A stretch of DNA of 64,000 bases. It comes from Geothrix oryzae. Lineage in GTDB: Bacteria; Acidobacteriota; Holophagae; Holophagales; Holophagaceae. Below, one piece after another: positions 1-64,000 of this stretch (its first letter is position 1; each line of letters starts with the position of its first letter). The notes beneath the pieces are model-generated. The model did no database searches and had not been told where the DNA came from. It saw nothing but the letters and a program-made list of their open reading frames with translations. The position numbers were made by a program, and so were the translations under genes. The DNA lies in contig NZ_AP027079.1 in the NCBI RefSeq assembly GCF_030295385.1, forward strand, positions 744,001 to 808,000. Direction: 5' to 3'.

Positions 1-1712
1 CTGGCCTCGAGGCGCGCGGTGCTCATGGCGATGTCCGTGCCCGGCGCGGCCATGATGGCCAGCGAGAAGCGAAGGGCGTCCGTGCCGTACTCCTCCATCA
101 CCTCCAGGGGGTCGATGACATTGCCCTTGGTCTTGCTCATTTTCTGGCCGCTGGCGTCGCGCACGAGGCTATTGAAGTAGACCTTGCGGAAGGGCACCTC
201 GCCCATCCAGGTGAGGCCCGCCATGGCCATGCGCGCCACCCAGAAGAACAGGATGTCGTAGCCCGTGATGAGCACGCTGGTGGGGTAGTAGCGCTTCAGC
301 TCTTCGGTTTCATCGGGCCAGCCGAAGACGCTGAAGGGCCACAGGGCCGAGCTGAACCAGGTGTCCAAGGTGTCCGGGTCCTGCTTCAGTTCGCCTGCTC
401 CGCACGCGCAGCAGGCGGAGGGCCGCTCCATCTCCACATGGAGTTCCCCGCAGGATGCGCAGGTCCAGGCCGGGATGCGGTGGCCCCAGACCAGCTGGCG
501 GCTGATGCACCAGTCCTGGATGTTGGTGAGCCAGTGGTTCCACACGGCCGTGTGGTGCTCGGGCGTGAACTGGATGGCGCCGGAGTTGACGGCGTCGAGC
601 GCCTTGGCGGCGGCATCTTTGACATCCATGAACCACTGCTCGCTGACCAGCGGCTCCAGCACGGCGCCGCTACGGTCGCTGAGGCTGATCTTGTGGGTGT
701 AGTCCTCCACCTTCACGAGGAAGCCCTGTTCCTCCAGATCCGCCACCACGCGCTTGCGGGCCTCGAAGCGGTCCAGGCCCGCATAGGCCCCGGCGGCGGC
801 GGTCATCTTGGCGTCGAAACCGATGATGGTGATGGACTCCAGCTTCAGGCGCTGGCCCGCGGCGAAGTCGTTGGGATCGTGGGCCGGCGTCACCTTCACG
901 CAGCCCGTGCCGAAGGCGGGATCCACGAAGCTGTCGGCCACCACCGGGATCTGGCGGCCCGTGAGCGGATGGTTCATGAGCTTGCCGATCATGCCCTGGT
1001 AGCGCGCGTCATCGGGATGCACGGCCACGGCCGTATCGCCCAGCATGGTCTCAGGCCGGGTGGTGGCGACGACCACATCGCCGCTGCCATCGGCCAGGGG
1101 GTAGCGCAGGTGCCAGAGCTTGCCGCGACGCTCCTCGTATTTCACTTCCAGGTCGCTGAGGGCGGTCTGCAGGGCCGGATCCCACTGGATCATGCGGGGG
1201 CCGCGGTAGATGCGGCCGGCCTTGTAGCTTTCCACGAAGACCTTGCGCACGGCCTTGTTGAGGGAGGGGTCCAGCGTGAAGCGGTTGCGGGTCCAGTCCA
1301 CGGAGCAGCCCAGGCGCTTCAGCTGGTGCTCGATGGCGCCCTGGTTCTTCTCCTTCCAGTCCCAGATGCGCTTTTCGAAGGCATCCCGGCCCAGCTGGTG
1401 GCGGTCCGTGCCTTCGGCCTTCAGTTGGCGCTCAACCATCATCTGCGTGGCGATGCCCGCGTGGTCCGTGCCGGGCACCCAGAGGGCGTCGAAGCCCTGG
1501 GCCCGCTTGAAGCGCGTGAGCACATCGTGGAGCGTGTTCACCAGGGCATGGCCCATGTGCAGGTTGCCCGTGATGTTGGGCGGCGGGATCACGATGGACC
1601 AGGGCGCCTTGCCGCTGGCGGGAGCGGCCTCGAAGGCCCTGGATTCTTCCCAGACCTCGTACCAGCGCGTCTGCGCCGTCCTGAAGTCGAAAGCCTTGTC
1701 CATCTCTCGCAT
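1..1712 (-). CDS. valS: Valine--tRNA ligase (N-terminal part; gene runs off the left edge)
   Basis: This cytoplasmic class I aminoacyl-tRNA synthetase charges tRNA-Val. About 570 codons are visible and the C-terminal part lies beyond base 1. Near the N-terminus the HIGH-type signature reads PPNITGNLHMGHA. The KMSKS loop reads KMSKTKGN at about residue 523. The editing-domain motif TTRPETMLGDTAVAVHP and the phrase WCISRQLVWGHRIPAW are typical of ValRS. The ATG at 1712 has an AAGGA five bases upstream. ATGs at 1718 and 1703 are in frame and possible. A perfect hairpin (1740-1766) lies just upstream in the leader. It is divergent from the cytochrome gene at 1920. Confidence 0.97.
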   Translation of the reverse strand, partial: MREMDKAFDFRTAQTRWYEVWEESRAFEAAPASGKAPWSIVIPPPNITGNLHMGHALVNTLHDVLTRFKRAQGFDALWVPGTDHAGIATQMMVERQLKAEGTDRHQLGRDAFEKRIWDWKEKNQGAIEHQLKRLGCSVDWTRNRFTLDPSLNKAVRKVFVESYKAGRIYRGPRMIQWDPALQTALSDLEVKYEERRGKLWHLRYPLADGSGDVVVATTRPETMLGDTAVAVHPDDARYQGMIGKLMNHPLTGRQIPVVADSFVDPAFGTGCVKVTPAHDPNDFAAGQRLKLESITIIGFDAKMTAAAGAYAGLDRFEARKRVVADLEEQGFLVKVEDYTHKISLSDRSGAVLEPLVSEQWFMDVKDAAAKALDAVNSGAIQFTPEHHTAVWNHWLTNIQDWCISRQLVWGHRIPAWTCASCGELHVEMERPSACCACGAGELKQDPDTLDTWFSSALWPFSVFGWPDETEELKRYYPTSVLITGYDILFFWVARMAMAGLTWMGEVPFRKVYFNSLVRDASGQKMSKTKGNVIDPLEVMEEYGTDALRFSLAIMAAPGTDIAMSTARLEA

Positions 1713-1739
1713 TGCCATCCTTGTCTTGGCCTTTCCCGG

Positions 1740-1766
1740 CTCCAAATCGGCGTGGCCGATTTGGAG
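1740..1766 (-). promoter_or_regulatory. Perfect 12-bp inverted repeat in the valS leader
   Basis: Bases 1740-1751 (CTCCAAATCGGC) are the exact reverse complement of 1755-1766, with a 3-base loop. The hairpin lies 28 bases upstream of the valS start on the transcribed strand and has no T-run on either side. It is therefore more likely a leader structure or an operator than a terminator. I do not see the specifier-loop and T-box layout of a T-box riboswitch. Confidence 0.5.
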
Positions 1767-1919
1767 TAGGTGATATGGGACTTCCTAGGATCAGCCAGCC
1801 CAATGGGCCAGTTTACCCGTGGAAGGAGAAGGCTTCCAGGCGGGGAAGCCGGGGAGTCGGCCGTCGTCATAAATACGATATGATGGTCATCATTCGTCCA
1901 TGACGGGACGGGAGGCCTC

Positions 1920-2267
1920 ATGAATCCTCGTCGGATCGCCGCTTTGGGGGTGCTAGGCCTCCTGGTTGCAGGGATCTGCGCCGGGCAGGAGCGGCCGCTG
2001 GTCGCTCCCCACGCCAAGGCGAAGGTGATCTGCACCGACTGTCACCAGAAGGAGAAGCCCACCACGGCGGCGGTGCCGGACGAGGCCTGCATGGTCTGTC
2101 ACGGTGACTACCCGGCCATGAAGGCGCTGACGAAGGATGCCAAGCCCAACCCCCACGCCTCGCCGCACGACCCGATCCTTTGCACGGAATGCCACCGGCA
2201 GCACAAGCCGCCGGTGGTGAAGTGCCTGGAATGCCATGAGGGGAAGTTCACCTTCAAGATCAAGTGA
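1920..2267 (+). CDS. Small periplasmic tetraheme cytochrome c
   Basis: This 115-residue protein is predicted to be exported (hydrophobic segment at about 7-20). It has four heme-attachment motifs: CTDCH (38-42), CMVCH (57-61), CTECH (88-92) and CLECH (102-106). Heme spacing and size fit the small tetraheme / cytochrome c3-like family, which shuttles electrons across the periplasm during anaerobic respiration. A GGGAGG ribosome site lies just before the ATG. An HlyD-type adaptor begins 43 bases downstream on the same strand, so the two may be co-transcribed. The redox partner cannot be told from sequence. Confidence 0.9.
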   Translation: MNPRRIAALGVLGLLVAGICAGQERPLVAPHAKAKVICTDCHQKEKPTTAAVPDEACMVCHGDYPAMKALTKDAKPNPHASPHDPILCTECHRQHKPPVVKCLECHEGKFTFKIK

Positions 2268-2310
2268 CCGCCCAGGGATGACAAGATGGGAGGGTTCCAG
2301 TGAGCGCCCC

Positions 2311-3039
2311 ATGCCATTCCGATGCCTTATCGTCTCTTCGGCCCTGATCCTCGGGGCGGTTCCCGCCAGGGCGGGGGCCTTGCTTGAAGGGCGGGTGCTG
2401 CCCTACCGCCAGGTGGAGGTCAGTGCGCCGGTTTCGAGCCGGATCACGGAGATGCGCGTGAAGGAGGGTGAGGTCGTGAAGGCGGGCCAGCCCCTGGCCC
2501 TGCTCTACGGGAAGCTGGAGGAACTGGAGATGCAGCGGGCCAAGGCCCTGCTGGAGCGCCGGGAGTTCGAGGCCAGGGGGGCCAAGCGCCTCTACGACAA
2601 CAAGGTCATTCCCGAGGCCAGGGCCCTGGAATCGCGCATCGATCTGGAGCTGGCGCGCCTTCAATACGAGACGGCGGCGGAGCAGGTGAGGATCCGCACC
2701 ATCGTGGCTCCCATGGATGGGGTGGTGGTGACCCGCCATCACGAGGAGGGCGAGGCGGTCTCCGGGGGCCAGCCGATGTTCCGCCTCATGGATCTGAGCC
2801 GGGTGGTGATCCAGTGTGCCGCGAGTCAAGACGCTCTCGCCGCGCTCGCACCCGGGCGGAGAGTCTCGGTGCGCTTCCCCGACCCCGGGGGTTCCGCGAG
2901 CGCCGAGGGAGAGGTGGTCCTGGTGGATCCCTGCACGGATGCGGCAGGCAAAGTCCGCGTGAAGGTGGTGGTGGCGAATCCGGAGGGACGGATCCGTGCC
3001 GGGCTCCGGGCCCAGGTACTGGCCCCCGAAGGTCCCTGA
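2311..3039 (+). CDS. HlyD/RND-type periplasmic adaptor protein, without a transporter partner
   Basis: This 242-residue protein has a signal peptide (about 1-22, ending in ARA). It shows the split biotinyl-lipoyl arrangement of membrane-fusion proteins: an N-terminal half-motif (VSAPVSSRI, with VKEGEVVKAGQPL), an alpha-helical hairpin of about 60 residues and the return half-motif (RTIVAPMDGVVV, with HHEEGEAV). A short beta-barrel follows. It is shorter than the usual 330-400 residues. No pump or outer-membrane factor is adjacent. The neighbours are a tetraheme cytochrome upstream and a convergent CDGSH gene downstream. An in-frame ATG at 2236 would overlap the cytochrome and lose the signal peptide, so 2311 is preferred. 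Confidence 0.8.
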   Translation: MPFRCLIVSSALILGAVPARAGALLEGRVLPYRQVEVSAPVSSRITEMRVKEGEVVKAGQPLALLYGKLEELEMQRAKALLERREFEARGAKRLYDNKVIPEARALESRIDLELARLQYETAAEQVRIRTIVAPMDGVVVTRHHEEGEAVSGGQPMFRLMDLSRVVIQCAASQDALAALAPGRRVSVRFPDPGGSASAEGEVVLVDPCTDAAGKVRVKVVVANPEGRIRAGLRAQVLAPEGP

Positions 3040-3077
3040 GGAACCCCTGGGGCTGCGGTCCCTGGCTCTCGATGCCG

Positions 3078-3323
3078 TCAGAGCTTCTTGTGGGTCCCGT
3101 CGCACATGGGCTTGGTGCCGCTCTGCTTGCAGCCGCAGAACCACTTGGTTCCGGTCACATCGGCGGTGTAGGCCATGGGCGTGAAGGGGCCGCCCTTGTG
3201 GGAGCCATCACAGAAGGGCTGCTTCTGGCTGTGGCCGCAGGCGCACCAGTGGTAGGTCTTGCCCGCCTCGACCTCCACCTGGTAGGGGCCCTTCTGGGCG
3301 ATGTGGGGCTTCGAATCCGACAT
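3078..3323 (-). CDS. CDGSH iron-sulfur domain protein (two CDGSH motifs)
   Basis: This 81-residue soluble protein has two consecutive CDGSH-type [2Fe-2S] motifs: CACG followed by CDGSH at about 27-41, and CGC followed by CDGTH at about 63-77. The ligand set is C-x-C...C-D-G-x-H. Short double-CDGSH proteins are known in bacteria and are thought to act in redox or iron-sulfur homeostasis; no specific reaction can be assigned. The start at 3323 has a strong CAGGAGGA six to seven bases upstream. A longer in-frame upstream start has no such site. The gene is convergent with the adaptor gene and downstream of the hemerythrin-type gene. Confidence 0.88.
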   Translation of the reverse strand: MSDSKPHIAQKGPYQVEVEAGKTYHWCACGHSQKQPFCDGSHKGGPFTPMAYTADVTGTKWFCGCKQSGTKPMCDGTHKKL

Positions 3324-3392
3324 GGCGGTCCTCCTGCTGGGGTGCCTGGCGTGGATGGAGGAAACCATCATAACGCCGGCCACCAGGTCGGC

Positions 3393-4055
3393 TCAGTCGC
3401 CCTGCTGCCGCTCCCACATCTCTTCCCACTCCAGGTCAGTCCACCACTCGGCTTCGAGGCCATCGCAGGTGGTGCCGTAGGAGGGGCAGGCGATGCAGCC
3501 GTCTCCCCGATGGACTTCCGCGTCGTGCTGGGGCGGGTGGACGGCCACCAGGTCCTTCCCGGCCTCCCAGGCCAGGGTTTCTTCCGCGGTCATGGGGCGG
3601 GAGGGCAGGTCCCGCACATGGAAGCGCCGCAGGCGCTCCTCCCCTTCGGGGAACATGACGGAGTTTTCGGCGTCGATGTGGCGCCAGAGGGAGCGGCTGT
3701 AGTCCACCGCCAGGGCCTCCATGCGGTGGAGGTCCGCCGCCGACGGCGCGGGCGCGGCCAGCAGGCCCTCCAGGCCGTCCAGCAGGCCGGTCATGCGCCG
3801 GTGCTCGCCCGTCAGCGCGGCGATGGGTCCCCGATCCGCCGGGAGCTCGGCCCGCTCGGCCAGGGCGCGGAAGAGGACCTCCTCCTCCTTGTGGTGGTGG
3901 AAGTCACCGGCGTAGCGCCGGAAGAAGGCCATGAAGCGGGCGCCGTCGGCGGGATCGCCCTGACCCGCCAGGCGGGCGGTCACGAAGGCCCGGAGGGAGC
4001 CCAGCACCTGCTCGATGAGCTCGTGTTCCCGGCGGAGGTCGTCGATGAGCTGCAT
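3393..4055 (-). CDS. Hemerythrin (HHE) domain protein
   Basis: This 220-residue cytoplasmic protein begins with a hemerythrin-like four-helix domain. Candidate di-iron ligands include His11 (EHELI), the HHHKEEE cluster at about 53-59, the H of TGEHRRM at about 84 and the H of WRHIDAENSVMFP at about 125. Related proteins bind O2 or NO or take part in iron-sulfur repair. The C-terminal 60 residues carry a small Cys cluster (CIAC...C) and an acidic, Trp-rich tail that I do not recognise. It starts one base after the bioB stop codon, so bioB and this gene are probably one transcript. Confidence 0.8.
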   Translation of the reverse strand: MQLIDDLRREHELIEQVLGSLRAFVTARLAGQGDPADGARFMAFFRRYAGDFHHHKEEEVLFRALAERAELPADRGPIAALTGEHRRMTGLLDGLEGLLAAPAPSAADLHRMEALAVDYSRSLWRHIDAENSVMFPEGEERLRRFHVRDLPSRPMTAEETLAWEAGKDLVAVHPPQHDAEVHRGDGCIACPSYGTTCDGLEAEWWTDLEWEEMWERQQGD

Positions 4056-4056
4056 G

Positions 4057-5007
4057 TCACACCCGGGCCGGGGCGCCCTCCACCCGCATGCCCAGGGCGT
4101 TCAGCAGCCAGTGGTCGTGGTTGCCGCCAGGGTTGGGGGTGGTGAGCAGCTTTTCGCCGGTGAAGATGCTGTTGGCGCCCGCGAAGAAGCAGAGGGCCTG
4201 CAGCTCGTCGCTCATCTGCGTGCGGCCGGCGCTGAGCCGGATGCGGCTCTTGGGGAAGAGAATGCGGGCCGTGGCGATCATGCGCACCAGCTCCAGCGGG
4301 GGCAGGGGATCCACATCCGCCAGGGGCGTGCCGTCCACGGCCACGAACTGGTTGATGGGGATGCTCTCCGGAGCGGGCTCCAGCTCCGTCAGCTCCTGCA
4401 GGAAGTGAATGCGCTGATCCACCGTCTCGCCCATGCCCACGATGCCGCCGGAACAGACTTCGAGCCCCGCGGCGCGCACGGCCTGGATGGTCTCCAGGCG
4501 CTCGTCGAACTTGCGGGTGTGGATGATGGTCTCGTAGAAGTCGCGGCTGCTGTCGATGTTGTGGTTGTAGACCTGGCAGCCGGCGGCCTTCAGGCGCTTG
4601 GCCTGGGGCTCGTTGAGCATGCCGAGGGTGACGCAGACCTCCATGCCCATGGTGGACACGCCCTGCACCATGTCCAACACCGCGTCGAAGTTCGCGTCGT
4701 CCTTCACCTCGCGCCAGGCGGCGCCCATGCAGTAGCGGGTGGAACCGTTCGCCTTGGCCTCGGCGGCCCCCGCCAGGACCTTCTGGACATCCTTCAGCGG
4801 CTCGACCTTCAAGTCGGTCTGGTAGCGGGCGCTCTGGGGGCAGTAGGCGCAGTCCTCGGGACAGGCGCCGGTCTTGATGGAATCCAGCGTGCAGAACTGG
4901 ATCTCTTCGGCATTCCAGTGCTGCCGGTGGGCCGTGGCGGCCCGGTACAGAAGCTCGGGAACCGGCAGATCGTGGATGGCGCGGATGTCGCCGGGCGTCA
5001 TGGACAT
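4057..5007 (-). CDS. bioB: Biotin synthase
   Basis: This radical SAM enzyme inserts sulfur into dethiobiotin in the last step of biotin synthesis. The radical SAM cluster is CPEDCAYC within GACPEDCAYCPQSARY. Conserved family phrases include STRYCMGAAW, YNHNIDSS, VCSGGIVGMGE and LSAGRTQM. The ATG at 5007 gives an N-terminus that lines up with characterised BioB proteins; the ATG at 5031 and a TTG at 5046 are in-frame alternatives. The other bio genes are not in the window. A hemerythrin-type gene follows with one base between them. Confidence 0.96.
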   Translation of the reverse strand: MSMTPGDIRAIHDLPVPELLYRAATAHRQHWNAEEIQFCTLDSIKTGACPEDCAYCPQSARYQTDLKVEPLKDVQKVLAGAAEAKANGSTRYCMGAAWREVKDDANFDAVLDMVQGVSTMGMEVCVTLGMLNEPQAKRLKAAGCQVYNHNIDSSRDFYETIIHTRKFDERLETIQAVRAAGLEVCSGGIVGMGETVDQRIHFLQELTELEPAPESIPINQFVAVDGTPLADVDPLPPLELVRMIATARILFPKSRIRLSAGRTQMSDELQALCFFAGANSIFTGEKLLTTPNPGGNHDHWLLNALGMRVEGAPARV

Positions 5008-5173
5008 GGTGGGGGCTCGCAAAGAGCCCATTCTACATAAGACCAATATGTGGGATTTATGGACCTTGGGATCAGCTATTGATCTGCACTGGTCTGTGGT
5101 GGAGTTGGGATTCTGCCCATACTTGTCCGCGGAAACCCGGGGTAGACGGGTGGTCCTGAGACCGGGGCCCGCG

Positions 5174-5182
5174 TGCTAGATT
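5174..5182 (+). promoter_or_regulatory. Possible extended -10 promoter element for the E1 gene
   Basis: TGC followed by TAGATT (5177-5182) matches an extended -10 element and lies 38 bases upstream of the E1 start. No good -35 hexamer is visible 17 bases upstream. It sits in the 212-bp gap between divergent bioB and the E1 gene. Confidence 0.35.
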
Positions 5183-5219
5183 GAAAGGCTTGAAAATGGT
5201 CCAGAACCCCTTGTGAGGA

Positions 5220-7352
5220 ATGCCTTTGGCCGCCCACCTCGACCTGTCCGCACCCTCGACGACCCTGACCCGCGAGCAGCGGGTGGGGCTCTACCGCACG
5301 ATCTACGCCGCCCGCCGCATCGACGACAAGGAGATCACGGGCAAGCGCCAGAACAAGGTCTACTTCCAGATCAACGGCGTGGGCCACGAGGCCGTGCAGG
5401 CCGCGGCCGCCATGGTGTTCCGCCCCGGCCACGACTGGTTCTTCTTCTACTACCGCGACCGGGCCCTGGCCTACGGGCTGGGCTACACGGCCAAGGAGAT
5501 GTTCCTGGGCTCCGTGGGCGCTGTGGACGACCCCGCCAGCGGCGGCCGCCAGATGCCCAGCCACTGGGGGCACAAGGGCCTCAACATCTACACGACCTCC
5601 AGCCCGACCGGCAGCCAGTTCCTCCAGGCCGTGGGGGCCGTGGAGGCGGTGGTGCGCGCCGAGCAGAGCGGCCTCACCGAAGCGCTTGGCATCCATTCCG
5701 ACGAGGTGGCCCTGGTCACCACGGGGGACGGCACCTGCAGCCAGGGCGAGTTCTGGGAGGCCATCAGCAACGCCGTGAACCTGAAGGCGCCCGTGGTCTT
5801 CCTGGTGGAGGACAACGGCTACGCCATCAGCACGCCCAGCGAGGTCCAGTATCCCGGCGGCAATGTGGCGGCCCTGGTCCAGGGCTACGAGGCTCACGGC
5901 CTGTTGATCCTGGACGAGGTGGACGGCTGCGACCCCATCGCCAGCTACGAGGCCCTGAAGGCCGCCGCGGACCATGCCCGGGCCCGCAAGGGGCCGGCCC
6001 TGGTGCGGGCCAAGGTCATCCGTCCCTACAGCCATTCGCTGTCCGACGACGAGCAGCTCTACAAGTCGAAGGCCCAGCGGGAGGCCGAGGCGCAGCGGGA
6101 TCCGGTGGTCACCTACGCGGCCCGGCTGGTGGCGGGCGGCGACCTCAGCGAAGCCCAGCTGCAGATGCTGAAGGAAGAAGTCCAGGTCGAGATCGACGCG
6201 GCCTGGGAGGAGGCGGACGCCGCGCCGAGGCCCGAGCCCGGGAGCTATTACCGGCACCTCTACAGCGAGGAGGTCGATCCGACCTCCTCGGACTTCGATA
6301 CCGAGCACGCCTCCGGTGATCAGGCCACGGGCGCCAAGACGATGATCGATCTCATCAACGCCACGCTGAAGCACGAGATGGCCCGGGATCCGCGCATCCT
6401 GGTCTTCGGCGAGGATGTGGCCGACGCCAGCCGGGAGGAAATCCTCGGCGAGGTGAAGGGCAAGGGCGGGGTCTTCAAGGCCACCCACGGCCTGCAGAAG
6501 CAGTTCGGCGCCCACCGCGTGTTCAATTCCCCCCTGGCAGAGGCCACCATCATCGGCCGCGCCATCGGGCTGTCCGCCCGGGGCCTCAAGCCCGTGGTGG
6601 AGATCCAGTTCTTCGACTACATCTGGCCGGCCATGCAGCAGCTCCGCGACGAGCTGGCCAACATTCGCTGGCGCTCCAACGGCGCCTTCAAGAGCCCCAT
6701 GGTGGTGCGGGTGCCCATCGCGGGCTACCTCATGGGCGGGGCCACCTACCACAGCCAGTGCGGCGAAAGCACCTTCACGCACATTCCCGGCCTGCGCGTG
6801 GTCTGCCCCAGCACGGCCCTGGACGCCGCGGGTCTGCTGCGCACGGCCATCCGCTGCGACGATCCGGTACTCTTCCTGGAGCCCAAGCACCTCTACCGCC
6901 AGACCCACAACAAAGGCAACGACCCGGGGCCCGATTTCATGATCCCCTTCGGCAAGGCCCGCACGGTGCGGGAAGGGTCGAGCCTATCGGTCATCACCTA
7001 CGGCAACACCGTCCACCGGGCCGTGCAGGCCGCCCGGGAGGCGGAGAAGGAGGGCATCTCCGTCGAGATCCTCGACCTCCGCACGCTGAATCCCTACGAC
7101 TGGGCCGCCATCGAGCGCACGGTGAAGAAGACCCACCGCGTGATCGTGGCCCACGAGGACACCCTCAGCTGGGGCTACGGCAGCGAGATCGCGGCCCGCA
7201 TCGCCGACGAGCTGTTCTTCCACCTGGACGCCCCCGTGCGCCGGGTGGCGGCCAAGGATACCTGGGTGGCCTACTACCCGGCCCTGGAGGACGAGATCCT
7301 GCCCCAGCCCAAGGATTTCCTTGAGGCCTATCGGAAGCTCATCTCCATCTGA
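5220..7352 (+). CDS. 2-oxoacid dehydrogenase E1, fused alpha and beta subunits
   Basis: This 710-residue thiamine-diphosphate enzyme catalyses the decarboxylating step of a pyruvate or branched-chain 2-oxoacid dehydrogenase complex. Residues about 20-335 form the E1-alpha domain, with the ThDP/Mg motif [14 protein letters not shown]...VEDN. Residues about 365-545 form the beta-subunit pyrimidine domain ([21 protein letters not shown]). The C-terminal transketolase-like domain follows ([21 protein letters not shown]). Single-chain alpha-beta E1 is known in several bacterial phyla. E2 and E3 genes are not in the window, so substrate choice is undecided. TGAGGA precedes the ATG. The gene stands alone between bioB and an outer-membrane protein gene. 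Confidence 0.92.
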
Positions 7353-7408
7353 AACTCCACTCGCGGGTGATTTCAGGCGATAGGATGGGCATCACTCCCG
7401 GAGGAGTC

Positions 7409-8206
7409 ATGCGCGCGCTGCCGATCGTCCTCTCCCTGTGCACCACCGCCGCCTTCGCCCAGCTGGGGGCGCCAGGTCTGCCCGCCTCGGGCTTTCAGCG
7501 CACCTGGACCCTGGGGGGCCAGACCTTCGGGCCCACCCTCACGGGCCACTTCCAGGGCGTGCAGGATGGCCAGCCCATCTTCGTGGACCTCGACAAGGAT
7601 TTGGGGCTGGGCAAGGACAAGACCACGCCCGGGTTCTTCCTCGACTACCAGGGGCCGCGCTTCGCCTTCCAGATCTCCAACGGAACCGCCGAGTACCGGG
7701 GCGACCGGGTGGTGAACCGCACCGTGACGGTGAACGGGACCTCGTATACGGCCGGCACCCGGGTGCTGTCGCATGTGAAGCTGGCCAGCGTGGACGGCAT
7801 CTGGACCATCAAGTTCGTCCGCGAGTCCGATGCCTGGCTGGGCATCGACCTGGGCGTGCAGGCCTGGACCCTGGACCTGGACGCCTCCAGCGCCCCCATG
7901 GTCGGATCCCCGGTCGCCTCCAGCACCCGGGTCACCGCCCCCATCCCCCAGCTGGGCCTTTCGGGGGGATCCCGCGGGTTCAACGGGGCCGTGGAAGCCA
8001 AGGCCTATGTCCACTATCTGGGCTACAAGAGCGCCAAGTACACCCTGTTCGGGGCGGACCTGCGGGTCTATCCCGTGAGCTGGTTCGGGCTGCGCGCCTT
8101 CTACGAGGGCGGCAGCTTCGATGTGCCCAAGGGCTCCGTGAAGGACGACCTGGAACTGAAGCTGGACCGCAAGGGCGTCGGCCTGGGTGCCGTGGTCCGA
8201 TTCTGA
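7409..8206 (+). CDS. Predicted outer-membrane beta-barrel protein
   Basis: This 265-residue protein has a clear signal peptide (MRALPIVLSLCTTAAFAQ). Alternating aromatic/polar beta-strand patterns follow, and the chain ends in ...GLGAVVRF with a C-terminal Phe, typical of outer-membrane barrels. Family and ligand are not recognised. The ATG at 7409 has GGAGGAG in the right place; a longer frame opening at 7367 lacks one. It follows the E1 gene by 56 bases and may share its transcript. Confidence 0.75.
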   Translation: MRALPIVLSLCTTAAFAQLGAPGLPASGFQRTWTLGGQTFGPTLTGHFQGVQDGQPIFVDLDKDLGLGKDKTTPGFFLDYQGPRFAFQISNGTAEYRGDRVVNRTVTVNGTSYTAGTRVLSHVKLASVDGIWTIKFVRESDAWLGIDLGVQAWTLDLDASSAPMVGSPVASSTRVTAPIPQLGLSGGSRGFNGAVEAKAYVHYLGYKSAKYTLFGADLRVYPVSWFGLRAFYEGGSFDVPKGSVKDDLELKLDRKGVGLGAVVRF

Positions 8207-8365
8207 AAATCGGAACACCTGCAGAAAAAAGCGGTGGACGGGGGCAATCCTGTCATGCTGTTTGGCGTGACCCGCCAAGGGCGGAATTCACATATCAGCA
8301 ATGACGGCCTTGTCTGGGGAAAGTCATCGCTACACCATCCACCAGACATTCTGCAGGAAACAGTC

Positions 8366-8569
8366 ATGGCTCAAGGCACCGTCAAGTGGTTCAACGCCGA
8401 AAAGGGCTTCGGATTCATCACCCCCGACGAGGGCGGCGCTGATCTCTTCGTCCACCACACCGCCATCCAGGGCGGCGGCTTCCGTACCCTGGACGAGAAT
8501 CAGCGCGTCAGCTTCGAAGTCGCCCAGGGCCAGAAGGGCCCCCAGGCGACCAACGTTCAGAAGATCTAG
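8366..8569 (+). CDS. Cold-shock domain protein (CspA family)
   Basis: This 67-residue OB-fold RNA-binding protein carries both RNP motifs, [15 protein letters not shown] and DLFVHHTAI. Such proteins melt RNA secondary structure and assist translation and growth after temperature shifts. A 159-base gap upstream includes a small hairpin (8272-8284, CCGCC/GGCGG), which fits the long structured leaders of csp genes. AGGAAA precedes the ATG. A strong terminator follows at 8592. Confidence 0.96.
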
Positions 8570-8591
8570 TTCTTCTCCTACCGTTCCAAAG

Positions 8592-8618
8592 AAAAGGCGG
8601 CCCATTGGGCCGCCTTTT
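8592..8618 (+). terminator. Rho-independent terminator, probably bidirectional
   Basis: AAAAGGCGGCCC (8592-8603) pairs perfectly with GGGCCGCCTTTT (8607-8618) around a 3-base loop. The stem ends in a T-run on the plus strand and, read the other way, on the minus strand. It lies 22 bases after the csp stop and 19 bases after the minus-strand stop at 8638, so it can serve both convergent genes. Confidence 0.9.
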
Positions 8619-8637
8619 CGCATCTGCCATGGTGGAT

Positions 8638-8982
8638 TCAGTGGTGGCCGTGGTCATCGGCCACGGTCGGCCGGCCGATGAACTCGGCCTTCCGGCCCAG
8701 GAAGATCACCCAGAGCGCATAGAGGGCCAGGAGGGCGAGACCCAGGGCGAAGAAGGCGGGGCGGGCGGTAGCCAAGTTCTGGGACCGGAAGCCCAGGAGG
8801 CCCAGGACGGATCCGAAGAGCCCGGCCGAAATGAGCACTAGGCCCCAGCGGGAGGCCGCCACGGGATTCTGGCCCACCTCTTCGGGCAGGGTGCCGAGGG
8901 GGTTCTTCACCTCGCCGGCCACATGGGTGCCCTGGAACAGCAGGACCACGAACAGAAGGAAATAGAAGACCAGGAAGAGCAT
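8638..8982 (-). CDS. Small two-helix membrane protein, function unknown
   Basis: This 114-residue protein has a first hydrophobic helix at 1-17 (MLFLVFYFLLFVVLLF). Two more hydrophobic stretches lie at about 46-64 and 75-95. The tail ends in ADDHGHH. The start at 8982 has a GTGAGGG site and is preferred to longer upstream frames. I do not recognise the family. The next gene upstream on the same strand also encodes a small membrane protein. Confidence 0.6.
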   Translation of the reverse strand: MLFLVFYFLLFVVLLFQGTHVAGEVKNPLGTLPEEVGQNPVAASRWGLVLISAGLFGSVLGLLGFRSQNLATARPAFFALGLALLALYALWVIFLGRKAEFIGRPTVADDHGHH

Positions 8983-9088
8983 GAACGGACCCTCACCCTT
9001 CTTCGTAACATGATTCGCCGGCTCCGGGGCGGAATTCGCTGCACATGTCACAACCCCCACCGGGCCGAGAGGCGCCCCCCGAGGGCCT

Positions 9089-9508
9089 TCAGCGCTCTTC
9101 GAGGATGGTCCGTCCCGCCGCGATGGCCACCTCTTTTTCCCGAAGCCAGTGTTGCTCGCGCCGACGGCGCTGGAGAAAGACCCCGAAGAAAACGCCTGCC
9201 GCGACGAGGCAGAGGGCCGCGAGGCCGAAGAGGGCCGGGATGCCCCTCCCGGCGACCGAGGGTTGGGCGGCTGGAAGGGCCAGGGCCCCGGCCAGACAGG
9301 CCAGACCGAAGACCAGGGCCCGGACGGCGCGGGAGCGCCAGGGCCGGACCTCCTTCTCCAGGGCGGCCCGGGAGAGATCCCGGACGAAATCGACCTGCTC
9401 CTCGGCGTTGGCGGCCCCGTGGGCCGCTTCCATCTCGAGCTTGGCCAGGGTGAGGGCGAGCTCTCCCGAGACATCGTCCAGCGTGGCGGTTCGGCTCCGG
9501 ATCGTCAT
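9089..9508 (-). CDS. Small membrane protein with cytoplasmic helical N-terminus, function unknown
   Basis: This 139-residue protein has an N-terminal 60 residues that are charged and likely helical. Two transmembrane segments follow (about 62-82 and 90-112), then a basic stretch (QRRRREQHW). AAAGGA lies at good spacing before the ATG. It sits 57 bases downstream of the EmrB-like gene on the same strand. A role in efflux is possible only by position. Confidence 0.6.
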   Translation of the reverse strand: MTIRSRTATLDDVSGELALTLAKLEMEAAHGAANAEEQVDFVRDLSRAALEKEVRPWRSRAVRALVFGLACLAGALALPAAQPSVAGRGIPALFGLAALCLVAAGVFFGVFLQRRRREQHWLREKEVAIAAGRTILEER

Positions 9509-9565
9509 GGCAGTTCCTTTCGGTGAAGAGGCGGGGCCCGGAATGGGCGCTCCGCAGGCTGGACC

Positions 9566-11116
9566 TCAATGGAAGGAGAGGCCTCCCCCTTTGGGGTTGC
9601 GCAGGGTCAGGGCGAAGGGCAGGGCGAGAAGGAAGACCACCACCAGGAATCCGAACACATCCACGAAGCTCATGAGAAAGGATTGGCGGGTCACCTCGGC
9701 GCCGATGAGGGCCTGGCTCAGCCGGTTCACGGAACCGGGGTCCAGGCCCGCCCGGGGGAACAGCCCCTGGGCGAGACCGGCGTAGCTGGCTTGGAGCGTT
9801 CCATTGAAGGGGGTGATGTGCTCCGCGAGACGGGCGTGGTGGAACTGCGCCCGCTGCGCCAGGATCGTGCTGGCCACCGCGATGCCCACGCTGCCGCCTT
9901 CGTTCCGCATGAGGTTGAACATGCCCGAGGCCGTGCCGACGAGGGCCGGCGGAATGCGCTGGACGGAGGCGGTGGCGATGGGGACGAACACGAAGCCGAG
10001 GCCCAGCCCGTGGAAGATCCAGGCCATGACGAGGTAGGCCATGCCCGTCTGGAGGTTCACATGCGTCAGCAGCCAGGCTGAATAGGCCAGGGAGGCCGCT
10101 CCGGCGGCCACGATGAGCCGTACATCCACTTTGCCCATGGCCAGCCCCACTGCGATCATGGCCACCACCGAAGCCACGCCGCCGGGACTCAGGAGGAGCC
10201 CCGCCCAGGTGGGCGTGAAGCCCAGCAGGTTCTGGACGAAGAGCGGCAGCAGGATGAACGCGGCATAGAGGCCGAAACTCACGATGAAGATGAGGGCCAT
10301 GCCGCCGGCGAATTCCGGCAGGCGGAACATGGAGAGATCCACCAGGGGGTTCTCGGCGGTGAGGGAACGCCAGATGAACAGGGTGATCCCCAGGGCGGCG
10401 AGCCCGGCGAAGACCTTCACCGTGTTCGACGCGAACCAGTCCAGGCGCTCGCCGCGGCTCAGGAAGAGCTCCAGGCAGCCCAGGCCCACGGCGATGAAGA
10501 TGAGGCTCCAGTAGTCCACCGCGCCCTCGGGTTTGTGCAGGTAGGCGGGGTCCTCCACGAAGCTGAAGGCCAGGTAGTAGGCCAGCACGCCCACGGGGAT
10601 GTTGATCCAGAAGATCCAGGGCCAACTCCAGTTGTCCGTGATCCACCCCCCCACCAGGGGACCGAGGATGGGCCCGAAGATGACGCCGATGCCGAAGAGG
10701 GCCGAGGCCATGCCGTGCTCCTCCTGGGGAAAGGCTTCGAGGGTGATGGCCTGGGACATGGGCACCATCGCGCCGCCCGCCAGGCCCTGCACGATGCGCA
10801 TGAGGATCAGCCAGCCCAGGGTGGGCGCGGCCCCGGCCCCGAAGCTGGCCAGGGTGAAGAGCGCCAGGCAGAAGAGGTAGAGGCGCTTCCGGCCGAAGAA
10901 GCTGCCCAGCCAGCCCGTGATCGGCAGGATGATGGCGTTGGCGACGAGGTAGCTCGTAATGACCCAGGTGATCTCGTCCGTGCCCGCGGCGTAGGTGCCC
11001 TTCATGTGGGGCAGCGCCACATTCGCGACGGAAGTGTCCAGGACCTCCATGAAGGTCCCGAGCATGGTCGTCAGGGCCACGATCCACTTGTGGGAAGGGG
11101 CGCGCGGAGCGCTCAT
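9566..11116 (-). CDS. emrB: DHA2-family multidrug transporter (EmrB/QacA type)
   Basis: This 516-residue inner-membrane protein is predicted to have 14 transmembrane helices and to export drugs by proton antiport. It shows the family motifs LDTSVANVALP near the N-terminus, ITWVITSYLVANAI, LGSFFGRKRL (motif A) and GPILGPLVGGWI (motif C). It is the last pump component of a minus-strand operon: TetR, TolC-type protein, EmrA-type adaptor and this gene. It starts 7 bases after the adaptor stop. The ATG at 11116 has GAGGT in place; a GTG two codons earlier is less likely. Substrate is unknown. Confidence 0.93.
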   Translation of the reverse strand: MSAPRAPSHKWIVALTTMLGTFMEVLDTSVANVALPHMKGTYAAGTDEITWVITSYLVANAIILPITGWLGSFFGRKRLYLFCLALFTLASFGAGAAPTLGWLILMRIVQGLAGGAMVPMSQAITLEAFPQEEHGMASALFGIGVIFGPILGPLVGGWITDNWSWPWIFWINIPVGVLAYYLAFSFVEDPAYLHKPEGAVDYWSLIFIAVGLGCLELFLSRGERLDWFASNTVKVFAGLAALGITLFIWRSLTAENPLVDLSMFRLPEFAGGMALIFIVSFGLYAAFILLPLFVQNLLGFTPTWAGLLLSPGGVASVVAMIAVGLAMGKVDVRLIVAAGAASLAYSAWLLTHVNLQTGMAYLVMAWIFHGLGLGFVFVPIATASVQRIPPALVGTASGMFNLMRNEGGSVGIAVASTILAQRAQFHHARLAEHITPFNGTLQASYAGLAQGLFPRAGLDPGSVNRLSQALIGAEVTRQSFLMSFVDVFGFLVVVFLLALPFALTLRNPKGGGLSFH

Positions 11117-11123
11117 GGCCACC

Positions 11124-12125
11124 TCAGCGGCTCCGGGTGTCGATCTCGGCTTCCACGCTCAGCCCCAGCCGGAGCTTGCGGTCCGGGTCCGCATCCGCAT
11201 CGAGCCGGATCTTCACGGGCAGCCGCTGGACGACCTTCACCCAGTTCCCCGTGGCGTTCTCCGCCGGCAGGAGGCTGAACGCCGCTCCCGTGCCGGCGGA
11301 GAGGCTTTCCACGGTGCCCATGAAGGTCCGGCCATCCAGATCGGTCCTCATCCGGACCCTCTGGCCCGGGCGGACGCGGTGCAGCTGGGTCTCCTTGAAA
11401 TTGGCCTCGACCCAGAGATCCGGATGGCCCAGGGGTACCACGGCCAGCAGGGGTTGCCCGGCCGCCACCACCATGCCGGGCTCCGCCAGCTTCCGGCTCA
11501 CCACGCCATCGCAGGGGGCGAGGAGGGTGCAGTAGGAGCGCTGCAGCCGTGCCTGGGCCAGGGCCGCCTGGGCCACCTGGACCTTGCTCCGACTCACGCC
11601 CAGCAGGCCCTGGGCGGCGGCCACCTGCTTCCGGGCGGCGGCCGCCTGGGCGCGGGCCACCTCCTCGGCCGTGAGGGCCTGGTCGTACTTCTGCCGGGGG
11701 AGGGACTGCCGCTCGAAGAGCGCGGCCATGCGTTTCTTCTCGAGGTCCGCCAGGGCCCGCTGGCTTTCCGCGGACTGCAGCTGGGCCTGGGCCTGGGCGA
11801 TCTGGGCCTGGTTCAGCGCGAGGGCGCTGCGGGCCTCGGCCTCCGAGGCTTCGCCCCGCGCGACGGCCGCGTCGTAATCCCGGGGATCCAGGGTGGCCAG
11901 GGGCTGGCCGGCCCGGACGGTCTCGTTCTCCTGCACCGCCACCGCCAGGAGGGGCCCTGGGATGCGGCTGGCCATGGTCGTCACATGTCCCTTCACATAG
12001 GCATTGTCGGTGCTCACGAAGACCTGCCCGTGGCGCCATCGGACCAGGGCCCAGAGGGTGCCGCCGCCGGCGAGGAGGAGGATGGCGGCCAGGGAGATCC
12101 ATTTCTTCTTCGTAGGGGCGTCCAT
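11124..12125 (-). CDS. emrA: EmrA-type membrane-fusion protein (HlyD family)
   Basis: This 333-residue adaptor links the EmrB pump to a TolC channel. It has an N-terminal cytoplasmic segment, one transmembrane helix (about 9-26) and the EmrA-typical FVSTDNAYVKG. The first lipoyl half follows (TMASRIPGPLLAVAV, with ENETVRAGQPLATLD), then a long coiled-coil hairpin (about 85-190) and the second lipoyl half (TLLAPCDGVVSRKL, with EPGMVVAAGQPLL). The ATG at 12125 lies one base after the TolC-type gene's stop. A longer open frame reaching 12350 lies inside that gene and is rejected. Confidence 0.93.
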   Translation of the reverse strand: MDAPTKKKWISLAAILLLAGGGTLWALVRWRHGQVFVSTDNAYVKGHVTTMASRIPGPLLAVAVQENETVRAGQPLATLDPRDYDAAVARGEASEAEARSALALNQAQIAQAQAQLQSAESQRALADLEKKRMAALFERQSLPRQKYDQALTAEEVARAQAAAARKQVAAAQGLLGVSRSKVQVAQAALAQARLQRSYCTLLAPCDGVVSRKLAEPGMVVAAGQPLLAVVPLGHPDLWVEANFKETQLHRVRPGQRVRMRTDLDGRTFMGTVESLSAGTGAAFSLLPAENATGNWVKVVQRLPVKIRLDADADPDRKLRLGLSVEAEIDTRSR

Positions 12126-12126
12126 C

Positions 12127-13470
12127 TCACTTCTCCCGGGAGGCGTGCGTTTCGTAGAAGGCCGGCAGATCCTCGCCCAGGGTCGCCAGCAGGGCGGCCT
12201 GCTGGGCATAGGCCCGGTATCTGCGGTCCGCCAGGGCGCTGCGGCTTTCAGCAAGCACGGACTCGGCCTCCAGCACCTCTGTGTTCCGCACCAGCCCTTC
12301 GCGGTACTGATCGCCCACGATGCGGAGGTTCTCCTCGGCCGAAGCCACATTCGCCCCGGCCGTCTCCATCTCGCGCAGGGATTGCCGGAAGGCCCTCAGG
12401 GCTGCTGCCGCGGCTTGGCCCGCCTGGCGCTCCGCTTCCTGGAGATCCCGGCGGGCGCGGGTGGTTTCGGCTTCCGCCTGGCGGATCCGGGCGGTGCGGA
12501 TCCCCCCGTCGAAGACCTTCCAGGAAAGGCCGACGAAGAGGCTCGTGTCGTGCTCATGGACCATGTAAGGGTTCTGGGCATAGGTATGGCTGGCCTCGGC
12601 GGCCACCGTCGGGAGGCGGTCCTTGCGACGGTACCCCGCCTGATCCGCCAGGGCCTGGACCTTGGCCCGGGCGCTGCGCACGGTTTCGTTCCGGTGGGTG
12701 GCCAGGGCCCGGCAGGCCGGTTCGTCCCAGGGCGGGGTGGGGGGGCCCTCGGAGGTCTCAGGCAGGTCCTGCGGGGTTTCGGCGGGAAGGCCCATGGCGA
12801 TGTTGAGCCCCTCCATGGCGGAGGCGTAGGCCTGGTCCAGGGCATGGTCCGCGTCGCCCACGGCGCGGAGGGCCACCTCCGTGCGGAGGAGGTCGTTGCG
12901 GGCCACCACCCCCTGCTCGAAGAGGGCCCTGGCCTGGGCCAGGTGGCTTTCCAGGGTCTTGCCACGCTGGGCCAGCACCTGCTTCTGGGCCTTCATGTTC
13001 AGGAGGCTGAAGTACCGCGCGGCCACCTCGCCCTGGGCCTTCTTCAGGTCGGCCTGACCGGCGTGGGCCACGGCCTCCTCCCGGGCGCGGGAGGCCGACA
13101 TCGCTCCCTCCCGCCGGCCGAAATCCCACAGCAGGTATTGGATGGAGGCCTTGTAGCGCCAGGATTGCCGGTCCTCGGTGGGGAAGACCTGGGGGGGGAC
13201 GGCGAGGGGTCCGACCCTCATGGGCTGACTGAGCAGCTCCGACCGGTGCTCCATGACCCGGTAGCCGCCCTGGAGCTGGATCTCCGGCCAGTAGAGTCCC
13301 TTCACCTGAGCGGTCTCCTCCTGGGCTCCTGCCAGGCTCAGCCGGGAGGCATCCGCCGCCTGAGAGGCCGATCCGGCCAGCCTCAGGGCCCTGGCCAGGC
13401 TGAGGGGTTCGCCGCCGCGGATCGCGTTGGCCAGGAAGGCGCTGAGCAGGAGGGCGGTCGCGGTTCTCAT
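12127..13470 (-). CDS. TolC-family outer-membrane efflux protein (EmrAB partner)
   Basis: This 447-residue protein has a signal peptide (about 1-19). Two repeats follow, with the helical coiled-coil pattern typical of outer-membrane efflux factors, for example ARYFSLLNMKAQKQVLAQRGKTL in part and LWDFGRREGAMSASRAR/FDGGIRTARIRQAEAE. It forms the outer-membrane and periplasmic tunnel for the downstream EmrAB-type pump. Its start overlaps the TetR stop by four bases, indicating translational coupling. Confidence 0.92.
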   Translation of the reverse strand: MRTATALLLSAFLANAIRGGEPLSLARALRLAGSASQAADASRLSLAGAQEETAQVKGLYWPEIQLQGGYRVMEHRSELLSQPMRVGPLAVPPQVFPTEDRQSWRYKASIQYLLWDFGRREGAMSASRAREEAVAHAGQADLKKAQGEVAARYFSLLNMKAQKQVLAQRGKTLESHLAQARALFEQGVVARNDLLRTEVALRAVGDADHALDQAYASAMEGLNIAMGLPAETPQDLPETSEGPPTPPWDEPACRALATHRNETVRSARAKVQALADQAGYRRKDRLPTVAAEASHTYAQNPYMVHEHDTSLFVGLSWKVFDGGIRTARIRQAEAETTRARRDLQEAERQAGQAAAAALRAFRQSLREMETAGANVASAEENLRIVGDQYREGLVRNTEVLEAESVLAESRSALADRRYRAYAQQAALLATLGEDLPAFYETHASREK

Positions 13471-14081
13471 GCGGTGGCCCCCGCCCCTCGGAGGAAGCAG
13501 GCGATGGCGCGGTCCACGCAGGCCCCGGGAGACTCGTCGATGCCGCTCCGGTGGCTGTGATAGAGGGAGGCCTCGAGCACCCCGAAGCAGAGCTGCGTGA
13601 GGAACTCCTCACCGAGGTCCTGGAGCTGGCCGGCCCCCACCGCCTGGCGGAGGATGGCCTTCAGGCGGCTCCGTTCCGTTTCGTAGATCTCCTTCAGGCG
13701 GGGAAGGAACCGGGATTCGAAACCCCAGTCGAAGTAGACCCGGTCATGGATGAACATGGGCAGCCAGATGGCCCGGCCCTTGAACTGGTCGGCGTAGGCC
13801 AGGAACATGGCCCGCAGCTGCTCCAGGGGCGGGCGGTCGGTGTGGAGGAGGGCCTCCGCCTGGACGAAGAACTGCTCCGCCCGGCGGAGCATGACCTGTT
13901 CGTAGAGCTCCTGCTTGGAGGGGAAGTGCTCGTAGAGGCCCTGCATCCCGATCTGGGCTTCGGCGGCGACCTCCTGCATGGTGGCCTCGTCGAAGGGCTT
14001 CCGGCCGAACACCGTGCCCGCTGCTTCCAACAGCAAATCTTTTCTTTGCTGCTTTTCAAGACTCTTTCGGTCCATGGTCAT
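13467..14081 (-). CDS. TetR-family regulator of the EmrAB-TolC operon
   Basis: This protein of about 204 residues has an N-terminal helix-turn-helix (TMQEVAAEAQIGMQGLYEHF) and a ligand-binding C-terminal domain containing YFDWGFESRFLPRLKEIY. It is the first gene of the minus-strand efflux operon and most likely its autorepressor. The ATG at 14081 has GGAG six bases upstream. An in-frame ATG at 14099 has no ribosome site, so the shorter form is preferred. The C-terminus overlaps the TolC-type start by four bases. Confidence 0.9.
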   Translation of the reverse strand: MTMDRKSLEKQQRKDLLLEAAGTVFGRKPFDEATMQEVAAEAQIGMQGLYEHFPSKQELYEQVMLRRAEQFFVQAEALLHTDRPPLEQLRAMFLAYADQFKGRAIWLPMFIHDRVYFDWGFESRFLPRLKEIYETERSRLKAILRQAVGAGQLQDLGEEFLTQLCFGVLEASLYHSHRSGIDESPGACVDRAIACFLRGAGATA

Positions 14082-14248
14082 CGGAGACTCCGAATCCATA
14101 TTCCGAATTTAGAATTTTAATTATGACCGTCAAGTCACCTTTTCAAATCACGCCGACGGCCATTTTGCCCTTGACTGGATCAAACGATTGATTAATTCTT
14201 GGAACCTGTTGCTCAACCGTTTGATTGGTGAGCCGTAGTTGAGGAATC
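14082..14248. promoter_or_regulatory. Divergent control region between two TetR-led efflux operons
   Basis: This AT-rich gap (unlike its GC-rich flanks) separates two divergent TetR genes. It contains TGACCGTCA (a 9-base dyad at about 14125-14133) close to the EmrAB side. An inverted pair ATCAAACG (14179-14186) / CGTTTGAT (14218-14225) lies close to the CecR-like side and flanks AT-rich sequence including GATTGATTAATTC. These are candidate operators for the two regulators. Which protein binds which site is inference. Confidence 0.5.
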
Positions 14249-14938
14249 ATGAACGCTCAATCGACCGATGCCTCCCTTGATACCCGCCAACGCCTGATCG
14301 AGGCTGCGATCCTGACCTTTGCCGAAAAGGGCTTTGATGGGGCTGGCATCCGCGAGATCGCCCAGCGGGCCAAGGCCAATTCCGCCCTCGTGACCTACCA
14401 CTTCAGCGGCAAGGAGGGGCTCTATCTGGAATGCCTCCGGTTCATCTTCGCCCGGAAGGCCTGCCGCGTGGCCGAGTTGGCCGCCGCCCCCTCCCCCGAG
14501 GGGCCGGACGCCCGCGCGGCCGCGCTCCAGCAGCTCAAGAACCACATCTGGGCCTTCATGCAGGATCTGATGGCCTGCGATCCGGCTGATCCCCAGGATC
14601 CCCTGGGCGAGGCGGCCATGGCGCTCATGGCCCGCGAGATGCAGGCGCCCCGCCCGGTGTCCTCGGCCCTCCTCATGGAGCAGATCCGGCCCCATGTGGA
14701 CCACCTCATGCAGTGCCTGCAGGTGCTGCGCCCAGACCTCTCCTGGGGCGAGCTCCTGAACATGGGCATGAGCATCCAGGGGCAGCTGCTCTATTTCCGC
14801 AACTCCCTGGGCATCGCCCGGCTCATCCGCGGCAACCCGAACTATCCGGAGGATCTCGAGGAGGTCATCCGGCACTTCACCGACTTCAGCCTGCGTGGGC
14901 TCGGCATCCCCGAAGCCTTCCCCCAGCCGAGGATCTGA
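14249..14938 (+). CDS. TetR-family regulator, CecR/YbiH-like
   Basis: This 229-residue protein has an N-terminal helix-turn-helix (GIREIAQRAKANSALVTYHF). A C-terminal domain follows, with the layout of CecR (YbiH), a regulator of membrane-fusion and ABC efflux genes in enterobacteria. GAGGAAT precedes the ATG. The TolC-type gene starts two bases after its stop, so it heads the plus-strand efflux operon and is probably its repressor. Effector unknown. Confidence 0.9.
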   Translation: MNAQSTDASLDTRQRLIEAAILTFAEKGFDGAGIREIAQRAKANSALVTYHFSGKEGLYLECLRFIFARKACRVAELAAAPSPEGPDARAAALQQLKNHIWAFMQDLMACDPADPQDPLGEAAMALMAREMQAPRPVSSALLMEQIRPHVDHLMQCLQVLRPDLSWGELLNMGMSIQGQLLYFRNSLGIARLIRGNPNYPEDLEEVIRHFTDFSLRGLGIPEAFPQPRI

Positions 14939-14940
14939 CC

Positions 14941-16248
14941 ATGTTTTTGTTCGCCCCTCCCGTTCTCCAAGCTCCGGCGCCGACCGCGGCACCCGCCCCC
15001 GAGGCTCCACTGACGCTGGACCTGGTCGGCGCCCTGGCCCGGGCCAGGCATGAGAACCCGCTGCTCCGGGCCGCCAAGGCCCGCGTGGACGAGCGCCGCG
15101 GCCTCATCACCAGCACCCGGGCCGATGCCCTGCCGCAGCTCACCCTCGTGGGCGACTTCACCCGCGTGCGGGATGTCTCCATCCTCAACAGCGGCTTCGC
15201 AGACAGCGCCGCGACCTTCGGCCTGTCGCCGACCTCCCTGGTGGGCGCCCGCAGCATCTACACCAGCCAGGCGAACCTGACCCAGCCCCTGTTCTATTGG
15301 GGCAAGCTGGGCACGGCCGTGGACATCGCCAAGATGGGCGAACAGGAAGCCACCCTGGCCTATACGACCTCGGAGCTGGATGTCCTGCACGGCGTCGCCA
15401 AGGCCTACCTCGGGGTGCAGGCGGCCCAGGCCGAGCAGGAGGTCATCGAGACCCGCCGGAAGACGGCGGAGCAGTTCGTGGCGGATGTGAAGGCCCGGCT
15501 GGAGGCCCAGACCGCCACCGAGTTGGACCGCCTGCGGGCCGAGAGCGAGCTGCTGGCGGTCATTCCCGAGGCCCTCCAGGCGGAGGCCAATGTGAAGCGG
15601 GCCATGGAGGTGCTGAACGGGCAGCTGGGCCTGGATCCCAAGGCACCCCTCGCCCTGGCGCCCCTCGGTCTGCCGGAGGCCGCTCCCAAGCCGGCGGGCG
15701 CCGAGCGGAGCGAGCTGGCCCAGCTGAAGCAGCAGGAGGCCATGTACCGGGCCAACGAGAAGATCATCACCTCGGACCTGCGCCCCAAGTTCGACCTCAG
15801 CGCCAGCTACGGTTACCAGGCCGGGAAGAGCGACAACCTCTTCAAGGAGCCGTACGACACCTGGAAGGTGAGCGTCACGATGAAGTTCCCGATCTTCGAC
15901 GGGCTGCGCAGCTCCGGCAAGAGGGCCCAGAACACGGCCCAGCTCGAACAGGTGAAGCAGTCCCGCATCGACCGGGAGCGGACCGTCGCCATCGAGCAGA
16001 GCACGGCGGACCGCGAGCTGGAGAAGGCCATGGCCCTGAACGAGGCCGCCCGCCGGGCCCATGACGCCACCGTTGAGGCGCTGCGCATGAGCCGCGAATC
16101 CTTCGAGCAGGGGCTCATCACCTCCCTCGACCTCCTGCAGGCGGAGCGCGCCGAACGCCAGGCCGAAAGCCAGCGCCGCCGCGCAGAACTGGGGCTCTGG
16201 TCCGCCCGCTTCGATCAGCGCCGCTCCCTCGGCCTGCCTCCTCTCTGA
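14941..16248 (+). CDS. TolC-family outer-membrane efflux protein (RND partner)
   Basis: This 435-residue protein has the two-fold repeat of outer-membrane efflux factors. Long amphipathic helices (about 150-215 and 340-425) are joined by beta segments such as NLTQPLFYWGKLGTAVDIAK and FPIFDGLRSSGKRAQNTAQL. The N-terminus (MFLFAPPVLQAPAPTAAPAPEAP) is short and Pro/Ala-rich and a poor signal peptide, so export may rely on a start I cannot identify. It lies between the CecR-like regulator and the adaptor. Confidence 0.9.
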   Translation: MFLFAPPVLQAPAPTAAPAPEAPLTLDLVGALARARHENPLLRAAKARVDERRGLITSTRADALPQLTLVGDFTRVRDVSILNSGFADSAATFGLSPTSLVGARSIYTSQANLTQPLFYWGKLGTAVDIAKMGEQEATLAYTTSELDVLHGVAKAYLGVQAAQAEQEVIETRRKTAEQFVADVKARLEAQTATELDRLRAESELLAVIPEALQAEANVKRAMEVLNGQLGLDPKAPLALAPLGLPEAAPKPAGAERSELAQLKQQEAMYRANEKIITSDLRPKFDLSASYGYQAGKSDNLFKEPYDTWKVSVTMKFPIFDGLRSSGKRAQNTAQLEQVKQSRIDRERTVAIEQSTADRELEKAMALNEAARRAHDATVEALRMSRESFEQGLITSLDLLQAERAERQAESQRRRAELGLWSARFDQRRSLGLPPL

Positions 16249-16253
16249 TGCTG

Positions 16254-16300
16254 TCCGGGGGGGACCGCCCGCTCGCTTCGCTCGCGATGTCCCCCCCGGA
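16254..16300. repeat. REP-like extragenic palindrome
   Basis: TCCGGGGGGGAC (16254-16265) and its exact reverse complement (16289-16300) form a 12-bp stem. The 23-base loop contains the short tandem GCTCGCTTCGCTCGC. It lies in the 120-base gap between TolC and the adaptor of one operon, as intergenic REP-type palindromes often do. It is not followed by a T-run. I found no second full copy in this window by eye. Confidence 0.5.
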
Positions 16301-16368
16301 GCCCCCCACCTCGCCACCAGGCGAAGCCTGACGGCGCGCTCGAATCCGACGATTTCCAGGAGCCGACC

Positions 16369-17511
16369 ATGAACCGAAAAGCCATCCTCTACATCGCCGT
16401 GCCCGCCATCGTGATCGCCGGGGCGGCCAGCTTCCACCGCGGCAAGCGCAACAATGAGCTGGATCACCAGGCCACGGTGAAGTCCGAGGGCACGGTACCC
16501 GTGACCCTGGTCCCCGTCCAGGAGCGGAGCTTCCGCCCTGCCGTGGCCTTTACGGGCACCCTGCTGGCGGTGAACCGGGCCGAACTGAAAGCCGAGGTCA
16601 CCGGCCGGGTGACCCGGGTGGCCGTGCAGGAAGGTGACACCGTCGCCGCCGGCGCGCTGCTGGGAGCTCAGGACGAAGACGACTACCAGCTGGGCGTCCA
16701 GGCGGCCGAGGCCCAGGCGGCCCAGGCCCGGGCCCAGGCCCTCCAGGCCCAGCGCGACAATGACCGCTCCGTGGCCCTGCTGGAGAAGCGCAGCATCACG
16801 CGCCAGGCCGCCCAGCAGGCCGAGACCGCCTACAACGCCACCCGGGCCGCGGCCCAGGCCGCTGAAAGCAACCTGGGGATGGCGCGGCTGCGCCTGAAGA
16901 AGGCCCGCCTCGTGGCGCCCTTCGCGGGGCAGGTGGCCCGGCGCGCGGTGCAGCCCGGCGAGATGCTGAACCCTGGCCAGGTCGCCTTCGAAGTCGTGGA
17001 CAACCGCAAGCTGGAGGTCCGCGCGGACCTTCCCACGGAGGCCATGGCCCAGGTGAAGGTCGGCCAGCGCGCCACCTTCCGGGCCATCGGCCTGGACCGC
17101 CTGGTCGAAGGCCGCGTCGCCCAGGTGAGTCCCAGCCTGTCCCAGGACGGCCGCACCCTGCGCGTCCGGGTGGAGGTCCCCAACCCGGATGGCGCGCTCA
17201 AGGGCGGCCTCTTCGTCGAAGGCGTGATCCTCGGCGAGGGCGAGACCAAGAGCCCGGCGCTGCCGGCCACCCTGCTGAAGGCCCAGGACCGTGACGCCGA
17301 GATCTACATCGTGGAGCAGGAGGTGGCGCGCCGGAGGAAGGTCGTCCTGGGAACCGAGCAGGACGGTTTCCGTCCGGTCAGCGGGCTCGCGGTCGGCGCG
17401 CAGGTGGTCGACAGCGGCAAGGACCTGGTGGGCGAGGGTACCCGCCTTCGCGTGATCAGCGGCGCCGCCCCAACCAGCGCGAATGGCGGCCCTGCCGCAG
17501 GAGGGAAGTGA
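16369..17511 (+). CDS. RND efflux periplasmic adaptor (HlyD/AcrA family)
   Basis: This 380-residue protein has an N-terminal membrane anchor or signal segment (about 5-22). A first lipoyl half (KAEVTGRVTRVAVQEGDTV) is followed by an Ala/Gln-rich coiled-coil hairpin (about 105-175). The second lipoyl half (RLVAPFAGQVARRAVQPGEM), a beta-barrel and a membrane-proximal domain complete it. It connects the RND pump at 17515 with the TolC-type protein at 14941. It ends three bases before the pump's start. Confidence 0.93.
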   Translation: MNRKAILYIAVPAIVIAGAASFHRGKRNNELDHQATVKSEGTVPVTLVPVQERSFRPAVAFTGTLLAVNRAELKAEVTGRVTRVAVQEGDTVAAGALLGAQDEDDYQLGVQAAEAQAAQARAQALQAQRDNDRSVALLEKRSITRQAAQQAETAYNATRAAAQAAESNLGMARLRLKKARLVAPFAGQVARRAVQPGEMLNPGQVAFEVVDNRKLEVRADLPTEAMAQVKVGQRATFRAIGLDRLVEGRVAQVSPSLSQDGRTLRVRVEVPNPDGALKGGLFVEGVILGEGETKSPALPATLLKAQDRDAEIYIVEQEVARRRKVVLGTEQDGFRPVSGLAVGAQVVDSGKDLVGEGTRLRVISGAAPTSANGGPAAGGK

Positions 17512-17514
17512 ACC

Positions 17515-20500
17515 ATGTTCCTGTCTGACCTCTCCATCCGCAGGCCGGTCCTGACCGTCTGCATCATGCTGGCCCTGGTGGTGTTGGGACTCTTCTCCGT
17601 GAAGAGCCTGGGCATCGACCAGTACCCCAACACCGACATCCCCACCGTCACCGTCTCTGTGATCTACCCCGGCGCCAGCCCCGAGTCCGTCAAGCAGGAT
17701 GTGGTCCGGAAGATCGAAGAAGCCGTCAACCCCATCGAGAAGATCAAGGAGATCAGCTCCACCAGCCAGGAGGGCCTGGGCACGCTCGTGATCCAGTTCC
17801 ACCTGGGCCGCAATGTCGACAACGCGCTGAATGATGTGCGCACGAAGATCGGCCAGATCCGCCGGGATCTCCCCAGCAACATCGAGGAGCCCGTCATCTC
17901 CAAGTTCGACCCCGCGCAGCTCCCGGTGCTCTCCCTGGTGGTGAAGCCGGATGCCAAGCATGCGGACATGAACGACCGGGAGCTCACCCGCATCGCCGAG
18001 GACTTCCTCAAGCGGCGCATCGAGAACATCAACGGGGTGGGCAAGGTGGATCCGGCGGGGGGCAGCACCCGCGAGATCCTCGTCAACATCGATCCCAAGA
18101 AGCTGGAATCCCAGGGCCTGGCCCTCCAGGCCGTGAAGAGCGCCCTGGGCAGCGACACCATGGCCATTCCCAGCGGCAACCTCCTCCAGGGCAACCGCGA
18201 AGTGTCCGTGAAGGTGGATGCCAAGGCCCGCACCGTGGCCGACTTCAACCATGTGATCGTGGGCAACAAGGAAGGCCGCCCCATCGAGCTGCAGGAAGTG
18301 GCGACGATCGTGGATGGCATCAAGGAGCGCCGTAGCCTCGCGCGCCTGGACGGCAAGGATGTGGTTGCCCTGGAAATCCAGCGGCAGACCGGCGGCAATA
18401 CCGTCGCCATGGTGACGGCCGTGGAGAAGGCGCTGGAAGAGATGAAGCCCGAGCTGCAGAAGCAGGGCGTGGAAGTGGTCACGGCCAAGGACAACGCCCG
18501 CTTCATCATCGACAATGTCGACGATGTGAACATGTCCATCTACCTGGGTGGCCTGCTCACAGTCATCATCGTCTTCTTCTTCCTGAAGAGCTGGCGCTCC
18601 ACGCTGATCACCAGCCTCACGCTTCCAGTGTCCGTGATCTCCACCTTCATCATCATGCGGGTGCTGGATTTCACCCTGAACACCATGACCCTCATGGGTC
18701 TCAGCCTGGCCATCGGCATCCTCATCGACGACGCCATCGTGGTCCGCGAGAACATCACCCGGCATGCGGAAATGGGCAAGGACCATGTCACCGCCGCCCG
18801 CGAGGGCACGGCGGAGATCGGCCCCGCGGTCATCGCCACGACGCTGTCCATCCTGGCGGTGTTCGTGCCCGTGGCCTTCATGGGCGGCATCGTGGGCAAG
18901 TTCTTCTTCCCCTTCGGCATCGTCGTGGCCTTCGCCGTGGCCGTCTCGCTGTTCGTGAGCTTCACGCTGGATCCGATGCTGAGTGCCGTGTGGCCCGATC
19001 CCGAACACGAGAAGAGTTCCGACGCCCATGTGCACTACCGGGGTCGCAATCCCATCATGCGCAGCGTGGAGGCCTTCAGCCGCATGCTCGACCGCTGGGA
19101 ACAGCTCTACAAGACGGCCATCGAGTGGTCCCTGAACCACCGCAAGACGGTCATGGCCATGGGCGGCGGCAGCTTCGTGCTGGCCATGGGCCTCTCGGGC
19201 CTGCTCGGCAACAACTTCATGCCCGACTATGACCGGGGCGATCTGCAGGTGACCTTCAAGGCCGAACCAGGCTCCAGCCTGGCCGCCACCCGCGACAAGG
19301 CCCAGGCCATGGAAGCCTCCATCAAGGCCATCCCCGGCGTGGCCTTCACCTACACCACCATCGGCACGGGCCTGAACGGCACCGTGAATTCCGGCGGCAT
19401 CTATGTGAAGTTGAAGGAAGGCCGCCGTCCCAACCAGGTGATCATCCGCCGCCAGATCCGCGAAGCCTTCCGCTCCATCCCCGGCGTGGATGCGGCCGTG
19501 GGGCCGGTGAACGACTGGGGCATGGCCTTCCCCATCATGGTGGCCGTGCAGGCGCCGGACCGGGACGCGGTCATCCAGGCCGTGCCTCTGGTGAAGGAGG
19601 CCCTGCGCAGCGTTCCGGGTGCCGTGGATGTGACCACCAGCCTGGACACCGGCAAGCCCGAGCTGAAGCTCGTCATCGATCGCAAGGCAGCCTCCGATCT
19701 GGGGGTGAGCCCGGCCCTGGTGGCCCAGATGGTGCGCCCCCTGGTGGACGGCGAAAAGGTGGCGAAGTATGAAGACGAGAAGGGCGAGCAGCGCGATGTG
19801 CGCGTCCGCCTCGAGGATCAGCAGCGCCGTTTCACGACGCAACTGGCGAACATGACGGTGCAGAGCACCAAGGATCTGGGCGGCGGCAAGCACCCGCTGG
19901 TGCGCCTCAACCAGGTGGTGCGCTTCGAGGAGGGGATCGCCCCCGCCAAGCTCCAGCGCCATGATCTGATGGAAGAAGTGGAGGTCGATGCGAACTTCGA
20001 GGGCTCCACCCTCGGCGAAGTCAGCGCCGGCGCCGCCAAGAAGGTGGAGGAACTGAAGGCGAGCGGCAGGCTGCCCGAAGGCACCCGGGTCGAGTTCCTG
20101 GGCCAGACCCGGGACCAGAAGGAGACCGCGGGCTACATGGGAACCTCGCTGTTGCTGGCGGTGTTCTTCATCTACTTCGTGCTCGCGAGCCAGTTCGAGA
20201 GCTTCAAGCTGCCCATCGCCATCATGGCCAGCCTGCCGCTCTCCATGGTGGGCATGGTGCTGATGCTGCTGGTGACGGGCGACTCCATGTCCATGATGAC
20301 GAGCATCGGCATGATCCTCCTGATGGGCCTGGTGACGAAGAACGCCATCCTGCTGGTGGATCACGCCCTCCATCTGGAGCGCGAAGAAGGCATCTCCCGT
20401 CGCCAGGCCATCATCCGCGCAGGCACGGTGCGGTTGCGGCCCATCCTCATGACCAGCTTCGCCATGATCGGCGGCATGCTCCCGCTCTTCCTGGCGCTGG

Positions 20501-20715
20501 GCGCCGGGGCCGAGATGCGGGCTCCCATGGCCCGGGCCGTGGTGGGGGGCCTCATCACCTCCACCCTGCTCACGCTCATCGTGGTGCCGGTGTTCTTCGA
20601 GATCGTCGAGGACTTCAGCCTGGCCAAGGTCTGGGGCCGGATCCGGCGCCTGCTGGGTCGAGCCGAGCCGGAGCCCGAGGTGGTCCGCCCCCTCGCCGAA
20701 GCCCCGGATGCCTGA
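17515..20715 (+). CDS. RND efflux transporter permease (HAE1/AcrB type)
   Basis: This 1066-residue inner-membrane proton-driven pump has 12 predicted helices and two large periplasmic loops. The first helix region reads FLSDLSIRRPVLTVCIMLALV. The proton-relay acidic pair of TM4 is in GILIDDAIVVRENI and the TM10 lysine is in GLVTKNAILLVDHA. An early pore-domain motif is YPGASPESV. It is the terminal gene of the operon CecR-like TetR, TolC, adaptor, pump. The aromatic/amphiphile exporter class is likely. Substrate cannot be read. Confidence 0.95.
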   Translation: MFLSDLSIRRPVLTVCIMLALVVLGLFSVKSLGIDQYPNTDIPTVTVSVIYPGASPESVKQDVVRKIEEAVNPIEKIKEISSTSQEGLGTLVIQFHLGRNVDNALNDVRTKIGQIRRDLPSNIEEPVISKFDPAQLPVLSLVVKPDAKHADMNDRELTRIAEDFLKRRIENINGVGKVDPAGGSTREILVNIDPKKLESQGLALQAVKSALGSDTMAIPSGNLLQGNREVSVKVDAKARTVADFNHVIVGNKEGRPIELQEVATIVDGIKERRSLARLDGKDVVALEIQRQTGGNTVAMVTAVEKALEEMKPELQKQGVEVVTAKDNARFIIDNVDDVNMSIYLGGLLTVIIVFFFLKSWRSTLITSLTLPVSVISTFIIMRVLDFTLNTMTLMGLSLAIGILIDDAIVVRENITRHAEMGKDHVTAAREGTAEIGPAVIATTLSILAVFVPVAFMGGIVGKFFFPFGIVVAFAVAVSLFVSFTLDPMLSAVWPDPEHEKSSDAHVHYRGRNPIMRSVEAFSRMLDRWEQLYKTAIEWSLNHRKTVMAMGGGSFVLAMGLSGLLGNNFMPDYDRGDLQVTFKAEPGSSLAATRDKAQAMEASIKAIPGVAFTYTTIGTGLNGTVNSGGIYVKLKEGRRPNQVIIRRQIREAFRSIPGVDAAVGPVNDWGMAFPIMVAVQAPDRDAVIQAVPLVKEALRSVPGAVDVTTSLDTGKPELKLVIDRKAASDLGVSPALVAQMVRPLVDGEKVAKYEDEKGEQRDVRVRLEDQQRRFTTQLANMTVQSTKDLGGGKHPLVRLNQVVRFEEGIAPAKLQRHDLMEEVEVDANFEGSTLGEVSAGAAKKVEELKASGRLPEGTRVEFLGQTRDQKETAGYMGTSLLLAVFFIYFVLASQFESFKLPIAIMASLPLSMVGMVLMLLVTGDSMSMMTSIGMILLMGLVTKNAILLVDHALHLEREEGISRRQAIIRAGTVRLRPILMTSFAMIGGMLPLFLALGAGAEMRAPMARAVVGGLITSTLLTLIVVPVFFEIVEDFSLAKVWGRIRRLLGRAEPEPEVVRPLAEAPDA

Positions 20716-20804
20716 GCTCGATGAAGCCGGGGCATCCCGGCGGACCATCCGGGAGATATGAGCGCTCGTCTCCGGGCGCCGCTTGAGGCAATCTGAAGGG
20801 TGCC

Positions 20805-23800
20805 ATGAATGTCGTCGCCCCTGAGCTGAAGGATCTGCTGCGTTTGGCCGAGGCCCCCGCAGAGGTCCTCGGGGCTCCAGGCGCCCGTCTCCGCTGGACC
20901 TCACCGCCCGCCCTGGCCCTGGTGCTGGCGCGCTGGATCACCCGCGAAGGCCGGGTCCAATCCCTCTGGGTGGATGCCCCCACCGAGGGGGAAGCCCGCA
21001 CCCTGGCCCAGGACCTGCAAGCCCTGCTGCCTGGCGTGGGCGTGGCCCACTTCCCGGGGTTCGCGCCCTATGCCGGCGGCGAAAGCAGCCCGCCGGGCAT
21101 GGTGCTGCGGGAGCGGTTGTCGACCCTGGTGGGCCTGCTCGAGCGCCAGGTCCAGGTGCTGGTGACGGGGCCGCTCACGGCCTGCGAGAAGCTGCCCCAC
21201 CCCACCTGGTTCCAGAAGCAGAAGCTGGATCTCCATCGGGGCGCCGAAGTGCCCCGGGAACTGCTGCTGGAGACCCTGGTGGCCCTGGGCTATCGCCGCA
21301 CGGAGATGGCTTCGGCACCTGGCGAATTCAGCTCCCGCGGCATGGTGGTGGACCTCTGGCCCGACCACCAGGCGCAGCCCCTGCGGCTGGAGACCTTCGG
21401 CGACGAGCTGGAGCGCCTCAGCCCCTTCGATCCCGACACCCAGCGGCGCACGGGCGAGGCGCTGGAATCCCTCACCCTGTATCCCCGCTTTGAGGGCGAT
21501 CGCGGGGACGGCCGGGCCCTGCTGGCGGCCGTGGCCTCCCGCGCGGACCGCACGCCGGAAGCCGGCGACGACCTGGCCTTCCGACGGGCCCGGCTCGCCA
21601 CCCACGGCCACTTCCCGGGCGAGGAACTGTTCCATCCCCTGCTGGCCCAGCCCAAGGGGCAGCTGGTCCACTGGATGCCGCCCTGCCTGCGGGTGCGGCT
21701 GGACGGGGCCTGGGAAGAAGCCCTGCGTGAAGCCGAGCGGACCCGCATCGAAGAGGGCCTGGCGGTGCTCCGCCGGGGCGGCGTGGTCTGCCCTGATTTC
21801 GAGGACCGGTTCCAGCCGACGGATCCCAGCCGGCCCACCCTCCACCTCACCGAGTGGCAGAGCGAGGCCACGGTGCCCCTCGCGGCCCAGCCCGTGCGGG
21901 AGTTCCAGGGGCGCCTGCCGGATCTGGCCGAGCATGTGCAGGAGCTGGCGCTCACGGGCCATCGGGTCTTCCTGGCGGGATCGACGCCCGGCATGCGGGA
22001 CCGCTTCGCGGAATTCCTCCGGGACTACGATCTGCCCCAGGCCTACGGCACCGAAACGGGCTGCCGGGCCATCCAGCTGGCCCTGAGTGCAGGGGCCCAC
22101 CTCAAGGAGCCCGCCCTGGTGGTCTTCACCGAGCGGGAGATCTTCGGGCGGAAGGCCATCCAGGCCGCCCCCAAGAAATCGCGCAGCGCGGCCTTCCTGT
22201 CGGACCTGCGGGACCTCAAGCCCGGCGACCGTGTGGTGCATCTCGACCATGGCATCGGCGAGTTCCTGGGGTTCGCGACCCTCACGGTGGGCGGTGAGGA
22301 ACAGGAAGTCCTGCAGCTGCGCTATGCCGACGGTGGCCAGCTCAATGTGAGCCTGGAACGGGCCGATCTGATGCAGCGCTACACCGGGGCGGAGGGCCAC
22401 CTGCCGCCCCTGGACAAGCTGGGCGGCGCCAGCTGGGCCAAGGTCAAGCGCAAGGCCAAGAAGGCCATCCGCGACATGGCCGACGAGCTGCTGAAGCTCT
22501 ATGCCCAGCGGAAGCTGGAAAAGGGCCACGCCTATCCGCCCGACGGCCCGGACATGGCGGCCTTCGACGCCAGCTTCGCCTTCACCCCCACGCCGGACCA
22601 GGTCGAAGCCATCGAGGCGGTGAAGGCGGATCTGGAATCGCCGCGCCCCATGGACCGCCTGCTGGTGGGCGATGTGGGCTTCGGCAAGACCGAAGTGGCC
22701 ATGCGCGCTGCGGCCAAGGTGGCCCTGGAAGGGCGCCAGGTGGCCGTGCTGTGCCCCACGACGGTGCTCTGCTTCCAGCACTTCAGGACCTTCAAGGAAC
22801 GCTTCGCCGGATTCCCCATCCGCATCGAGATGCTCAACCGCTTCGTGGATCCCGCCGACCAGAAGCGCATCCTCCAGGAGGTGGCCGACGGCAAGGTGGA
22901 GATCGTCATCGGCACCCACCAGCTGCTGGGCGCGAAGCTGAAGTTCGCCGACCTCGGCCTGGTGGTGATCGACGAGGAGCAGCGGTTCGGCGTGGGCCAC
23001 AAGGAGAAGCTGAAGAAGCTGCGCCTCAATGTGGACCAGCTCGCGCTCAGCGCCACGCCCATCCCGCGCACGCTCCACATGAGCCTCACGGGGCTCCGCG
23101 AGATCAGCCTCATCGAGACGCCGCCGAAGGACCGGCTGGCCATCGAGACCGTGGTGGCGCCCTGGAGCGACGAGCTGGTGCAGACGGCCATCCAGTTCGA
23201 GCTGCGCCGCGGCGGCCAGGTCTACCTGGTGCACAACCGCGTGGAATCCATCGTCTCCATCGCGGCGAGGGTGCGGGAGCTGGTGCCCGATGCCCGCGTG
23301 GCCGTGGGGCACGGGCAGATGACGGACGAGGGGCTCGAACAGGCCATGGTCTCGTTCATGGAGGGCCGCGTCGATGTCCTGGTGGCGACGACCATTGTCG
23401 AGAATGGCCTCGATGTGCCGAATGCGAACACGCTCATCGTGCACCGGGCCGATGCCTTCGGCCTCAGCCAGCTCTACCAGCTGCGGGGCCGCGTGGGGCG
23501 AAGCGATGTGCCGGCCTACGCCTACCTGCTGATTCCGCCCAAGCACGAGATCAGCGAGGACGCCCGCAAGCGGCTGCAGGCCCTGGAGGACTTCTCGGAA
23601 CTGGGATCGGGCTTCCGCGTGGCGGCCATGGACCTGGAGCTGCGGGGTGCGGGCAACCTGCTGGGCGGCGAACAGTCCGGCCACATCCACGACATCGGCT
23701 TTGAGCTGTATGTGAAGCTGCTGGAGGAGACGCTTCAGGAGCTGCAGGGCCAGCCCAGCGGCACCTTCGAGGTGAAGGTGGACGGGCTGGCGCCCGGCGC

Positions 23801-24221
23801 CCAGCTCAGCCGCCGCTGGATCGACCAGGCCAGCGAGCGCCTGGTGGCGTACAAGCGCATCTCGCGGCTGCGCGAGGAGAAGGATCTGGAGCTCTACCGC
23901 CTGGATCTGGAGGACCGCTTCGGCCGCGTGCCGGAGGATGATCCGGAGACGCAGCGGTTCTTCGAGCTGCTCAAGGTCAAGGTCCGGGCGCAGGCCGTGG
24001 CCGTCTCCGAGGTGGCCGTGGAGAAGGGCGCCCTCAAGCTGCGACTCAGCCCCCTGACGCCTCTGGATCCCGCGCGCCTCATGGCCTGGGTGGGTCGGCA
24101 GAAGGGCGGCCAGCTCAGCCCCGACGGCGCCGTGCGCCTGCCGCTTCAGGGCACGGCCGACGGACCCATCCTCCAGGCCCAGCGGGTCCTGGCGGAGTGG
24201 GCGGCGCTTGGCACGGTCTGA
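20805..24221 (+). CDS. mfd: Transcription-repair coupling factor Mfd
   Basis: This 1138-residue DNA translocase removes stalled RNA polymerase and recruits UvrA for transcription-coupled repair. It has an N-terminal UvrB-like region (about 1-330) and an RNA-polymerase-interacting domain with GDRVVHLDHGIGEFLGF (about 470-530). RecG-like helicase motifs follow: Walker A GDVGFGKTEVAMRAA, DEEQRFGVGHKEKL, SATPIPRTLHMSL and QLRGRVGRS. The C-terminal D7 domain completes it. Length and order match the family. It stands alone after an 89-base gap with a small hairpin (20726-20741). Confidence 0.97.
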   Translation: MNVVAPELKDLLRLAEAPAEVLGAPGARLRWTSPPALALVLARWITREGRVQSLWVDAPTEGEARTLAQDLQALLPGVGVAHFPGFAPYAGGESSPPGMVLRERLSTLVGLLERQVQVLVTGPLTACEKLPHPTWFQKQKLDLHRGAEVPRELLLETLVALGYRRTEMASAPGEFSSRGMVVDLWPDHQAQPLRLETFGDELERLSPFDPDTQRRTGEALESLTLYPRFEGDRGDGRALLAAVASRADRTPEAGDDLAFRRARLATHGHFPGEELFHPLLAQPKGQLVHWMPPCLRVRLDGAWEEALREAERTRIEEGLAVLRRGGVVCPDFEDRFQPTDPSRPTLHLTEWQSEATVPLAAQPVREFQGRLPDLAEHVQELALTGHRVFLAGSTPGMRDRFAEFLRDYDLPQAYGTETGCRAIQLALSAGAHLKEPALVVFTEREIFGRKAIQAAPKKSRSAAFLSDLRDLKPGDRVVHLDHGIGEFLGFATLTVGGEEQEVLQLRYADGGQLNVSLERADLMQRYTGAEGHLPPLDKLGGASWAKVKRKAKKAIRDMADELLKLYAQRKLEKGHAYPPDGPDMAAFDASFAFTPTPDQVEAIEAVKADLESPRPMDRLLVGDVGFGKTEVAMRAAAKVALEGRQVAVLCPTTVLCFQHFRTFKERFAGFPIRIEMLNRFVDPADQKRILQEVADGKVEIVIGTHQLLGAKLKFADLGLVVIDEEQRFGVGHKEKLKKLRLNVDQLALSATPIPRTLHMSLTGLREISLIETPPKDRLAIETVVAPWSDELVQTAIQFELRRGGQVYLVHNRVESIVSIAARVRELVPDARVAVGHGQMTDEGLEQAMVSFMEGRVDVLVATTIVENGLDVPNANTLIVHRADAFGLSQLYQLRGRVGRSDVPAYAYLLIPPKHEISEDARKRLQALEDFSELGSGFRVAAMDLELRGAGNLLGGEQSGHIHDIGFELYVKLLEETLQELQGQPSGTFEVKVDGLAPGAQLSRRWIDQASERLVAYKRISRLREEKDLELYRLDLEDRFGRVPEDDPETQRFFELLKVKVRAQAVAVSEVAVEKGALKLRLSPLTPLDPARLMAWVGRQKGGQLSPDGAVRLPLQGTADGPILQAQRVLAEWAALGTV

Positions 24222-24716
24222 AACGGCCTGGCTGAAGGGATTCCCATCGATCGGACCATCCTTCGTACGACCTGCGGGCCGCGATCCGATGCGGTCCGTT
24301 TCGCCCGCTGCACAGGGCGACCTCGCCAGGACGCCAGCCGCTACTGCCTTTGAGGATGATCGAGATCATCCGGAAGGTTTAGATCGAGGCGCCCGATGGG
24401 TGGAAGCAGACTTTCCGTGTCCACCTGAAGAGCATCTAAACACGCGCCAATGCAGCATCTGCGGACTTCGTGCCACAGAGTCTTGACGCGTGCAAGTCTG
24501 CACTCCATGTTTACGACTCCCTTCCGGAGTGAATGCCCGGAAGCCCCATCCGGTGATCGTCACCGGCAGTACCAGGAGGGCCATTCCATCCCAGTGAGTG
24601 GCTGGCGCCCGCATGGCCCCGCACGGGTGGTGAAGACCTGTGTGCCTTTTCCCAGTCTGCCCATTTCCCGGCCCGCACGGGGCGGACGGGGGTGGCTCGC
24701 CTTACAGGAGAGACTC
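24222..24716 (+). other. 495-bp non-coding stretch upstream of the propeller/PKD gene
   Basis: No convincing gene is seen. Bases 24347-24377 form a long imperfect hairpin: CCTT/AAGG at the base and a perfect 7-bp upper stem, GGATGAT/ATCATCC. TTTAG follows, so it may terminate mfd. Just before it, 24310-24340 contains GCACAGGGC, ACC, GG and ACGC in an order that faintly resembles a c-di-GMP-I (GEMM) aptamer, but the GNRA loop is missing. A perfect dyad CCGGTGA/TCACCGG lies at 24550-24566. ACAGGAGAG before 24717 is the ribosome site of the next gene. Confidence 0.4.
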
Positions 24717-27281
24717 ATGACGCACCCATTCCTCCGCCGCTTCCTGAGCGTCGCCACCCTTGCGGGAGCAGCGCTGCTGCTGCCCGCCCTCCACTGCGGG
24801 AAAAGCGCCTCCCAAACGCAGGCGGCTTCTCCCAGCCAGCCGGGCTCGGGGGGAAGCACCGCGCCGTTCTCATTCTCCGTGGTGGCTTCGGGCCTGTCGA
24901 AGCCCACGGGCATCGCCTTGGCGGACAATCGATCACTGGTGGTCTCCCAGCAACCCGCGGCCCCCCTGGATGCCTCGCTCGCCAGGATCGACCTGGACAC
25001 CGGAAGCGTGGGCCTGATCGCCGGCGGGACCGCCGTCCGGTCTGGATTCGCAGCGAACCGCGCGGGAAGGCTCTACTGGGTGGACGCGCAGAAGGGCGCC
25101 CTCATGACCCAGAGCCGGGCCGCCGGGTCTCCCGCCGTCCTTCACGCGGGCGGCATGCTTCCGACCACGACCATCGCCGTGGATGCCGCGGACCGGGTGT
25201 ACCTCGCCGGTACGGCCGCGCAGGGCAGCGGCGGCGTGGCCGCCGTGCTGGTGAGGGGCGCCTCGCCCACGGCCATCCCCGATCCTTCAGGGCCGGACAA
25301 GACGGTCCTGGTGGCGGCGTCTTCCGGGGACCTCTACTGGACCAGCCGAGCCGCCGGGCTCATCTACCACCGGTCCCCGGACGGCAAGGGCAGCGTGCTC
25401 GTCACCGGACTGAAGTCGCCGCAAGGCCTCGCCCTCGGTCCAGCCGAGGATGTCCTGTATTTCACGGAAGTGCCCACGCCGGGCAAGGACGCCGCCGCGG
25501 GCGGAGCCAATACCGTGAGCGCCCTCGATCTTGCGACCCTTTCCCGGACGGTCATCCACCGGGGTGATCCTGAGCCCACGGGGGTCGCGGTGGCTTCCAA
25601 CGGCAGCGTGTACTGGACCAGCACCAGCCGGGGCCTCGTCCTGGCGGCGCGGCCCGCCATTCTTCCCGCCGCACCGGCCCAGTTCACGGCCACGCTCAGC
25701 GGGGCGGAGGAGGTTCCCCCCGTCACGACCCAGGCCTCCGGGAAGGCGGCCTTCAGCTTTGTGAGTGGAACCACCCTCTCCGATGACCAGGTGTCCACCG
25801 GCCCGGCCCTCAGCTACCGGGTGACGATCACCGGCATCTCCCGCGTGCGCAGGATCGAGATCCGCCAGGGCGCCAAAGGCGCCACGGGGCCGCTGGTGGC
25901 CGTCCTCCCCCGCGGCGACGACTTCGATGACGACGAGGACGAGCTCACGAGCGGGAGAGAGAGCGGAAGCGGGGGCGTGGGTGGCTTCGCCCTTGCCGGC
26001 CGGATCCGCCTCCGGAACCTCCAGGGGCCCTTCGCGGGCGACTGGGCGGGGTTCAGCGCCGCCCTCGCGGCCGGGAACCTCTACCTGAATGTCCCGACCC
26101 GCGCGTATCCCGCCGGCGAGATCCGGGGCCAGATCCTTCCCACGACCGCCCCTCCGGCCAATCACCCACCCACGGCCGTCATCACTTCGCCGGCCGCGGA
26201 TGCGACCATCCAGGCCGGGCAGTCGGTCACCTTCGCCGGGACGGCCACGGATCCTGATGGCGATGCCGTCTCGGTCCTCTGGGACTTCGGGGATGGCAGC
26301 ACTTCCCCCCTCCTCTCGCCGGGTAGCCACACCTATGCCATGGCCGGGACCTATACGGTCCGCCTGACCGCCACGGATGCCTACGGTCTCGCGGACCCCA
26401 ATCCGCCCACCCGCACCATCACCGTCCAGCCCTCCGCCGTGAACCTGCCGCCCTCCGCCACGATCACCTCGCCTTCCGCCAGCGTCAGCATCGTCGCAGG
26501 GCAGTCGGTCACCTTCACTGGCACCGCCTCGGATCCCAACGGAGACCCGGTCACGGTCCTCTGGGAGTTCGGAGACGGGGGCACCTCCACCCTGCTATCC
26601 CCCGGAGCCCATGTCTATGCTGCGGCCGGAACCTACACGGCGCGCCTGACGGCCACGGATTCCCACGGGTTGGCGGATCCGAATCCGCCCACCCGCACCA
26701 TCACCGTCACGGCCGCCCCGGTGAACCAGCCGCCCACGGCGACGATCACCGCTCCTGCGGCCAATGTCACCATCACCGCCGGCCAGTCGGTGACCTTCGC
26801 TGGCACGGCCTCCGACCCGGATGGCGATGCGGTCACCGTGCTCTGGACCTTCGGGGACGGGACGACTTCGACCGTGCTGGCTCCGGGGTCCCATACCTTT
26901 GCGGCCCCGGGGACCTACACGGTGCGCCTGACGGCCACGGACTCCCACGGGCTGGCAGATCCGAATCCGCCCATCCGCACCATCACCGTCTCGGCAGTCG
27001 CCGCCCCCACGCTCACCCAGATCCAGACCCAGATCTTCACGCCCCTCTGCGTGGGCTGCCATGACGCGGCGGGGGCGGCCGGCATGAACCTCACCGCGGG
27101 AAGCGCCTACGCCAACTTGGTGAATGTACCGGCCACCACGCTTCCGGGGCTCCGGGTCGTGCCGGGTGATCCGGCCTCCAGCGCCCTGGTCATCCAGCTG
27201 GCGAGCGGGCACCGGAATGTATCCGCGGCCAATCAGTCCCTCATTTCCGCCTGGATCACCGCAGGCGCGCTCAACAACTGA
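24717..27281 (+). CDS. Secreted multidomain protein: beta-propeller, CHRD, three PKD domains, heme-binding C-terminus
   Basis: This 854-residue protein is exported (hydrophobic segment at about 7-24, then LHCGKS, a poor lipobox). Residues about 35-320 show SMP-30/NHL-type propeller repeats (GLSKPTGIALADN, GLKSPQGLALG, EPTGVAVASNGSVYW). Residues about 323-475 match a CHRD domain (FTATLSGAEEVPP ... PAGEIRGQI). Three PKD domains with an exact 94-codon period follow (about 482-763). The C-terminus has a c-type heme site CVGCH (778-782) within a PSD1/planctomycete-cytochrome-like fold (FTPLCVGCHDAAGAAGMNL). It is probably a surface protein; a role in adhesion or electron transfer is inference. The ATG at 24717 has AGGAGAG in place; the longer upstream frame is rejected. 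Confidence 0.85.
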   Translation: MTHPFLRRFLSVATLAGAALLLPALHCGKSASQTQAASPSQPGSGGSTAPFSFSVVASGLSKPTGIALADNRSLVVSQQPAAPLDASLARIDLDTGSVGLIAGGTAVRSGFAANRAGRLYWVDAQKGALMTQSRAAGSPAVLHAGGMLPTTTIAVDAADRVYLAGTAAQGSGGVAAVLVRGASPTAIPDPSGPDKTVLVAASSGDLYWTSRAAGLIYHRSPDGKGSVLVTGLKSPQGLALGPAEDVLYFTEVPTPGKDAAAGGANTVSALDLATLSRTVIHRGDPEPTGVAVASNGSVYWTSTSRGLVLAARPAILPAAPAQFTATLSGAEEVPPVTTQASGKAAFSFVSGTTLSDDQVSTGPALSYRVTITGISRVRRIEIRQGAKGATGPLVAVLPRGDDFDDDEDELTSGRESGSGGVGGFALAGRIRLRNLQGPFAGDWAGFSAALAAGNLYLNVPTRAYPAGEIRGQILPTTAPPANHPPTAVITSPAADATIQAGQSVTFAGTATDPDGDAVSVLWDFGDGSTSPLLSPGSHTYAMAGTYTVRLTATDAYGLADPNPPTRTITVQPSAVNLPPSATITSPSASVSIVAGQSVTFTGTASDPNGDPVTVLWEFGDGGTSTLLSPGAHVYAAAGTYTARLTATDSHGLADPNPPTRTITVTAAPVNQPPTATITAPAANVTITAGQSVTFAGTASDPDGDAVTVLWTFGDGTTSTVLAPGSHTFAAPGTYTVRLTATDSHGLADPNPPIRTITVSAVAAPTLTQIQTQIFTPLCVGCHDAAGAAGMNLTAGSAYANLVNVPATTLPGLRVVPGDPASSALVIQLASGHRNVSAANQSLISAWITAGALNN
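26160..27005 (+). repeat. Three in-frame tandem PKD-domain repeats of 282 bp
   Basis: Units begin at 26160, 26442 and 26724. Each is 94 codons long and encodes a PKD domain with the shared core AGQSVTF.GTA.DP.GD.V.VLW.FGDG and a GTYT.RLTATD ending. The strict period and high similarity point to recent duplication or gene conversion within the gene. Confidence 0.85.
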
Positions 27282-27317
27282 ACCAACCCCCGGGCCTCCG
27301 GGCCAGGGGCGAACGAC

Positions 27318-27344
27318 GCGGGGGCGGTCCAGGGCCGCCCCCGC
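27318..27344 (+). terminator. GC-rich terminator-like hairpin after the PKD protein gene
   Basis: GCGGGGGCGG (27318-27327) pairs perfectly with CCGCCCCCGC (27335-27344) around 7 bases. It is followed by CTTCTGTCCT, a weak pyrimidine tract. It lies 37 bases after the stop codon. Stem strength argues for a terminator; the lack of a clean T-run lowers confidence. Confidence 0.55.
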
Positions 27345-27471
27345 CTTCTGTCCTGGCACCCCCGGCCGGACGAGGACGGCCAGCCGCCGGTCCGGATCCG
27401 CCATTCGCCGATCCCCCGGCCAGGGGCAGAATGGTCGGGCCTACCTTGAAGGGGTCCCGACAGGAGTGCCC

Positions 27472-28884
27472 ATGCTGTCCTATCTGATGTCCGAAGCCGC
27501 CGCCCTGGGGCGCGTGGTCCAGACGATCACCGCCTTCCTCCTGCTCACGGCCTTCGCCCCCCTGGTCCTGCACAGCGCGGAGGCGAAGGCGGAACCCCGC
27601 ATCGTCTCCCTCAAGGACTTCGAGACCGCCGAGGTGCGCAGCCAGGGCTTCACGCTGCCCCAGGCCATGAAGGTCCATGTCTATGCCAAGGGCGGGGGGC
27701 TCCGGCGCTTCGGCCGCACGCCCATGGACCAGCCGCTCTTCGCCTACGGCTGGATCCTGAACGCCGTCACCCGCGAGGTGGTGTGGCAGATGGACGGATC
27801 CAACACGAAGCGGGACTGGGAATACCGCGTGGCCGACCAGTACCTCGACCTGCCGAAGGGCAGCTACGAGGCCTACTTCGCCAATCACGGGTTCGGCCAA
27901 AGCCTGCTCTTCGCCCAGTGGAGCCGGAACATCGACCGCCGGGCCCTCCACCGGGAGGGGGCCGATCGGCCTCATGGTTTCCTGGCGGCCTTCGGGGCGG
28001 ACGATGCGAGCATGCTGCGGCACTGGCGGGAACAGGTGGGCAACTATGGTCTGGAGCTCTACCTGCCGGGCGGCGAGGCCGGGACGGTGGCGCTTTTCGA
28101 GGCGCCGCTGCGGTGGAAGAACATCGTGCTGGCGCTGCCTGCGACCTCAGACGGTAGCCACAGGACCCAGGCCTTCCACCTGAAGAAGGCGGTTGCGCTG
28201 CATGTCTATGCCGAAGGCGAGGGCAGCGGCCGGCGCATGCATGACTACGGCTGGATCACGGATGCCCGCACGCGCGCCCGGGTGTGGGAGATGAGCATGG
28301 ACAAGGCCCAGTTCGCCGGCGGGGCCCGCAAGAACCGCCGCCAGGTGGAGACCCTCCAGCTGCCGGCGGGCGACTACGAGGCGTCCTTCGTGACAGATGA
28401 TTCGCATTCCCCTGCGGACTGGAACGCCGCGCCTCCCTGCGATCCCGGCATGTATGGCCTGACGCTGTCGGTGCCGGCGGATGGGGACCTGGCGGCGGTG
28501 GCATTGACGGACCCGCTGACCTGGCCCGTGGTGGCCGAGCTGGTGCGCGTGGGCGACGGCCAGGACCGCAGCGCCACCTTCACCCTCCCCGCCGGCCGCT
28601 CCGTGAGGATCTACGCCATCGCGGAAGGCGACGGGGAGGACATGGCCGACGAGGCCTGGATCGAGGATGCCGCCGGCAAGCGTGCCTGGTTCATGGAGCG
28701 CAGCCGCACTCATCACGCCGGCGGCGCCACCAAGAACCGCCTGGCCGACGAGGTGGTCAGCCTGCCCAAAGGCACCTACACGCTGCGTTTCCGCACCGAT
28801 GACAGCCATGCCTACGGCCACTGGAACAGCGATGCGCCCTGGGATCCCGAGCACTACGGGGTGACGGTCTATGCCGGGAAGTGA
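27472..28884 (+). CDS. Secreted protein with three copies of an unrecognised domain
   Basis: This 470-residue protein has an N-terminal signal or anchor segment (about 18-38, with AKA before EPRI). Three related units follow at about 60-205, 235-335 and 369-468. Shared landmarks are an opening F-L-x-x-A/G...V-x-x-Y-A, then YGWI.DA.TR..VW.M, then L.LP.G.YE..F, and in units 2 and 3 TDDSH followed by W-N and DP..YG.T. Unit 1 lacks the DDSH part. I do not recognise the family; the pattern suggests a beta-sandwich. No enzyme motif is evident. Its stop overlaps the convergent gene's stop by 16 bases. Confidence 0.7.
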   Translation: MLSYLMSEAAALGRVVQTITAFLLLTAFAPLVLHSAEAKAEPRIVSLKDFETAEVRSQGFTLPQAMKVHVYAKGGGLRRFGRTPMDQPLFAYGWILNAVTREVVWQMDGSNTKRDWEYRVADQYLDLPKGSYEAYFANHGFGQSLLFAQWSRNIDRRALHREGADRPHGFLAAFGADDASMLRHWREQVGNYGLELYLPGGEAGTVALFEAPLRWKNIVLALPATSDGSHRTQAFHLKKAVALHVYAEGEGSGRRMHDYGWITDARTRARVWEMSMDKAQFAGGARKNRRQVETLQLPAGDYEASFVTDDSHSPADWNAAPPCDPGMYGLTLSVPADGDLAAVALTDPLTWPVVAELVRVGDGQDRSATFTLPAGRSVRIYAIAEGDGEDMADEAWIEDAAGKRAWFMERSRTHHAGGATKNRLADEVVSLPKGTYTLRFRTDDSHAYGHWNSDAPWDPEHYGVTVYAGK

Positions 28885-30557
28885 GCCAGCTCGTCGGGAG
28901 CTGCGAAGACTCCGGGGATCGGCCAGCCGCAGCTCCCGCAGCTGCCACCGTCCTTGAGGTCCAGGTCCACCACCCGATAGCCATCCCGTCGGATCACGGT
29001 TTCGCCGCAGCCGGGACAGAGGGTCATCGAACCCTCCGGGTCGCGCACATTCCCGGTGTAGACATACCTCAGGCCCGCTTCGCGGGCGAGGGTCCGGGCC
29101 CGGGCGAGGGTGGCCAGAGGCGTGGGGGGCAGCTCCCGCATCCGGTGGTCCGGATGGAAGGCGCTGAAGTGCAGGGGCACCTCCGCGCCGAGCTCGGAGA
29201 CGATCCAGGCTGAGAGCTGGCGGAGCTCATCGTCGGAATCGTTCAGGCCGGGGATGAGCAGGGTGGTGATTTCCGTCCACACCTTCGTTTCGTGCACCAG
29301 GAAGCGCAGCGTGTCGAGCACGGGGCCGAGGGTGCCGGCCGCGACGCGCCGGTAGAAGCCGTCGCTGAAGGCCTTCAGATCCACATTGGCCGCGTCCAGA
29401 TGGGTGAAGAAATCCCGCCGGGCCGCCGCCTTCAGATAACCCGCCGTCACGGCCACCGTGGCGATGCCTTCCGCATGGCAGGCTTCGGCCACCTCCGAAA
29501 CGAACTCCAGGGAGGTGGCCGGCTCGTTGTAGGTGAAGGCGACGCTGCGGCAGCCCATGCGGCGGGCGTCCCGGGCGACGGCTTCAGGTGTGGTCCGCTC
29601 TCGGAGAAGGCCCAGGTCGCGCGAGCCGGAGAGCTTCCAGTTCTGGCAGAAGCGGCAGGAGAGGTTGCAGCCCACCGTGCCGAAGGACAGCACCCGGGAG
29701 CCCGGGAGGAAGTGATGGAGCGGTTTCTTTTCAATGGGATCCACGCAGAAGCCGCTGGTCCAGCCGAAAGCCGCGAGGACCATGCGGCCGCCGCTCCGCT
29801 GCCGCACGGAGCACCGGCCGCGCTGTCCCTCCTGCAGGGCGCAACCATGGGGGCAGACATCGCAGCGAAGCCGGCCATCTCCGAGCCGATGCCAGTGACG
29901 GGCGGGGTAGGGGGATCCCGCAGCCTCGAGCCCCCGGTTGCGCGCCCGCGGGGGGTCGTCGTGCCAGGCCTCCGCGGTGAAAGTCCAGGCGCGGATGCCC
30001 GGTGACCAGAAGGCCGCGGGCCACCCCGCCTTGCGCTTGAGGGCCGAGAGATAGGCCCGGGGCTCTGGCAGCGTCGTCCAGACCTGGGGCAGGAAGAGCG
30101 CCCGGTCTCCGCGGTAGTCCAGGACGAGGCCATCCACGCCAGGCCGGAGCTGGCGCAGAAGATCCTCCTCATCCACGCAGGCGACGGGGCGCAGCGGGGA
30201 GAGCAGGGATACCTCCACGGACGCCCGGGACAGGTCCTCGTGCCCGAGTGGTCTGAAGCGGGTGTCCCGGAAAGCGGCGGCGCGGGCGTGGTCGATGAGG
30301 CCCGCCACGAGGGAGGCGTCCGGCACGGGGCTGCCCACGCAGCCGCGCAGCTTCCCGTCCACGGTGAGGGTCACGAAGGTGGCGCCCGGCCCGTCGAAGC
30401 CCTCGGGGAGGGCCCCCCCGGGCTCCTGATCATCCAGAGTGGCGGCGATGGCCGCGCGGGCCAACCGCGCCAGCTCGCCCCCATCCCGTTCAGGCCGCTC
30501 AGGGCCGATCGGTGCGGGTTTCATAGAAGGCGAAGGCGCCATAGCCGACGACCTCAT
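28869..30557 (-). CDS. amrS: AmmeMemoRadiSam protein A fused to the radical SAM enzyme
   Basis: This 562-residue fusion has an AMMECR1 (protein A) domain at about 25-205, with FVTLTVDGKLRGCVGS and the FLPQVW region. It is joined to a radical SAM enzyme of the AmmeMemoRadiSam system. The SAM cluster motif CNLSCRFCQNW lies near residues 297-307. It is preceded by a Cys-rich entry (CDVCPHGCALQEGQRGRCSVR) and followed by a C-terminal zinc-ribbon-like CPGCGE...CGSCGW. The strong GGAGG before the ATG at 30557 sets the start. That start lies 59 bases inside the upstream Memo gene, so the two are translationally coupled. The reaction of this conserved system is not settled to my knowledge. Confidence 0.92.
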   Translation of the reverse strand: MRSSAMAPSPSMKPAPIGPERPERDGGELARLARAAIAATLDDQEPGGALPEGFDGPGATFVTLTVDGKLRGCVGSPVPDASLVAGLIDHARAAAFRDTRFRPLGHEDLSRASVEVSLLSPLRPVACVDEEDLLRQLRPGVDGLVLDYRGDRALFLPQVWTTLPEPRAYLSALKRKAGWPAAFWSPGIRAWTFTAEAWHDDPPRARNRGLEAAGSPYPARHWHRLGDGRLRCDVCPHGCALQEGQRGRCSVRQRSGGRMVLAAFGWTSGFCVDPIEKKPLHHFLPGSRVLSFGTVGCNLSCRFCQNWKLSGSRDLGLLRERTTPEAVARDARRMGCRSVAFTYNEPATSLEFVSEVAEACHAEGIATVAVTAGYLKAAARRDFFTHLDAANVDLKAFSDGFYRRVAAGTLGPVLDTLRFLVHETKVWTEITTLLIPGLNDSDDELRQLSAWIVSELGAEVPLHFSAFHPDHRMRELPPTPLATLARARTLAREAGLRYVYTGNVRDPEGSMTLCPGCGETVIRRDGYRVVDLDLKDGGSCGSCGWPIPGVFAAPDELAHFPA

Positions 30558-31299
30558 CTTGGCCTCCTGCCGTGTCACCCGAGTTCCGGAGGTCGAGGAG
30601 CAGGGGATGCAGGTGCCTGCGCCGCGCCGCTTCGAGGAACCCAGCCACCGGGGCCGCTCCGCAGGCGCCCCCGGGGGGCAGGACCGTGTCCAGGCGGAGG
30701 ATCTGCCGGGCGGTCTCCGCGTCAATCCTGCGGCATTCGCGGTAGGACCGGTAGTGGGAGAGGTCGGAACTCACGACGATCACGGTCTCCGGCCCGCCCC
30801 AGAGGGCCCCCAGCACCTCGGCCACCTGGGCGGGGGAGGCCTGGCCCACGGCCAAGGGCACCAACTTGGCCTTCGGGGCCACCCGCTGGAGGAAGGGGAG
30901 ATGCACCTCCAGCGAATGTTCGGGCCGGTGGATGGCTTCGCTGCGGCGCACTTGCGGAATGCGCGCGAGGGCCTCCTGGTCGATCTCCACGATCCCAAGG
31001 GGGGTCTCGAAGGCCTCGGATTCGGGCAGGGCCAGCCCCTCAAAGGCCGCGTGGTGGCTGGGCCCCAGCACCACCACGCGCTCAAGGGTGCCGCCCTCCC
31101 GCATCAGCCGCGCATAGCCGCTGGCGGCCACGGGGCCCGAATAGACATAGCCGGCGTGGGGCACGATCAGGGCTTTCGGCATGGGATCGGCCGGCGGCAC
31201 CGTCACCGCCGCGAGAAGGCCGTCCACCTCCCCCCGCAGGCGATGCGGATCTCCCGGATAGAACCTGCCGGCGACGATGGCCGGACGAACCGTCAGCAT
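30499..31299 (-). CDS. amrB: AmmeMemoRadiSam system protein B (MEMO domain)
   Basis: This 266-residue protein is homologous to human MEMO1 and class III extradiol dioxygenases. Likely metal ligands sit in PHAGYVYSG (His), GPSHHAAF (His) and the region GGACGAAPV (Cys); SSDLSHY is also conserved. It is the partner of the A/radical-SAM fusion that begins inside its 3' end. AAGGGG precedes the ATG. An 86-base gap separates it from the thioesterase gene upstream on the same strand. Confidence 0.93.
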   Translation of the reverse strand: MLTVRPAIVAGRFYPGDPHRLRGEVDGLLAAVTVPPADPMPKALIVPHAGYVYSGPVAASGYARLMREGGTLERVVVLGPSHHAAFEGLALPESEAFETPLGIVEIDQEALARIPQVRRSEAIHRPEHSLEVHLPFLQRVAPKAKLVPLAVGQASPAQVAEVLGALWGGPETVIVVSSDLSHYRSYRECRRIDAETARQILRLDTVLPPGGACGAAPVAGFLEAARRRHLHPLLLDLRNSGDTAGGQDEVVGYGAFAFYETRTDRP

Positions 31300-31385
31300 G
31301 GCGACCCCTTCGTGGGGTAGGGCGCAGGGACACGATCGGTCCCGGCGGGCCCCGGCGCAAGCGCTGCCGGAGGATCCTGGTCAGA

Positions 31386-31871
31386 TCATGTCAGTGCCAG
31401 GGGCAGGGTGGCCTTCAGCGCCTGAAGCACCGGCTTTTCGTCGGCCACCACCTCGAAGGCGCTCCGGAACGCCTCCGGGATGGTCCGGGCCCGTCCCGTC
31501 TCGGCATCGACGAAGACCCAGAGGGTCCTGGCCTTGGCCAGGACCTTGCGGTCCCGGTCCCGCCAGAAGAGGCAGTGGCGGGGGGACTCCTGGGCCTCGA
31601 AACCGCCGATCCAGGTCAGCACGGTGATCGTCTCCCCGGCGAAGGCGGGCCGGAGGTAGTCGATGGCGTGGGAGCGGATCACCCAGCTCGTCCGGGTCTC
31701 CGCATACCTGGCCCGCGTCCAGCCCCGCGCATCCGAGTGGGCCGTGGCGATGTCCTGCATCCAGCGCAGGTATTCCAGGTTGTTGACATGGCCGTTCCCA
31801 TCGATGGCGGCCCCGGGCACGGCGAAGGCGTGGGCGAAGACGCCGGGCGGCAGGGGCGGCGGCGGGGTCAT
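31386..31871 (-). CDS. Acyl-CoA thioesterase (4HBT hotdog fold)
   Basis: This 161-residue protein has the hotdog-fold thioesterase signature IDGNGHVNNLEYLRWM near the N-terminus and the later phrases RSHAIDYLRPAFAGE and FWRDRDRKVLAKARTLWV, as in YbgC/FadM-type enzymes. It probably hydrolyses acyl-CoA or acyl-ACP thioesters in the cytoplasm. The ATG overlaps the upstream nucleotidase stop by four bases, so the pair is one operon. Confidence 0.85.
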   Translation of the reverse strand: MTPPPPLPPGVFAHAFAVPGAAIDGNGHVNNLEYLRWMQDIATAHSDARGWTRARYAETRTSWVIRSHAIDYLRPAFAGETITVLTWIGGFEAQESPRHCLFWRDRDRKVLAKARTLWVFVDAETGRARTIPEAFRSAFEVVADEKPVLQALKATLPLALT

Positions 31872-33322
31872 GGCTGGGCCTCCATCCCGGGCCCGGCCGG
31901 ATCGTGCGGCAGGCTGCCCCGGGGGGAGCGGAAGTAGGCGAAGGGCGTGGCGTGGAGGAAGTTCGACACGCGGCTGGTGTAGATGTCGGCGTAGCGCTCG
32001 ATCTGGCGGGTGAGGTGGCTCTTGTCGTTGCCGGCGCGGGTGAGCAGGCCCCACCGCGCATTGACGAGTTCGGTGCCGGCCTTGGCCAGGGGGGCGATCT
32101 CGGCGTCGAGGGCCACCAGCTGGCCGCGGAGGTCGTGGACGCGCGCCTCCAGGGTGGCCGCATCGGCCGTGGGGGCGGGACCGTACCCCGTGTGGAGGCG
32201 CTGGAGGGCGAGGCGCGTCTGGGACAGCCGGGCCTCCAGCCCTTCCTTCTCCCGCATCATGGCCATGAGGCGGAGCTCCGTCTCCCGGAACGATTCCAGG
32301 GCGGCCATCTCGGCATCCAGCTCCCGCAGCACCAGGGCCGTGCGCCAGCTGAGGAGGCGCTTGCTCACATGGACATCGCCGAACATGTGGTCGCCCACAT
32401 AGAGGATCTCGTCGCCGGAGATGCCGAGGTCCCGTTCCACCTGGGAGGCGCAGCCGCCCAGGTAGAGGCCGCCCGGGCGCAGAGGCCCCATCAGCGGCCG
32501 CAGCAGGCCTGCCTCGTCCACCACCTCGAAGAAGGGGCCGCGCTCGGTGAAGAAGACGGGCTTTCGGGCGGCCACGATCACCAGGTCGAAGAGTTGGCGC
32601 CAGGTCATGCCATCCGGCAGGTGCCGGTCGTAGGCGTGGGCCATCATCTTCGAGGTGAAGCTCCATTCCGAGTTGGTGATGAGCAGCAGCTTCTTGCCCG
32701 CGGCCTTCTGGTCCAGCAGGGCCAGGGCGGCCTCGGGATCCTGCACCACATAGCGCTCGGGCGCCGCGGCGATCTCGGCCTTCAGGTGGCCTTCGAGGTG
32801 CTGGGCATCCACCCGTGCCCGCACATGGCGGTAGAGGCTGGCGTATTCGAAGGGGCGGGGCAGGGCGCCGCGGTCCAGCAGGTCCACCGCCTGGGCGAAG
32901 AGGCAGCCTTCGGAGAGCGAGAACAGCGTGTTGAGGAAGACCCAGCGCGGATCGTTCAGGTCCACCAGGGTCTGGGCGTAGGCATCCCGCTGCTCGGCGT
33001 GTTCGAGCATCCGCGTGCCGTGCATGGCCCGCTTCACGAAGCCGAAGCGGTTGGCCTTCACGAGATTGCCCCGTTCCGTGTCGATCACCAGGCCGCGGGC
33101 CACCATCCTGGGGTCGAACTCCAGGCCATCCACGGGCCAGCCTTCGGAGGCGAGCCGCTCCCGGGCCTGGGCGTAGACCATCTGTTCGAAGGCCGCCACC
33201 CGGTAGTCCACCAGGGTGTAGTCCATGTCGTAGCCGATGGCCCGCACCGACCGGAGGTTCAGGGTCCGGTTGCAGAAGATGCCGCGGCCGCGGGGTTGGT
33301 CGGGGGGCTCGGGCTTCACCAT
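31868..33322 (-). CDS. HAD-family 5'-nucleotidase (HAD-IG / cN-II-like)
   Basis: This 484-residue protein has HAD motif I in GYDMDYTLVDY (nucleophile Asp32), motif II in LLLITNSEWSFTS, motif III Lys in ARKPVFF and motif IV in LYVGDHMFGDV. Length and motif wording match the HAD-IG purine 5'-nucleotidase group. A coiled-coil C-terminus of about 120 residues follows. It is coupled to the thioesterase gene downstream. Substrate is inferred from the family only. Confidence 0.88.
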   Translation of the reverse strand: MVKPEPPDQPRGRGIFCNRTLNLRSVRAIGYDMDYTLVDYRVAAFEQMVYAQARERLASEGWPVDGLEFDPRMVARGLVIDTERGNLVKANRFGFVKRAMHGTRMLEHAEQRDAYAQTLVDLNDPRWVFLNTLFSLSEGCLFAQAVDLLDRGALPRPFEYASLYRHVRARVDAQHLEGHLKAEIAAAPERYVVQDPEAALALLDQKAAGKKLLLITNSEWSFTSKMMAHAYDRHLPDGMTWRQLFDLVIVAARKPVFFTERGPFFEVVDEAGLLRPLMGPLRPGGLYLGGCASQVERDLGISGDEILYVGDHMFGDVHVSKRLLSWRTALVLRELDAEMAALESFRETELRLMAMMREKEGLEARLSQTRLALQRLHTGYGPAPTADAATLEARVHDLRGQLVALDAEIAPLAKAGTELVNARWGLLTRAGNDKSHLTRQIERYADIYTSRVSNFLHATPFAYFRSPRGSLPHDPAGPGMEAQP

Positions 33323-33411
33323 GCGTCAGGATAGCAAGGTGGGCGTGGGGGCCGACGGTGGCCGGTGTCCCGGCTCCATGCGATTCTGTGGGTTCTCGTC
33401 CCGGAGGCCCC

Positions 33412-35490
33412 GTGTCCCTGCTGCATCGGTTCCTGATCCCCGCCCTCCTCGTCGCCCTGCCCGCGGCGGCCGCGGACAAGCGGGCCTTCCACATCGAGGA
33501 CCTCTACCGCCTGAAGGGGATCCAGCACCTGGCCTTGAGCCCGGACGGGTCCCGCCTGGCCTTCGAGGTGTCCAGTCAGGACCTGAAGGCCGCCAAGCGG
33601 AACACGCAGCTCTGGGTGCTGGAGACGGCCTCGGGGCAGGCGAAGCAGCTCACCTACTCGGGCAAGTCCGACACGGCCCCTCAGTGGTCGAAAGATGGCA
33701 AGACGCTCTACTTCCTCTCCAGCCGGGAGGGCAGCAGCCAGCTCTGGGCGCTGGATGCCGGCGGCGGGGAGGCCCGCAAGGTGACCAGCTTCGAGCCCGG
33801 CGTGGGGTCGCCGAAGCTCGTGCCCGGCGCGAACTGGGTGGTGTTCGAGGCCTCCGTGTTCCCCGAGGCCATGGCCGACGGCGCGAAGCACAAGGAGCTG
33901 AGCGAGAAGCTGGAGAACGGCCCCGTGCAGGCCCACCTGGCGGATTCGCTGCTCTACCGCCACTGGACCGAATGGCGCGATTTCCAGTACAGCCACCTCT
34001 TCACGGCCACCCTCGGAGGCAAGGTCGAAGCCATCACTTCGGGGAAGCAGGACTACCCGGCCTTCTGGCAGGCCTGGGACCTGAGCCCCGATGGAAAGGA
34101 ACTGTGCGTCACCACCAACACCGACCCGGTGGCCGCCCGCAGCACCAATCAGGATCTCTTCCTGATCCCGCTGGAGGGCGACCGCACTCCCAAGCGCATC
34201 ACCGGCGACAACCCGGCGGCGGACCAGGATCCGAAGTACTCGCCGGACGGCCGCTACATCGCCTACAAGTTCCAGACGAAGCCGGGGCATGAATCAGATC
34301 GTTTCCGCCTGGCCGTCTACGATCGCCAGACGAAGGCCCGCAAGGTGCTGACGGAAGCCATCGACAACTGGGTGGACGGCTTCCAGTGGTCGGCGGACGG
34401 GAAGGCCCTCTGGTTCACCGTGCAGGAGAAGGGCCGCTGGCCCCTCTTCCGCGTGGAGGTCGCCTCCGGGAAGACCACCCGCATGCTCGAGGGCCAGAGC
34501 ATCAAGGAGTTCGTGGTGAGCGCCGACCAGAAGGCCGTCTATCTCACCAAGACCCGCGTGGGCGAGCCGGCGGAGATCTGGCGCTATGGCTTCGAGTCCA
34601 AGGAGCTGAAGCGCCTGAGCGCCTTCAATCAGGCCGTGGCCGACGAAGTGGATCTCCGTCCCGCCGAGGAGCAGTGGGTGAAGGGCGCCGACGGCAAGGA
34701 CATCCATGTCTTCCTCGTGAAGCCCCACGGCTTCGACCCGGCCAAGAAGTATCCGCTCATCCTCAATGTGCACGGCGGCCCCCAGATGATGTGGTCCGAC
34801 ACGCTGCGCGGCGACTGGCAGGTCTATCCCGGCGCCGGCTACATCGTGGCCTTCCCGAACCCCCACGGCTCCACGGGCTACGGCCAGGCCTTCACGGACG
34901 CCATCAGCGGCGACTGGGACGGCAAGGTGATGACGGACATCGACAAGGTGGCGGACCATCTCGCCGCGCTGCCTTATGTGGACAAGGACCGCATGGGCGC
35001 CATGGGCTGGAGCTGGGGCGGCTACGCCATGATGTGGCTGGAGGGTCACACCACCCGCTTCAAGGCCCTGGCCGCCATGATGGGCGTCTACGACCTGCGC
35101 TCCATGCACGGCGCCACCGAGGAGCTGTGGTTCCCCGAGCACGACCTCACGGGAACGCCTTGGGCGAAGGCCGCCGCCTACGACCGCATGAACCCCAGCG
35201 GCCATGTGCAGGCCTTCAAGACCCCCTGCCTCGTCATCACCGGCGAGCGCGACTACCGCGTGCCCTACACCCAGAGCCTGCAGTTCTTCACGGGCCTGCA
35301 GGAGATGGGCGTGCCCAGCCGCCTCCTCGTCTTCAAGAACGACGGCCACTGGCCCGACAACCTGAAATCCATGCCTGTCTACTACAACGCCCACCTCGAG
35401 TGGTTCCAGAAGTACCTGGGCGGCGGCGGCGCCCCCTGGAAGACCGAGGACATGGTGCGGAACCTGGCTTTCGACAAGGCCGGGAAGTAG
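33412..35490 (+). CDS. S9-family prolyl oligopeptidase-like peptidase, secreted
   Basis: This 692-residue serine peptidase has an N-terminal signal peptide (SLLHRFLIPALLVALPAAAA). A seven-bladed propeller follows (about 25-410, WD40-like LSPDGSRLAFEV, WSKDGKTLYFLSS). The alpha/beta-hydrolase domain has the triad Ser534 (GWSWGGY), Asp614 (ERDYRVPY) and His646 (DGHWP). It resembles dipeptidyl/acylaminoacyl peptidases and probably acts in the periplasm. The GTG at 33412 has GGAGG five bases upstream and gives the signal peptide. Upstream in-frame codons from 33358 lack such a site. Confidence 0.93.
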   Translation: MSLLHRFLIPALLVALPAAAADKRAFHIEDLYRLKGIQHLALSPDGSRLAFEVSSQDLKAAKRNTQLWVLETASGQAKQLTYSGKSDTAPQWSKDGKTLYFLSSREGSSQLWALDAGGGEARKVTSFEPGVGSPKLVPGANWVVFEASVFPEAMADGAKHKELSEKLENGPVQAHLADSLLYRHWTEWRDFQYSHLFTATLGGKVEAITSGKQDYPAFWQAWDLSPDGKELCVTTNTDPVAARSTNQDLFLIPLEGDRTPKRITGDNPAADQDPKYSPDGRYIAYKFQTKPGHESDRFRLAVYDRQTKARKVLTEAIDNWVDGFQWSADGKALWFTVQEKGRWPLFRVEVASGKTTRMLEGQSIKEFVVSADQKAVYLTKTRVGEPAEIWRYGFESKELKRLSAFNQAVADEVDLRPAEEQWVKGADGKDIHVFLVKPHGFDPAKKYPLILNVHGGPQMMWSDTLRGDWQVYPGAGYIVAFPNPHGSTGYGQAFTDAISGDWDGKVMTDIDKVADHLAALPYVDKDRMGAMGWSWGGYAMMWLEGHTTRFKALAAMMGVYDLRSMHGATEELWFPEHDLTGTPWAKAAAYDRMNPSGHVQAFKTPCLVITGERDYRVPYTQSLQFFTGLQEMGVPSRLLVFKNDGHWPDNLKSMPVYYNAHLEWFQKYLGGGGAPWKTEDMVRNLAFDKAGK

Positions 35491-35518
35491 CATCCAGGTA
35501 CGAATCCCGGAGTCTCCC

Positions 35519-36169
35519 ATGCGCCGATTGGTCGGTTTGACCCTCCTGCTCGCTGTCTCGTTCCTCGGCTGTGGCCCCGAGAAGCCGGCGGAGGCCCCGA
35601 CCGCCGCACCCGCCGCCCCCTCGGGGGCGGCTCCGACCGCCTCTGGAACCCAGGCGCCGCCGGCGGGGGGGACGCAGGTCTCCGCCTCCAAGCCGGCGGC
35701 TCCCGCGGGGTTGGCTTCAAAGCCAGCCACGGCCGCCGTACCCGCGGTGGTGACCCCCAGCCCGGTGGCGCCCCCCGCAGAGCCGGCGCCAGAGCTGACC
35801 CCCAAGGCGGCCCCAGCCTCTTCCGCCAAGTCCCCCACAGCCACGCCTTCTGCCGTGGCGCCGGCTGTATCCGGCCCCATGCTGACGCTGGCAAGCAACG
35901 GCCACGCGGCCATCGGCCCCGACAAGTGCCGGATGTGCCACCGCATCCAGCACGACTCCTGGTCGGCCTCGCCCCATGCGAAGAAGGGGCTGGATTGCGA
36001 AGCCTGCCATGGCAACGGCGCCGACTACAGGGCCATGGCCGTCATGAAGAACCCGACGGCCGCCAGGGCGGCGGGCCTGGTCAGGCCGGGAATCGACTTC
36101 TGCCGGAAATGCCACGGCACGAAGGCCGATGCGGCGCTCTTCGCGCGGGTCCACGCCCACAAGGGCTGA
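35519..36169 (+). CDS. Triheme c-type cytochrome lipoprotein with Ala/Pro linker
   Basis: This 216-residue protein has a good lipobox (FLGC, Cys18), then about 100 residues of Ala/Pro/Thr-rich linker. A compact C-terminal domain carries three heme sites: CRMCH, CEACH and CRKCH. The arrangement, including SWSASPHAKKGLDCEACHGNG, is that of cytochrome c554/NrfH-like multiheme families. It is probably tethered to a membrane by lipid with a flexible spacer. It lies 28 bases after the S9 peptidase and 90 bases before the glutaminase-like gene, on the same strand. Confidence 0.88.
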   Translation: MRRLVGLTLLLAVSFLGCGPEKPAEAPTAAPAAPSGAAPTASGTQAPPAGGTQVSASKPAAPAGLASKPATAAVPAVVTPSPVAPPAEPAPELTPKAAPASSAKSPTATPSAVAPAVSGPMLTLASNGHAAIGPDKCRMCHRIQHDSWSASPHAKKGLDCEACHGNGADYRAMAVMKNPTAARAAGLVRPGIDFCRKCHGTKADAALFARVHAHKG

Positions 36170-36259
36170 TCCGGGGGGAGCCATCCTCGATCCCGGCCCG
36201 GGGCCAGGGGCGGGATGGGTCTTTCCATATTTCTTGTTCATCCTTCGTTGGAGCTCACT

Positions 36260-36901
36260 GTGGTCCTGCGCCTTTCCCTCGTCTTGGCCCTTCAGATGGG
36301 GCTTGCCGCCGTGGCCCAGGGGTCACACGCCAGTCTGTGGCCCACTCAAATCCTGGACTCCCCGGACAACGGCCAGCACCTCGCCGTCTCCGTGATCGAA
36401 CCGCAGGAGGCGGGGGGACTCTTCACAGAGCTGGCCGGGCGGTCCGACATCCCGTACGGGTTCCTGCTGGACGGCAACTATGCCCGGGCTCACAAGATGG
36501 TGCGAATCCTCGAGGACCGGGGCGTGACAGCGGCCAAGGCCTGGGTGGAGGGGGAGCTCTTCGTGGACAGCAAGCGCTTCGGTGAGGTGGGCCTGTCCTA
36601 TCATGTTGCGCCTGTCGTGTTCGTCCGGGAGGGCAAGGTCCCGGCGGCCCAGGTCCTCGATCCATCGCTCTTCGACCGACCCGTTTCCTACGCCATGTGG
36701 AAGGCCAAGCTCGTGGCGAAGGGCAAGGCCAAGCTGACGCGGGCCTACTTCACCTCGCGGTTCGCCTACGACCCCGACGACCGTGCGAAGGCCCTGACCG
36801 ACTACGACGAGGAGTCCCTGAGGGACATGAACCGCACCAACCGGGACTTCGACCGCAAGCTGTTCATGTTCGACCGCATGACGGCCCTCAAATCCCATTG
36901 A
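36260..36901 (+). CDS. Protein-glutaminase-like secreted protein lacking the catalytic cysteine
   Basis: This 213-residue protein has a signal peptide (about 1-20). Residues about 65-150 closely resemble bacterial protein-glutaminase, a protein deamidase with a Cys-His-Asp triad. The active-site phrase known as DGCYARAHKM reads DGNYARAHKM here, with Asn73 (codon AAC) in place of Cys. The other two triad positions are kept: His115 (SYHVAPVV) and Asp134 (LDPSLF). Spacings of 42 and 19 residues match the 41 and 20 of the characterised enzyme as I recall it. It is probably a pseudoenzyme or has changed chemistry. The GTG at 36260 has GGAG six bases upstream; an ATG at 36215 is in frame. Confidence 0.8.
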   Translation: MVLRLSLVLALQMGLAAVAQGSHASLWPTQILDSPDNGQHLAVSVIEPQEAGGLFTELAGRSDIPYGFLLDGNYARAHKMVRILEDRGVTAAKAWVEGELFVDSKRFGEVGLSYHVAPVVFVREGKVPAAQVLDPSLFDRPVSYAMWKAKLVAKGKAKLTRAYFTSRFAYDPDDRAKALTDYDEESLRDMNRTNRDFDRKLFMFDRMTALKSH

Positions 36902-36919
36902 TCGGGGCCGGACGGCCTC

Positions 36920-38269
36920 TCAGGGATGCGGCGCCCCTTTCAACCTCCAGTAGTTGCCGCCGCCCGCCAACCGGGTTTCCAGACCCCGGCGGGCGGCGCG
37001 CAGCCCCTCCTGCATCACGCGGCGGATATCGCCGAGCACGGGTGGGGCGGTGGCGAAGTAGGAATGCTCCAGGAAGCTGGTGTCCAGCCCTGATGCATCC
37101 ACAGTCTCGATGCCCGGCACCACCACGATGCCCTCGGCGGTGTCGCCGGCCCGGGGGTAGCCGTGCACCTTCTTGGAGGCCAGGAGCGCGTTGTCCCCGC
37201 TGGAGACATAGAGCGTGATCCGTTCGCAGCCGGCCGCGAGGGCCGGGGCGATGTCGCGCTTGAAGATCTCCGCGTCGATGTCGGGCGCGGTGAGGATGAT
37301 CTCCTTGAAGCGGCCCTTGAGCTTCGGCTGCTCGGCGAAGATCTGGCGGAGGGCGCCGGTGAGCGCGCGGTTTCCCATGGAGTGGGCGATGAGGTAGATG
37401 TCCCTGGCGCCGCTCTTCTGGGCGAAGTCCACGAGGAACTTCTTCAGGTTCGCCTCGCTCCACTGGACATTGTTCTCATCCGTGGTGTAGCCCTGGAGGG
37501 ACCCCTGCGAGGGCCAGCTGTAGAACACGGGCACGCCTCGGTAGTCGAGGTCGAAGGTGATCTGCGCCGTGCGCCGGGCGGCGTCGTCGAAGGACACATT
37601 GTAGCCGTGGACGAACACGAAGCTCGATCCGGAGGAGCCCCGGGCCTGGATCCGCGCCTTCACGCGGTTGAGGAAACCCTGGCGGGTGTGGAAGGTCCGG
37701 TCGAGGATGACCATGTGCTTCCGGGGGTCTTCGCGGAACTCCAGCCGCCAGATGGAGGGCGCTTCGAGCTCACCGGTCTTGTGGCCACGGGGGATGCTCA
37801 CGGCCACCTCGCCATAGGAGATCCCGGCGCCTCGGCCTCCGCCGTAGCCTCCGGTGCGGGGATCCAGCTTCCGGTCGGTGCCGTACATCACCGACACGCG
37901 GGCGAAAGCCTGGTCCCGGGCCACATTGGGATTGTCGGCCGCAGATGCAGGCGCAGGTGCAGGCAGAGGCGCGGGTGCGGGCGGAGGCGGCAGGGGCCGC
38001 CGTGACGGGGCCTCCCTCCGCGGCATGTCGGACCGCTCGGCCATGCGGGGGTCCTCGCGCTCCACCGGCGGGGGCGGCGGAGGCTTGGGCGGACGCGCGG
38101 AGGCTGCAGGTGGGGGGGGTGGTGGCGGAGGAGGAGGCGCGGCCACCGGCGCCGGTCTGGGGGCCGGGGGCACCACGGGAGGCTGATGCGCGCACTTCAG
38201 CAGGAGGAGCGCGATCGCCAGGCAGGGCGCAAGCCCGGAGGGCAGCGGACGGAAGAGGGGGGATCGCAT
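36920..38269 (-). CDS. DUF900-type alpha/beta hydrolase with proline-rich N-terminus
   Basis: This 449-residue exported protein has a hydrophobic N-terminus ending in LLLLKC (possible but atypical lipobox). About 100 residues then carry runs of Pro (up to ten) and Ala. The C-terminal 330 residues match the DUF900 / COG4782 hydrolase family: SVMYGTDRK, FVFVHGYNVSF, FYSWPSQG and the nucleophile elbow AHSMGNRA, with late Asp and His positions (SSGDNAL, LEHSYF). Substrate unknown. It is convergent with the glutaminase-like gene, 18 bases apart, and divergent from the M3 peptidase gene. ATG 38269 has GAGGA upstream. Confidence 0.8.
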   Translation of the reverse strand: MRSPLFRPLPSGLAPCLAIALLLLKCAHQPPVVPPAPRPAPVAAPPPPPPPPPPAASARPPKPPPPPPVEREDPRMAERSDMPRREAPSRRPLPPPPAPAPLPAPAPASAADNPNVARDQAFARVSVMYGTDRKLDPRTGGYGGGRGAGISYGEVAVSIPRGHKTGELEAPSIWRLEFREDPRKHMVILDRTFHTRQGFLNRVKARIQARGSSGSSFVFVHGYNVSFDDAARRTAQITFDLDYRGVPVFYSWPSQGSLQGYTTDENNVQWSEANLKKFLVDFAQKSGARDIYLIAHSMGNRALTGALRQIFAEQPKLKGRFKEIILTAPDIDAEIFKRDIAPALAAGCERITLYVSSGDNALLASKKVHGYPRAGDTAEGIVVVPGIETVDASGLDTSFLEHSYFATAPPVLGDIRRVMQEGLRAARRGLETRLAGGGNYWRLKGAPHP

Positions 38270-38387
38270 GGCATCCTCGGTTTGAAGGGCGGGAGATGGG
38301 AATGAGGATAGCCCAGCCCCGGAGGCCCCGATTCGGCTCCCCTCGTAAGATGATGCTAGAGTGAGGAATGAACTCCCAGGAGCCTCT

Positions 38388-40481
38388 ATGCGCACTGCTT
38401 CCGCTTTGGCCGCTCTCATGACGCTTCCCGCGCTGGCTGCCGATCCCGCCGTGGCGGGCAACCCGTTCTTCACGGAATGGAAGACGCCCTTCGGCGTGCC
38501 GCCCTTCGCGTCGATCACCGAGGCGCACTTCCTCCCGGCCTTCCGGGAGGGCATGGCCCGGCAGAAGGCCGAGGTGAAGGCCATCGCGGAGGCGAAGGTA
38601 GCCCCGACCTTCGAGAACACCATCGTGGCGCTGGAACGGTCGGGCCAGTTCATGGACCGGGTGGGTTCCGTGTTCTTCAACCTCACGGGCGCCGAGACGA
38701 ACCCGAAGCTCCAGGCCGTGAACCGCGAGTTGATGCCGCTGATGGCCGCCCACCGCGATGACATCCAGCTGAACCACCAGCTCTTCCAGCGGGTGAAGAC
38801 CGTGTGGGACGGCCGGGCCGCGCTGAAGCTCGCCCCCGATCAGAGCCGCCTGCTGGAGCGCACCTACAAGGGCTTCGTCCGGGCGGGCGCCGCGCTGACC
38901 GCCGACCAGCAGACCCGCATGCGCGCCATCAATGCCGAGCAGTCCAAGCTCGGCGTGGAGTTCGGCGACCGCCTGCTCAAGGCCACCAAGGCTTTCCAGC
39001 TGCTGGTGGAGAAGCCCGCCGACCTTGCGGGCCTGCCCGAGGGCACGCGCATGGCGGCGGCCGCCGCCGCGAAGAAGGCCGGAAAGGACGGCCAGTGGCT
39101 GTTCACCCTGGATGGTCCGAGCATCTGGCCCTTCCTCGAGTACGCGCAGAACCGCGAGCTGCGGAAGAAGCTCCTCACGGGCTACCTGGAGCGCTGCAAC
39201 CAGGGCGGGGACACCGACACCAACGCCATCGTCGCGAAGGTGGCGGCCCTGCGCGTCGAGAAGGCCCAGCTGCTGGGCTACAAGACCTGGGCCGACTTCG
39301 TGCTCGAAGAGAACATGGCCAAGGATCCCAAGGGGGTCTACGGCCTGCTGGACCAGATCTGGAAGCCCGCGCTGGAGGTCGCCAAGAAGGAGCGCGCCGA
39401 GCTGCAGGCCATGATGGCGAAGGATCTGCCCGGCCAGAAGCTCGAGCCCTGGGACTGGCGCTACTACGCGGAGAAGGTGAAGCAGGCCAAGTACGACTTC
39501 GACGAGGAGTCGGTGAAGCCCTATTTCGCCATCGACGCCGTGCGCCAGGGCGCCTTCACCCTCGCCGGGAAGCTCTACGGCATCTCGTTCACGGAGAAGA
39601 AGGAGGTGCCCGTCTACCAGAAGGATGTGCGCTGCTTCGAGGTGAAGGAGCAGGACGGCCGGCACCTCGGCCTGATCTTCGTGGACTACCATCCCCGGCC
39701 GGGCAAGCGGGGCGGAGCCTGGATGAGCAGCTACCGGCAGGCCTGGGTGCAGGACGGGAAGCAGGTGGACCCGGTGGTGGTGAATGTGTGCAACTTCACG
39801 GCGCCGGCGGGGGACCGCCCGGCGCTGCTGACCTCGGACGAGGTGCGCACCCTCTTCCACGAATTCGGCCATGGCCTGCACGGTCTCTTCTACAAGGGCC
39901 AGTACCGCGGCACGGCCGGCACGCCCCGCGACTTCGTGGAACTGCCCAGCCAGGTCATGGAGAACTGGTCCATGGAGCCCGAGATGCTGAAGCTCTATGC
40001 GAAGCACTACAAGACCGGCGAGGTCATCCCCGACGCGCTGATGGCGAAGATGAAGAAGGCCGCCACCTTCGGGCAGGGCTTCGCCACGGTGGAATACATG
40101 GCCGCCTCGCTCCTGGACATGGACTGGCACACCCTCACCACCACCAAGCCCCAGGACACCGCCGCCTTCGAGAAGGCCTCGCTCGCCAAGTGGGGGCTCA
40201 TCGCCGAGATCCCGCCCCGCTACCGCAGCCCCTACTTCAACCACATCATGGGGGGCTACGCCGCGGGCTACTACAGCTACATCTGGAGCGCCGTGCTGGA
40301 CAGCGACGCCTTCCAGGCCTTCAAGGAGAAGGGCAACCTCTTCGATCCCGCCACCGCGGCGAAGTTCCGCGCTGAAGTCCTCTCGAAGGGCGGCACCGAG
40401 GATCCCGCGCTGCTCTACCAGCGCTTCCGCGGCCGGGATCCCCAGGTGGGACCCCTGCTCGAGAAGCGCGGACTGAAGTAG
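38388..40481 (+). CDS. M3-family zinc metallopeptidase (peptidyl-dipeptidase Dcp-like)
   Basis: This 697-residue protein has a signal peptide (MRTASALAALMTLPALAAD). It is the thimet-oligopeptidase fold with the zinc motif HEFGHGLHGLF and the downstream Glu in DFVELPSQVMENW, followed by YYSYIWSAVLDSDAF. Dcp-like enzymes release dipeptides from peptide C-termini. The signal peptide indicates periplasmic peptide breakdown here. AGGAG lies before the ATG at 38388; a codon at 38361 is in frame but would bury the signal peptide. Confidence 0.95.
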   Translation: MRTASALAALMTLPALAADPAVAGNPFFTEWKTPFGVPPFASITEAHFLPAFREGMARQKAEVKAIAEAKVAPTFENTIVALERSGQFMDRVGSVFFNLTGAETNPKLQAVNRELMPLMAAHRDDIQLNHQLFQRVKTVWDGRAALKLAPDQSRLLERTYKGFVRAGAALTADQQTRMRAINAEQSKLGVEFGDRLLKATKAFQLLVEKPADLAGLPEGTRMAAAAAAKKAGKDGQWLFTLDGPSIWPFLEYAQNRELRKKLLTGYLERCNQGGDTDTNAIVAKVAALRVEKAQLLGYKTWADFVLEENMAKDPKGVYGLLDQIWKPALEVAKKERAELQAMMAKDLPGQKLEPWDWRYYAEKVKQAKYDFDEESVKPYFAIDAVRQGAFTLAGKLYGISFTEKKEVPVYQKDVRCFEVKEQDGRHLGLIFVDYHPRPGKRGGAWMSSYRQAWVQDGKQVDPVVVNVCNFTAPAGDRPALLTSDEVRTLFHEFGHGLHGLFYKGQYRGTAGTPRDFVELPSQVMENWSMEPEMLKLYAKHYKTGEVIPDALMAKMKKAATFGQGFATVEYMAASLLDMDWHTLTTTKPQDTAAFEKASLAKWGLIAEIPPRYRSPYFNHIMGGYAAGYYSYIWSAVLDSDAFQAFKEKGNLFDPATAAKFRAEVLSKGGTEDPALLYQRFRGRDPQVGPLLEKRGLK

Positions 40482-40505
40482 AGGCCCCCGGCTTCGGCCG
40501 GAACG

Positions 40506-41330
40506 CTATTCCTTGACCAGCTCGACCCGCCGGTTCTTGCCCTTGCCCTCCTCGGTGTCGTTGCTGGCCACCGGGGCCAGGGGGCCCACGCCGTAACCCT
40601 TCAGTCGGGAGGACGCGAGGCCGTGCTGGCTGATGAGGGCCTGCACCACGGCCTCGGCGCGGGCCTGGGAGAGTTTCATGTTGGCCTCCAGGCCGCCGGT
40701 CATGTCGGTGTGGCCGACCACCTTGAGCTTCAGGGCAGGAGACTGGCCGAGCAGCCTGGCGATCTCCGCCAGGGCCGGCTTGGACTCAGGCTTCACCTCG
40801 GCCTTGCCGGTGTCGAAGTAGATGCCGTAGATCGCCACATGGCCGGTGGCGGCGAGGTCGCCGCCCATGGCCGCTGCATCGGCCACGATGTACTGGGTCA
40901 TCGCCTGCTTCTCGACGATGCGCAGCCAGATCGTGCCGTTTCCCCGCTCTGCCTGCACCCAGGTTTCCCTGCCGTCCTTGGTGATCGTGCCGTTCACCAA
41001 CCAGTCTGACCGCTGGTGGAGCACCTTGCCTCCGGCCTTGAGGATGGCGTTCTCGTAGTTCCGCACCACGGCGACCGCGGAGGGCTCGTTCTTCCGGTCC
41101 GTGATGGTGTAGGTCAGGAAGGTGAACTTCCCTTCCACGGGGACCTTCTCCCTGGCGTTGGGGGTCCAGAACTCGTAGCGCCCGAACGCCTCGGTCTTGC
41201 AGTCCCGCAGGATGTAACCGGGCATGCGTGTGGGGAGGAGGGGATGGTCCTTGCACCCGGCCTTGTCGGCCTGGGCCAAGACTGGCAGCGCAGCGAGGAG
41301 CGCGGGGAGGAACAGGGAAGCTCGGTTCAC
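40506..41330 (-). CDS. OmpA-family protein with unknown N-terminal domain
   Basis: This 274-residue protein has a signal peptide (about 1-19) and an N-terminal domain of about 130 residues that I do not recognise. A C-terminal OmpA/MotB peptidoglycan-binding domain follows (IYFDTGKAEVKPES, VVGHTDMTGGLEANMKLSQARAEAVVQAL in part, GYGVGPLAPVASN, KNRRVELV). It probably anchors to peptidoglycan from the periplasm. It lies 42 bases downstream of the next unknown secreted-protein gene on the same strand. Confidence 0.88.
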   Translation of the reverse strand: MNRASLFLPALLAALPVLAQADKAGCKDHPLLPTRMPGYILRDCKTEAFGRYEFWTPNAREKVPVEGKFTFLTYTITDRKNEPSAVAVVRNYENAILKAGGKVLHQRSDWLVNGTITKDGRETWVQAERGNGTIWLRIVEKQAMTQYIVADAAAMGGDLAATGHVAIYGIYFDTGKAEVKPESKPALAEIARLLGQSPALKLKVVGHTDMTGGLEANMKLSQARAEAVVQALISQHGLASSRLKGYGVGPLAPVASNDTEEGKGKNRRVELVKE

Positions 41331-41372
41331 GGCGGGGCCTTTCGAGGAAGGGGCGTCAACTCCCGGGATCGT

Positions 41373-42095
41373 TCAGGGCTGGAACTTGTACCTGGCCAGG
41401 TTCTCGAAGGTCTCCTTCGCCGCGGCGAGGGCGGCTTCCGCGCTCATGTCGCCTTCGATTTTCAGGGTGATGCGCGTGCTGTCCGTGTGGGCCACGCCCA
41501 CGAGGCGAACGACGGGAATGGGGGGCGGCTCGACCCGGTTGTCGGCCACGCCGCCCCAGGGGCACCGTCGGGTCTGGGTGGAGAGGACAACCGTCCCGCC
41601 CGCCACTTGCTCCACCCGGATGGGGTTCCCCTGCGCGGCGCCGCGTGCCTTGCGCCGCCTGCGCTCGATCTCGTCTTTCTCGTTCTGGATGACCTGCTGC
41701 TCGTAGCCGGCCACCTGCATCTGGAGCAGCTGGATCCCCTCGCCCTCGTAGTGCTGGAGCTCGATGCTCCACTTCGCCGGGAATTTCTCCGTGAGGCAGG
41801 GATACGGGAAGGGCAGGTCGGCGGTTCCGCCGCCCAGAGCCATGATGCCCTGGCCCTGGTACATCCCGGTCACGCGCGCGGCGCCCTTCGGCACCAGGGT
41901 CGCGATCACGGCGGGACAGGGCGGGGCCTTCGCCGGGGCGGGTGGCGGGGCCCCCATCAGTGCGGCACCCGCCAGCACGGCGGCGCAGGCCAGGAGCCGC
42001 AGGATGCGTCCCTCAGGGGCCCCACCCCGGGAGCGGTACAGGTCCCCGCCGGAGTCCCGCTGGCCGCTGGGAAGATCCGATCTCCGGAGCCGCAT
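41373..42095 (-). CDS. Secreted protein of unknown function
   Basis: This 240-residue protein starts with about 30 polar residues, then a hydrophobic segment (LRLLACAAVLAGAALMG) and an Ala/Pro stretch. The mature part contains KWSIELQHYEGEG, a charged helix (NEKDEIERRRRKARG) and a C-terminal TRITLKIEGDMSAEAAL. I do not recognise a family. The ATG at 42095 has CAGGAGGG in place. A plausible promoter lies at 42121-42150. It probably forms an operon with the OmpA-like gene downstream. Confidence 0.6.
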   Translation of the reverse strand: MRLRRSDLPSGQRDSGGDLYRSRGGAPEGRILRLLACAAVLAGAALMGAPPPAPAKAPPCPAVIATLVPKGAARVTGMYQGQGIMALGGGTADLPFPYPCLTEKFPAKWSIELQHYEGEGIQLLQMQVAGYEQQVIQNEKDEIERRRRKARGAAQGNPIRVEQVAGGTVVLSTQTRRCPWGGVADNRVEPPPIPVVRLVGVAHTDSTRITLKIEGDMSAEAALAAAKETFENLARYKFQP

Positions 42096-42120
42096 GGCAC
42101 CCTCCTGGGGGAAGCGGGTC

Positions 42121-42150
42121 GTTAAAGATGAGTAGATTGTCATCATTCAA
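42121..42150 (-). promoter_or_regulatory. Candidate sigma-70-type promoter for the 42095 gene
   Basis: Read on the minus strand, TTGAAT (42150-42145) and TTTAAC (42126-42121) are separated by 18 bases. They match 4/6 and 4/6 of the -35 and -10 consensus. The -10 ends 26 bases upstream of the start codon. Confidence 0.4.
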
Positions 42151-42248
42151 GACCCATGGACCTCCCGGAATCAAGCGGAAGTTGGGCCTGCGGCCGGGCG
42201 CAGATCCGGACCCTCAAGGGCGCCGAAGATGCTTGGCCGGGGCTGGGC

Positions 42249-42782
42249 TCAGAACCGCCAAGTCGCGCCGACCGTGAGTCCGGTGGCCGTGAGGTCCTTC
42301 TCGATGGGGCTCCAGAAGCCCCTCACCTCGAGGCCGAAGCGGGAGGAGGCCTGGAAGCCCAGGCCCCCGCTGGCGCCGAGGCGGGTGTGCGAGACCGTGG
42401 AGGGATTGGTGCCGGTGGCGCTCAGGCGCCACTGCTGGCCGCCCAGGGCGCCGATCAGGTAGGGGCCGCGCTCGGGGTCCTCGCCGGGGAACCACAGGAA
42501 CTCGGCCATCAGGTCCACCGAGGTGATCGAAGTCTTCGTACCGGCCAGACCCAGGGTGTCGCCCTTGGGGATGAACTGGGCGCCCAGCAGGGGGCGCAGG
42601 ACGAAGCCCCGGTTGATGGGGATGTCGATGTAGGCGGCGACGCCGAACCCCACCTGGCTGTTGGTGAGGTCGCGCAGGTCCCCCATGGGCACCAGGGCGT
42701 GGACGCGCGCGCCGAGGGTGGCCGCCTCCTGGGCGGGCAGGGCCAGGGTCGTGGCGAGCAGGGCGGCGGCGAGCGGTTTCAT
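42249..42782 (-). CDS. Small outer-membrane beta-barrel protein
   Basis: This 177-residue protein has a signal peptide (MKPLAAALLATTLALPAQ). About eight amphipathic strands follow and the chain ends in TVGATWRF with a terminal Phe, like OmpW/Opa-type eight-stranded barrels. No function is indicated. It starts one base after the stop of the KdsC-type gene, so the two are probably co-transcribed. Confidence 0.75.
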   Translation of the reverse strand: MKPLAAALLATTLALPAQEAATLGARVHALVPMGDLRDLTNSQVGFGVAAYIDIPINRGFVLRPLLGAQFIPKGDTLGLAGTKTSITSVDLMAEFLWFPGEDPERGPYLIGALGGQQWRLSATGTNPSTVSHTRLGASGGLGFQASSRFGLEVRGFWSPIEKDLTATGLTVGATWRF

Positions 42783-42783
42783 G

Positions 42784-43308
42784 TCAGGCCTCGTACTTGG
42801 TGACGATGTCGGTCCAGCGGCCCTGGGCCTTGAGGATGCGCTCCGCCACGGCCCGCAGCAGCCCGTGGCCGCCGGGCACGGGAACCACCCAGTGGCAGGC
42901 GGCCTTCACTTCGGCCACGGCATCCGACGGGCAGCAGGCCAGGCCCACGCGCCGCAGCAAGGGCAGATCCGGGAGGTCGTCGCCCAGGTGGGCCACCTGA
43001 TCGTAGGCCAGGCCGTATTTGGCGCAGAGCTGGTCGAGGATGGGCTTCTTCTCAAGGTGCCCCGCGAAACAGTCCACCACGCCCAGATCCTTGGCGCGGT
43101 TCACGGTGGCCCCGGCATCCAGCCCGGAGATGAAGGCCACGGGGATGCCCACCTGCTGGAGCATCTTGATGGCGGCGCCGTCGCGGACATGGAAGGCCTT
43201 GGTGTGGCCCGGTTCCGCGCCGTAGTGCAGGAGGCCGGTGGTGAGGACTCCGTCGATGTCGGTGCAGAGCAGGCGGATCTTGGCGGCGCGCAGGTCCAGG
43301 TCGTCCAC
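42784..43308 (-). CDS. kdsC: KdsC-type HAD phosphatase (3-deoxy-manno-octulosonate 8-phosphate phosphatase family)
   Basis: This 174-residue protein has the C0-type HAD signature LLCTDIDGVLTTG (nucleophile and acid/base Asp), then FHVRDGAAIKML, AFISGLDAG, a Lys in LEKKP, and HLGDDLPDLPLL, as in KdsC. It probably dephosphorylates KDO-8-phosphate in lipopolysaccharide synthesis; related sugar-phosphate phosphatases cannot be excluded. The GTG at 43308 has GGAG at good spacing and gives the usual short N-terminus; an ATG at 43347 is in frame. No other KDO genes are nearby. Confidence 0.85.
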   Translation of the reverse strand: MDDLDLRAAKIRLLCTDIDGVLTTGLLHYGAEPGHTKAFHVRDGAAIKMLQQVGIPVAFISGLDAGATVNRAKDLGVVDCFAGHLEKKPILDQLCAKYGLAYDQVAHLGDDLPDLPLLRRVGLACCPSDAVAEVKAACHWVVPVPGGHGLLRAVAERILKAQGRWTDIVTKYEA

Positions 43309-43450
43309 GGGAGTCTCCGGCTCCAGCCTAGCAACTCGGGCGTGCATGACGCCGGTCACGATCACCCCAAAAACGACAGTCAGGTGGAATGCTTGGCTTG
43401 CAGGATGCTCCAATGGATATACAGTTTTCCTGTGGTGACGGATTTCGGGG

Positions 43451-43486
43451 TTGACGGAATTCAAAATTGAATGATCATATATGCAA
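43451..43486 (+). promoter_or_regulatory. Promoter and putative operator of the arsR-efflux-cydAB block
   Basis: TTGACG at 43451-43456 is a good -35. AT-rich CATATA/TCATAT hexamers lie 18-19 bases downstream. Overlapping the -10 and the ribosome site is an imperfect dyad, TTGAAT...ATGCAA (43467-43486), with ATGATCAT at 43471-43478. This is the layout expected for autorepression by an ArsR/SmtB protein: bound repressor would block polymerase. The site is AT-rich against a GC-rich background. Confidence 0.6.
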
Positions 43487-43498
43487 GGAGTTGATTCC

Positions 43499-43828
43499 GT
43501 GAACCACCAGCTCAGCAACCCCATGATCGAAGAAGTGAGCGGACTCTTCAGCGCCCTGGGCGATGCCTCCCGGCTGAAGATCCTGCGGGCTTTGCTCGAT
43601 GCCAAGGGCGCCCTGAGCCAGGGGGCCGTCGCGGAGGCTTCGGGGCTCTCCCAGGCCAATGCCTCCAAGCACCTGGCCTGCCTGGTGCGCGTGGGGCTCG
43701 TGAGCCGCGACCCCGAGGGCAACGCGGTCTATTTCGCGCCGGTGATGCCCTTGGTGGGCGAGCTGTGCGATCTCGTGTGCGGCCATGTGACCGATCGGGC
43801 CCGTGTGACCTACAAGGCCCTAAAATGA
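43499..43828 (+). CDS. ArsR/SmtB-family winged-helix regulator
   Basis: This 109-residue protein has the ArsR fold, with ALGDASRLKILRALL, the recognition helix region SGLSQANASKHLACL and the wing RDPEGNAVYFA. It has three cysteines: Cys61 after the recognition helix, and Cys90 and Cys94 in the last helix (ELCDLVCG). The pattern fits redox- or persulfide-responsive members as well as metal sensors. The GTG at 43499 has AAGGAG eight bases upstream; the ATG at 43481 lacks a site. It heads the plus-strand block that ends with cydB. A hairpin plus T7 follows its stop. Confidence 0.9.
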   Translation: MNHQLSNPMIEEVSGLFSALGDASRLKILRALLDAKGALSQGAVAEASGLSQANASKHLACLVRVGLVSRDPEGNAVYFAPVMPLVGELCDLVCGHVTDRARVTYKALK

Positions 43829-43844
43829 ATGGGGCCCTTTTTTT
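43816..43844 (+). terminator. Terminator- or attenuator-like hairpin at the end of arsR
   Basis: GGCCC (43816-43820) pairs with GGGCC (43832-43836) around 11 bases. It is followed by C and seven T (43838-43844). The stem is only five pairs and overlaps the arsR stop. It could reduce read-through into the efflux genes. Confidence 0.4.
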
Positions 43845-43862
43845 GGCCTGGAGTATGCCTTT

Positions 43863-45182
43863 ATGATTATTTGTAAAATGCGAACGCTGGCCCTGCTTCT
43901 GACCGTTGGCGGAGGCCTCCTGGCCCAGGACGGGCTCACGGTTGCCGAGGCCATCCGAAGGGCCTGGAAGGATCAGGCCGGCCTGAAATCGGGCCGGGCG
44001 CTGGCCGAAAGCCGCCGGGAGGAGGCCTCCGGCCAGCGGGACCTGCGCCTGCCCACCCTCACCCTGAACGCCCAGGGTGTGCGCACGGACGAGCCGATGA
44101 TGGCCTTCGGCATGAAGCTGAACCAGAGCCGCATCACGGCCATGGACTTCAACCCGTCCAGCCTGAACCGGCCCGATCCCATCGCGGGCTTCGGGGGCTC
44201 CGCGGTCCTCCGCCAGCCCCTGTACACGGGTGGTCGCCTCGGCGCGGCTCGGGCGGCGGGCGATTTTTCGGCCCAGGGAGAGGCCGCCAGCCAGGCCCGA
44301 CGGGAGCAGGAGGCGGCCCTGGCGGTGGTGGAGGCCTATTTCGGGGCCCAGGTGGCCGAGCAGGCGCTGGTCTGGGTGGCGGATACCCGCACCTGGGTGC
44401 AGGGACTCCAGGCCTTTGTGGGGGCCCGCGTCGCCCAGGGCCTGATGCTCGAAGCTGAACTGCAGCGGCTCAAGGCCTTCGGCGCGCAGGTGGAGGCCCA
44501 GGGGGCCGAGACCACCCGCCAGCTGCGCACGGCGCGGTCCGGGCTGGGCCTGCTGACGGGCACCGGCCCCGTGGAAGGGCCGCTCGCCACGCCGCTTTCC
44601 GAGGCCCCGGCGGGTCCGTCCGCTGCCTCGACGAGCGGCTCCCGGGGAGATCTCCAGGCCGCCGAATTCCAGGCGAAGGCCGCGGCCCAGGCGGCGCGGG
44701 CCGCCAAGGGCAGCCTCCTGCCCGAAGTGGGGCTGGAGCTGGGCGCCGGGACGCTGAGGCAGTCCTGGAGCCAGGGCGGCACCTGGACCTGGGCCGCCCT
44801 CGGCGTGAGCTGGAAGGTGTTCTCGGCCCCGGACCAGTCGAAGGCGCGGGCCGCCCGCGCCCAGGCCCGATCCGCGGAAGAGATGTGGACATTCAAGCGG
44901 CAGCAGGCGCAGCACGAAGTCCGGGCGGCCCGCGAGGCCGTGGTGGCCGCCGAAGCCCGCCACGCCGCCGCCCGGGAGTCCCTGGCCGCGGCCACGGAAT
45001 CCCGTCGGCTGCGGGAGGCCCGGCACCGGGAGGGGCTCACCCCCCTCACGGATGTGCTGGATGCGGAGGCCGCCGTGCAGGGAGCCCGCACCCTCCTGCT
45101 CCAGAGCCTCTACGACCTGCGCGTCAGCCGCGCGGCCCTCGACCTGGCCACCGGCGCCCCCATCGAAGGAGTGACCCCATGA
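43863..45182 (+). CDS. TolC-family outer-membrane efflux protein
   Basis: This 439-residue protein has a signal peptide (about 6-21, GGLLAQ). Two-fold efflux-factor repeats follow: long coiled helices at about 120-210 and 320-410, and PLYTGGRLGAARAAGD and SWKVFSAPDQSKARAAR at the equivalent beta turns. GGAG lies nine bases before the ATG at 43863. The adaptor gene overlaps its stop by four bases. It is the channel for the RND pump at 46209. Confidence 0.9.
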   Translation: MIICKMRTLALLLTVGGGLLAQDGLTVAEAIRRAWKDQAGLKSGRALAESRREEASGQRDLRLPTLTLNAQGVRTDEPMMAFGMKLNQSRITAMDFNPSSLNRPDPIAGFGGSAVLRQPLYTGGRLGAARAAGDFSAQGEAASQARREQEAALAVVEAYFGAQVAEQALVWVADTRTWVQGLQAFVGARVAQGLMLEAELQRLKAFGAQVEAQGAETTRQLRTARSGLGLLTGTGPVEGPLATPLSEAPAGPSAASTSGSRGDLQAAEFQAKAAAQAARAAKGSLLPEVGLELGAGTLRQSWSQGGTWTWAALGVSWKVFSAPDQSKARAARAQARSAEEMWTFKRQQAQHEVRAAREAVVAAEARHAAARESLAAATESRRLREARHREGLTPLTDVLDAEAAVQGARTLLLQSLYDLRVSRAALDLATGAPIEGVTP

Positions 45183-46219
45183 AAGTGATGACGACTTCAG
45201 CGACCTGGCCCGCCCTGGCCGCGGCCGGTGCCCTGATGGCCACCCTGGCCTGCGGCCGACAGGAGGCCCGGCCCCAGGCGAAGGCGCTGCCGAAGGTGGC
45301 CGTGTCCCTGGCGGCCCCCTCCCAGACGGAGGGCGGCAGCTGGGTGGCGGCCACGCTGCAAGCCACGCGGACGGCCACGCTGTCGACGCGCATGGCCGCC
45401 CAGGTCCGGCGGACCCCGGTCCAGGAGGGCCAGCGCGTGGCGGCCGGGACGCTGCTGGTGGTGCTGAGCGATGACGACCTGCAGGCCCAGCTCCGGGCCG
45501 CGGAGACCGGTTTCGGCACTGTGGAGGCCCACCACCGGCGCATCCAGGCCCTCTTCGCCCAGAAGGCCAGCACGGCCTCCGAAGTCGAGCAGGCCCAGGC
45601 CCAGCTGGCCCAGGCCCGGGCCGGCGTGGCCGCGATCAAGGCCAACCTCGCCTACACGCAGATCCGCGCGCCCTTCGCGGGGGTGGTGCAGGCCCGCAGG
45701 GTCAGCGAAGGCGACTTCGTGGCCCCGGGCACCCCGCTGGTGGAACTCGTCGGCGAAGGGGAGCAGGAGCTGGAGGCCACCCTGGCCGAGGCCGAGGCCA
45801 AGGCCCTGAAGCTGGGAACGAAGCTCCGGTTCGAGTCCGAAGGGACGGCCGGGGAGGCCCAGATCACGGCCCTGGCGCCGGGCGGCGACGCCTTCAGCCA
45901 CAAGGGCACCTTGCGTGCGCGGGTGCTCTCCCCCAAGGGGCTGCGCCAGGGGTCCTTCGCGCGCCTGCTCGTTCCCGGCATCAAGACCGAGGGGCTGAGT
46001 GTGCCACGCAGCGCCCTGGTGCTGCGGGGAGAGCTCACGGGCGTCTTCGTCGCCAGGGAGGGCCATGCGGAGCTGCGCTGGCTGAGCCTGGGCGAGGGCG
46101 CGGGTGACACCCTGCCCGTGCGCGCGGGCCTGAAGGCCGGCGAGGCGGTCATCGACCGCCCCGGCAGCCTGCAGGATGGCCAACCCATCGAGATCGCCGG
46201 GGTGCCGCATGTCCGCTGA
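45179..46219 (+). CDS. RND efflux adaptor, lipoprotein (HlyD family)
   Basis: This 346-residue protein has a lipobox (ATLACG, Cys25), then a first lipoyl half (RMAAQVRRTPVQEGQRV). A coiled-coil hairpin with FAQKASTASEVEQAQAQL is followed by a second lipoyl half (IRAPFAGVVQARRVSEGDFV) and a beta-barrel. The ATG lies in an ATGA overlap with the TolC-type gene. Its 3' end overlaps the pump gene by 11 bases. Tight coupling indicates fixed stoichiometry. Confidence 0.92.
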   Translation: MKVMTTSATWPALAAAGALMATLACGRQEARPQAKALPKVAVSLAAPSQTEGGSWVAATLQATRTATLSTRMAAQVRRTPVQEGQRVAAGTLLVVLSDDDLQAQLRAAETGFGTVEAHHRRIQALFAQKASTASEVEQAQAQLAQARAGVAAIKANLAYTQIRAPFAGVVQARRVSEGDFVAPGTPLVELVGEGEQELEATLAEAEAKALKLGTKLRFESEGTAGEAQITALAPGGDAFSHKGTLRARVLSPKGLRQGSFARLLVPGIKTEGLSVPRSALVLRGELTGVFVAREGHAELRWLSLGEGAGDTLPVRAGLKAGEAVIDRPGSLQDGQPIEIAGVPHVR

Positions 46220-49200
46220 CCTGCAATTGGGCCTCGCCGGCAGGCTCGCCAAGGGCTTCCTGCGCAGCAAGCTGACGCCGCTGCTCGTCCTGGCCTCGCT
46301 GCTGCTGGGCCTCCTCGCCGTCTGGCTCACGCCCCGGGAAGAAGAACCCCAGATCGTCGTGCCCATGGTGGATCTCTATGTGCCGTATCCCGGGGCGAGC
46401 CCCAAGGAGGTCGAAAGCCAAGTTTCCACGCCCCTGGAGCGCCGTCTCTGGGGCATCCCCGGCGTGGAGTACCTCTACAGCGTGAGCCGGCCCGGTTTGG
46501 CGGTGCTCACGGTGCGCTTCAAGGTGAACGAGCCCCAGGAGCCGAGCCTGGTGAAGGTGCACCAGGAGCTGGCGGCGAACCCGCAGCTGCTGCCGCCGGG
46601 GGCGCTGAAGCCCATCGTGAAGCTGCAGACCATCGACGATGTGCCCTTCCTGGTGCTGACCCTCCACGGGCCGGACCAGACGCCCGGCGGCCTCCGAAAG
46701 CTGGCGGAGGTGCTGGGGCAGGAGCTGTCCGCCGTGCCCGACACGGCCCAGGTGAAGGTGGTGGGTGGCGCCCGCCGCATGGTGCGCGTGGAGCCGGATC
46801 CGGACCGCCTGCGGTCCCTCGGGTTCTCCCTGGGCGACCTGCAGCCGGCCCTCCAGTCTGCCGAGGCCCAGCTTTCCGCCGGGGCCCTGGTCGACCGCGG
46901 CCGCCGCACGGAAGTCGAGGCCACGGGCTTCGTCCTCCAGGCCGCCGAGCTGAATCGGCTGGTGGTGGGCGTCCGCAACCAGAAACCCATCTATCTCGGC
47001 GAAGTGGCCCGCATCGTGGACGCCCCGGAACCCGAACCTCCCGTGACGCTCTTCGCCGGCGGCGGCGTCCAGGGCTTCGAGCCCGCGGTGAGCGTCGCCC
47101 TCTCCAAGCGCGCGGGCACCAACGCCACGGCCCTGGCCGAGCGCGTGTTGGCCAAGGTGGAGGCCCTCCGGGGAGGCCTCATCCCCAAGGAGGTCTCGGT
47201 CACGGTGACCCGCAACTACGGCGAGACCGCCGGCGACAAATCCAACGAGCTGATCGAGCACCTCCTCATCGCCACCCTCAGCGTCATCGCCCTGATCCTG
47301 CTGACCATGGGCTGGCGCAGCGCCGTCGTGGTGGGCGTGGCCGTGCCCGTGACGCTGGCCCTGACCCTGCTCATCACCTACCTGTTCGGCTACACGCTGA
47401 ACCGGGTCACCCTGTTCGCGTTGATCTTCTCCATCGGCATCCTGGTGGACGACGCCATCGTGGTGGTGGAGAACATCCACCGGCACATGCACCTTCCGGG
47501 CCAGAAGAAGAGCTTCGCCCGCATGGTGGTGGAGGCCGTGGACGAGGTGGGCAACCCCACCATCCTGGCCACCTTCGCGGTCATCGCCGCCATCCTGCCC
47601 ATGGCCTTCGTGCGGGGCCTCATGGGCCCCTACATGCGGCCCATCCCCGTGGGCGCCAGCCTGGCGATGCTGTTCAGTCTGGTCATCGCCTTCGTCATCA
47701 GCCCCTGGGCCAGCCTGATCGTGTTCCGCCAGGAGGCGCACCTGCCCGAGACGGACTCCTCGGGCCTGCATCCGGGCGGCCCCGAGACGGCCTCGCCGGA
47801 ACCCGACCACGCCGGACCCGACGAGGTGCCCGAGACGCGCTTCACCCGGCTCTACCGGACCGTGATGCACGCCCTCCTGACGCGCCCCAGGGTGCGATGG
47901 GCCTTCTTCGGCGGTGTCGCTCTCCTGCTGCTGGGCGCCATGTCCCTGGTGGGCACGGGGGTGGTGAAGGTGAAGATGCTGCCCTTCGACAACAAGTCGG
48001 AGTTCATGGTCCAGCTGGACCTGCCGGCCGGAACGCCGAAGGAGGACGCCCTCGCCGTGGGCCAGGATGTCGCCCGGCGGCTGCTCAAGGATCCCACCGT
48101 CAAGGATGTCCAGGTCTATGCGGGCGAGGCGGCGCCCTTCACCTTCGTGGGCATGGTCCGCCACAGCTTCCTGCGGCAGGCCGCGGAGATGGTGGACCTG
48201 CAGGTGAACCTCGTGCCCAAGCAGGACCGCAAGGAGCAGAGCCACGCCATCGTGGTGCGCCTGCGCCCCGAGCTGGAGAAGATCTCCGGGCCCGCCGGCG
48301 CCCGCATGAAACTGGTGGAGATCCCGCCCGGTCCGCCGGTCATGGACACCATCGTGGCCGAGATCTACGGCCCCACCGAGGCCGAGCGCACGCGGCTCTC
48401 CGGGGAAGTGCTTGCGGCCTTCAAGAGCGTGGACGGCATCGTGGATGTGGATTCGACGCTGAATCCCACGGGCCCCAAAGTGAGCCTGGTCCTGGACCGG
48501 GAGAAGGCCGCGCTGCATGGCGTCGCCCCGGCCCAGGTGGTGCAGACCCTCGCCATGGCAGGATATGGCTATCAGGCCGGCGCCTTCCATGTGCTGCGGG
48601 GCTCGAGCCAGGTGCCCGTGGTGCTCCAGCTGGCCCCGGAGAAGCGCCGGCACCTGGACCAGCTGCTGCAGCTCACGGTGCCCGGCGCCCGGGGGCCTGT
48701 GTCCGTGCGGGAACTCGTGACGGTGAAGGAGGGGACGGAAGAGGCCACGCTGCACCACAAGAACCTGATGCCCGTGACCTATGTCTTCTCGGACCTGGCG
48801 GGGACCATCGAAAGCCCCGTCTATGCCCTGGCCGCGCTGAACAAGAAGATCGACGCCATGAAGGGCACCGGCGGCGGTCCGGTCCCGAGGCTGGGCCTGG
48901 CCCATCCCGAGAACACGGAATCGCTGTCGCTGAAGTGGGATGGGGAGTGGCACATCACCCTGGAAGTCTTCCGGGACCTCGGCCTGGCGTTCGCCGCCGT
49001 GCTGGTGCTGATCTTCGTGCTGGTGGTGGGCTGGTTCGAGAGCTTCCAGATCCCCTGGGTGATCCTGGTGCCGATTCCGCTCTCCCTCATCGGCATCATC
49101 CCCGCCCATGGGCTGATGGGGGCCTTCTTCACGGCCACCAGCATGATCGGCTTCATCGCCGGAGCCGGCATCATCGTCCGCAACAGCATCATCCTCGTGG

Positions 49201-49499
49201 ATTTCATCGAGTTGAAGCTGAGGGAGGGCATGTCGCTGGAATCCGCCGTGGAGGAGGCGGGCGTGGTGCGCTTCCGCCCCATGCTGCTGACCGCCTCCGC
49301 CGTGCTGGTGGGCAGCGCCGTCATGCTGGCGGATCCCATCTTCCAAGGACTCGCCATCAGCCTCATGGCCGGTGAAGTGGCCGCGACGCTGCTCTCCCGC
49401 ATCGCCGTGCCCGTCCTCTACTACCTCGTGGCCCGCCGGGGCCACGCGGCCAACCTGCAACGCCAGGGCGTGCTGAACGCCCCCCAGGAGCCCTCATGA
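46209..49499 (+). CDS. RND efflux transporter permease
   Basis: This 1096-residue pump has 12 predicted helices. TM1 is followed by TPREEEPQIVVPMVD and YPGASPKEVESQV. TM4 has GILVDDAIVVVENI with the acidic pair kept. In TM10 the lysine usual in AcrB-type pumps is Arg (IIVRNSIILVDF). The linker between the two halves is unusually Glu/Asp/Pro-rich (PETDSSGLHPGGPE). It overlaps the adaptor by 11 bases and the DUF2892 gene by four. Substrate unknown. Confidence 0.93.
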   Translation: MSADLQLGLAGRLAKGFLRSKLTPLLVLASLLLGLLAVWLTPREEEPQIVVPMVDLYVPYPGASPKEVESQVSTPLERRLWGIPGVEYLYSVSRPGLAVLTVRFKVNEPQEPSLVKVHQELAANPQLLPPGALKPIVKLQTIDDVPFLVLTLHGPDQTPGGLRKLAEVLGQELSAVPDTAQVKVVGGARRMVRVEPDPDRLRSLGFSLGDLQPALQSAEAQLSAGALVDRGRRTEVEATGFVLQAAELNRLVVGVRNQKPIYLGEVARIVDAPEPEPPVTLFAGGGVQGFEPAVSVALSKRAGTNATALAERVLAKVEALRGGLIPKEVSVTVTRNYGETAGDKSNELIEHLLIATLSVIALILLTMGWRSAVVVGVAVPVTLALTLLITYLFGYTLNRVTLFALIFSIGILVDDAIVVVENIHRHMHLPGQKKSFARMVVEAVDEVGNPTILATFAVIAAILPMAFVRGLMGPYMRPIPVGASLAMLFSLVIAFVISPWASLIVFRQEAHLPETDSSGLHPGGPETASPEPDHAGPDEVPETRFTRLYRTVMHALLTRPRVRWAFFGGVALLLLGAMSLVGTGVVKVKMLPFDNKSEFMVQLDLPAGTPKEDALAVGQDVARRLLKDPTVKDVQVYAGEAAPFTFVGMVRHSFLRQAAEMVDLQVNLVPKQDRKEQSHAIVVRLRPELEKISGPAGARMKLVEIPPGPPVMDTIVAEIYGPTEAERTRLSGEVLAAFKSVDGIVDVDSTLNPTGPKVSLVLDREKAALHGVAPAQVVQTLAMAGYGYQAGAFHVLRGSSQVPVVLQLAPEKRRHLDQLLQLTVPGARGPVSVRELVTVKEGTEEATLHHKNLMPVTYVFSDLAGTIESPVYALAALNKKIDAMKGTGGGPVPRLGLAHPENTESLSLKWDGEWHITLEVFRDLGLAFAAVLVLIFVLVVGWFESFQIPWVILVPIPLSLIGIIPAHGLMGAFFTATSMIGFIAGAGIIVRNSIILVDFIELKLREGMSLESAVEEAGVVRFRPMLLTASAVLVGSAVMLADPIFQGLAISLMAGEVAATLLSRIAVPVLYYLVARRGHAANLQRQGVLNAPQEPS

Positions 49500-49708
49500 C
49501 CGTCGACCGCATCGTCCATACCGTGGCTGGGACCTTCATCCTGCTGAGCCTGGCCCTCGCCCGCTTCCACCATCCCAACTGGATCTGGTTCACCGTCTTC
49601 GTGGGCGCCAACCTGCTCCAGAGCGGCCTCACCAACTGGTGCCTGATGTCCACGATCCTGCGCAAGCTGGGCGTCCCCGAAGGCGCGGGCGTGGGATGCT
49701 CCCGGTGA
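49496..49708 (+). CDS. DUF2892-type small membrane protein
   Basis: This 70-residue protein has two hydrophobic helices, the opening MTVDRIVHTVAGTFIL and a later NLLQSGLTNWCLMSTILRKLGV. This pattern is the small membrane domain found alone or fused to rhodanese (as in YgaP). The Cys in NWCLM is at the family's conserved cysteine. ATGA overlap with the pump gene; it overlaps the next gene by 13 bases. Confidence 0.88.
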   Translation: MTVDRIVHTVAGTFILLSLALARFHHPNWIWFTVFVGANLLQSGLTNWCLMSTILRKLGVPEGAGVGCSR

Positions 49709-49878
49709 AGGCGACCGCCCTTCGCCTCGCCCTGGGGCTCCTGGTGGGCGGTGCCCTCGGCTATGGCTGGCACCGCCTGGTGGGCTGCAGCACGGGCGCC
49801 TGTCCCCTGACGGCCACGCCTCTGCGGGGCATCAGCTATGGCGCCGTCCTGGGCCTGATCTGGGCCCTGGCGAAGTAG
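49696..49878 (+). CDS. DUF6132-type small membrane protein
   Basis: This 60-residue protein has two hydrophobic helices around a conserved-looking HRLVGCSTGACPLTA loop with two Cys, as in the DUF6132 group. The ATG at 49696 lies inside the DUF2892 gene. Small Cys-containing membrane proteins of this kind accompany rhodanese and sulfur-transfer genes in other genomes as I recall; a function is not established. Confidence 0.75.
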   Translation: MLPVKATALRLALGLLVGGALGYGWHRLVGCSTGACPLTATPLRGISYGAVLGLIWALAK

Positions 49879-49929
49879 GCCCGGGGCCATTTCCTGCAAC
49901 CTTCCTCTGAAGCCTCGCCTGGAGCGGCC

Positions 49930-50289
49930 ATGTCCCTGATCCTGGAGTACTGGATCTACCTGATCCCCCTGATCGCCGTGGGCTATTTCCTGTGGAGCCG
50001 CCGGTCCATGCCTGCCACGGAGGTGAAGGCCCTGCTGGAACGCGGCGCCCAGGTGGTGGATGTCCGCACCACGGCCGAATTCAAGGGCCAGGCCCATCCC
50101 CGCGCGATCAACATCCCCCTGGATCAGCTGGAGGCGCGGGCCATGGAACTGGATCGGACCAGGCCCGTCCTGGTCTGCTGCGAGACCGGCAGCCGCAGCG
50201 GATTCGGAGTGTCCGTCCTGAAGCGCGCCGGGTTCGCGGAAGTCGCCAACCTGGGCTCCTGGCGCCGCATCCGCACGCTGCTCGACTGA
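49930..50289 (+). CDS. Membrane-anchored rhodanese-domain protein
   Basis: This 119-residue protein has an N-terminal transmembrane helix (about 5-22). A single rhodanese domain follows, with DVRTTAEFKGQAHPRAINIPL and the active-site loop CCETGSRS (Cys84 in the C-x-x-G-x-R position). It probably carries a cysteine persulfide and transfers sulfane sulfur. Together with the DUF2892 gene it looks like a split version of YgaP-type proteins. OsmC follows after 19 bases. Confidence 0.92.
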   Translation: MSLILEYWIYLIPLIAVGYFLWSRRSMPATEVKALLERGAQVVDVRTTAEFKGQAHPRAINIPLDQLEARAMELDRTRPVLVCCETGSRSGFGVSVLKRAGFAEVANLGSWRRIRTLLD

Positions 50290-50308
50290 AACCTGAGGAG
50301 GCATCAAG

Positions 50309-50740
50309 TTGACTTTGACCACTTCTGTGACCTGGGAATCCGGCCTTGCCTTCGCGGTGGAGCAGGATGGCCACCGCTACCGCATCGACGCCAGCCCCGA
50401 AGCCGGGGGCCGGGACCTGGGACCCCGCCCCAAGGCCCTCCTGCTCTCGGGCCTGGGCGGCTGTACCGGAATCGATGTGGTGAGTATTCTGGACAAAATG
50501 CGCGTCCCGATCGACGGACTCGAGATCCAGGTGAGCGCCGAATCGCGCGATGAGCACCCGAGGATCTTCACGGGCATCCATGTGCGCTACCTCTTCAGGG
50601 GCAGGAACCTTCCCCTGGACAAGCTCGAACGGGCCGTGAAGCTGTCCGAAGATACCTACTGCGGCGTGTCCGCCATGCTCCGGCCGGCCGTGCCGATCAC
50701 CTCGGAAATCGTGGTCGAGGATCCCCACGATCTGAAATAG
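50309..50740 (+). CDS. OsmC-family thiol peroxidase
   Basis: This 143-residue protein has both OsmC/Ohr-type redox cysteines: Cys52 in GLGGCTGIDVVSIL and Cys118 in SEDTYCGVSAML. Family members reduce organic hydroperoxides; some act on persulfides. The start codon is TTG, set by GAGGAGG seven bases upstream; no ATG occurs before the conserved region. Its place between a rhodanese and cytochrome bd suggests detoxification. Confidence 0.92.
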   Translation: MTLTTSVTWESGLAFAVEQDGHRYRIDASPEAGGRDLGPRPKALLLSGLGGCTGIDVVSILDKMRVPIDGLEIQVSAESRDEHPRIFTGIHVRYLFRGRNLPLDKLERAVKLSEDTYCGVSAMLRPAVPITSEIVVEDPHDLK

Positions 50741-50835
50741 AACCGGATTGTTGCGCTCAAGGTCCCCTTCGATCGTGGGATACTGGCCGCGTTTCAGCAC
50801 TCGATGCACCGCAGGCCGGTACGACGGGAGGGACC

Positions 50836-52170
50836 ATGGGCGATCCGCTTTTCTGGCACAGGCTTCAGTTCGGGTTCACGGCGACCTACCACTACCTGTT
50901 CCCTCAGCTGACGATGGGACTGGCGCTGGTCATCGTCGTGCTGAAGGCCATGGGCCTGAGGACGGGGGAGGCCCGCTACAACGATGCGGCGCGCTTCTGG
51001 ATCCGCATCTTCGGCATCAACTTCGCCGTGGGCGTGGTGACCGGGATCCCTCTGGAGTTCCAGTTCGGCACCAACTGGGCGAAGTTCTCGCGCCTGTCCG
51101 GCGGCATCATCGGCCAGACCCTGGGCATGGAGGGCATGTTCGCCTTCTTCCTCGAGAGCAGCTTCCTCGGGATGCTGATCTGGGGCGAGAAGAAGCTGTC
51201 GCCCAAGGGCCACTTCGGCGCGGCGCTGGCGCTGTGGATCGGCAGCTGGCTGTCGGGCTACTTCATCATCGCCACCAACGCCTTCATGCAGCATCCCGTG
51301 GGCTACACCGTGGCCGCGGACGGCACCCTGCAGCTCACCAGCTTCTGGGCCTTCCTGCTGAATCCGTGGGCCCTGGGCCAGTACGCGCACAACATGATCG
51401 CCGCCGTGGTGACGGGCTCCTTCGTGGTGGCCGCCATCGGGGCCTTCTGGACCCTCAAGGGCATCCATCCGGAGCAGGCGAAGCTGAACCTGCGGGTGGG
51501 CACCATCATGGGCCTGATCTTCAGCGTCCTGGTGGCCTTCCCCACCGGGGACATCCAGGGCAAGCTCGTGGCCAAGTACCAGCCGATTTCCCTCGCGGCC
51601 ATGGAGGGGCGCTTTGAAAGCGGGCCCCGCGCGAACCTCACCCTGGTGGGCCAGCCGGATGTCGCCCGGCGGAGGATCGAGAATCCGATCCAGGTGCCCG
51701 CCATGTTGAGCTTCATCGCCTACGGGAGCTTCTCGAGCGATGTGAAGGGCCTGCTGGAATTCCCCGAGGACCAGTGGCCGCAGAACATCGAGCTGCTCTA
51801 CTACAGCTTCCACATCATGGCGGGCCTGGGCACGATCATGATCGCCCTCATGGGACTCGCCGCCCTGCTGCTCTGGAAGGGGCGCCTGGACACGGCCCGG
51901 CCCATGCTGTGGGTCCTGATGCTGGCCTTCCCCTTCCCCTACATCGCCACCACTGCGGGCTGGGCCGTGGCCGAATTCGGCCGCCAGCCCTGGCTCATCT
52001 ACGGCGTCCTGCGCACCGTCCACGGCGCCTCCCCCACGGTGAACGCCGGCCATACGGCCTTCACCACCCTGGGCTTCGCCGGGATCTTCGTGGTGCTGAG
52101 CGTGCTCTGGCTCTTCCTGATCGGCCGGGAAATCTCCCACGGCCCCGTCTCCCACACCTCGAAGGCCTAG
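50836..52170 (+). CDS. cydA: Cytochrome bd oxidase subunit I
   Basis: This 444-residue inner-membrane quinol oxidase subunit carries the hemes. His19 (YHYLFPQLTMG) is the expected heme ligand, with the quinol-site and conserved GRQPW motif near residue 390. The Q-loop is short compared with the E. coli L form, as in CioA-type enzymes. It reduces O2 with high affinity; bd oxidases are generally tolerant of sulfide and NO. GGGAGG precedes the ATG after a 95-base gap from osmC that may hold its own promoter. Confidence 0.96.
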   Translation: MGDPLFWHRLQFGFTATYHYLFPQLTMGLALVIVVLKAMGLRTGEARYNDAARFWIRIFGINFAVGVVTGIPLEFQFGTNWAKFSRLSGGIIGQTLGMEGMFAFFLESSFLGMLIWGEKKLSPKGHFGAALALWIGSWLSGYFIIATNAFMQHPVGYTVAADGTLQLTSFWAFLLNPWALGQYAHNMIAAVVTGSFVVAAIGAFWTLKGIHPEQAKLNLRVGTIMGLIFSVLVAFPTGDIQGKLVAKYQPISLAAMEGRFESGPRANLTLVGQPDVARRRIENPIQVPAMLSFIAYGSFSSDVKGLLEFPEDQWPQNIELLYYSFHIMAGLGTIMIALMGLAALLLWKGRLDTARPMLWVLMLAFPFPYIATTAGWAVAEFGRQPWLIYGVLRTVHGASPTVNAGHTAFTTLGFAGIFVVLSVLWLFLIGREISHGPVSHTSKA

Positions 52171-52179
52171 GAGGCTGCC

Positions 52180-53226
<1,047 letters not shown>

Positions 53227-53231
53227 CCCGC

Positions 53232-53780
53232 TCAGGCGTGGCTGGCCCGGTGCCAGCGCCAGGTCAGCCACACCCAGCAGGCAGCCATGCCCAGCCAACC
53301 GACGACGCGGAGGCCCTGGGCGAGGGCGGCGTCCTGGGCCAGCAGGCCCCAGCGGCCGAGGAGATCGGCCCAGTCGTGCTCGCCACCGCCCACCAGGGGA
53401 AGGACCTGGGCCCGCGCATCGGCCACATAGCGGGCAATGTTCAACAGGTTCTCAAACCCCCAGATGCCCGCTGCGGCCGTTCCGGGGGCCTCGCGCCGGA
53501 GCCAGAAGGATCCCATCACCAGCAGGGGCACGAGCAGCTGCAGGAGGGTGCCCCCCAGGATGGTCAGGGGCTCCCAGCCGAGGATTCCGAAGAGGGGATG
53601 CCCGGCTTCGTGGAAGACCAGGTTCACACCGTCGAGCAGGGGGATCCAGCCGGGCTCGGATTGCAGCGCTACGAGGCTGAGCAGGCCCAGGCCCGCGGTC
53701 ACGCCCGCCATGGCCCCGGTGCCGACGGGCTGCCAGTCGGTTTCCCAGGCCTCCTGGAGGGGGCCGGGCAGGAGGGTCAC
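53232..53780 (-). CDS. Integral membrane protein with a zinc-protease-like HEAGH motif
   Basis: This 182-residue protein has four or five hydrophobic segments. The motif VFHEAGHPLFGILG (HExxH) lies at about 56-69, reminiscent of M50-type or related membrane metallopeptidases. A second motif that would supply the third zinc ligand is not obvious. The GTG start overlaps the cmk stop by four bases (GTGA). Proteolysis is inference; it could be a membrane protein with an incidental HExxH. Confidence 0.6.
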   Translation of the reverse strand: MTLLPGPLQEAWETDWQPVGTGAMAGVTAGLGLLSLVALQSEPGWIPLLDGVNLVFHEAGHPLFGILGWEPLTILGGTLLQLLVPLLVMGSFWLRREAPGTAAAGIWGFENLLNIARYVADARAQVLPLVGGGEHDWADLLGRWGLLAQDAALAQGLRVVGWLGMAACWVWLTWRWHRASHA

Positions 53781-54442
53781 GGGTGGGCCTGGTGCCGCGC
53801 CACGATCCAGTCCACGACCTGATCGAGGGTGAGGTCACTGGAATCCAGCTCCACGGCGTCCTCGGCGGGGCGCAGGGGTGCGACGGCGCGGGTGCTGTCG
53901 GCCTCGTCGCGGCGGCGCTGATCGGCGAGCACCTCTTCGAATACGGCCCCCTGGCCCTTGGCCTGGAGCTCCAGGAAGCGCCGGCGGGCCCGGGCCTCGG
54001 GGCTGGCGGTGAGGAACACCTTGCAGCAGGCCTGGGGGAAGACGACCGTGCCGATGTCGCGGCCGTCCACCACCCAGTGGCCGGTGGCGCCGATGCGGCG
54101 CTGCTGGTCCACCAGTACCTCGCGCACGCGCGCGTCCGCGCTCACGGGCGTGACGCGCCGAGTGACCTCCTGGCTGCGGATGGCCTCGCTGACATCTTCG
54201 CCGGCCAGGAAGATTCGCGTCCCCTCCTGAGTAAGGGCCAGGCCCGCCAGCACGCGCTCGAGGTCCTCGCGGGCCTCCAGGGCCAGCCCCGCCCGGTGGA
54301 TGGCCAGGGCGGCAGCCCGGTACATGGCCCCGGTATCGAGGTACTGCCACCCCAGGCGCGAGGCGACCCGCCGGGCAGTGGTGGATTTCCCCACGCCCGA
54401 CGGGCCGTCGATGGCGATCAGTGGAAGGGCGGAAGCGGTCAT
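53777..54442 (-). CDS. cmk: Cytidylate kinase
   Basis: This 221-residue protein phosphorylates CMP and dCMP. It has the Walker A motif GPSGVGKSTTARRVA, LDTGAMYRAAAL, a helical insert, WVVDGRDIGTVVFP and a lid region ARARRRFLEL. The length is normal. The ATG at 54442 is preferred; a longer upstream frame gives no homologous sequence. It lies 35 bases downstream of the hexaheme cytochrome gene and is translationally coupled to the HEAGH gene. Confidence 0.95.
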   Translation of the reverse strand: MTASALPLIAIDGPSGVGKSTTARRVASRLGWQYLDTGAMYRAAALAIHRAGLALEAREDLERVLAGLALTQEGTRIFLAGEDVSEAIRSQEVTRRVTPVSADARVREVLVDQQRRIGATGHWVVDGRDIGTVVFPQACCKVFLTASPEARARRRFLELQAKGQGAVFEEVLADQRRRDEADSTRAVAPLRPAEDAVELDSSDLTLDQVVDWIVARHQAHP

Positions 54443-54477
54443 GCCTTCATTCTGGGGGACCGTTTCCGCCCTTGCCA

Positions 54478-55929
54478 TCACTTCATGCCGAAGTCCTTGA
54501 GGATCTTCGGATCCTTCTCGTCCTGGGCCAGGATGGTGTGGCAGGTGTCGCAGTCGCCCTTGATGGTGCGGCCGTCGGCGGAGGAGTGGCTGCCGTCGTG
54601 GCAACGGAAGCAGCCCACGGATTCCTCGTGGCCGATGTTGTTCGGGTGGGTGCCCCAGGTGATCTTCATCTCGGGGAAGACATTGCGCAGGTAGATGGCC
54701 TTCACGGCCTCAGCCGCGGCATCCACCTGGGCCCGCTTGTGCTTGAACACATCCGGGTAGCTGGTGCGGTAGAACTCGTTGATGGCCAGGGTGATCTTGG
54801 CGGCGGCCTCGTCGCGGTTCGCGTACTCGACCTTCAGCACCTCGACGGCCTTCTTCTTGATGAAGGGCAGCTCGGCGCTCATGCGCTTGAGGTTCAGGGC
54901 CTTGTCCACGGCGCGGTCCGGGAGCTCGAAGGCGTGGGTGGGACGGTTGTGGCAGTCCACGCAGTCCATCTTGCGCTCGGAGGCCTTGGCGAGCTTCTCG
55001 GGGGGCAGCTTCTTGAAGTCCTCGGTGACATATTCGACCAGCTGGCCGTTGTCGTCGCGGTAGGTGACCTTGGGGATCTCCTGGCGGCGGGGATCGGTGG
55101 AGACATAGCTGATGCGCTCCATGGCGTCGAGGTGGCGGCCGTGGATGCCGGTGGTGCCGTTGGCGGTGTGGCCGCCGATCTTCAGGAGCAGGATGCTGGT
55201 GGAGGGGGTGTTGGCCTCATCCTCGGCGTACTTGGTGCGGATGAGCAGCTTGTCGTCCGTGAACTTCTGGGGCCAGTGGCACTGTTCGCAGGTCTCGCGG
55301 GCGGGACGCAGGTGCTCGACGGGGCTGGGAATGGGCCGGGAGAAGGTGCCGAAGGCCACCGCGAAGAGCTGGCGGCTGCCGGAGATCTTGGCGCGCACCA
55401 GGGCGGGGGCGCCGTGGCCGATGTGGCACTGGGCGCAGCCCACGCGGGAGTGGGGGGAATTCAGGAAGGCCGTGTACTCGGGGCTCATCACGGTGTGGCA
55501 GGTGAGGCCGCAGAAGCGGTTGGAATCCATGTACTCCACGCCCTTGAGGCCGGCGGTGCCCATGATGCCGACATTCACGAAGGTGAGGGCGCCCACGACC
55601 AGCAGGAGACGCCGCACGCTGGGCTGGGTGAAGTCCACCTTCTGGAGGGGGGTGGGCGCTTCACCGGCCAGCCGCTTCTTGCGGCGCAGGCGGAGGATGC
55701 CCACGGGAATGAGGATCAGGCCCATCAGGAAGAGGGCGGGAAGGATGAGGAACAGGAGGATGCCGGCATAGGGATGCACGGACTTCGAGCTCGTCATCTC
55801 CATGATCCAGAACCAGACGAGCGTAAAGGCCGAGCTCGTCGTCAGGGCCACGCCCATCAGGGTCATCCAGTTGTTTCCAAGCTGGAAGGCCAGCCGGACC
55901 AGGTCTCTGATGCGTTCACCCAAACTCAT
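54478..55929 (-). CDS. Hexaheme NapC/NirT-type membrane cytochrome c
   Basis: This 483-residue protein has three predicted transmembrane helices (about 23-45, 55-78, 107-126). A periplasmic domain carries six heme sites: CGLTCH (140-145, three residues between the cysteines), CAQCH (165), CEQCH (214), CVDCH (323), CFRCH (440) and CDTCH (460). The part around the first sites resembles NapC/NrfH quinol dehydrogenases (FCGLTCHTVMSPEYTAFLNSPH in part). It probably takes electrons from quinol and passes them to periplasmic acceptors. The ribosome site is GGGAGG. No dedicated reductase is adjacent. Confidence 0.88.
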   Translation of the reverse strand: MSLGERIRDLVRLAFQLGNNWMTLMGVALTTSSAFTLVWFWIMEMTSSKSVHPYAGILLFLILPALFLMGLILIPVGILRLRRKKRLAGEAPTPLQKVDFTQPSVRRLLLVVGALTFVNVGIMGTAGLKGVEYMDSNRFCGLTCHTVMSPEYTAFLNSPHSRVGCAQCHIGHGAPALVRAKISGSRQLFAVAFGTFSRPIPSPVEHLRPARETCEQCHWPQKFTDDKLLIRTKYAEDEANTPSTSILLLKIGGHTANGTTGIHGRHLDAMERISYVSTDPRRQEIPKVTYRDDNGQLVEYVTEDFKKLPPEKLAKASERKMDCVDCHNRPTHAFELPDRAVDKALNLKRMSAELPFIKKKAVEVLKVEYANRDEAAAKITLAINEFYRTSYPDVFKHKRAQVDAAAEAVKAIYLRNVFPEMKITWGTHPNNIGHEESVGCFRCHDGSHSSADGRTIKGDCDTCHTILAQDEKDPKILKDFGMK

Positions 55930-56099
55930 GAAGCCACCTCCCTAAACGAAGACCGACAAACGACAACGAAGTGTGAAATGTCTCTTCTCACCCTAATTTC
56001 CTCCCAGGGCATTCGCAAGACGGTACTGGGCCGCCTGATTATCTATCTCCATTCAAATCAATCCCAGCAATTCCGGGTTGTGACAGAGGTCTATGGCCG

Positions 56100-57779
56100 T
56101 CAGCCCCGGAGCAATTCCAGGAAGGCTTCGCCGTACTGCTGGAGCTTCTTCGGCCCCACGCCGCTCAAGGCCAGGAATTCCGCCTCGGTACCGGGCCGGA
56201 ACCGGGCCATCTGCTGGAGGGTCGCATCGCTGAAGATCACATAGGCGGGCACGCTCTTGGCATCGGCCAGGCGCTTCCGGAGGGCTTTCAGCTCGCGATA
56301 GAGGACCTCTTCGCCCTCCACTTGGCCTTCGGGCACCGGCGGCCGGGAGCCCCGCGGCGAGCCGCGCTTGGCCTTCCCGGGCGAGGGGGCGGCCTGGAGC
56401 GGGTCGGCGCCCGTGCAGCAATCGCAGGAAGTCCCGCAGGCGTCCATCTGCTCGCCGAAATGCGCCAGCAGGGCCTGGTGGCGGCAGCGCGGGGCCTCGG
56501 CCAGGCGGAAGAGGTCGCGGGTCTGGCGCTGCTGGGCCTGGGCCAGGGCCGCGTCCAGGCCGTCCGTGAAGCGGTCGTAGCTGAGGACATCGCCCCAGCC
56601 GTAGAACATGACGCAGTCCGCATCGGCGCCATCGCGGCCCGCGCGGCCGATCTCCTGGTACCAGCCCTCCACGCTCTTGGGCATGTCGCGGTGGATGACA
56701 TAGCGGATGTTGCTCTTGTCGATGCCCATGCCGAAGGCCACCGTGGCCACGATGACATCCACATCGTCGCGCTGGAAGGCCTCCTGGGCGGCCGACCGGG
56801 CGGCGGCGTCCATGCCCGCGTGATAGGCCGCCGCGCGCACGCCCTCCCCCGCGAGGAAGGCCGCCGTGGCCTCCACGGCCTTCCGCGACAGGCAGTAGAT
56901 GATGCCGCTCTCCCCGCGCCGGGCCAGCACCAGGCGCAGCAGGGCTTCGCGCACCGGCGGCAGGCCTTCGGCGCCCTTGCGGTAGGCGCTGATCAGGAGG
57001 TTGGACCGGAAGAAGGAGCCCTGCACCTCGAGGGGATTCCGCATCTCCAGCTGCACGGCAATGTCGCGGCGCACCTCGGGCGTGGCGGTGGCCGTGAGGG
57101 CTAGCACCGGCACCTGGGGGAACCGCTGCTTCAGGCCCGCCAGGGTGCGGTAGGCGGGGCGGAAATCGTGGCCCCAGTGGCTGATGCAGTGGGCCTCGTC
57201 CACCGCGATGAGGCGCAGATCCACCTCGCGCAGCAGGTCGGCGAGGTAGAGCTCGAGGCCCTCCGGCGCGGCGTAGACCAGTTCCAGCTCGCCGTTCTTG
57301 AGGGCGCGGATGCGGTCGCGGCGCTCCTCCGCCTGGAGGCTGGAGTTGAGGAAGGTGGCCCGGAGGCCGGCTTCCGTGAGGGCATCCACCTGGTCCTTCA
57401 TGAGCGCGATCAAGGGCGAGACCACCAGCGTGACGCCGCCCAGCAGCCGGGCGGGCAGCTGGTAGGTGAGGGACTTCCCCGCGCCCGTGGGCATGATGCC
57501 CACCACATCGCGGCCCGCGAGCACGGCCTCGATGATGGTGCGCTGGCCGGGGCGGAAGGTGCCGTAGCCGAAGGTGGCCTTGAGGGCCGATTCGAGGTCC
57601 GGCGGGGCCTCCAGCTCGGAGGCCAGGGTCTTCAGGGCCGCGATGGCCGCCCCATCGAAAGCGGTGGGCTCGATCCGGTAGCGGTCCCGCAGGCGCGCGA
57701 GCCCCTCCCTGCATTCCACATGCGCGCCCTGCGTGAGCAGGGCGCGCAATCTCCCGATCTCGTCTGGAACCAGCGTCAC
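56100..57779 (-). CDS. recQ: RecQ-family ATP-dependent DNA helicase
   Basis: This 559-residue protein has an extra N-terminal region of about 65 residues. The helicase core follows, with Walker [44 protein letters not shown] and [11 protein letters not shown] zinc-binding region (C...CGTSCDCC) and a C-terminal HRDC domain (about 480-555) complete it. It unwinds DNA 3' to 5' in recombination and repair. The start is GTG, directly after the hisC stop codon. Confidence 0.93.
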
Positions 57780-58907
57780 TCAGCAGCCGCCATCGAGCAG
57801 GGGCGCGGCTGCGGTCCAGAAGGCCTGCATTTCCTCGGGCTTGCCGAAGGTCACGCGGATGTGGTTCGGTAGGCCGTAACCCTGCATGGGCCGCACGATC
57901 ACGCCGCGCTGGAGGAGTTCCTTGAACAGGTCCGCGGCCGGGAAGGCGGTCTCCATGAGGATGAAGTTGCCGCTGGTGCCCGAGAGCTGGCAGCGGTGCT
58001 TCGCGGCCTCCAGCACGAAGGCGGCGCGGGCCTCGGTGTTCTTCTGGCGCGAGAAGGCCTCGAAGGCCAGATCCTGGACGGCGACTTCCGCCGCGGCCTG
58101 GGCCAGGTGATTGGTGTTGAAGGGGCTGCGGACCCGCTCGAGGAAACCCATCAGTTCCTTCGAGCCCAGGCCGTAGCCGATGCGCATGGCGGCCAGGGCG
58201 TGGATCTTCGAGAAGGTGTGGAGCACCAGCAGGTTCGGGCGCTCATCCAGGTAGGCGGCGGCATCCGGATACCCGGCGGGATCCTCGTACTCGGCATAGG
58301 CCTGGTCCACCACCAGCACGATGTCTTCGCGCAGCTGGCGCACGAGGCGCTCCAGAGGGGCGCGCTCCAGCCGGATGCCCGTGGGGTTGTTGGGATTCCC
58401 GAGGTAGACGAGGCGCGTGTCCTCGGCGACGGAGCGCAGGATGTCATCCGCATCAAGCTCCGTGGCCGTGGCCCGGGATTCGATGACGCGGCCGCCGGCG
58501 GTCTGGGTGGCGATGCCGTAGATGGCGAAGCTGTGCTTGGGGATGACGGCGCTGCCGCCATCCAGGAAGGCGGCCTTGGCCACCATCTCCAGGATTTCGC
58601 TGCTGCCGTTGCCGAGGACCACGCGATCCACCGTCAGGCCCTTCCGGTCCGCGATGCGCTTGCGGAGGTAGTAGCCGTCGCTGACCGGGTACAGGCCCAG
58701 GCCTTCGAACTCCGAGCCGGCGATGACCGAAGCCACCCGGGCCTTCACGGCCTCCGTGGGGCCCCAGGGATTCTCGTTGGAGGCCAGCTTGACGATGGAG
58801 GTGAGACCCAGCTCGCGCTGGACCTCCTGGATGGGCTTGCCGGGCACATAGAGGGGAATGCGCGACAGGTGCTCGAACCCGGGAATGGAGGAGAGGCCCG
58901 CGCTCAT
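57780..58907 (-). CDS. hisC: Histidinol-phosphate aminotransferase
   Basis: This 375-residue class II PLP aminotransferase of histidine synthesis shows LASNENPWGPT at the N-terminus, YLGNPNNPTGI and the PLP lysine in HTFSKIHALAAMRIGYG. The ATG sits in a TGATG overlap with the clpP stop. A longer frame would read through clpP and is rejected. No other his genes are in the window, so it may be a stand-alone copy or act on other substrates. Confidence 0.93.
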   Translation of the reverse strand: MSAGLSSIPGFEHLSRIPLYVPGKPIQEVQRELGLTSIVKLASNENPWGPTEAVKARVASVIAGSEFEGLGLYPVSDGYYLRKRIADRKGLTVDRVVLGNGSSEILEMVAKAAFLDGGSAVIPKHSFAIYGIATQTAGGRVIESRATATELDADDILRSVAEDTRLVYLGNPNNPTGIRLERAPLERLVRQLREDIVLVVDQAYAEYEDPAGYPDAAAYLDERPNLLVLHTFSKIHALAAMRIGYGLGSKELMGFLERVRSPFNTNHLAQAAAEVAVQDLAFEAFSRQKNTEARAAFVLEAAKHRCQLSGTSGNFILMETAFPAADLFKELLQRGVIVRPMQGYGLPNHIRVTFGKPEEMQAFWTAAAPLLDGGC

Positions 58908-59503
58908 CAGGCCGGCCGCTCGGAGAGGACCTTGTCCACGATGCCGTATTCCAGGGCTTCTTCGGCGCCCATGAAGAAGTCGCGGTCCATGTCCTTCATG
59001 ACCTTCTTCAGCTGCTGGCCGGTGTGCTTGGCGAAGGTGGCGGCGAGGTTCTCCTTCAGGCGCTGGATCTCCTTGAAGGTGATCTCGATCTCCGTGGCCT
59101 GGCCCTGGGCGCCGCCCGAGGGCTGGTGGATCATGATGCGGGCGTTGGGCAGGGCGAAGCGCTTGCCCTTGGTGCCCGCGGCCAGCAGGTGCGCACCCAT
59201 GGAGGCGCACTGGCCGATGCAGTAGGTGACGATGTCGTTCTTCACGAACTGCATGGTGTCGTAGATGGCCAGGCCGGCCGTGACGCTGCCGCCGGGGCTG
59301 TTGATGTAGATCTGGATGTCCTTGTCCGGGTCCTCGCTCTCGAGGAAGAGCATCTGGGCCACGATGGCGTTGGCGACATTGTCATCGATGGCCGTGCCCA
59401 GGAAGATGATGTTGTCCTTCAGCAGGCGCGAGTAGATGTCGTAGCTGCGCTCGCCGCGGGGCGTCTGCTCGATGACGATGGGGGGATAGTAGCTGCTGGG
59501 CAT
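58907..59503 (-). CDS. clpP: ATP-dependent Clp protease proteolytic subunit
   Basis: This 198-residue serine protease forms the ClpP tetradecamer. The triad is Ser101 ([12 protein letters not shown]), His126 (MIHQPSGG) and Asp175 ([11 protein letters not shown]). The residue before the usual AS-motif is Cys rather than Ala. GGAGGG precedes the ATG at 59503; an upstream in-frame start crosses the tig terminator. It follows tig as in many bacteria, but clpX is not next: hisC overlaps its stop. Confidence 0.97.
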
Positions 59504-59537
59504 GGGCCCTCCGGCTGAAGCTTCAGGATAAAGCAAG

Positions 59538-59557
59538 AAGGCGCCCGCAGGCGCCTT
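59538..59557 (-). terminator. Terminator-like hairpin after tig
   Basis: AAGGCGCC and GGCGCCTT pair perfectly around four bases. Read on the minus strand the stem is followed by CTTGCTTTATCC, a moderate T-rich tail. It lies 23 bases after the tig stop and 35 bases before the clpP start, so clpP may have its own promoter or depend on read-through. Confidence 0.6.
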
Positions 59558-59580
59558 CCGCATGGAGATCGCGCAGACGG

Positions 59581-61203
59581 CTACTTCTTGGCCGCGGGCT
59601 TCTTGGCCTTGGGCTTGTCCTCGGCCTTTTCCCCAGCCTTTTCCTCGGTCGCAGGTTCCTTGGCCTTGGCGGCCTTCTTGGGCTTCTCCTCGACCGGTTC
59701 CTCGACCTTCTTGGCGGCCCTCTTTTTCGGCTTGGGGGCTTCGGCCTCGTGCTCGTGATCGTGGTCACAGTCGGGGCCGTGGACATGGCCCGCGGGCGCC
59801 ACGGCGGCGGGCTCGCCACCCTCCTGGTTCTCGAGGTCACCGCCCTCCAGGCCGCCGGCGTCGAAGCGGTTCACGGGAATCCCGGCCTCGCGCTTGCGCT
59901 CCAGCTCGACCAGGGCCTCGAAGGCGGCCTTGTCGAGCAGCTCTTCCGTGACGGTGGCGGTGGTGAGCAGGTGGTCGAAGATCCGGTCGGTGCGCAGGCG
60001 GCCCTTGATCTCCGTGGCGTTGCCACGGCGCTCGAGCTCGGCCTTGAAGGCGTCGAAGGGCTGCTGGATCTGGTTCTCGGCCATGAAGGTGCGGATCTCG
60101 GCGTCGATGTCGGCCTCGGGCACTTCGATGGACTCGGCGTTGCCGATGGCCTGCAGCAGGTAGCCGCTGCGGACGGCGCGCTCGGCATCGTTCAGGCGGT
60201 ACTGGCGGTAGGCCTGCCAGTTCACCTTCTTGGGGTCCATGCCCTGGCGGGCGACATGCTGGGCGAACTCCTGGCAGTAGTCGTCGAGCTGCAGCCCCAC
60301 CATGGAACGGGGCACCTCGAAGGGCGCGGCGTCCAGCAGGGTGTCCAGCATGGTGGCCTGCAGGCGGGCCATGGCGTCGCGCTCGGTGGCCTCCTCCAGG
60401 TCCTTCCTCACGGCGGTCTTCAGGGCCTCGAGGTTCTCGAAGTCGCCCAGGTCCTTGGCGAACTCATCGCCCACCACGGGCACTTCCTTGCGGCGGACAT
60501 CCTTGACATGTACCTCGTAGGCCAGCGTCTTGCCCGCCAGGACGGTGTTGGCGTCATCGGCCGGGTGGGTCAGGGTGAAGGCCTTCTTCTCGTCGCTCTT
60601 GAGGCCCAGCAGCTGAGCGTCGAAGGGGCGGGTCGCATCGATCTCCAGCACCTGGTCCTGGTAGGTCTGGGCCTTCAGGCCCTGGGGCTTCACGCGGATG
60701 TCGCAGGTGGCGATGAGGCCCTGGGCCACGGCGCCGTCCTCCACGGGGAGGAACTTGGTGGCCCGCTGGCGGAGGCCCTCGATGTGCTCATCCAGGGTGG
60801 CTTCGTCGATGGCGCGCTTCTTCTTGGTCAGGACCAGGGACTTGTAGTCGGGAAGCTCGATGTCGGGAGCGACATCGAACTGGGCGCGGAAGACCGCATC
60901 GGCGCCTTCCTTCAGGTCCAGCTTCTCCAGGGAGGGGTGGGAGATGGGCAGGGCGCCGGCTTCCTGGGCGGCCTTCCAGAAGTGCTTCTCGACGAGCTGC
61001 TGGGCCACATCAGACTGGATCTCGCGGGCGTAGCGCTGCATCAGCACGGGCCGGGGGGCCTTGCCGGGGCGGAAGCCGGGAATGCGGACCTGCGGGGCGA
61101 TCTTCGCCACCACCTCGTTGAAGACGGCGCTCACTTCGGAGGCGGGCACCGTGACTTCGACGGCTTTCCGAGTGGGGGACTGGTGGTGCAGGGTGGCGGA
61201 CAT
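59581..61203 (-). CDS. tig: Trigger factor with His-rich and Lys/Ala-rich C-terminal extension
   Basis: This 540-residue protein is a ribosome-bound chaperone. The N-terminal ribosome-binding domain has the signature [15 protein letters not shown] prolyl-isomerase-like domain (about 145-235) and a helical C-terminal domain (to about 430) follow. The last 110 residues go beyond the usual length of about 430-450. They hold [17 protein letters not shown] (a likely metal-binding His/Asp cluster) and then a Lys/Ala/Pro/Glu-rich tail with KKAAKAKEP and AKKPAAKK, resembling histone-H1-like tails. GGAG precedes the ATG at 61203. Confidence 0.95.
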
Positions 61204-61258
61204 GGAGGCTCCGTGATGCGGTAATGGCTTAGGAAGCATTCGGCTTTCGTGGTGACTC

Positions 61259-61336
61259 GGGCACATCCTGTGCCCTCGCCCTTCGGGCGGCCATCGCCTG
61301 GCGGCGATTCCGTCCTATTTGCCAGTCCTGGCAAAT
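61259..61336 (-). other. Row of four perfect stem-loops between tRNA-Leu and tig
   Basis: Four non-overlapping perfect hairpins lie in 78 bases: 61259-61275 (7 bp, 3-base loop), 61277-61289 (5 bp, 3-base loop), 61293-61308 (6 bp, 4-base loop) and 61317-61336 (9 bp, 2-base loop). The last shares its outermost base with the final A of the tRNA-Leu CCA end. None has a T-run on the transcribed minus strand. It may be a structured tig leader, a tRNA processing signal or a termination region. Confidence 0.6.
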
Positions 61337-61420
61337 GGTGCGAACGGTCGGACTCGAACCGACACGGTGTGAACCGCTGGAACCTAAATCCAGTGCGTCT
61401 ACCAGTTCCGCCACGCTCGC
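61336..61420 (-). tRNA. tRNA-Leu (anticodon UAG)
   Basis: The 85-base class II tRNA has a 7-bp acceptor stem (GCGAGCG with CGTTCGC, one G-U pair). The anticodon stem CTGGA/TCCAG carries the loop TTTAGGT (anticodon TAG), followed by a long variable arm and a T arm GGTTCGAGTCC. CCA is encoded. Confidence 0.95.
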
Positions 61421-61443
61421 AAAAAGCCGAATTGTCAAACCGG

Positions 61444-61520
61444 TGGTGCGCCCAGAGCGACTCGAACGCCCGACCCTCAGGTTCGAAGCCTGATGCTCTA
61501 TCCAGCTGAGCTATGGGCGC
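61444..61520 (-). tRNA. tRNA-Arg (anticodon UCG)
   Basis: The 77-base tRNA has acceptor stem GCGCCCA/TGGGCGC. The anticodon stem TCAGG/CCTGA has loop CTTCGAA (anticodon TCG). The D arm contains AGCTCAGCTGGATAGAGC and the T arm GCGTTCGAGTCGC. CCA is encoded. It lies 23 bases upstream of tRNA-Leu in the same direction, probably one transcript. Confidence 0.96.
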
Positions 61521-61576
61521 GCACCGAATCCCCTAGTCTACCTGGATCGGCCGGCCGCTTCGACCCCTGGGTTGGC

Positions 61577-62512
61577 TCAGGCCTCGAGGCACCAGGCATC
61601 TTCGGCCCCGTTCCGCCGGAGGGTGGCGAGGGCGGGCTCGTCCAGGCCCATGCGCCGGGCGGCCTCGGTTTCGGTTTCCAGGTCGCAGGGGATGACGCCC
61701 GGATCGTCGGTGCCCAGGGCGCAACGCACGCCGGCCTCGAGCATCCGGGGCAGAGGGTGGGGGCTCACATCGGCGGCGAGGGCCTGGTTGGAGCTGGGGC
61801 AGATGTCGACGGGGATGCGGCGGTCCGCCAGCAGTTCCAAGGTGGCGTCATCGGCCCGGATGCCGTGGACGATGCGGGCCACGCCGCCCTCCAGGATGGC
61901 CTCGCGGACATGGGATCCCGGTCCGTTCTCGCCCGCATGGGCCGCGATGCGGAGGCCCGAGGTCCGGGCCCGGTCGAAGACGGGGGCCCAGTCCCGGAAG
62001 GGGCAGCCCTCCAGGCCGCCGGTGGAGAAGCCCTTCACGAAGGGGGGGAGGTCCGGCAGCACGAGGTCGAGGACCGCGTGGCCATGTCGGGGGCCGAAGT
62101 GGTTCACGGCGTCCACCACCACGGCGCTCCGCAGGCCCCCCGAGCGGGCCTCGGCCAACCCCTCCTCCAGTCCGCGCCAGAAGGCGTCGAGGCTGATCTG
62201 GCTGCGGTGGACCACCAGGAAGTGGGGCGAGACCCAGAGGTCGAATCCCGTGCCTCCGGCCGATCGCGTGCGCCGCGCCGCGGCCAGGACAGCCTCGCGC
62301 ACGGCCTCGCGGCCGTCCAGGAGCGCGGCGCCGAAGAGGAAGGCCTCGATGAAGCCCGGGAAGGGAACGGCGCCACCCGACCACAGGGCTTCCAGCGGTC
62401 CCGGCAGCGGCAGCCCGCGGCGCCCGGCTTCCGCTCGAACCCAGACGGGGTCGAGGGAGCCCTCCAGATGGGTGTGGCGGTCAACGAGAGGAAAGAGGTC
62501 GGCGGAGCTCAC
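61577..62512 (-). CDS. Adenosine-deaminase-family amidohydrolase
   Basis: This 311-residue TIM-barrel metal hydrolase has the metal-binding HTHLEGS near the N-terminus. It also has STGGLEG, the HAGENG segment with catalytic His/Glu, VHGI, CPSSNQAL and the metal Asp in GTDDPGV. It probably deaminates adenosine or a related purine; adenine or aminodeoxyfutalosine deaminase activity cannot be excluded. The start is GTG at 62512, with a weak ribosome site. Confidence 0.88.
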   Translation of the reverse strand: MSSADLFPLVDRHTHLEGSLDPVWVRAEAGRRGLPLPGPLEALWSGGAVPFPGFIEAFLFGAALLDGREAVREAVLAAARRTRSAGGTGFDLWVSPHFLVVHRSQISLDAFWRGLEEGLAEARSGGLRSAVVVDAVNHFGPRHGHAVLDLVLPDLPPFVKGFSTGGLEGCPFRDWAPVFDRARTSGLRIAAHAGENGPGSHVREAILEGGVARIVHGIRADDATLELLADRRIPVDICPSSNQALAADVSPHPLPRMLEAGVRCALGTDDPGVIPCDLETETEAARRMGLDEPALATLRRNGAEDAWCLEA

Positions 62513-62552
62513 TCGGACATTATGCTCACCGCCCGTGATCCGGCGGGGTTCG

Positions 62553-62846
62553 CTACTCGTCGTAGTCGTCCATGCGCAGGTCGCCGGGATCGAAGCCTTC
62601 CCCGCGGCCGCGCTCGATGGGCACGCCGGTCTCGCTGAAGGCCTCTTCGAGGTTCTCGGCTTCAGGCTCGGCCGCGAAGTCGTCCTCGATGACATGCACG
62701 CTCTTTTCCTTCTTCACGGCGCGGGGCTTGGCGGGGGCGGCCTTCTGGTTCGCACCGCACTTGGGGCACAGCGCCTCCGGCTTTCCGAAGTCGTAGAACT
62801 TCGCCGCGCACTGGAAACATGTGAATTTCTTGCCAAGATTCGCCAT
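62553..62846 (-). CDS. FYDLN-type zinc-ribbon acidic protein
   Basis: This 97-residue protein opens with MANLGKKFTCFQCAAKFYDF. A four-cysteine zinc ribbon (CFQC...CPKC) contains the family phrase close to FYDLNK-P. A Lys/Ala linker and a strongly acidic tail (DDFAAEPEAENLEEAF; MDDYDE) follow. It matches the TIGR02300 group, whose function is unknown. GAGGA precedes the ATG. The adenosine-deaminase-like gene follows after 40 bases. Confidence 0.85.
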   Translation of the reverse strand: MANLGKKFTCFQCAAKFYDFGKPEALCPKCGANQKAAPAKPRAVKKEKSVHVIEDDFAAEPEAENLEEAFSETGVPIERGRGEGFDPGDLRMDDYDE

Positions 62847-62927
62847 TGACTCGTTCCTCGTCCGTACCCAAAGGAACAAGGTTCTACCAGAGTCAACCCC
62901 GGTTGTCATCAACCTCCTGCAGGGCAG

Positions 62928-63998
62928 CTAGGCCCAGGGGGCCTCTCCGAGCTTGGAGGCATCGCCTTCGCACAGGTGGTGGATGACGGTGCTGGTGAAA
63001 ATCCGGTGCTGAACCTCGATTGATTCCCCGAAGCGGTCCACGAAGGTGGCCCGGCTCCGCTCCAGCTCGTCCCGGAGCAGGCGATAGAGGTTCCCCTTCA
63101 CCCGGGCCTGGGCGACTTTCTCAGGAAAATACAGTTCCACATCGTCGACGAGGACCCGGGCCAGGCGCTCGGCGGCGGCCCGCGTCCTTGGATCGAGGGC
63201 CTGGGGTGGCGCGGCGCCGATGGATTCGGGCACGACCTGGGTGGGCGCGCTGGCGGAGGAGATGCCCGGCGAGGTGCCAGGCGAGGTGCCCGGCTGGGTG
63301 TGGGAGGGGTCCTCCTTCCCCGCGGCCAGGGAAGCCAGGGTGGCGGAGGCGGCCAGCACCAGCGCCCGCACGAACTCGGGATGATCGAGCCCCTGACGGA
63401 GCCCGCTGTCCACCAGCAGCAGGGCCACGGTCTTCCGCTTGTGGCGCAGGGGGAGGACGGCCATGTCCGCGGCTTCGAAAGGACTGAGGGGAGCGAGCAG
63501 GGCGGCGTATCCGGGGCCCTTCTTCCGGAGGGACCGGCCGAGGCCCTGAATGACGGATTCCAGGTCCGGCGGTGGGACCACGGCCCCGGGCTTGAGGGGC
63601 GCCCCGGCCTCGAATCCCCGGTGGGCATAGAGCGAGGCCAATCCCTGCTTGAGGACGAAGAGGGCGCTGCGCTCCACCAGCGGCACGAGGGCGTCCAGGA
63701 GGCGCTTGAGCAGGTCGCCCTGGGAAGTGGCACCTTCCACGAGGTCGAGGGCCGAGGCGAGGGACTGATCGGCGACGCCGGCCGGGTTCGCCGGGGACGG
63801 TCCGAATCCGGAACGGGAGGGCATCGCCGCACGGAGCCGGTCGAGGAGGGCCTCATCGGGGCGGAAACCGGCCACGGCGCCCTGCCAGGTGGCGATCACT
63901 TCCTCGAGCAGAACCTGGTTCTGCTGGTTCAACCAAGCCTCCAGCTCGCTCCGGAGCGCGTCGTGGGGAGGCTGGTCCGCGGGGCTGGGGTCGCTCAT
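62928..63998 (-). CDS. Unrecognised protein, GAF-like middle and helical C-terminus
   Basis: This 356-residue cytoplasmic protein has a helical N-terminus (about 10-50). A middle part (about 85-225) has GAF-like features, such as LLDALVPLVERSALFVL and a later AVLPLRHKRKTVALLLVD. A Pro/Ser/Thr linker follows. The C-terminal 80 residues (RAAAERLARVLVDDVELYFPEKV) resemble a helical module I have seen in acidobacterial proteins. No DNA-binding or catalytic motif is seen. The complete frame lies inside the window, two bases from its right end. Confidence 0.6.
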   Translation of the reverse strand: MSDPSPADQPPHDALRSELEAWLNQQNQVLLEEVIATWQGAVAGFRPDEALLDRLRAAMPSRSGFGPSPANPAGVADQSLASALDLVEGATSQGDLLKRLLDALVPLVERSALFVLKQGLASLYAHRGFEAGAPLKPGAVVPPPDLESVIQGLGRSLRKKGPGYAALLAPLSPFEAADMAVLPLRHKRKTVALLLVDSGLRQGLDHPEFVRALVLAASATLASLAAGKEDPSHTQPGTSPGTSPGISSASAPTQVVPESIGAAPPQALDPRTRAAAERLARVLVDDVELYFPEKVAQARVKGNLYRLLRDELERSRATFVDRFGESIEVQHRIFTSTVIHHLCEGDASKLGEAPWA

Positions 63999-64000
63999 CG

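Follow-up and report, generated by a model that had tools for sequence, protein, structure and literature searches.

It is nearly certain that the locus described here, in a window of 64,000 nucleotides of the Geothrix oryzae genome, is an AmmeMemoRadiSam unit in which the genes for AMMECR1 (A) and the radical SAM enzyme (rS) have been merged into one, and that this merger occurred once in this lineage. The fusion is confirmed as real and inherited, and not a sequencing artefact, given that 11 of the 47 genomes of the genus carry it, 10 of the 11 beside the same neighbor gene, and that those fused members that were sampled group as a single clade in each of the trees of A, Memo and rS. AmmeMemoRadiSam is a widespread and already known system, of which the A-rS fusion in Geothrix is a new variant. 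Two of its parts are conserved as far as humans, and these counterparts, AMMECR1 and MEMO1, have been linked to disease and cancer. The natural fusion offers a single construct for assays and a handle on the function of the system.

The fused gene and its conserved residues

The open reading frames and coordinates of the Memo gene and of the fused A/rS gene (Table 1) are those given in the earlier note, and the family identification made there is borne out by NCBIfam, in which all three parts score above the NCBI curated cut-offs: 168.9 bits (cut-off 99) for the A domain against TIGR04335 (AmmeMemoSam_A), 518.9 bits (cut-off 220) for the rS domain against TIGR04337 (AmmeMemoSam_rS) and 251.4 bits (cut-off 26) for the Memo gene against TIGR04336 (AmmeMemoSam_B). 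Pfam domain assignments are consistent with these. All four marks of AmmeMemoRadiSam membership were found, namely A, B, an rS with CX3CX2C, and joint encoding. Searched at E <= 0.001, the genome, a single contig of 3.27 Mb, gives a single rS match.

Table 1. Features of the AmmeMemoRadiSam locus, in window coordinates.
Feature	Coordinates	Strand	Remarks
AMMECR1-radical SAM fusion gene	28869..30557	minus	562 codons + stop from ATG 30557
A domain, residues 29-198, LRGCVG motif	29964..30473	minus	TIGR04335; fold match 1vaj
Linker separating the TIGR04335 and TIGR04337 matches, 20 residues	29904..29963	minus	Variable among relatives in length and sequence
Radical SAM (rS) domain, residues 219-554	28896..29903	minus	TIGR04337; fold match 3cb8
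Memo (AmmeMemoSam_B) gene, 266 aa, overlapping fusion gene	30499..31299	minus	TIGR04336
Stretch missing in close relative G002	28885..31410	n/a	About 37 bases there instead

Candidate starts of the fusion gene are the ATG codons at 30557, 30542 and 30524. The first has AGGAGG 5 nt upstream and the second is common to all 10 aligned fused sequences (this one among them); the 59-base overlap with the Memo gene reported earlier stands if translation begins at 30557 and becomes 44 bases if it begins at 30542. A scan for promoters and terminators gave no signal above that of shuffled sequences.

The metal and cluster residues, previously judged to be intact, are indeed present and near-invariant when conservation is counted over the gathered rows (101 rS, 84 A and 82 Memo). 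The rS motifs run in the order N-terminal four-Cys motif (C232 and C235, each 100/101; C239 and C249, each 101/101), CX3CX2C cluster (C297/C301/C304, 101/101) and C-terminal CxxC..CxxC (C514 and C517, each 99/99; C540, 98/99; C543, 97/98). The LRGCVG motif of A is equally well kept (G72 and G75, 84/84; C73, 83/84), as are H48, H128, D179, H182 and C213 (82/82) and H82 (81/82) in Memo.

In fold comparisons, the A part matches 1vaj with Z 23.4 (rmsd 1.8, 180 aligned) and the rS part matches PFL-activating enzyme 3cb8 with Z 23.8 (rmsd 2.2, 225 aligned). The latter match, along with weak profile matches to activase families, could be taken to mean that rS is a glycyl-radical-enzyme activase, and that the target of the unit is encoded elsewhere in the genome. 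This is distinctly improbable, however, as every activase model falls far under its cut-off (the best, TIGR02493, at 54.2 versus 231.75 bits) and the rS family conserves extra Cys motifs at both termini.

The rS fold also resembles QueE, NifB, RlmN and TYW1, with lower Z values of 15-17. Burroughs et al. 2019 reportedly proposed, from genome context, a role in modification of RNA, a nucleotide base or an isoprenoid, and the C-terminal knuckle in rS would suit such a role, as would the link of archaeal AMMECR1 with arCOG04290 and with PIN- and Zn ribbon domains that appears in the excerpt of PMC6393860. We consider this role somewhat unlikely, since these Z values lie clearly under that of the PFL activase. 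Genome context speaks neither for nor against it here, the neighbor clusters being few and unannotated: among 616 ORFs called with a rough gene caller around 80 loci, no neighbor family recurred enough to indicate a pathway, and the widest cluster spanned 7 loci.

Inheritance of the fusion within Geothrix

A stop or frameshift between the two domains, which the earlier note named as a finding that would overturn its reading, is absent from this sequence, and the independent assemblies of relatives keep the frame as well. It is open in nine relatives that are 65-90% identical, one of them the isolate Geothrix rubra Red803 (L034, on the same contig as L020), and their linkers, variable in both length and sequence, differ by whole codons.

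Two other members depart from this pattern. One genome of the same clade (G014; L021/L037) has a frameshift in the linker that splits A from rS, unless this is an assembly error, a sign that A and rS may not need to be covalently joined. The 1:1 stoichiometry of A and rS inferred earlier is thus implied by the fusion, yet seemingly not essential. The other (L026 of G011) has a deletion that brings A and rS together and, in addition, a stop in frame; the copy looks broken, or is badly assembled in a genome that is 72% complete. Many other rS matches were flagged for internal stops; recoding was rejected for the six of these whose ends were inspected (L023, L024 and L027-L030), where the stop is the terminal one, just beyond the point at which conservation of the protein ceases.

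The fusion might simply be neutral, a stop having been lost between adjacent genes and the product retained by chance. A stop interrupts a frame shared by A and rS in 13 of 129 loci, and again in G1191, so that one change could fuse them, and the split member is in keeping with this; conversely, the frame has been kept open across 10 sequences despite the varying linker. We regard neutrality as possible, if doubtful, and it is compatible with the complex proposed below.

The unit is cleanly present or absent between close Geothrix relatives, which provides a natural comparison for metabolomics. In the close relative G002 it is missing as a block, and 24 of the 47 genomes have no unit at all. 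No genome of the genus (0/47) has both a fused and a near-kind separate unit, a count of little weight since the separate units form one group. The 5'-nucleotidase gene adjoining the unit was rejected as a functional partner because 45 of the 47 genomes carry a copy at least 81% identical whether or not the unit is present; G010 and G1126 matched only at a distant paralog. The thioesterase gene between the unit and the 5'-nucleotidase was not found beside the fused units L167 and L168, and it also occurs at sites that lack the unit.

Domain arrangements across six phyla

A survey of fusion frequency by lineage, suggested in the earlier note, was carried out in six phyla. Among 105 non-redundant loci, which are best matches and not a random sample, Memo and A share one ORF in 34, always in the order Memo then A, A and rS do so in 10, and Memo and rS in none; most other loci where A and rS were both found have separate genes. 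Besides the Geothrix clade, A and rS share a frame in one lineage within the six phyla, as part of an rS-A-X-Memo ORF in three genomes drawn from the Planctomycetota (G1386, G1365 and G1498) with all three parts above cut-off. A conserved ATG just before A, with AAAGGT upstream, indicates that this frame may yield two products. These three are among 16 further long open frames around rS, the others having rS with neither A nor Memo in the same frame.

Several candidates were rejected on closer examination. A stop separates the two genes in seven Pseudomonadota A-rS spans (G601, G660, G692, G609, G772, G624 and G785), in a partial one (G793), in two from Actinomycetota (G517 and G399) and in G1191, from the phylum of Minicystis. 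Two plasmid matches (Ideonella and Segatella) have A and rS as separate genes, and in G311 (L146) Memo shares a frame with part of rS while the remaining rS lies in another, which was not scored as a fusion. A single phage match, covering 28% of the query, comes from an unannotated record.

Proposed mechanism and relation to known systems

We favor, with a probability of roughly 0.4, a mechanism in which Memo, A and rS would assemble as a single complex, A being its middle piece. This arrangement is suggested by how the parts are fused: A is joined to Memo in 34 loci and to rS in 10, Memo is never joined to rS, and rS-A-X-Memo occurs in three genomes. The PFL-activase-like rS would cleave SAM and abstract a hydrogen from a substrate, either a protein or peptide or a small molecule, that may be presented via the LRGCxG region conserved in A. 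Memo, at a metal site of two His and, judging by motif, one Cys, might then finish the reaction. By tying A to rS through a flexible linker, the fusion would increase efficiency and leave the reaction the same. The suggestion that A handles the substrate or product of the SAM enzyme does not follow from the fusion alone, as fusions of A to Memo outnumber those to rS in this sample. The literature searched contains no activity assay or reaction assignment for AmmeMemoRadiSam, in agreement with the earlier view of its chemistry as unresolved.

In support of a complex, A and rS tend to be present or missing jointly, and G002 lacks the unit as a block. Among 60 relatives, all 37 genomes with A above cut-off also have rS above cut-off, and 37 of the 40 with rS have A. 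Against it, Haloferax volcanii has an A match without an rS match, 26 of 129 loci do not have A directly upstream of rS, about half the genus (24/47) shows no unit, and no neighbor family points to a pathway. The predicted A-rS arrangement is of only moderate confidence (pTM 0.75), and a natural Memo-A fusion gives pTM 0.69; by our estimate these values are near those of two unconnected domains, so they would not establish contacts. Distance correlations over 73 loci, set aside since they ignore kinship, give partial r values of 0.52 for A-rS, 0.46 for Memo-rS and 0.28 for A-Memo, and at face value do not single out A rather than rS as the central part.

The reaction would probably be O2-independent, on the slender basis that two controls searched for A and rS, the strict anaerobes Thermotoga maritima and Methanocaldococcus jannaschii, have A above cut-off and an rS match. 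Memo H48, H82, D179 and H182 align with human H49, H81, D189 and H192, given a presumed numbering offset of 3, and C213, which the alignment stops short of, we take from a motif to be human C244. It is very improbable that Memo is instead an O2-dependent LigB-type ring-opening dioxygenase with the rS product as its aromatic ring substrate, given the presence of A and rS in these anaerobes and the invariance of C213, if it is indeed the equivalent of C244. The excerpt of PMC11081632 bears on both sides: human MEMO1 binds Fe via H49, H81 and C244, and its iron coordination and fold resemble those of extradiol dioxygenases, but its third ligand is Cys in place of the Glu of dioxygenases, and standard substrates revealed no dioxygenase activity.

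Compared with AmmeMemoRadiSam elsewhere (TIGR04335/TIGR04336/TIGR04337; amrA, amrB and amrS), the Geothrix unit likewise has three contiguous parts in the order Memo-A-rS, with the same residues. In most other loci A stands alone or is joined to Memo, whereas A and rS here form one chain. The 34 Memo-AMMECR1 fusions draw on the same families and are likewise a two-domain tie with A, although there A is tied to Memo and rS has its own ORF. The Planctomycetota rS-A-X-Memo also combines A and rS in a single open frame, but in reverse order, rS first, and with about 200 unmatched residues ahead of Memo. PFL-activating enzyme shares the radical SAM core fold, whereas rS falls under the activase cut-off, has the extra Cys motifs and has only a conjectural glycyl radical partner. 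Human MEMO1 (by alignment) and AMMECR1 have homologous domains with the Memo metal residues and the LRGCxG motif, within which the AMMECR1 disease variant G177D falls according to the excerpt of PMC5502304; the excerpts examined name no radical SAM partner for either, whereas here rS is fused to A. The fused protein could represent a self-sufficient half of an ancient O2-independent complex, with A holding the substrate, rS activating it and Fe-Memo finishing the reaction, of which human MEMO1 and AMMECR1 would be the remnant after loss of the radical step, an idea that we consider quite unlikely.

Domain content of the fused gene

The earlier note read from the window a Memo gene overlapping a gene that encodes the AMMECR1 (A) and radical SAM (rS) domains, and both the open reading frames (ORFs) and the NCBIfam matches, with which Pfam assignments agree for both genes, bear this out (see table). 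The claimed overlap of 59 bases applies with ATG 30557, which has AGGAGG 5 nt before it; with ATG 30542, common to all ten aligned fused sequences, it shrinks to 44 bases. Conservation of ATG 30542 may come only from its position within a conserved Tyr-Gly of Memo, in the other frame.

Features of the unit in the window and of the one-frame loci of Planctomycetota
Feature	Position	Strand	Description
Memo gene	30499-31299	minus	266 aa; AmmeMemoSam_B, 251.4 bits versus cut-off 26 (NCBIfam)
Fused A-rS ORF	28869-30557	minus	562 codons plus stop; downstream of Memo gene, overlapping
A domain	residues 29-198 of fused ORF		AmmeMemoSam_A, 168.9 bits versus cut-off 99 (NCBIfam)
rS domain	residues 219-554 of fused ORF		AmmeMemoSam_rS, 518.9 bits versus cut-off 220 (NCBIfam)
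rS-A-X-Memo	L177:2823-6056		
rS-A-X-Memo	L178:2901-6134		
rS-A-X-Memo	L179:854-4189		

The metal and cluster residues are intact, as had been supposed, judging by conservation over the gathered rows (101 rS, 84 A and 82 Memo). In rS, the SAM-cluster cysteines C297, C301 and C304 are invariant, and C232, C235, C239 and C249 near the N terminus and the C-terminal CxxC..CxxC are nearly so. Memo H48, H128, D179, H182 and C213 occur in all 82 rows and H82 in 81; C213 is presumably C244 of human MEMO1, going by its motif. Alignment pairs Memo H48, H82, D179 and H182 with human H49, H81, D189 and H192, with a chain-numbering offset of 3 inferred. The iron ligands of the human protein are H49, H81 and C244, while H192 and D189 lie close to the iron and are not ligands (PMC11081632). 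The LRGCxG motif of the A domain is nearly invariant, and LRGCIG of human AMMECR1 is the site of variant G177D (PMC5502304).

The modelled rS part resembles the PFL-activating enzyme 3cb8 (Z 23.8, rmsd 2.2, 225 residues) and the modelled A part PH0010 1vaj (Z 23.4, rmsd 1.8, 180 residues); Foldseek was also used for fold matches. Neither the fused-protein model (pLDDT 91.5, pTM 0.75) nor that of a natural Memo-A fusion from Thiobacillus (L044; pLDDT 95.1, pTM 0.69) is decisive for domain contacts.

Also in the window, a gene at 24450-27281 carries CHRD and three PKD stretches (Pfam) and a C-terminal, haem-like CVGCH motif spotted by eye. Another at 27124-28884, convergent with the unit and without a Pfam match, has its 27466-28884 part present in 19 of 20 fetched Geothrix stretches.

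Inheritance and probable loss in Geothrix

The single chain is real: the frame is open, without stop or frameshift between A and rS, in ten non-redundant ORFs that share the fusion, the window's own and nine relatives (65-90% identical), including the isolate Geothrix rubra Red803 (L034). Their linkers vary by whole codons. In quick trees, from which the also fused G250 was left out, the fused members form one clade (SH-aLRT 97 for rS with 12 rows, 99 for A with 11 and 100 for Memo with 12). This clade also takes in G014 (L021/L037), where a frameshift in the linker splits A from rS, and the apparently broken G011 (L026), which is not in the A tree; separate-gene units of other Geothrix genomes fall outside it.

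The nearest named records (Geothrix sp. BP11 and Geothrix rubra), together with kinship labels, indicate the genus Geothrix. Among 47 genomes of the genus, many of them incomplete, 11 are fused (the window's own, G001, G005, G012, G021, G024, G034, G250, G1125, G1127 and G1129), one is split, one is broken, ten have separate genes and 24 yielded no unit. For G1127 and G1129 the fused call relies solely on how far the match spans and on the frame being open, with the flagged stop of G1129 taken as terminal. G1127 additionally carries another, distant rS accompanied by an A match (C127:5412-7903).

By coordinates, the same 5'-nucleotidase gene lies beside the unit in ten of the 11 fused genomes, and it does so in the split genome and the broken one too; unit and nucleotidase fall on different contigs in G1129 and in all ten separate-gene genomes, and the nucleotidase stretch lacked a separate-gene unit in all seven of these ten that were fetched. 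In genome G002 (L149), about 37 bases replace window positions 28885-31410, and exactly the two-gene unit is missing; the nucleotidase is 99% identical to that of the window, the flanks are 92-93% identical in DNA, and a search of the genome found no A or rS match elsewhere. A nucleotidase tree of 26 loci groups G002 with the window's genome (85), within a starred clade that also holds the fused G1125. On this tree, which as a single gene is a weak species tree, the fused label changes eight times, at least five of them forced by starred branches, and is no less scattered than shuffled labels. Given this scatter and the shared genomic place, the simplest reading is repeated loss of the unit from a fused ancestor.

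Fusions in other lineages

In a sample of best matches (105 non-redundant loci among L001-L110), A and rS share an ORF at ten loci, each of them in the window's genus or in Holophagaceae. Memo and A share one at 34, always in the order Memo then A, and Memo and rS at none; A and Memo are unfused at 36, and one or the other lies outside the stretch examined at 25. A fused-protein profile, run over genomes drawn from six phyla with the best few candidates per genome scored, matched at least 157 of 247 genomes in Acidobacteriota (E 1e-20), 106 of 296 in Actinomycetota (phylum of Tetrasphaera; 1e-60), 95 of 299 in Pseudomonadota (of Thiobacillus; 1e-80), 133 of 243 in the phylum of the archaeal locus L104 (1e-80), 67 of 188 in Myxococcota (of Minicystis; 1e-110) and 41 of 199 in Planctomycetota (of L051; 1e-110). 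Among the matches listed, A then rS in one unbroken frame occurs in Geothrix only, three times in the Acidobacteriota draw. Eleven look-alikes in other phyla are not fusions, a stop lying between the two genes. In Gulosibacter macacae (L061:5317-8525) three matches to the A domain precede rS, and an Ideonella dechloratans plasmid (L175:3053-9485) carries amrB and amrS near arsenic-resistance genes.

Long open frames revealed another arrangement in three of the 41 profile-positive Planctomycetota genomes (G1386, G1365 and G1498): rS, A, a segment X of about 200 residues and Memo in one frame of 1078-1112 codons from stop to stop, with rS, A and Memo each over the NCBIfam cut-off. G1386 is 97% identical to G1365 and 77% to G1498, so there are at most two distinct sequences. 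Segment X had no match in Pfam, solved structures or plasmids. The order is the reverse of that in Geothrix, which argues for independent origins. Just before A lies a conserved ATG preceded by AAAGGT, while most of the linker leading up to it has diverged, and thus translation of a second product may begin at A.

Proposed role of the A domain

In line with the earlier note, our literature search, which covered few subscription papers, found no function for the system and no A-rS fusion. In passages of PMC9062700, PMC7701253 and PMC12724379, 'AmmeMemoRadiSam' serves to label a gene in tables or figure legends, and PMC7159879, where AMMECR1 and radical SAM occur together, cites Burroughs et al. 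2019 for Memo-Ammecr1 systems.

The fusion patterns and gene order suggest that A sits between Memo and rS. Given this middle position and the co-occurrence of A and rS (all 37 genomes with A have rS, and 37 of 40 with rS have A), we favour a single Memo-A-rS complex, in which A would offer a substrate, rS would generate a radical on it and Memo would then complete the reaction. Against this stand Haloferax volcanii, which has A without rS, the 24 of 47 Geothrix genomes living without a detected unit, and the unit's neighbour genes, among which we found no informative ones. An O2-dependent step is unlikely as a general feature, because both A and rS are present in Thermotoga maritima and Methanocaldococcus jannaschii, which are strict anaerobes.

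The proposal that A handles the SAM enzyme's substrate or product started from a correct fusion finding, but the mechanistic evidence is weaker than was thought, and we infer everything past domain content and inheritance. The A-rS fusion, useful as a tool, is a lineage-specific arrangement within an already known system.
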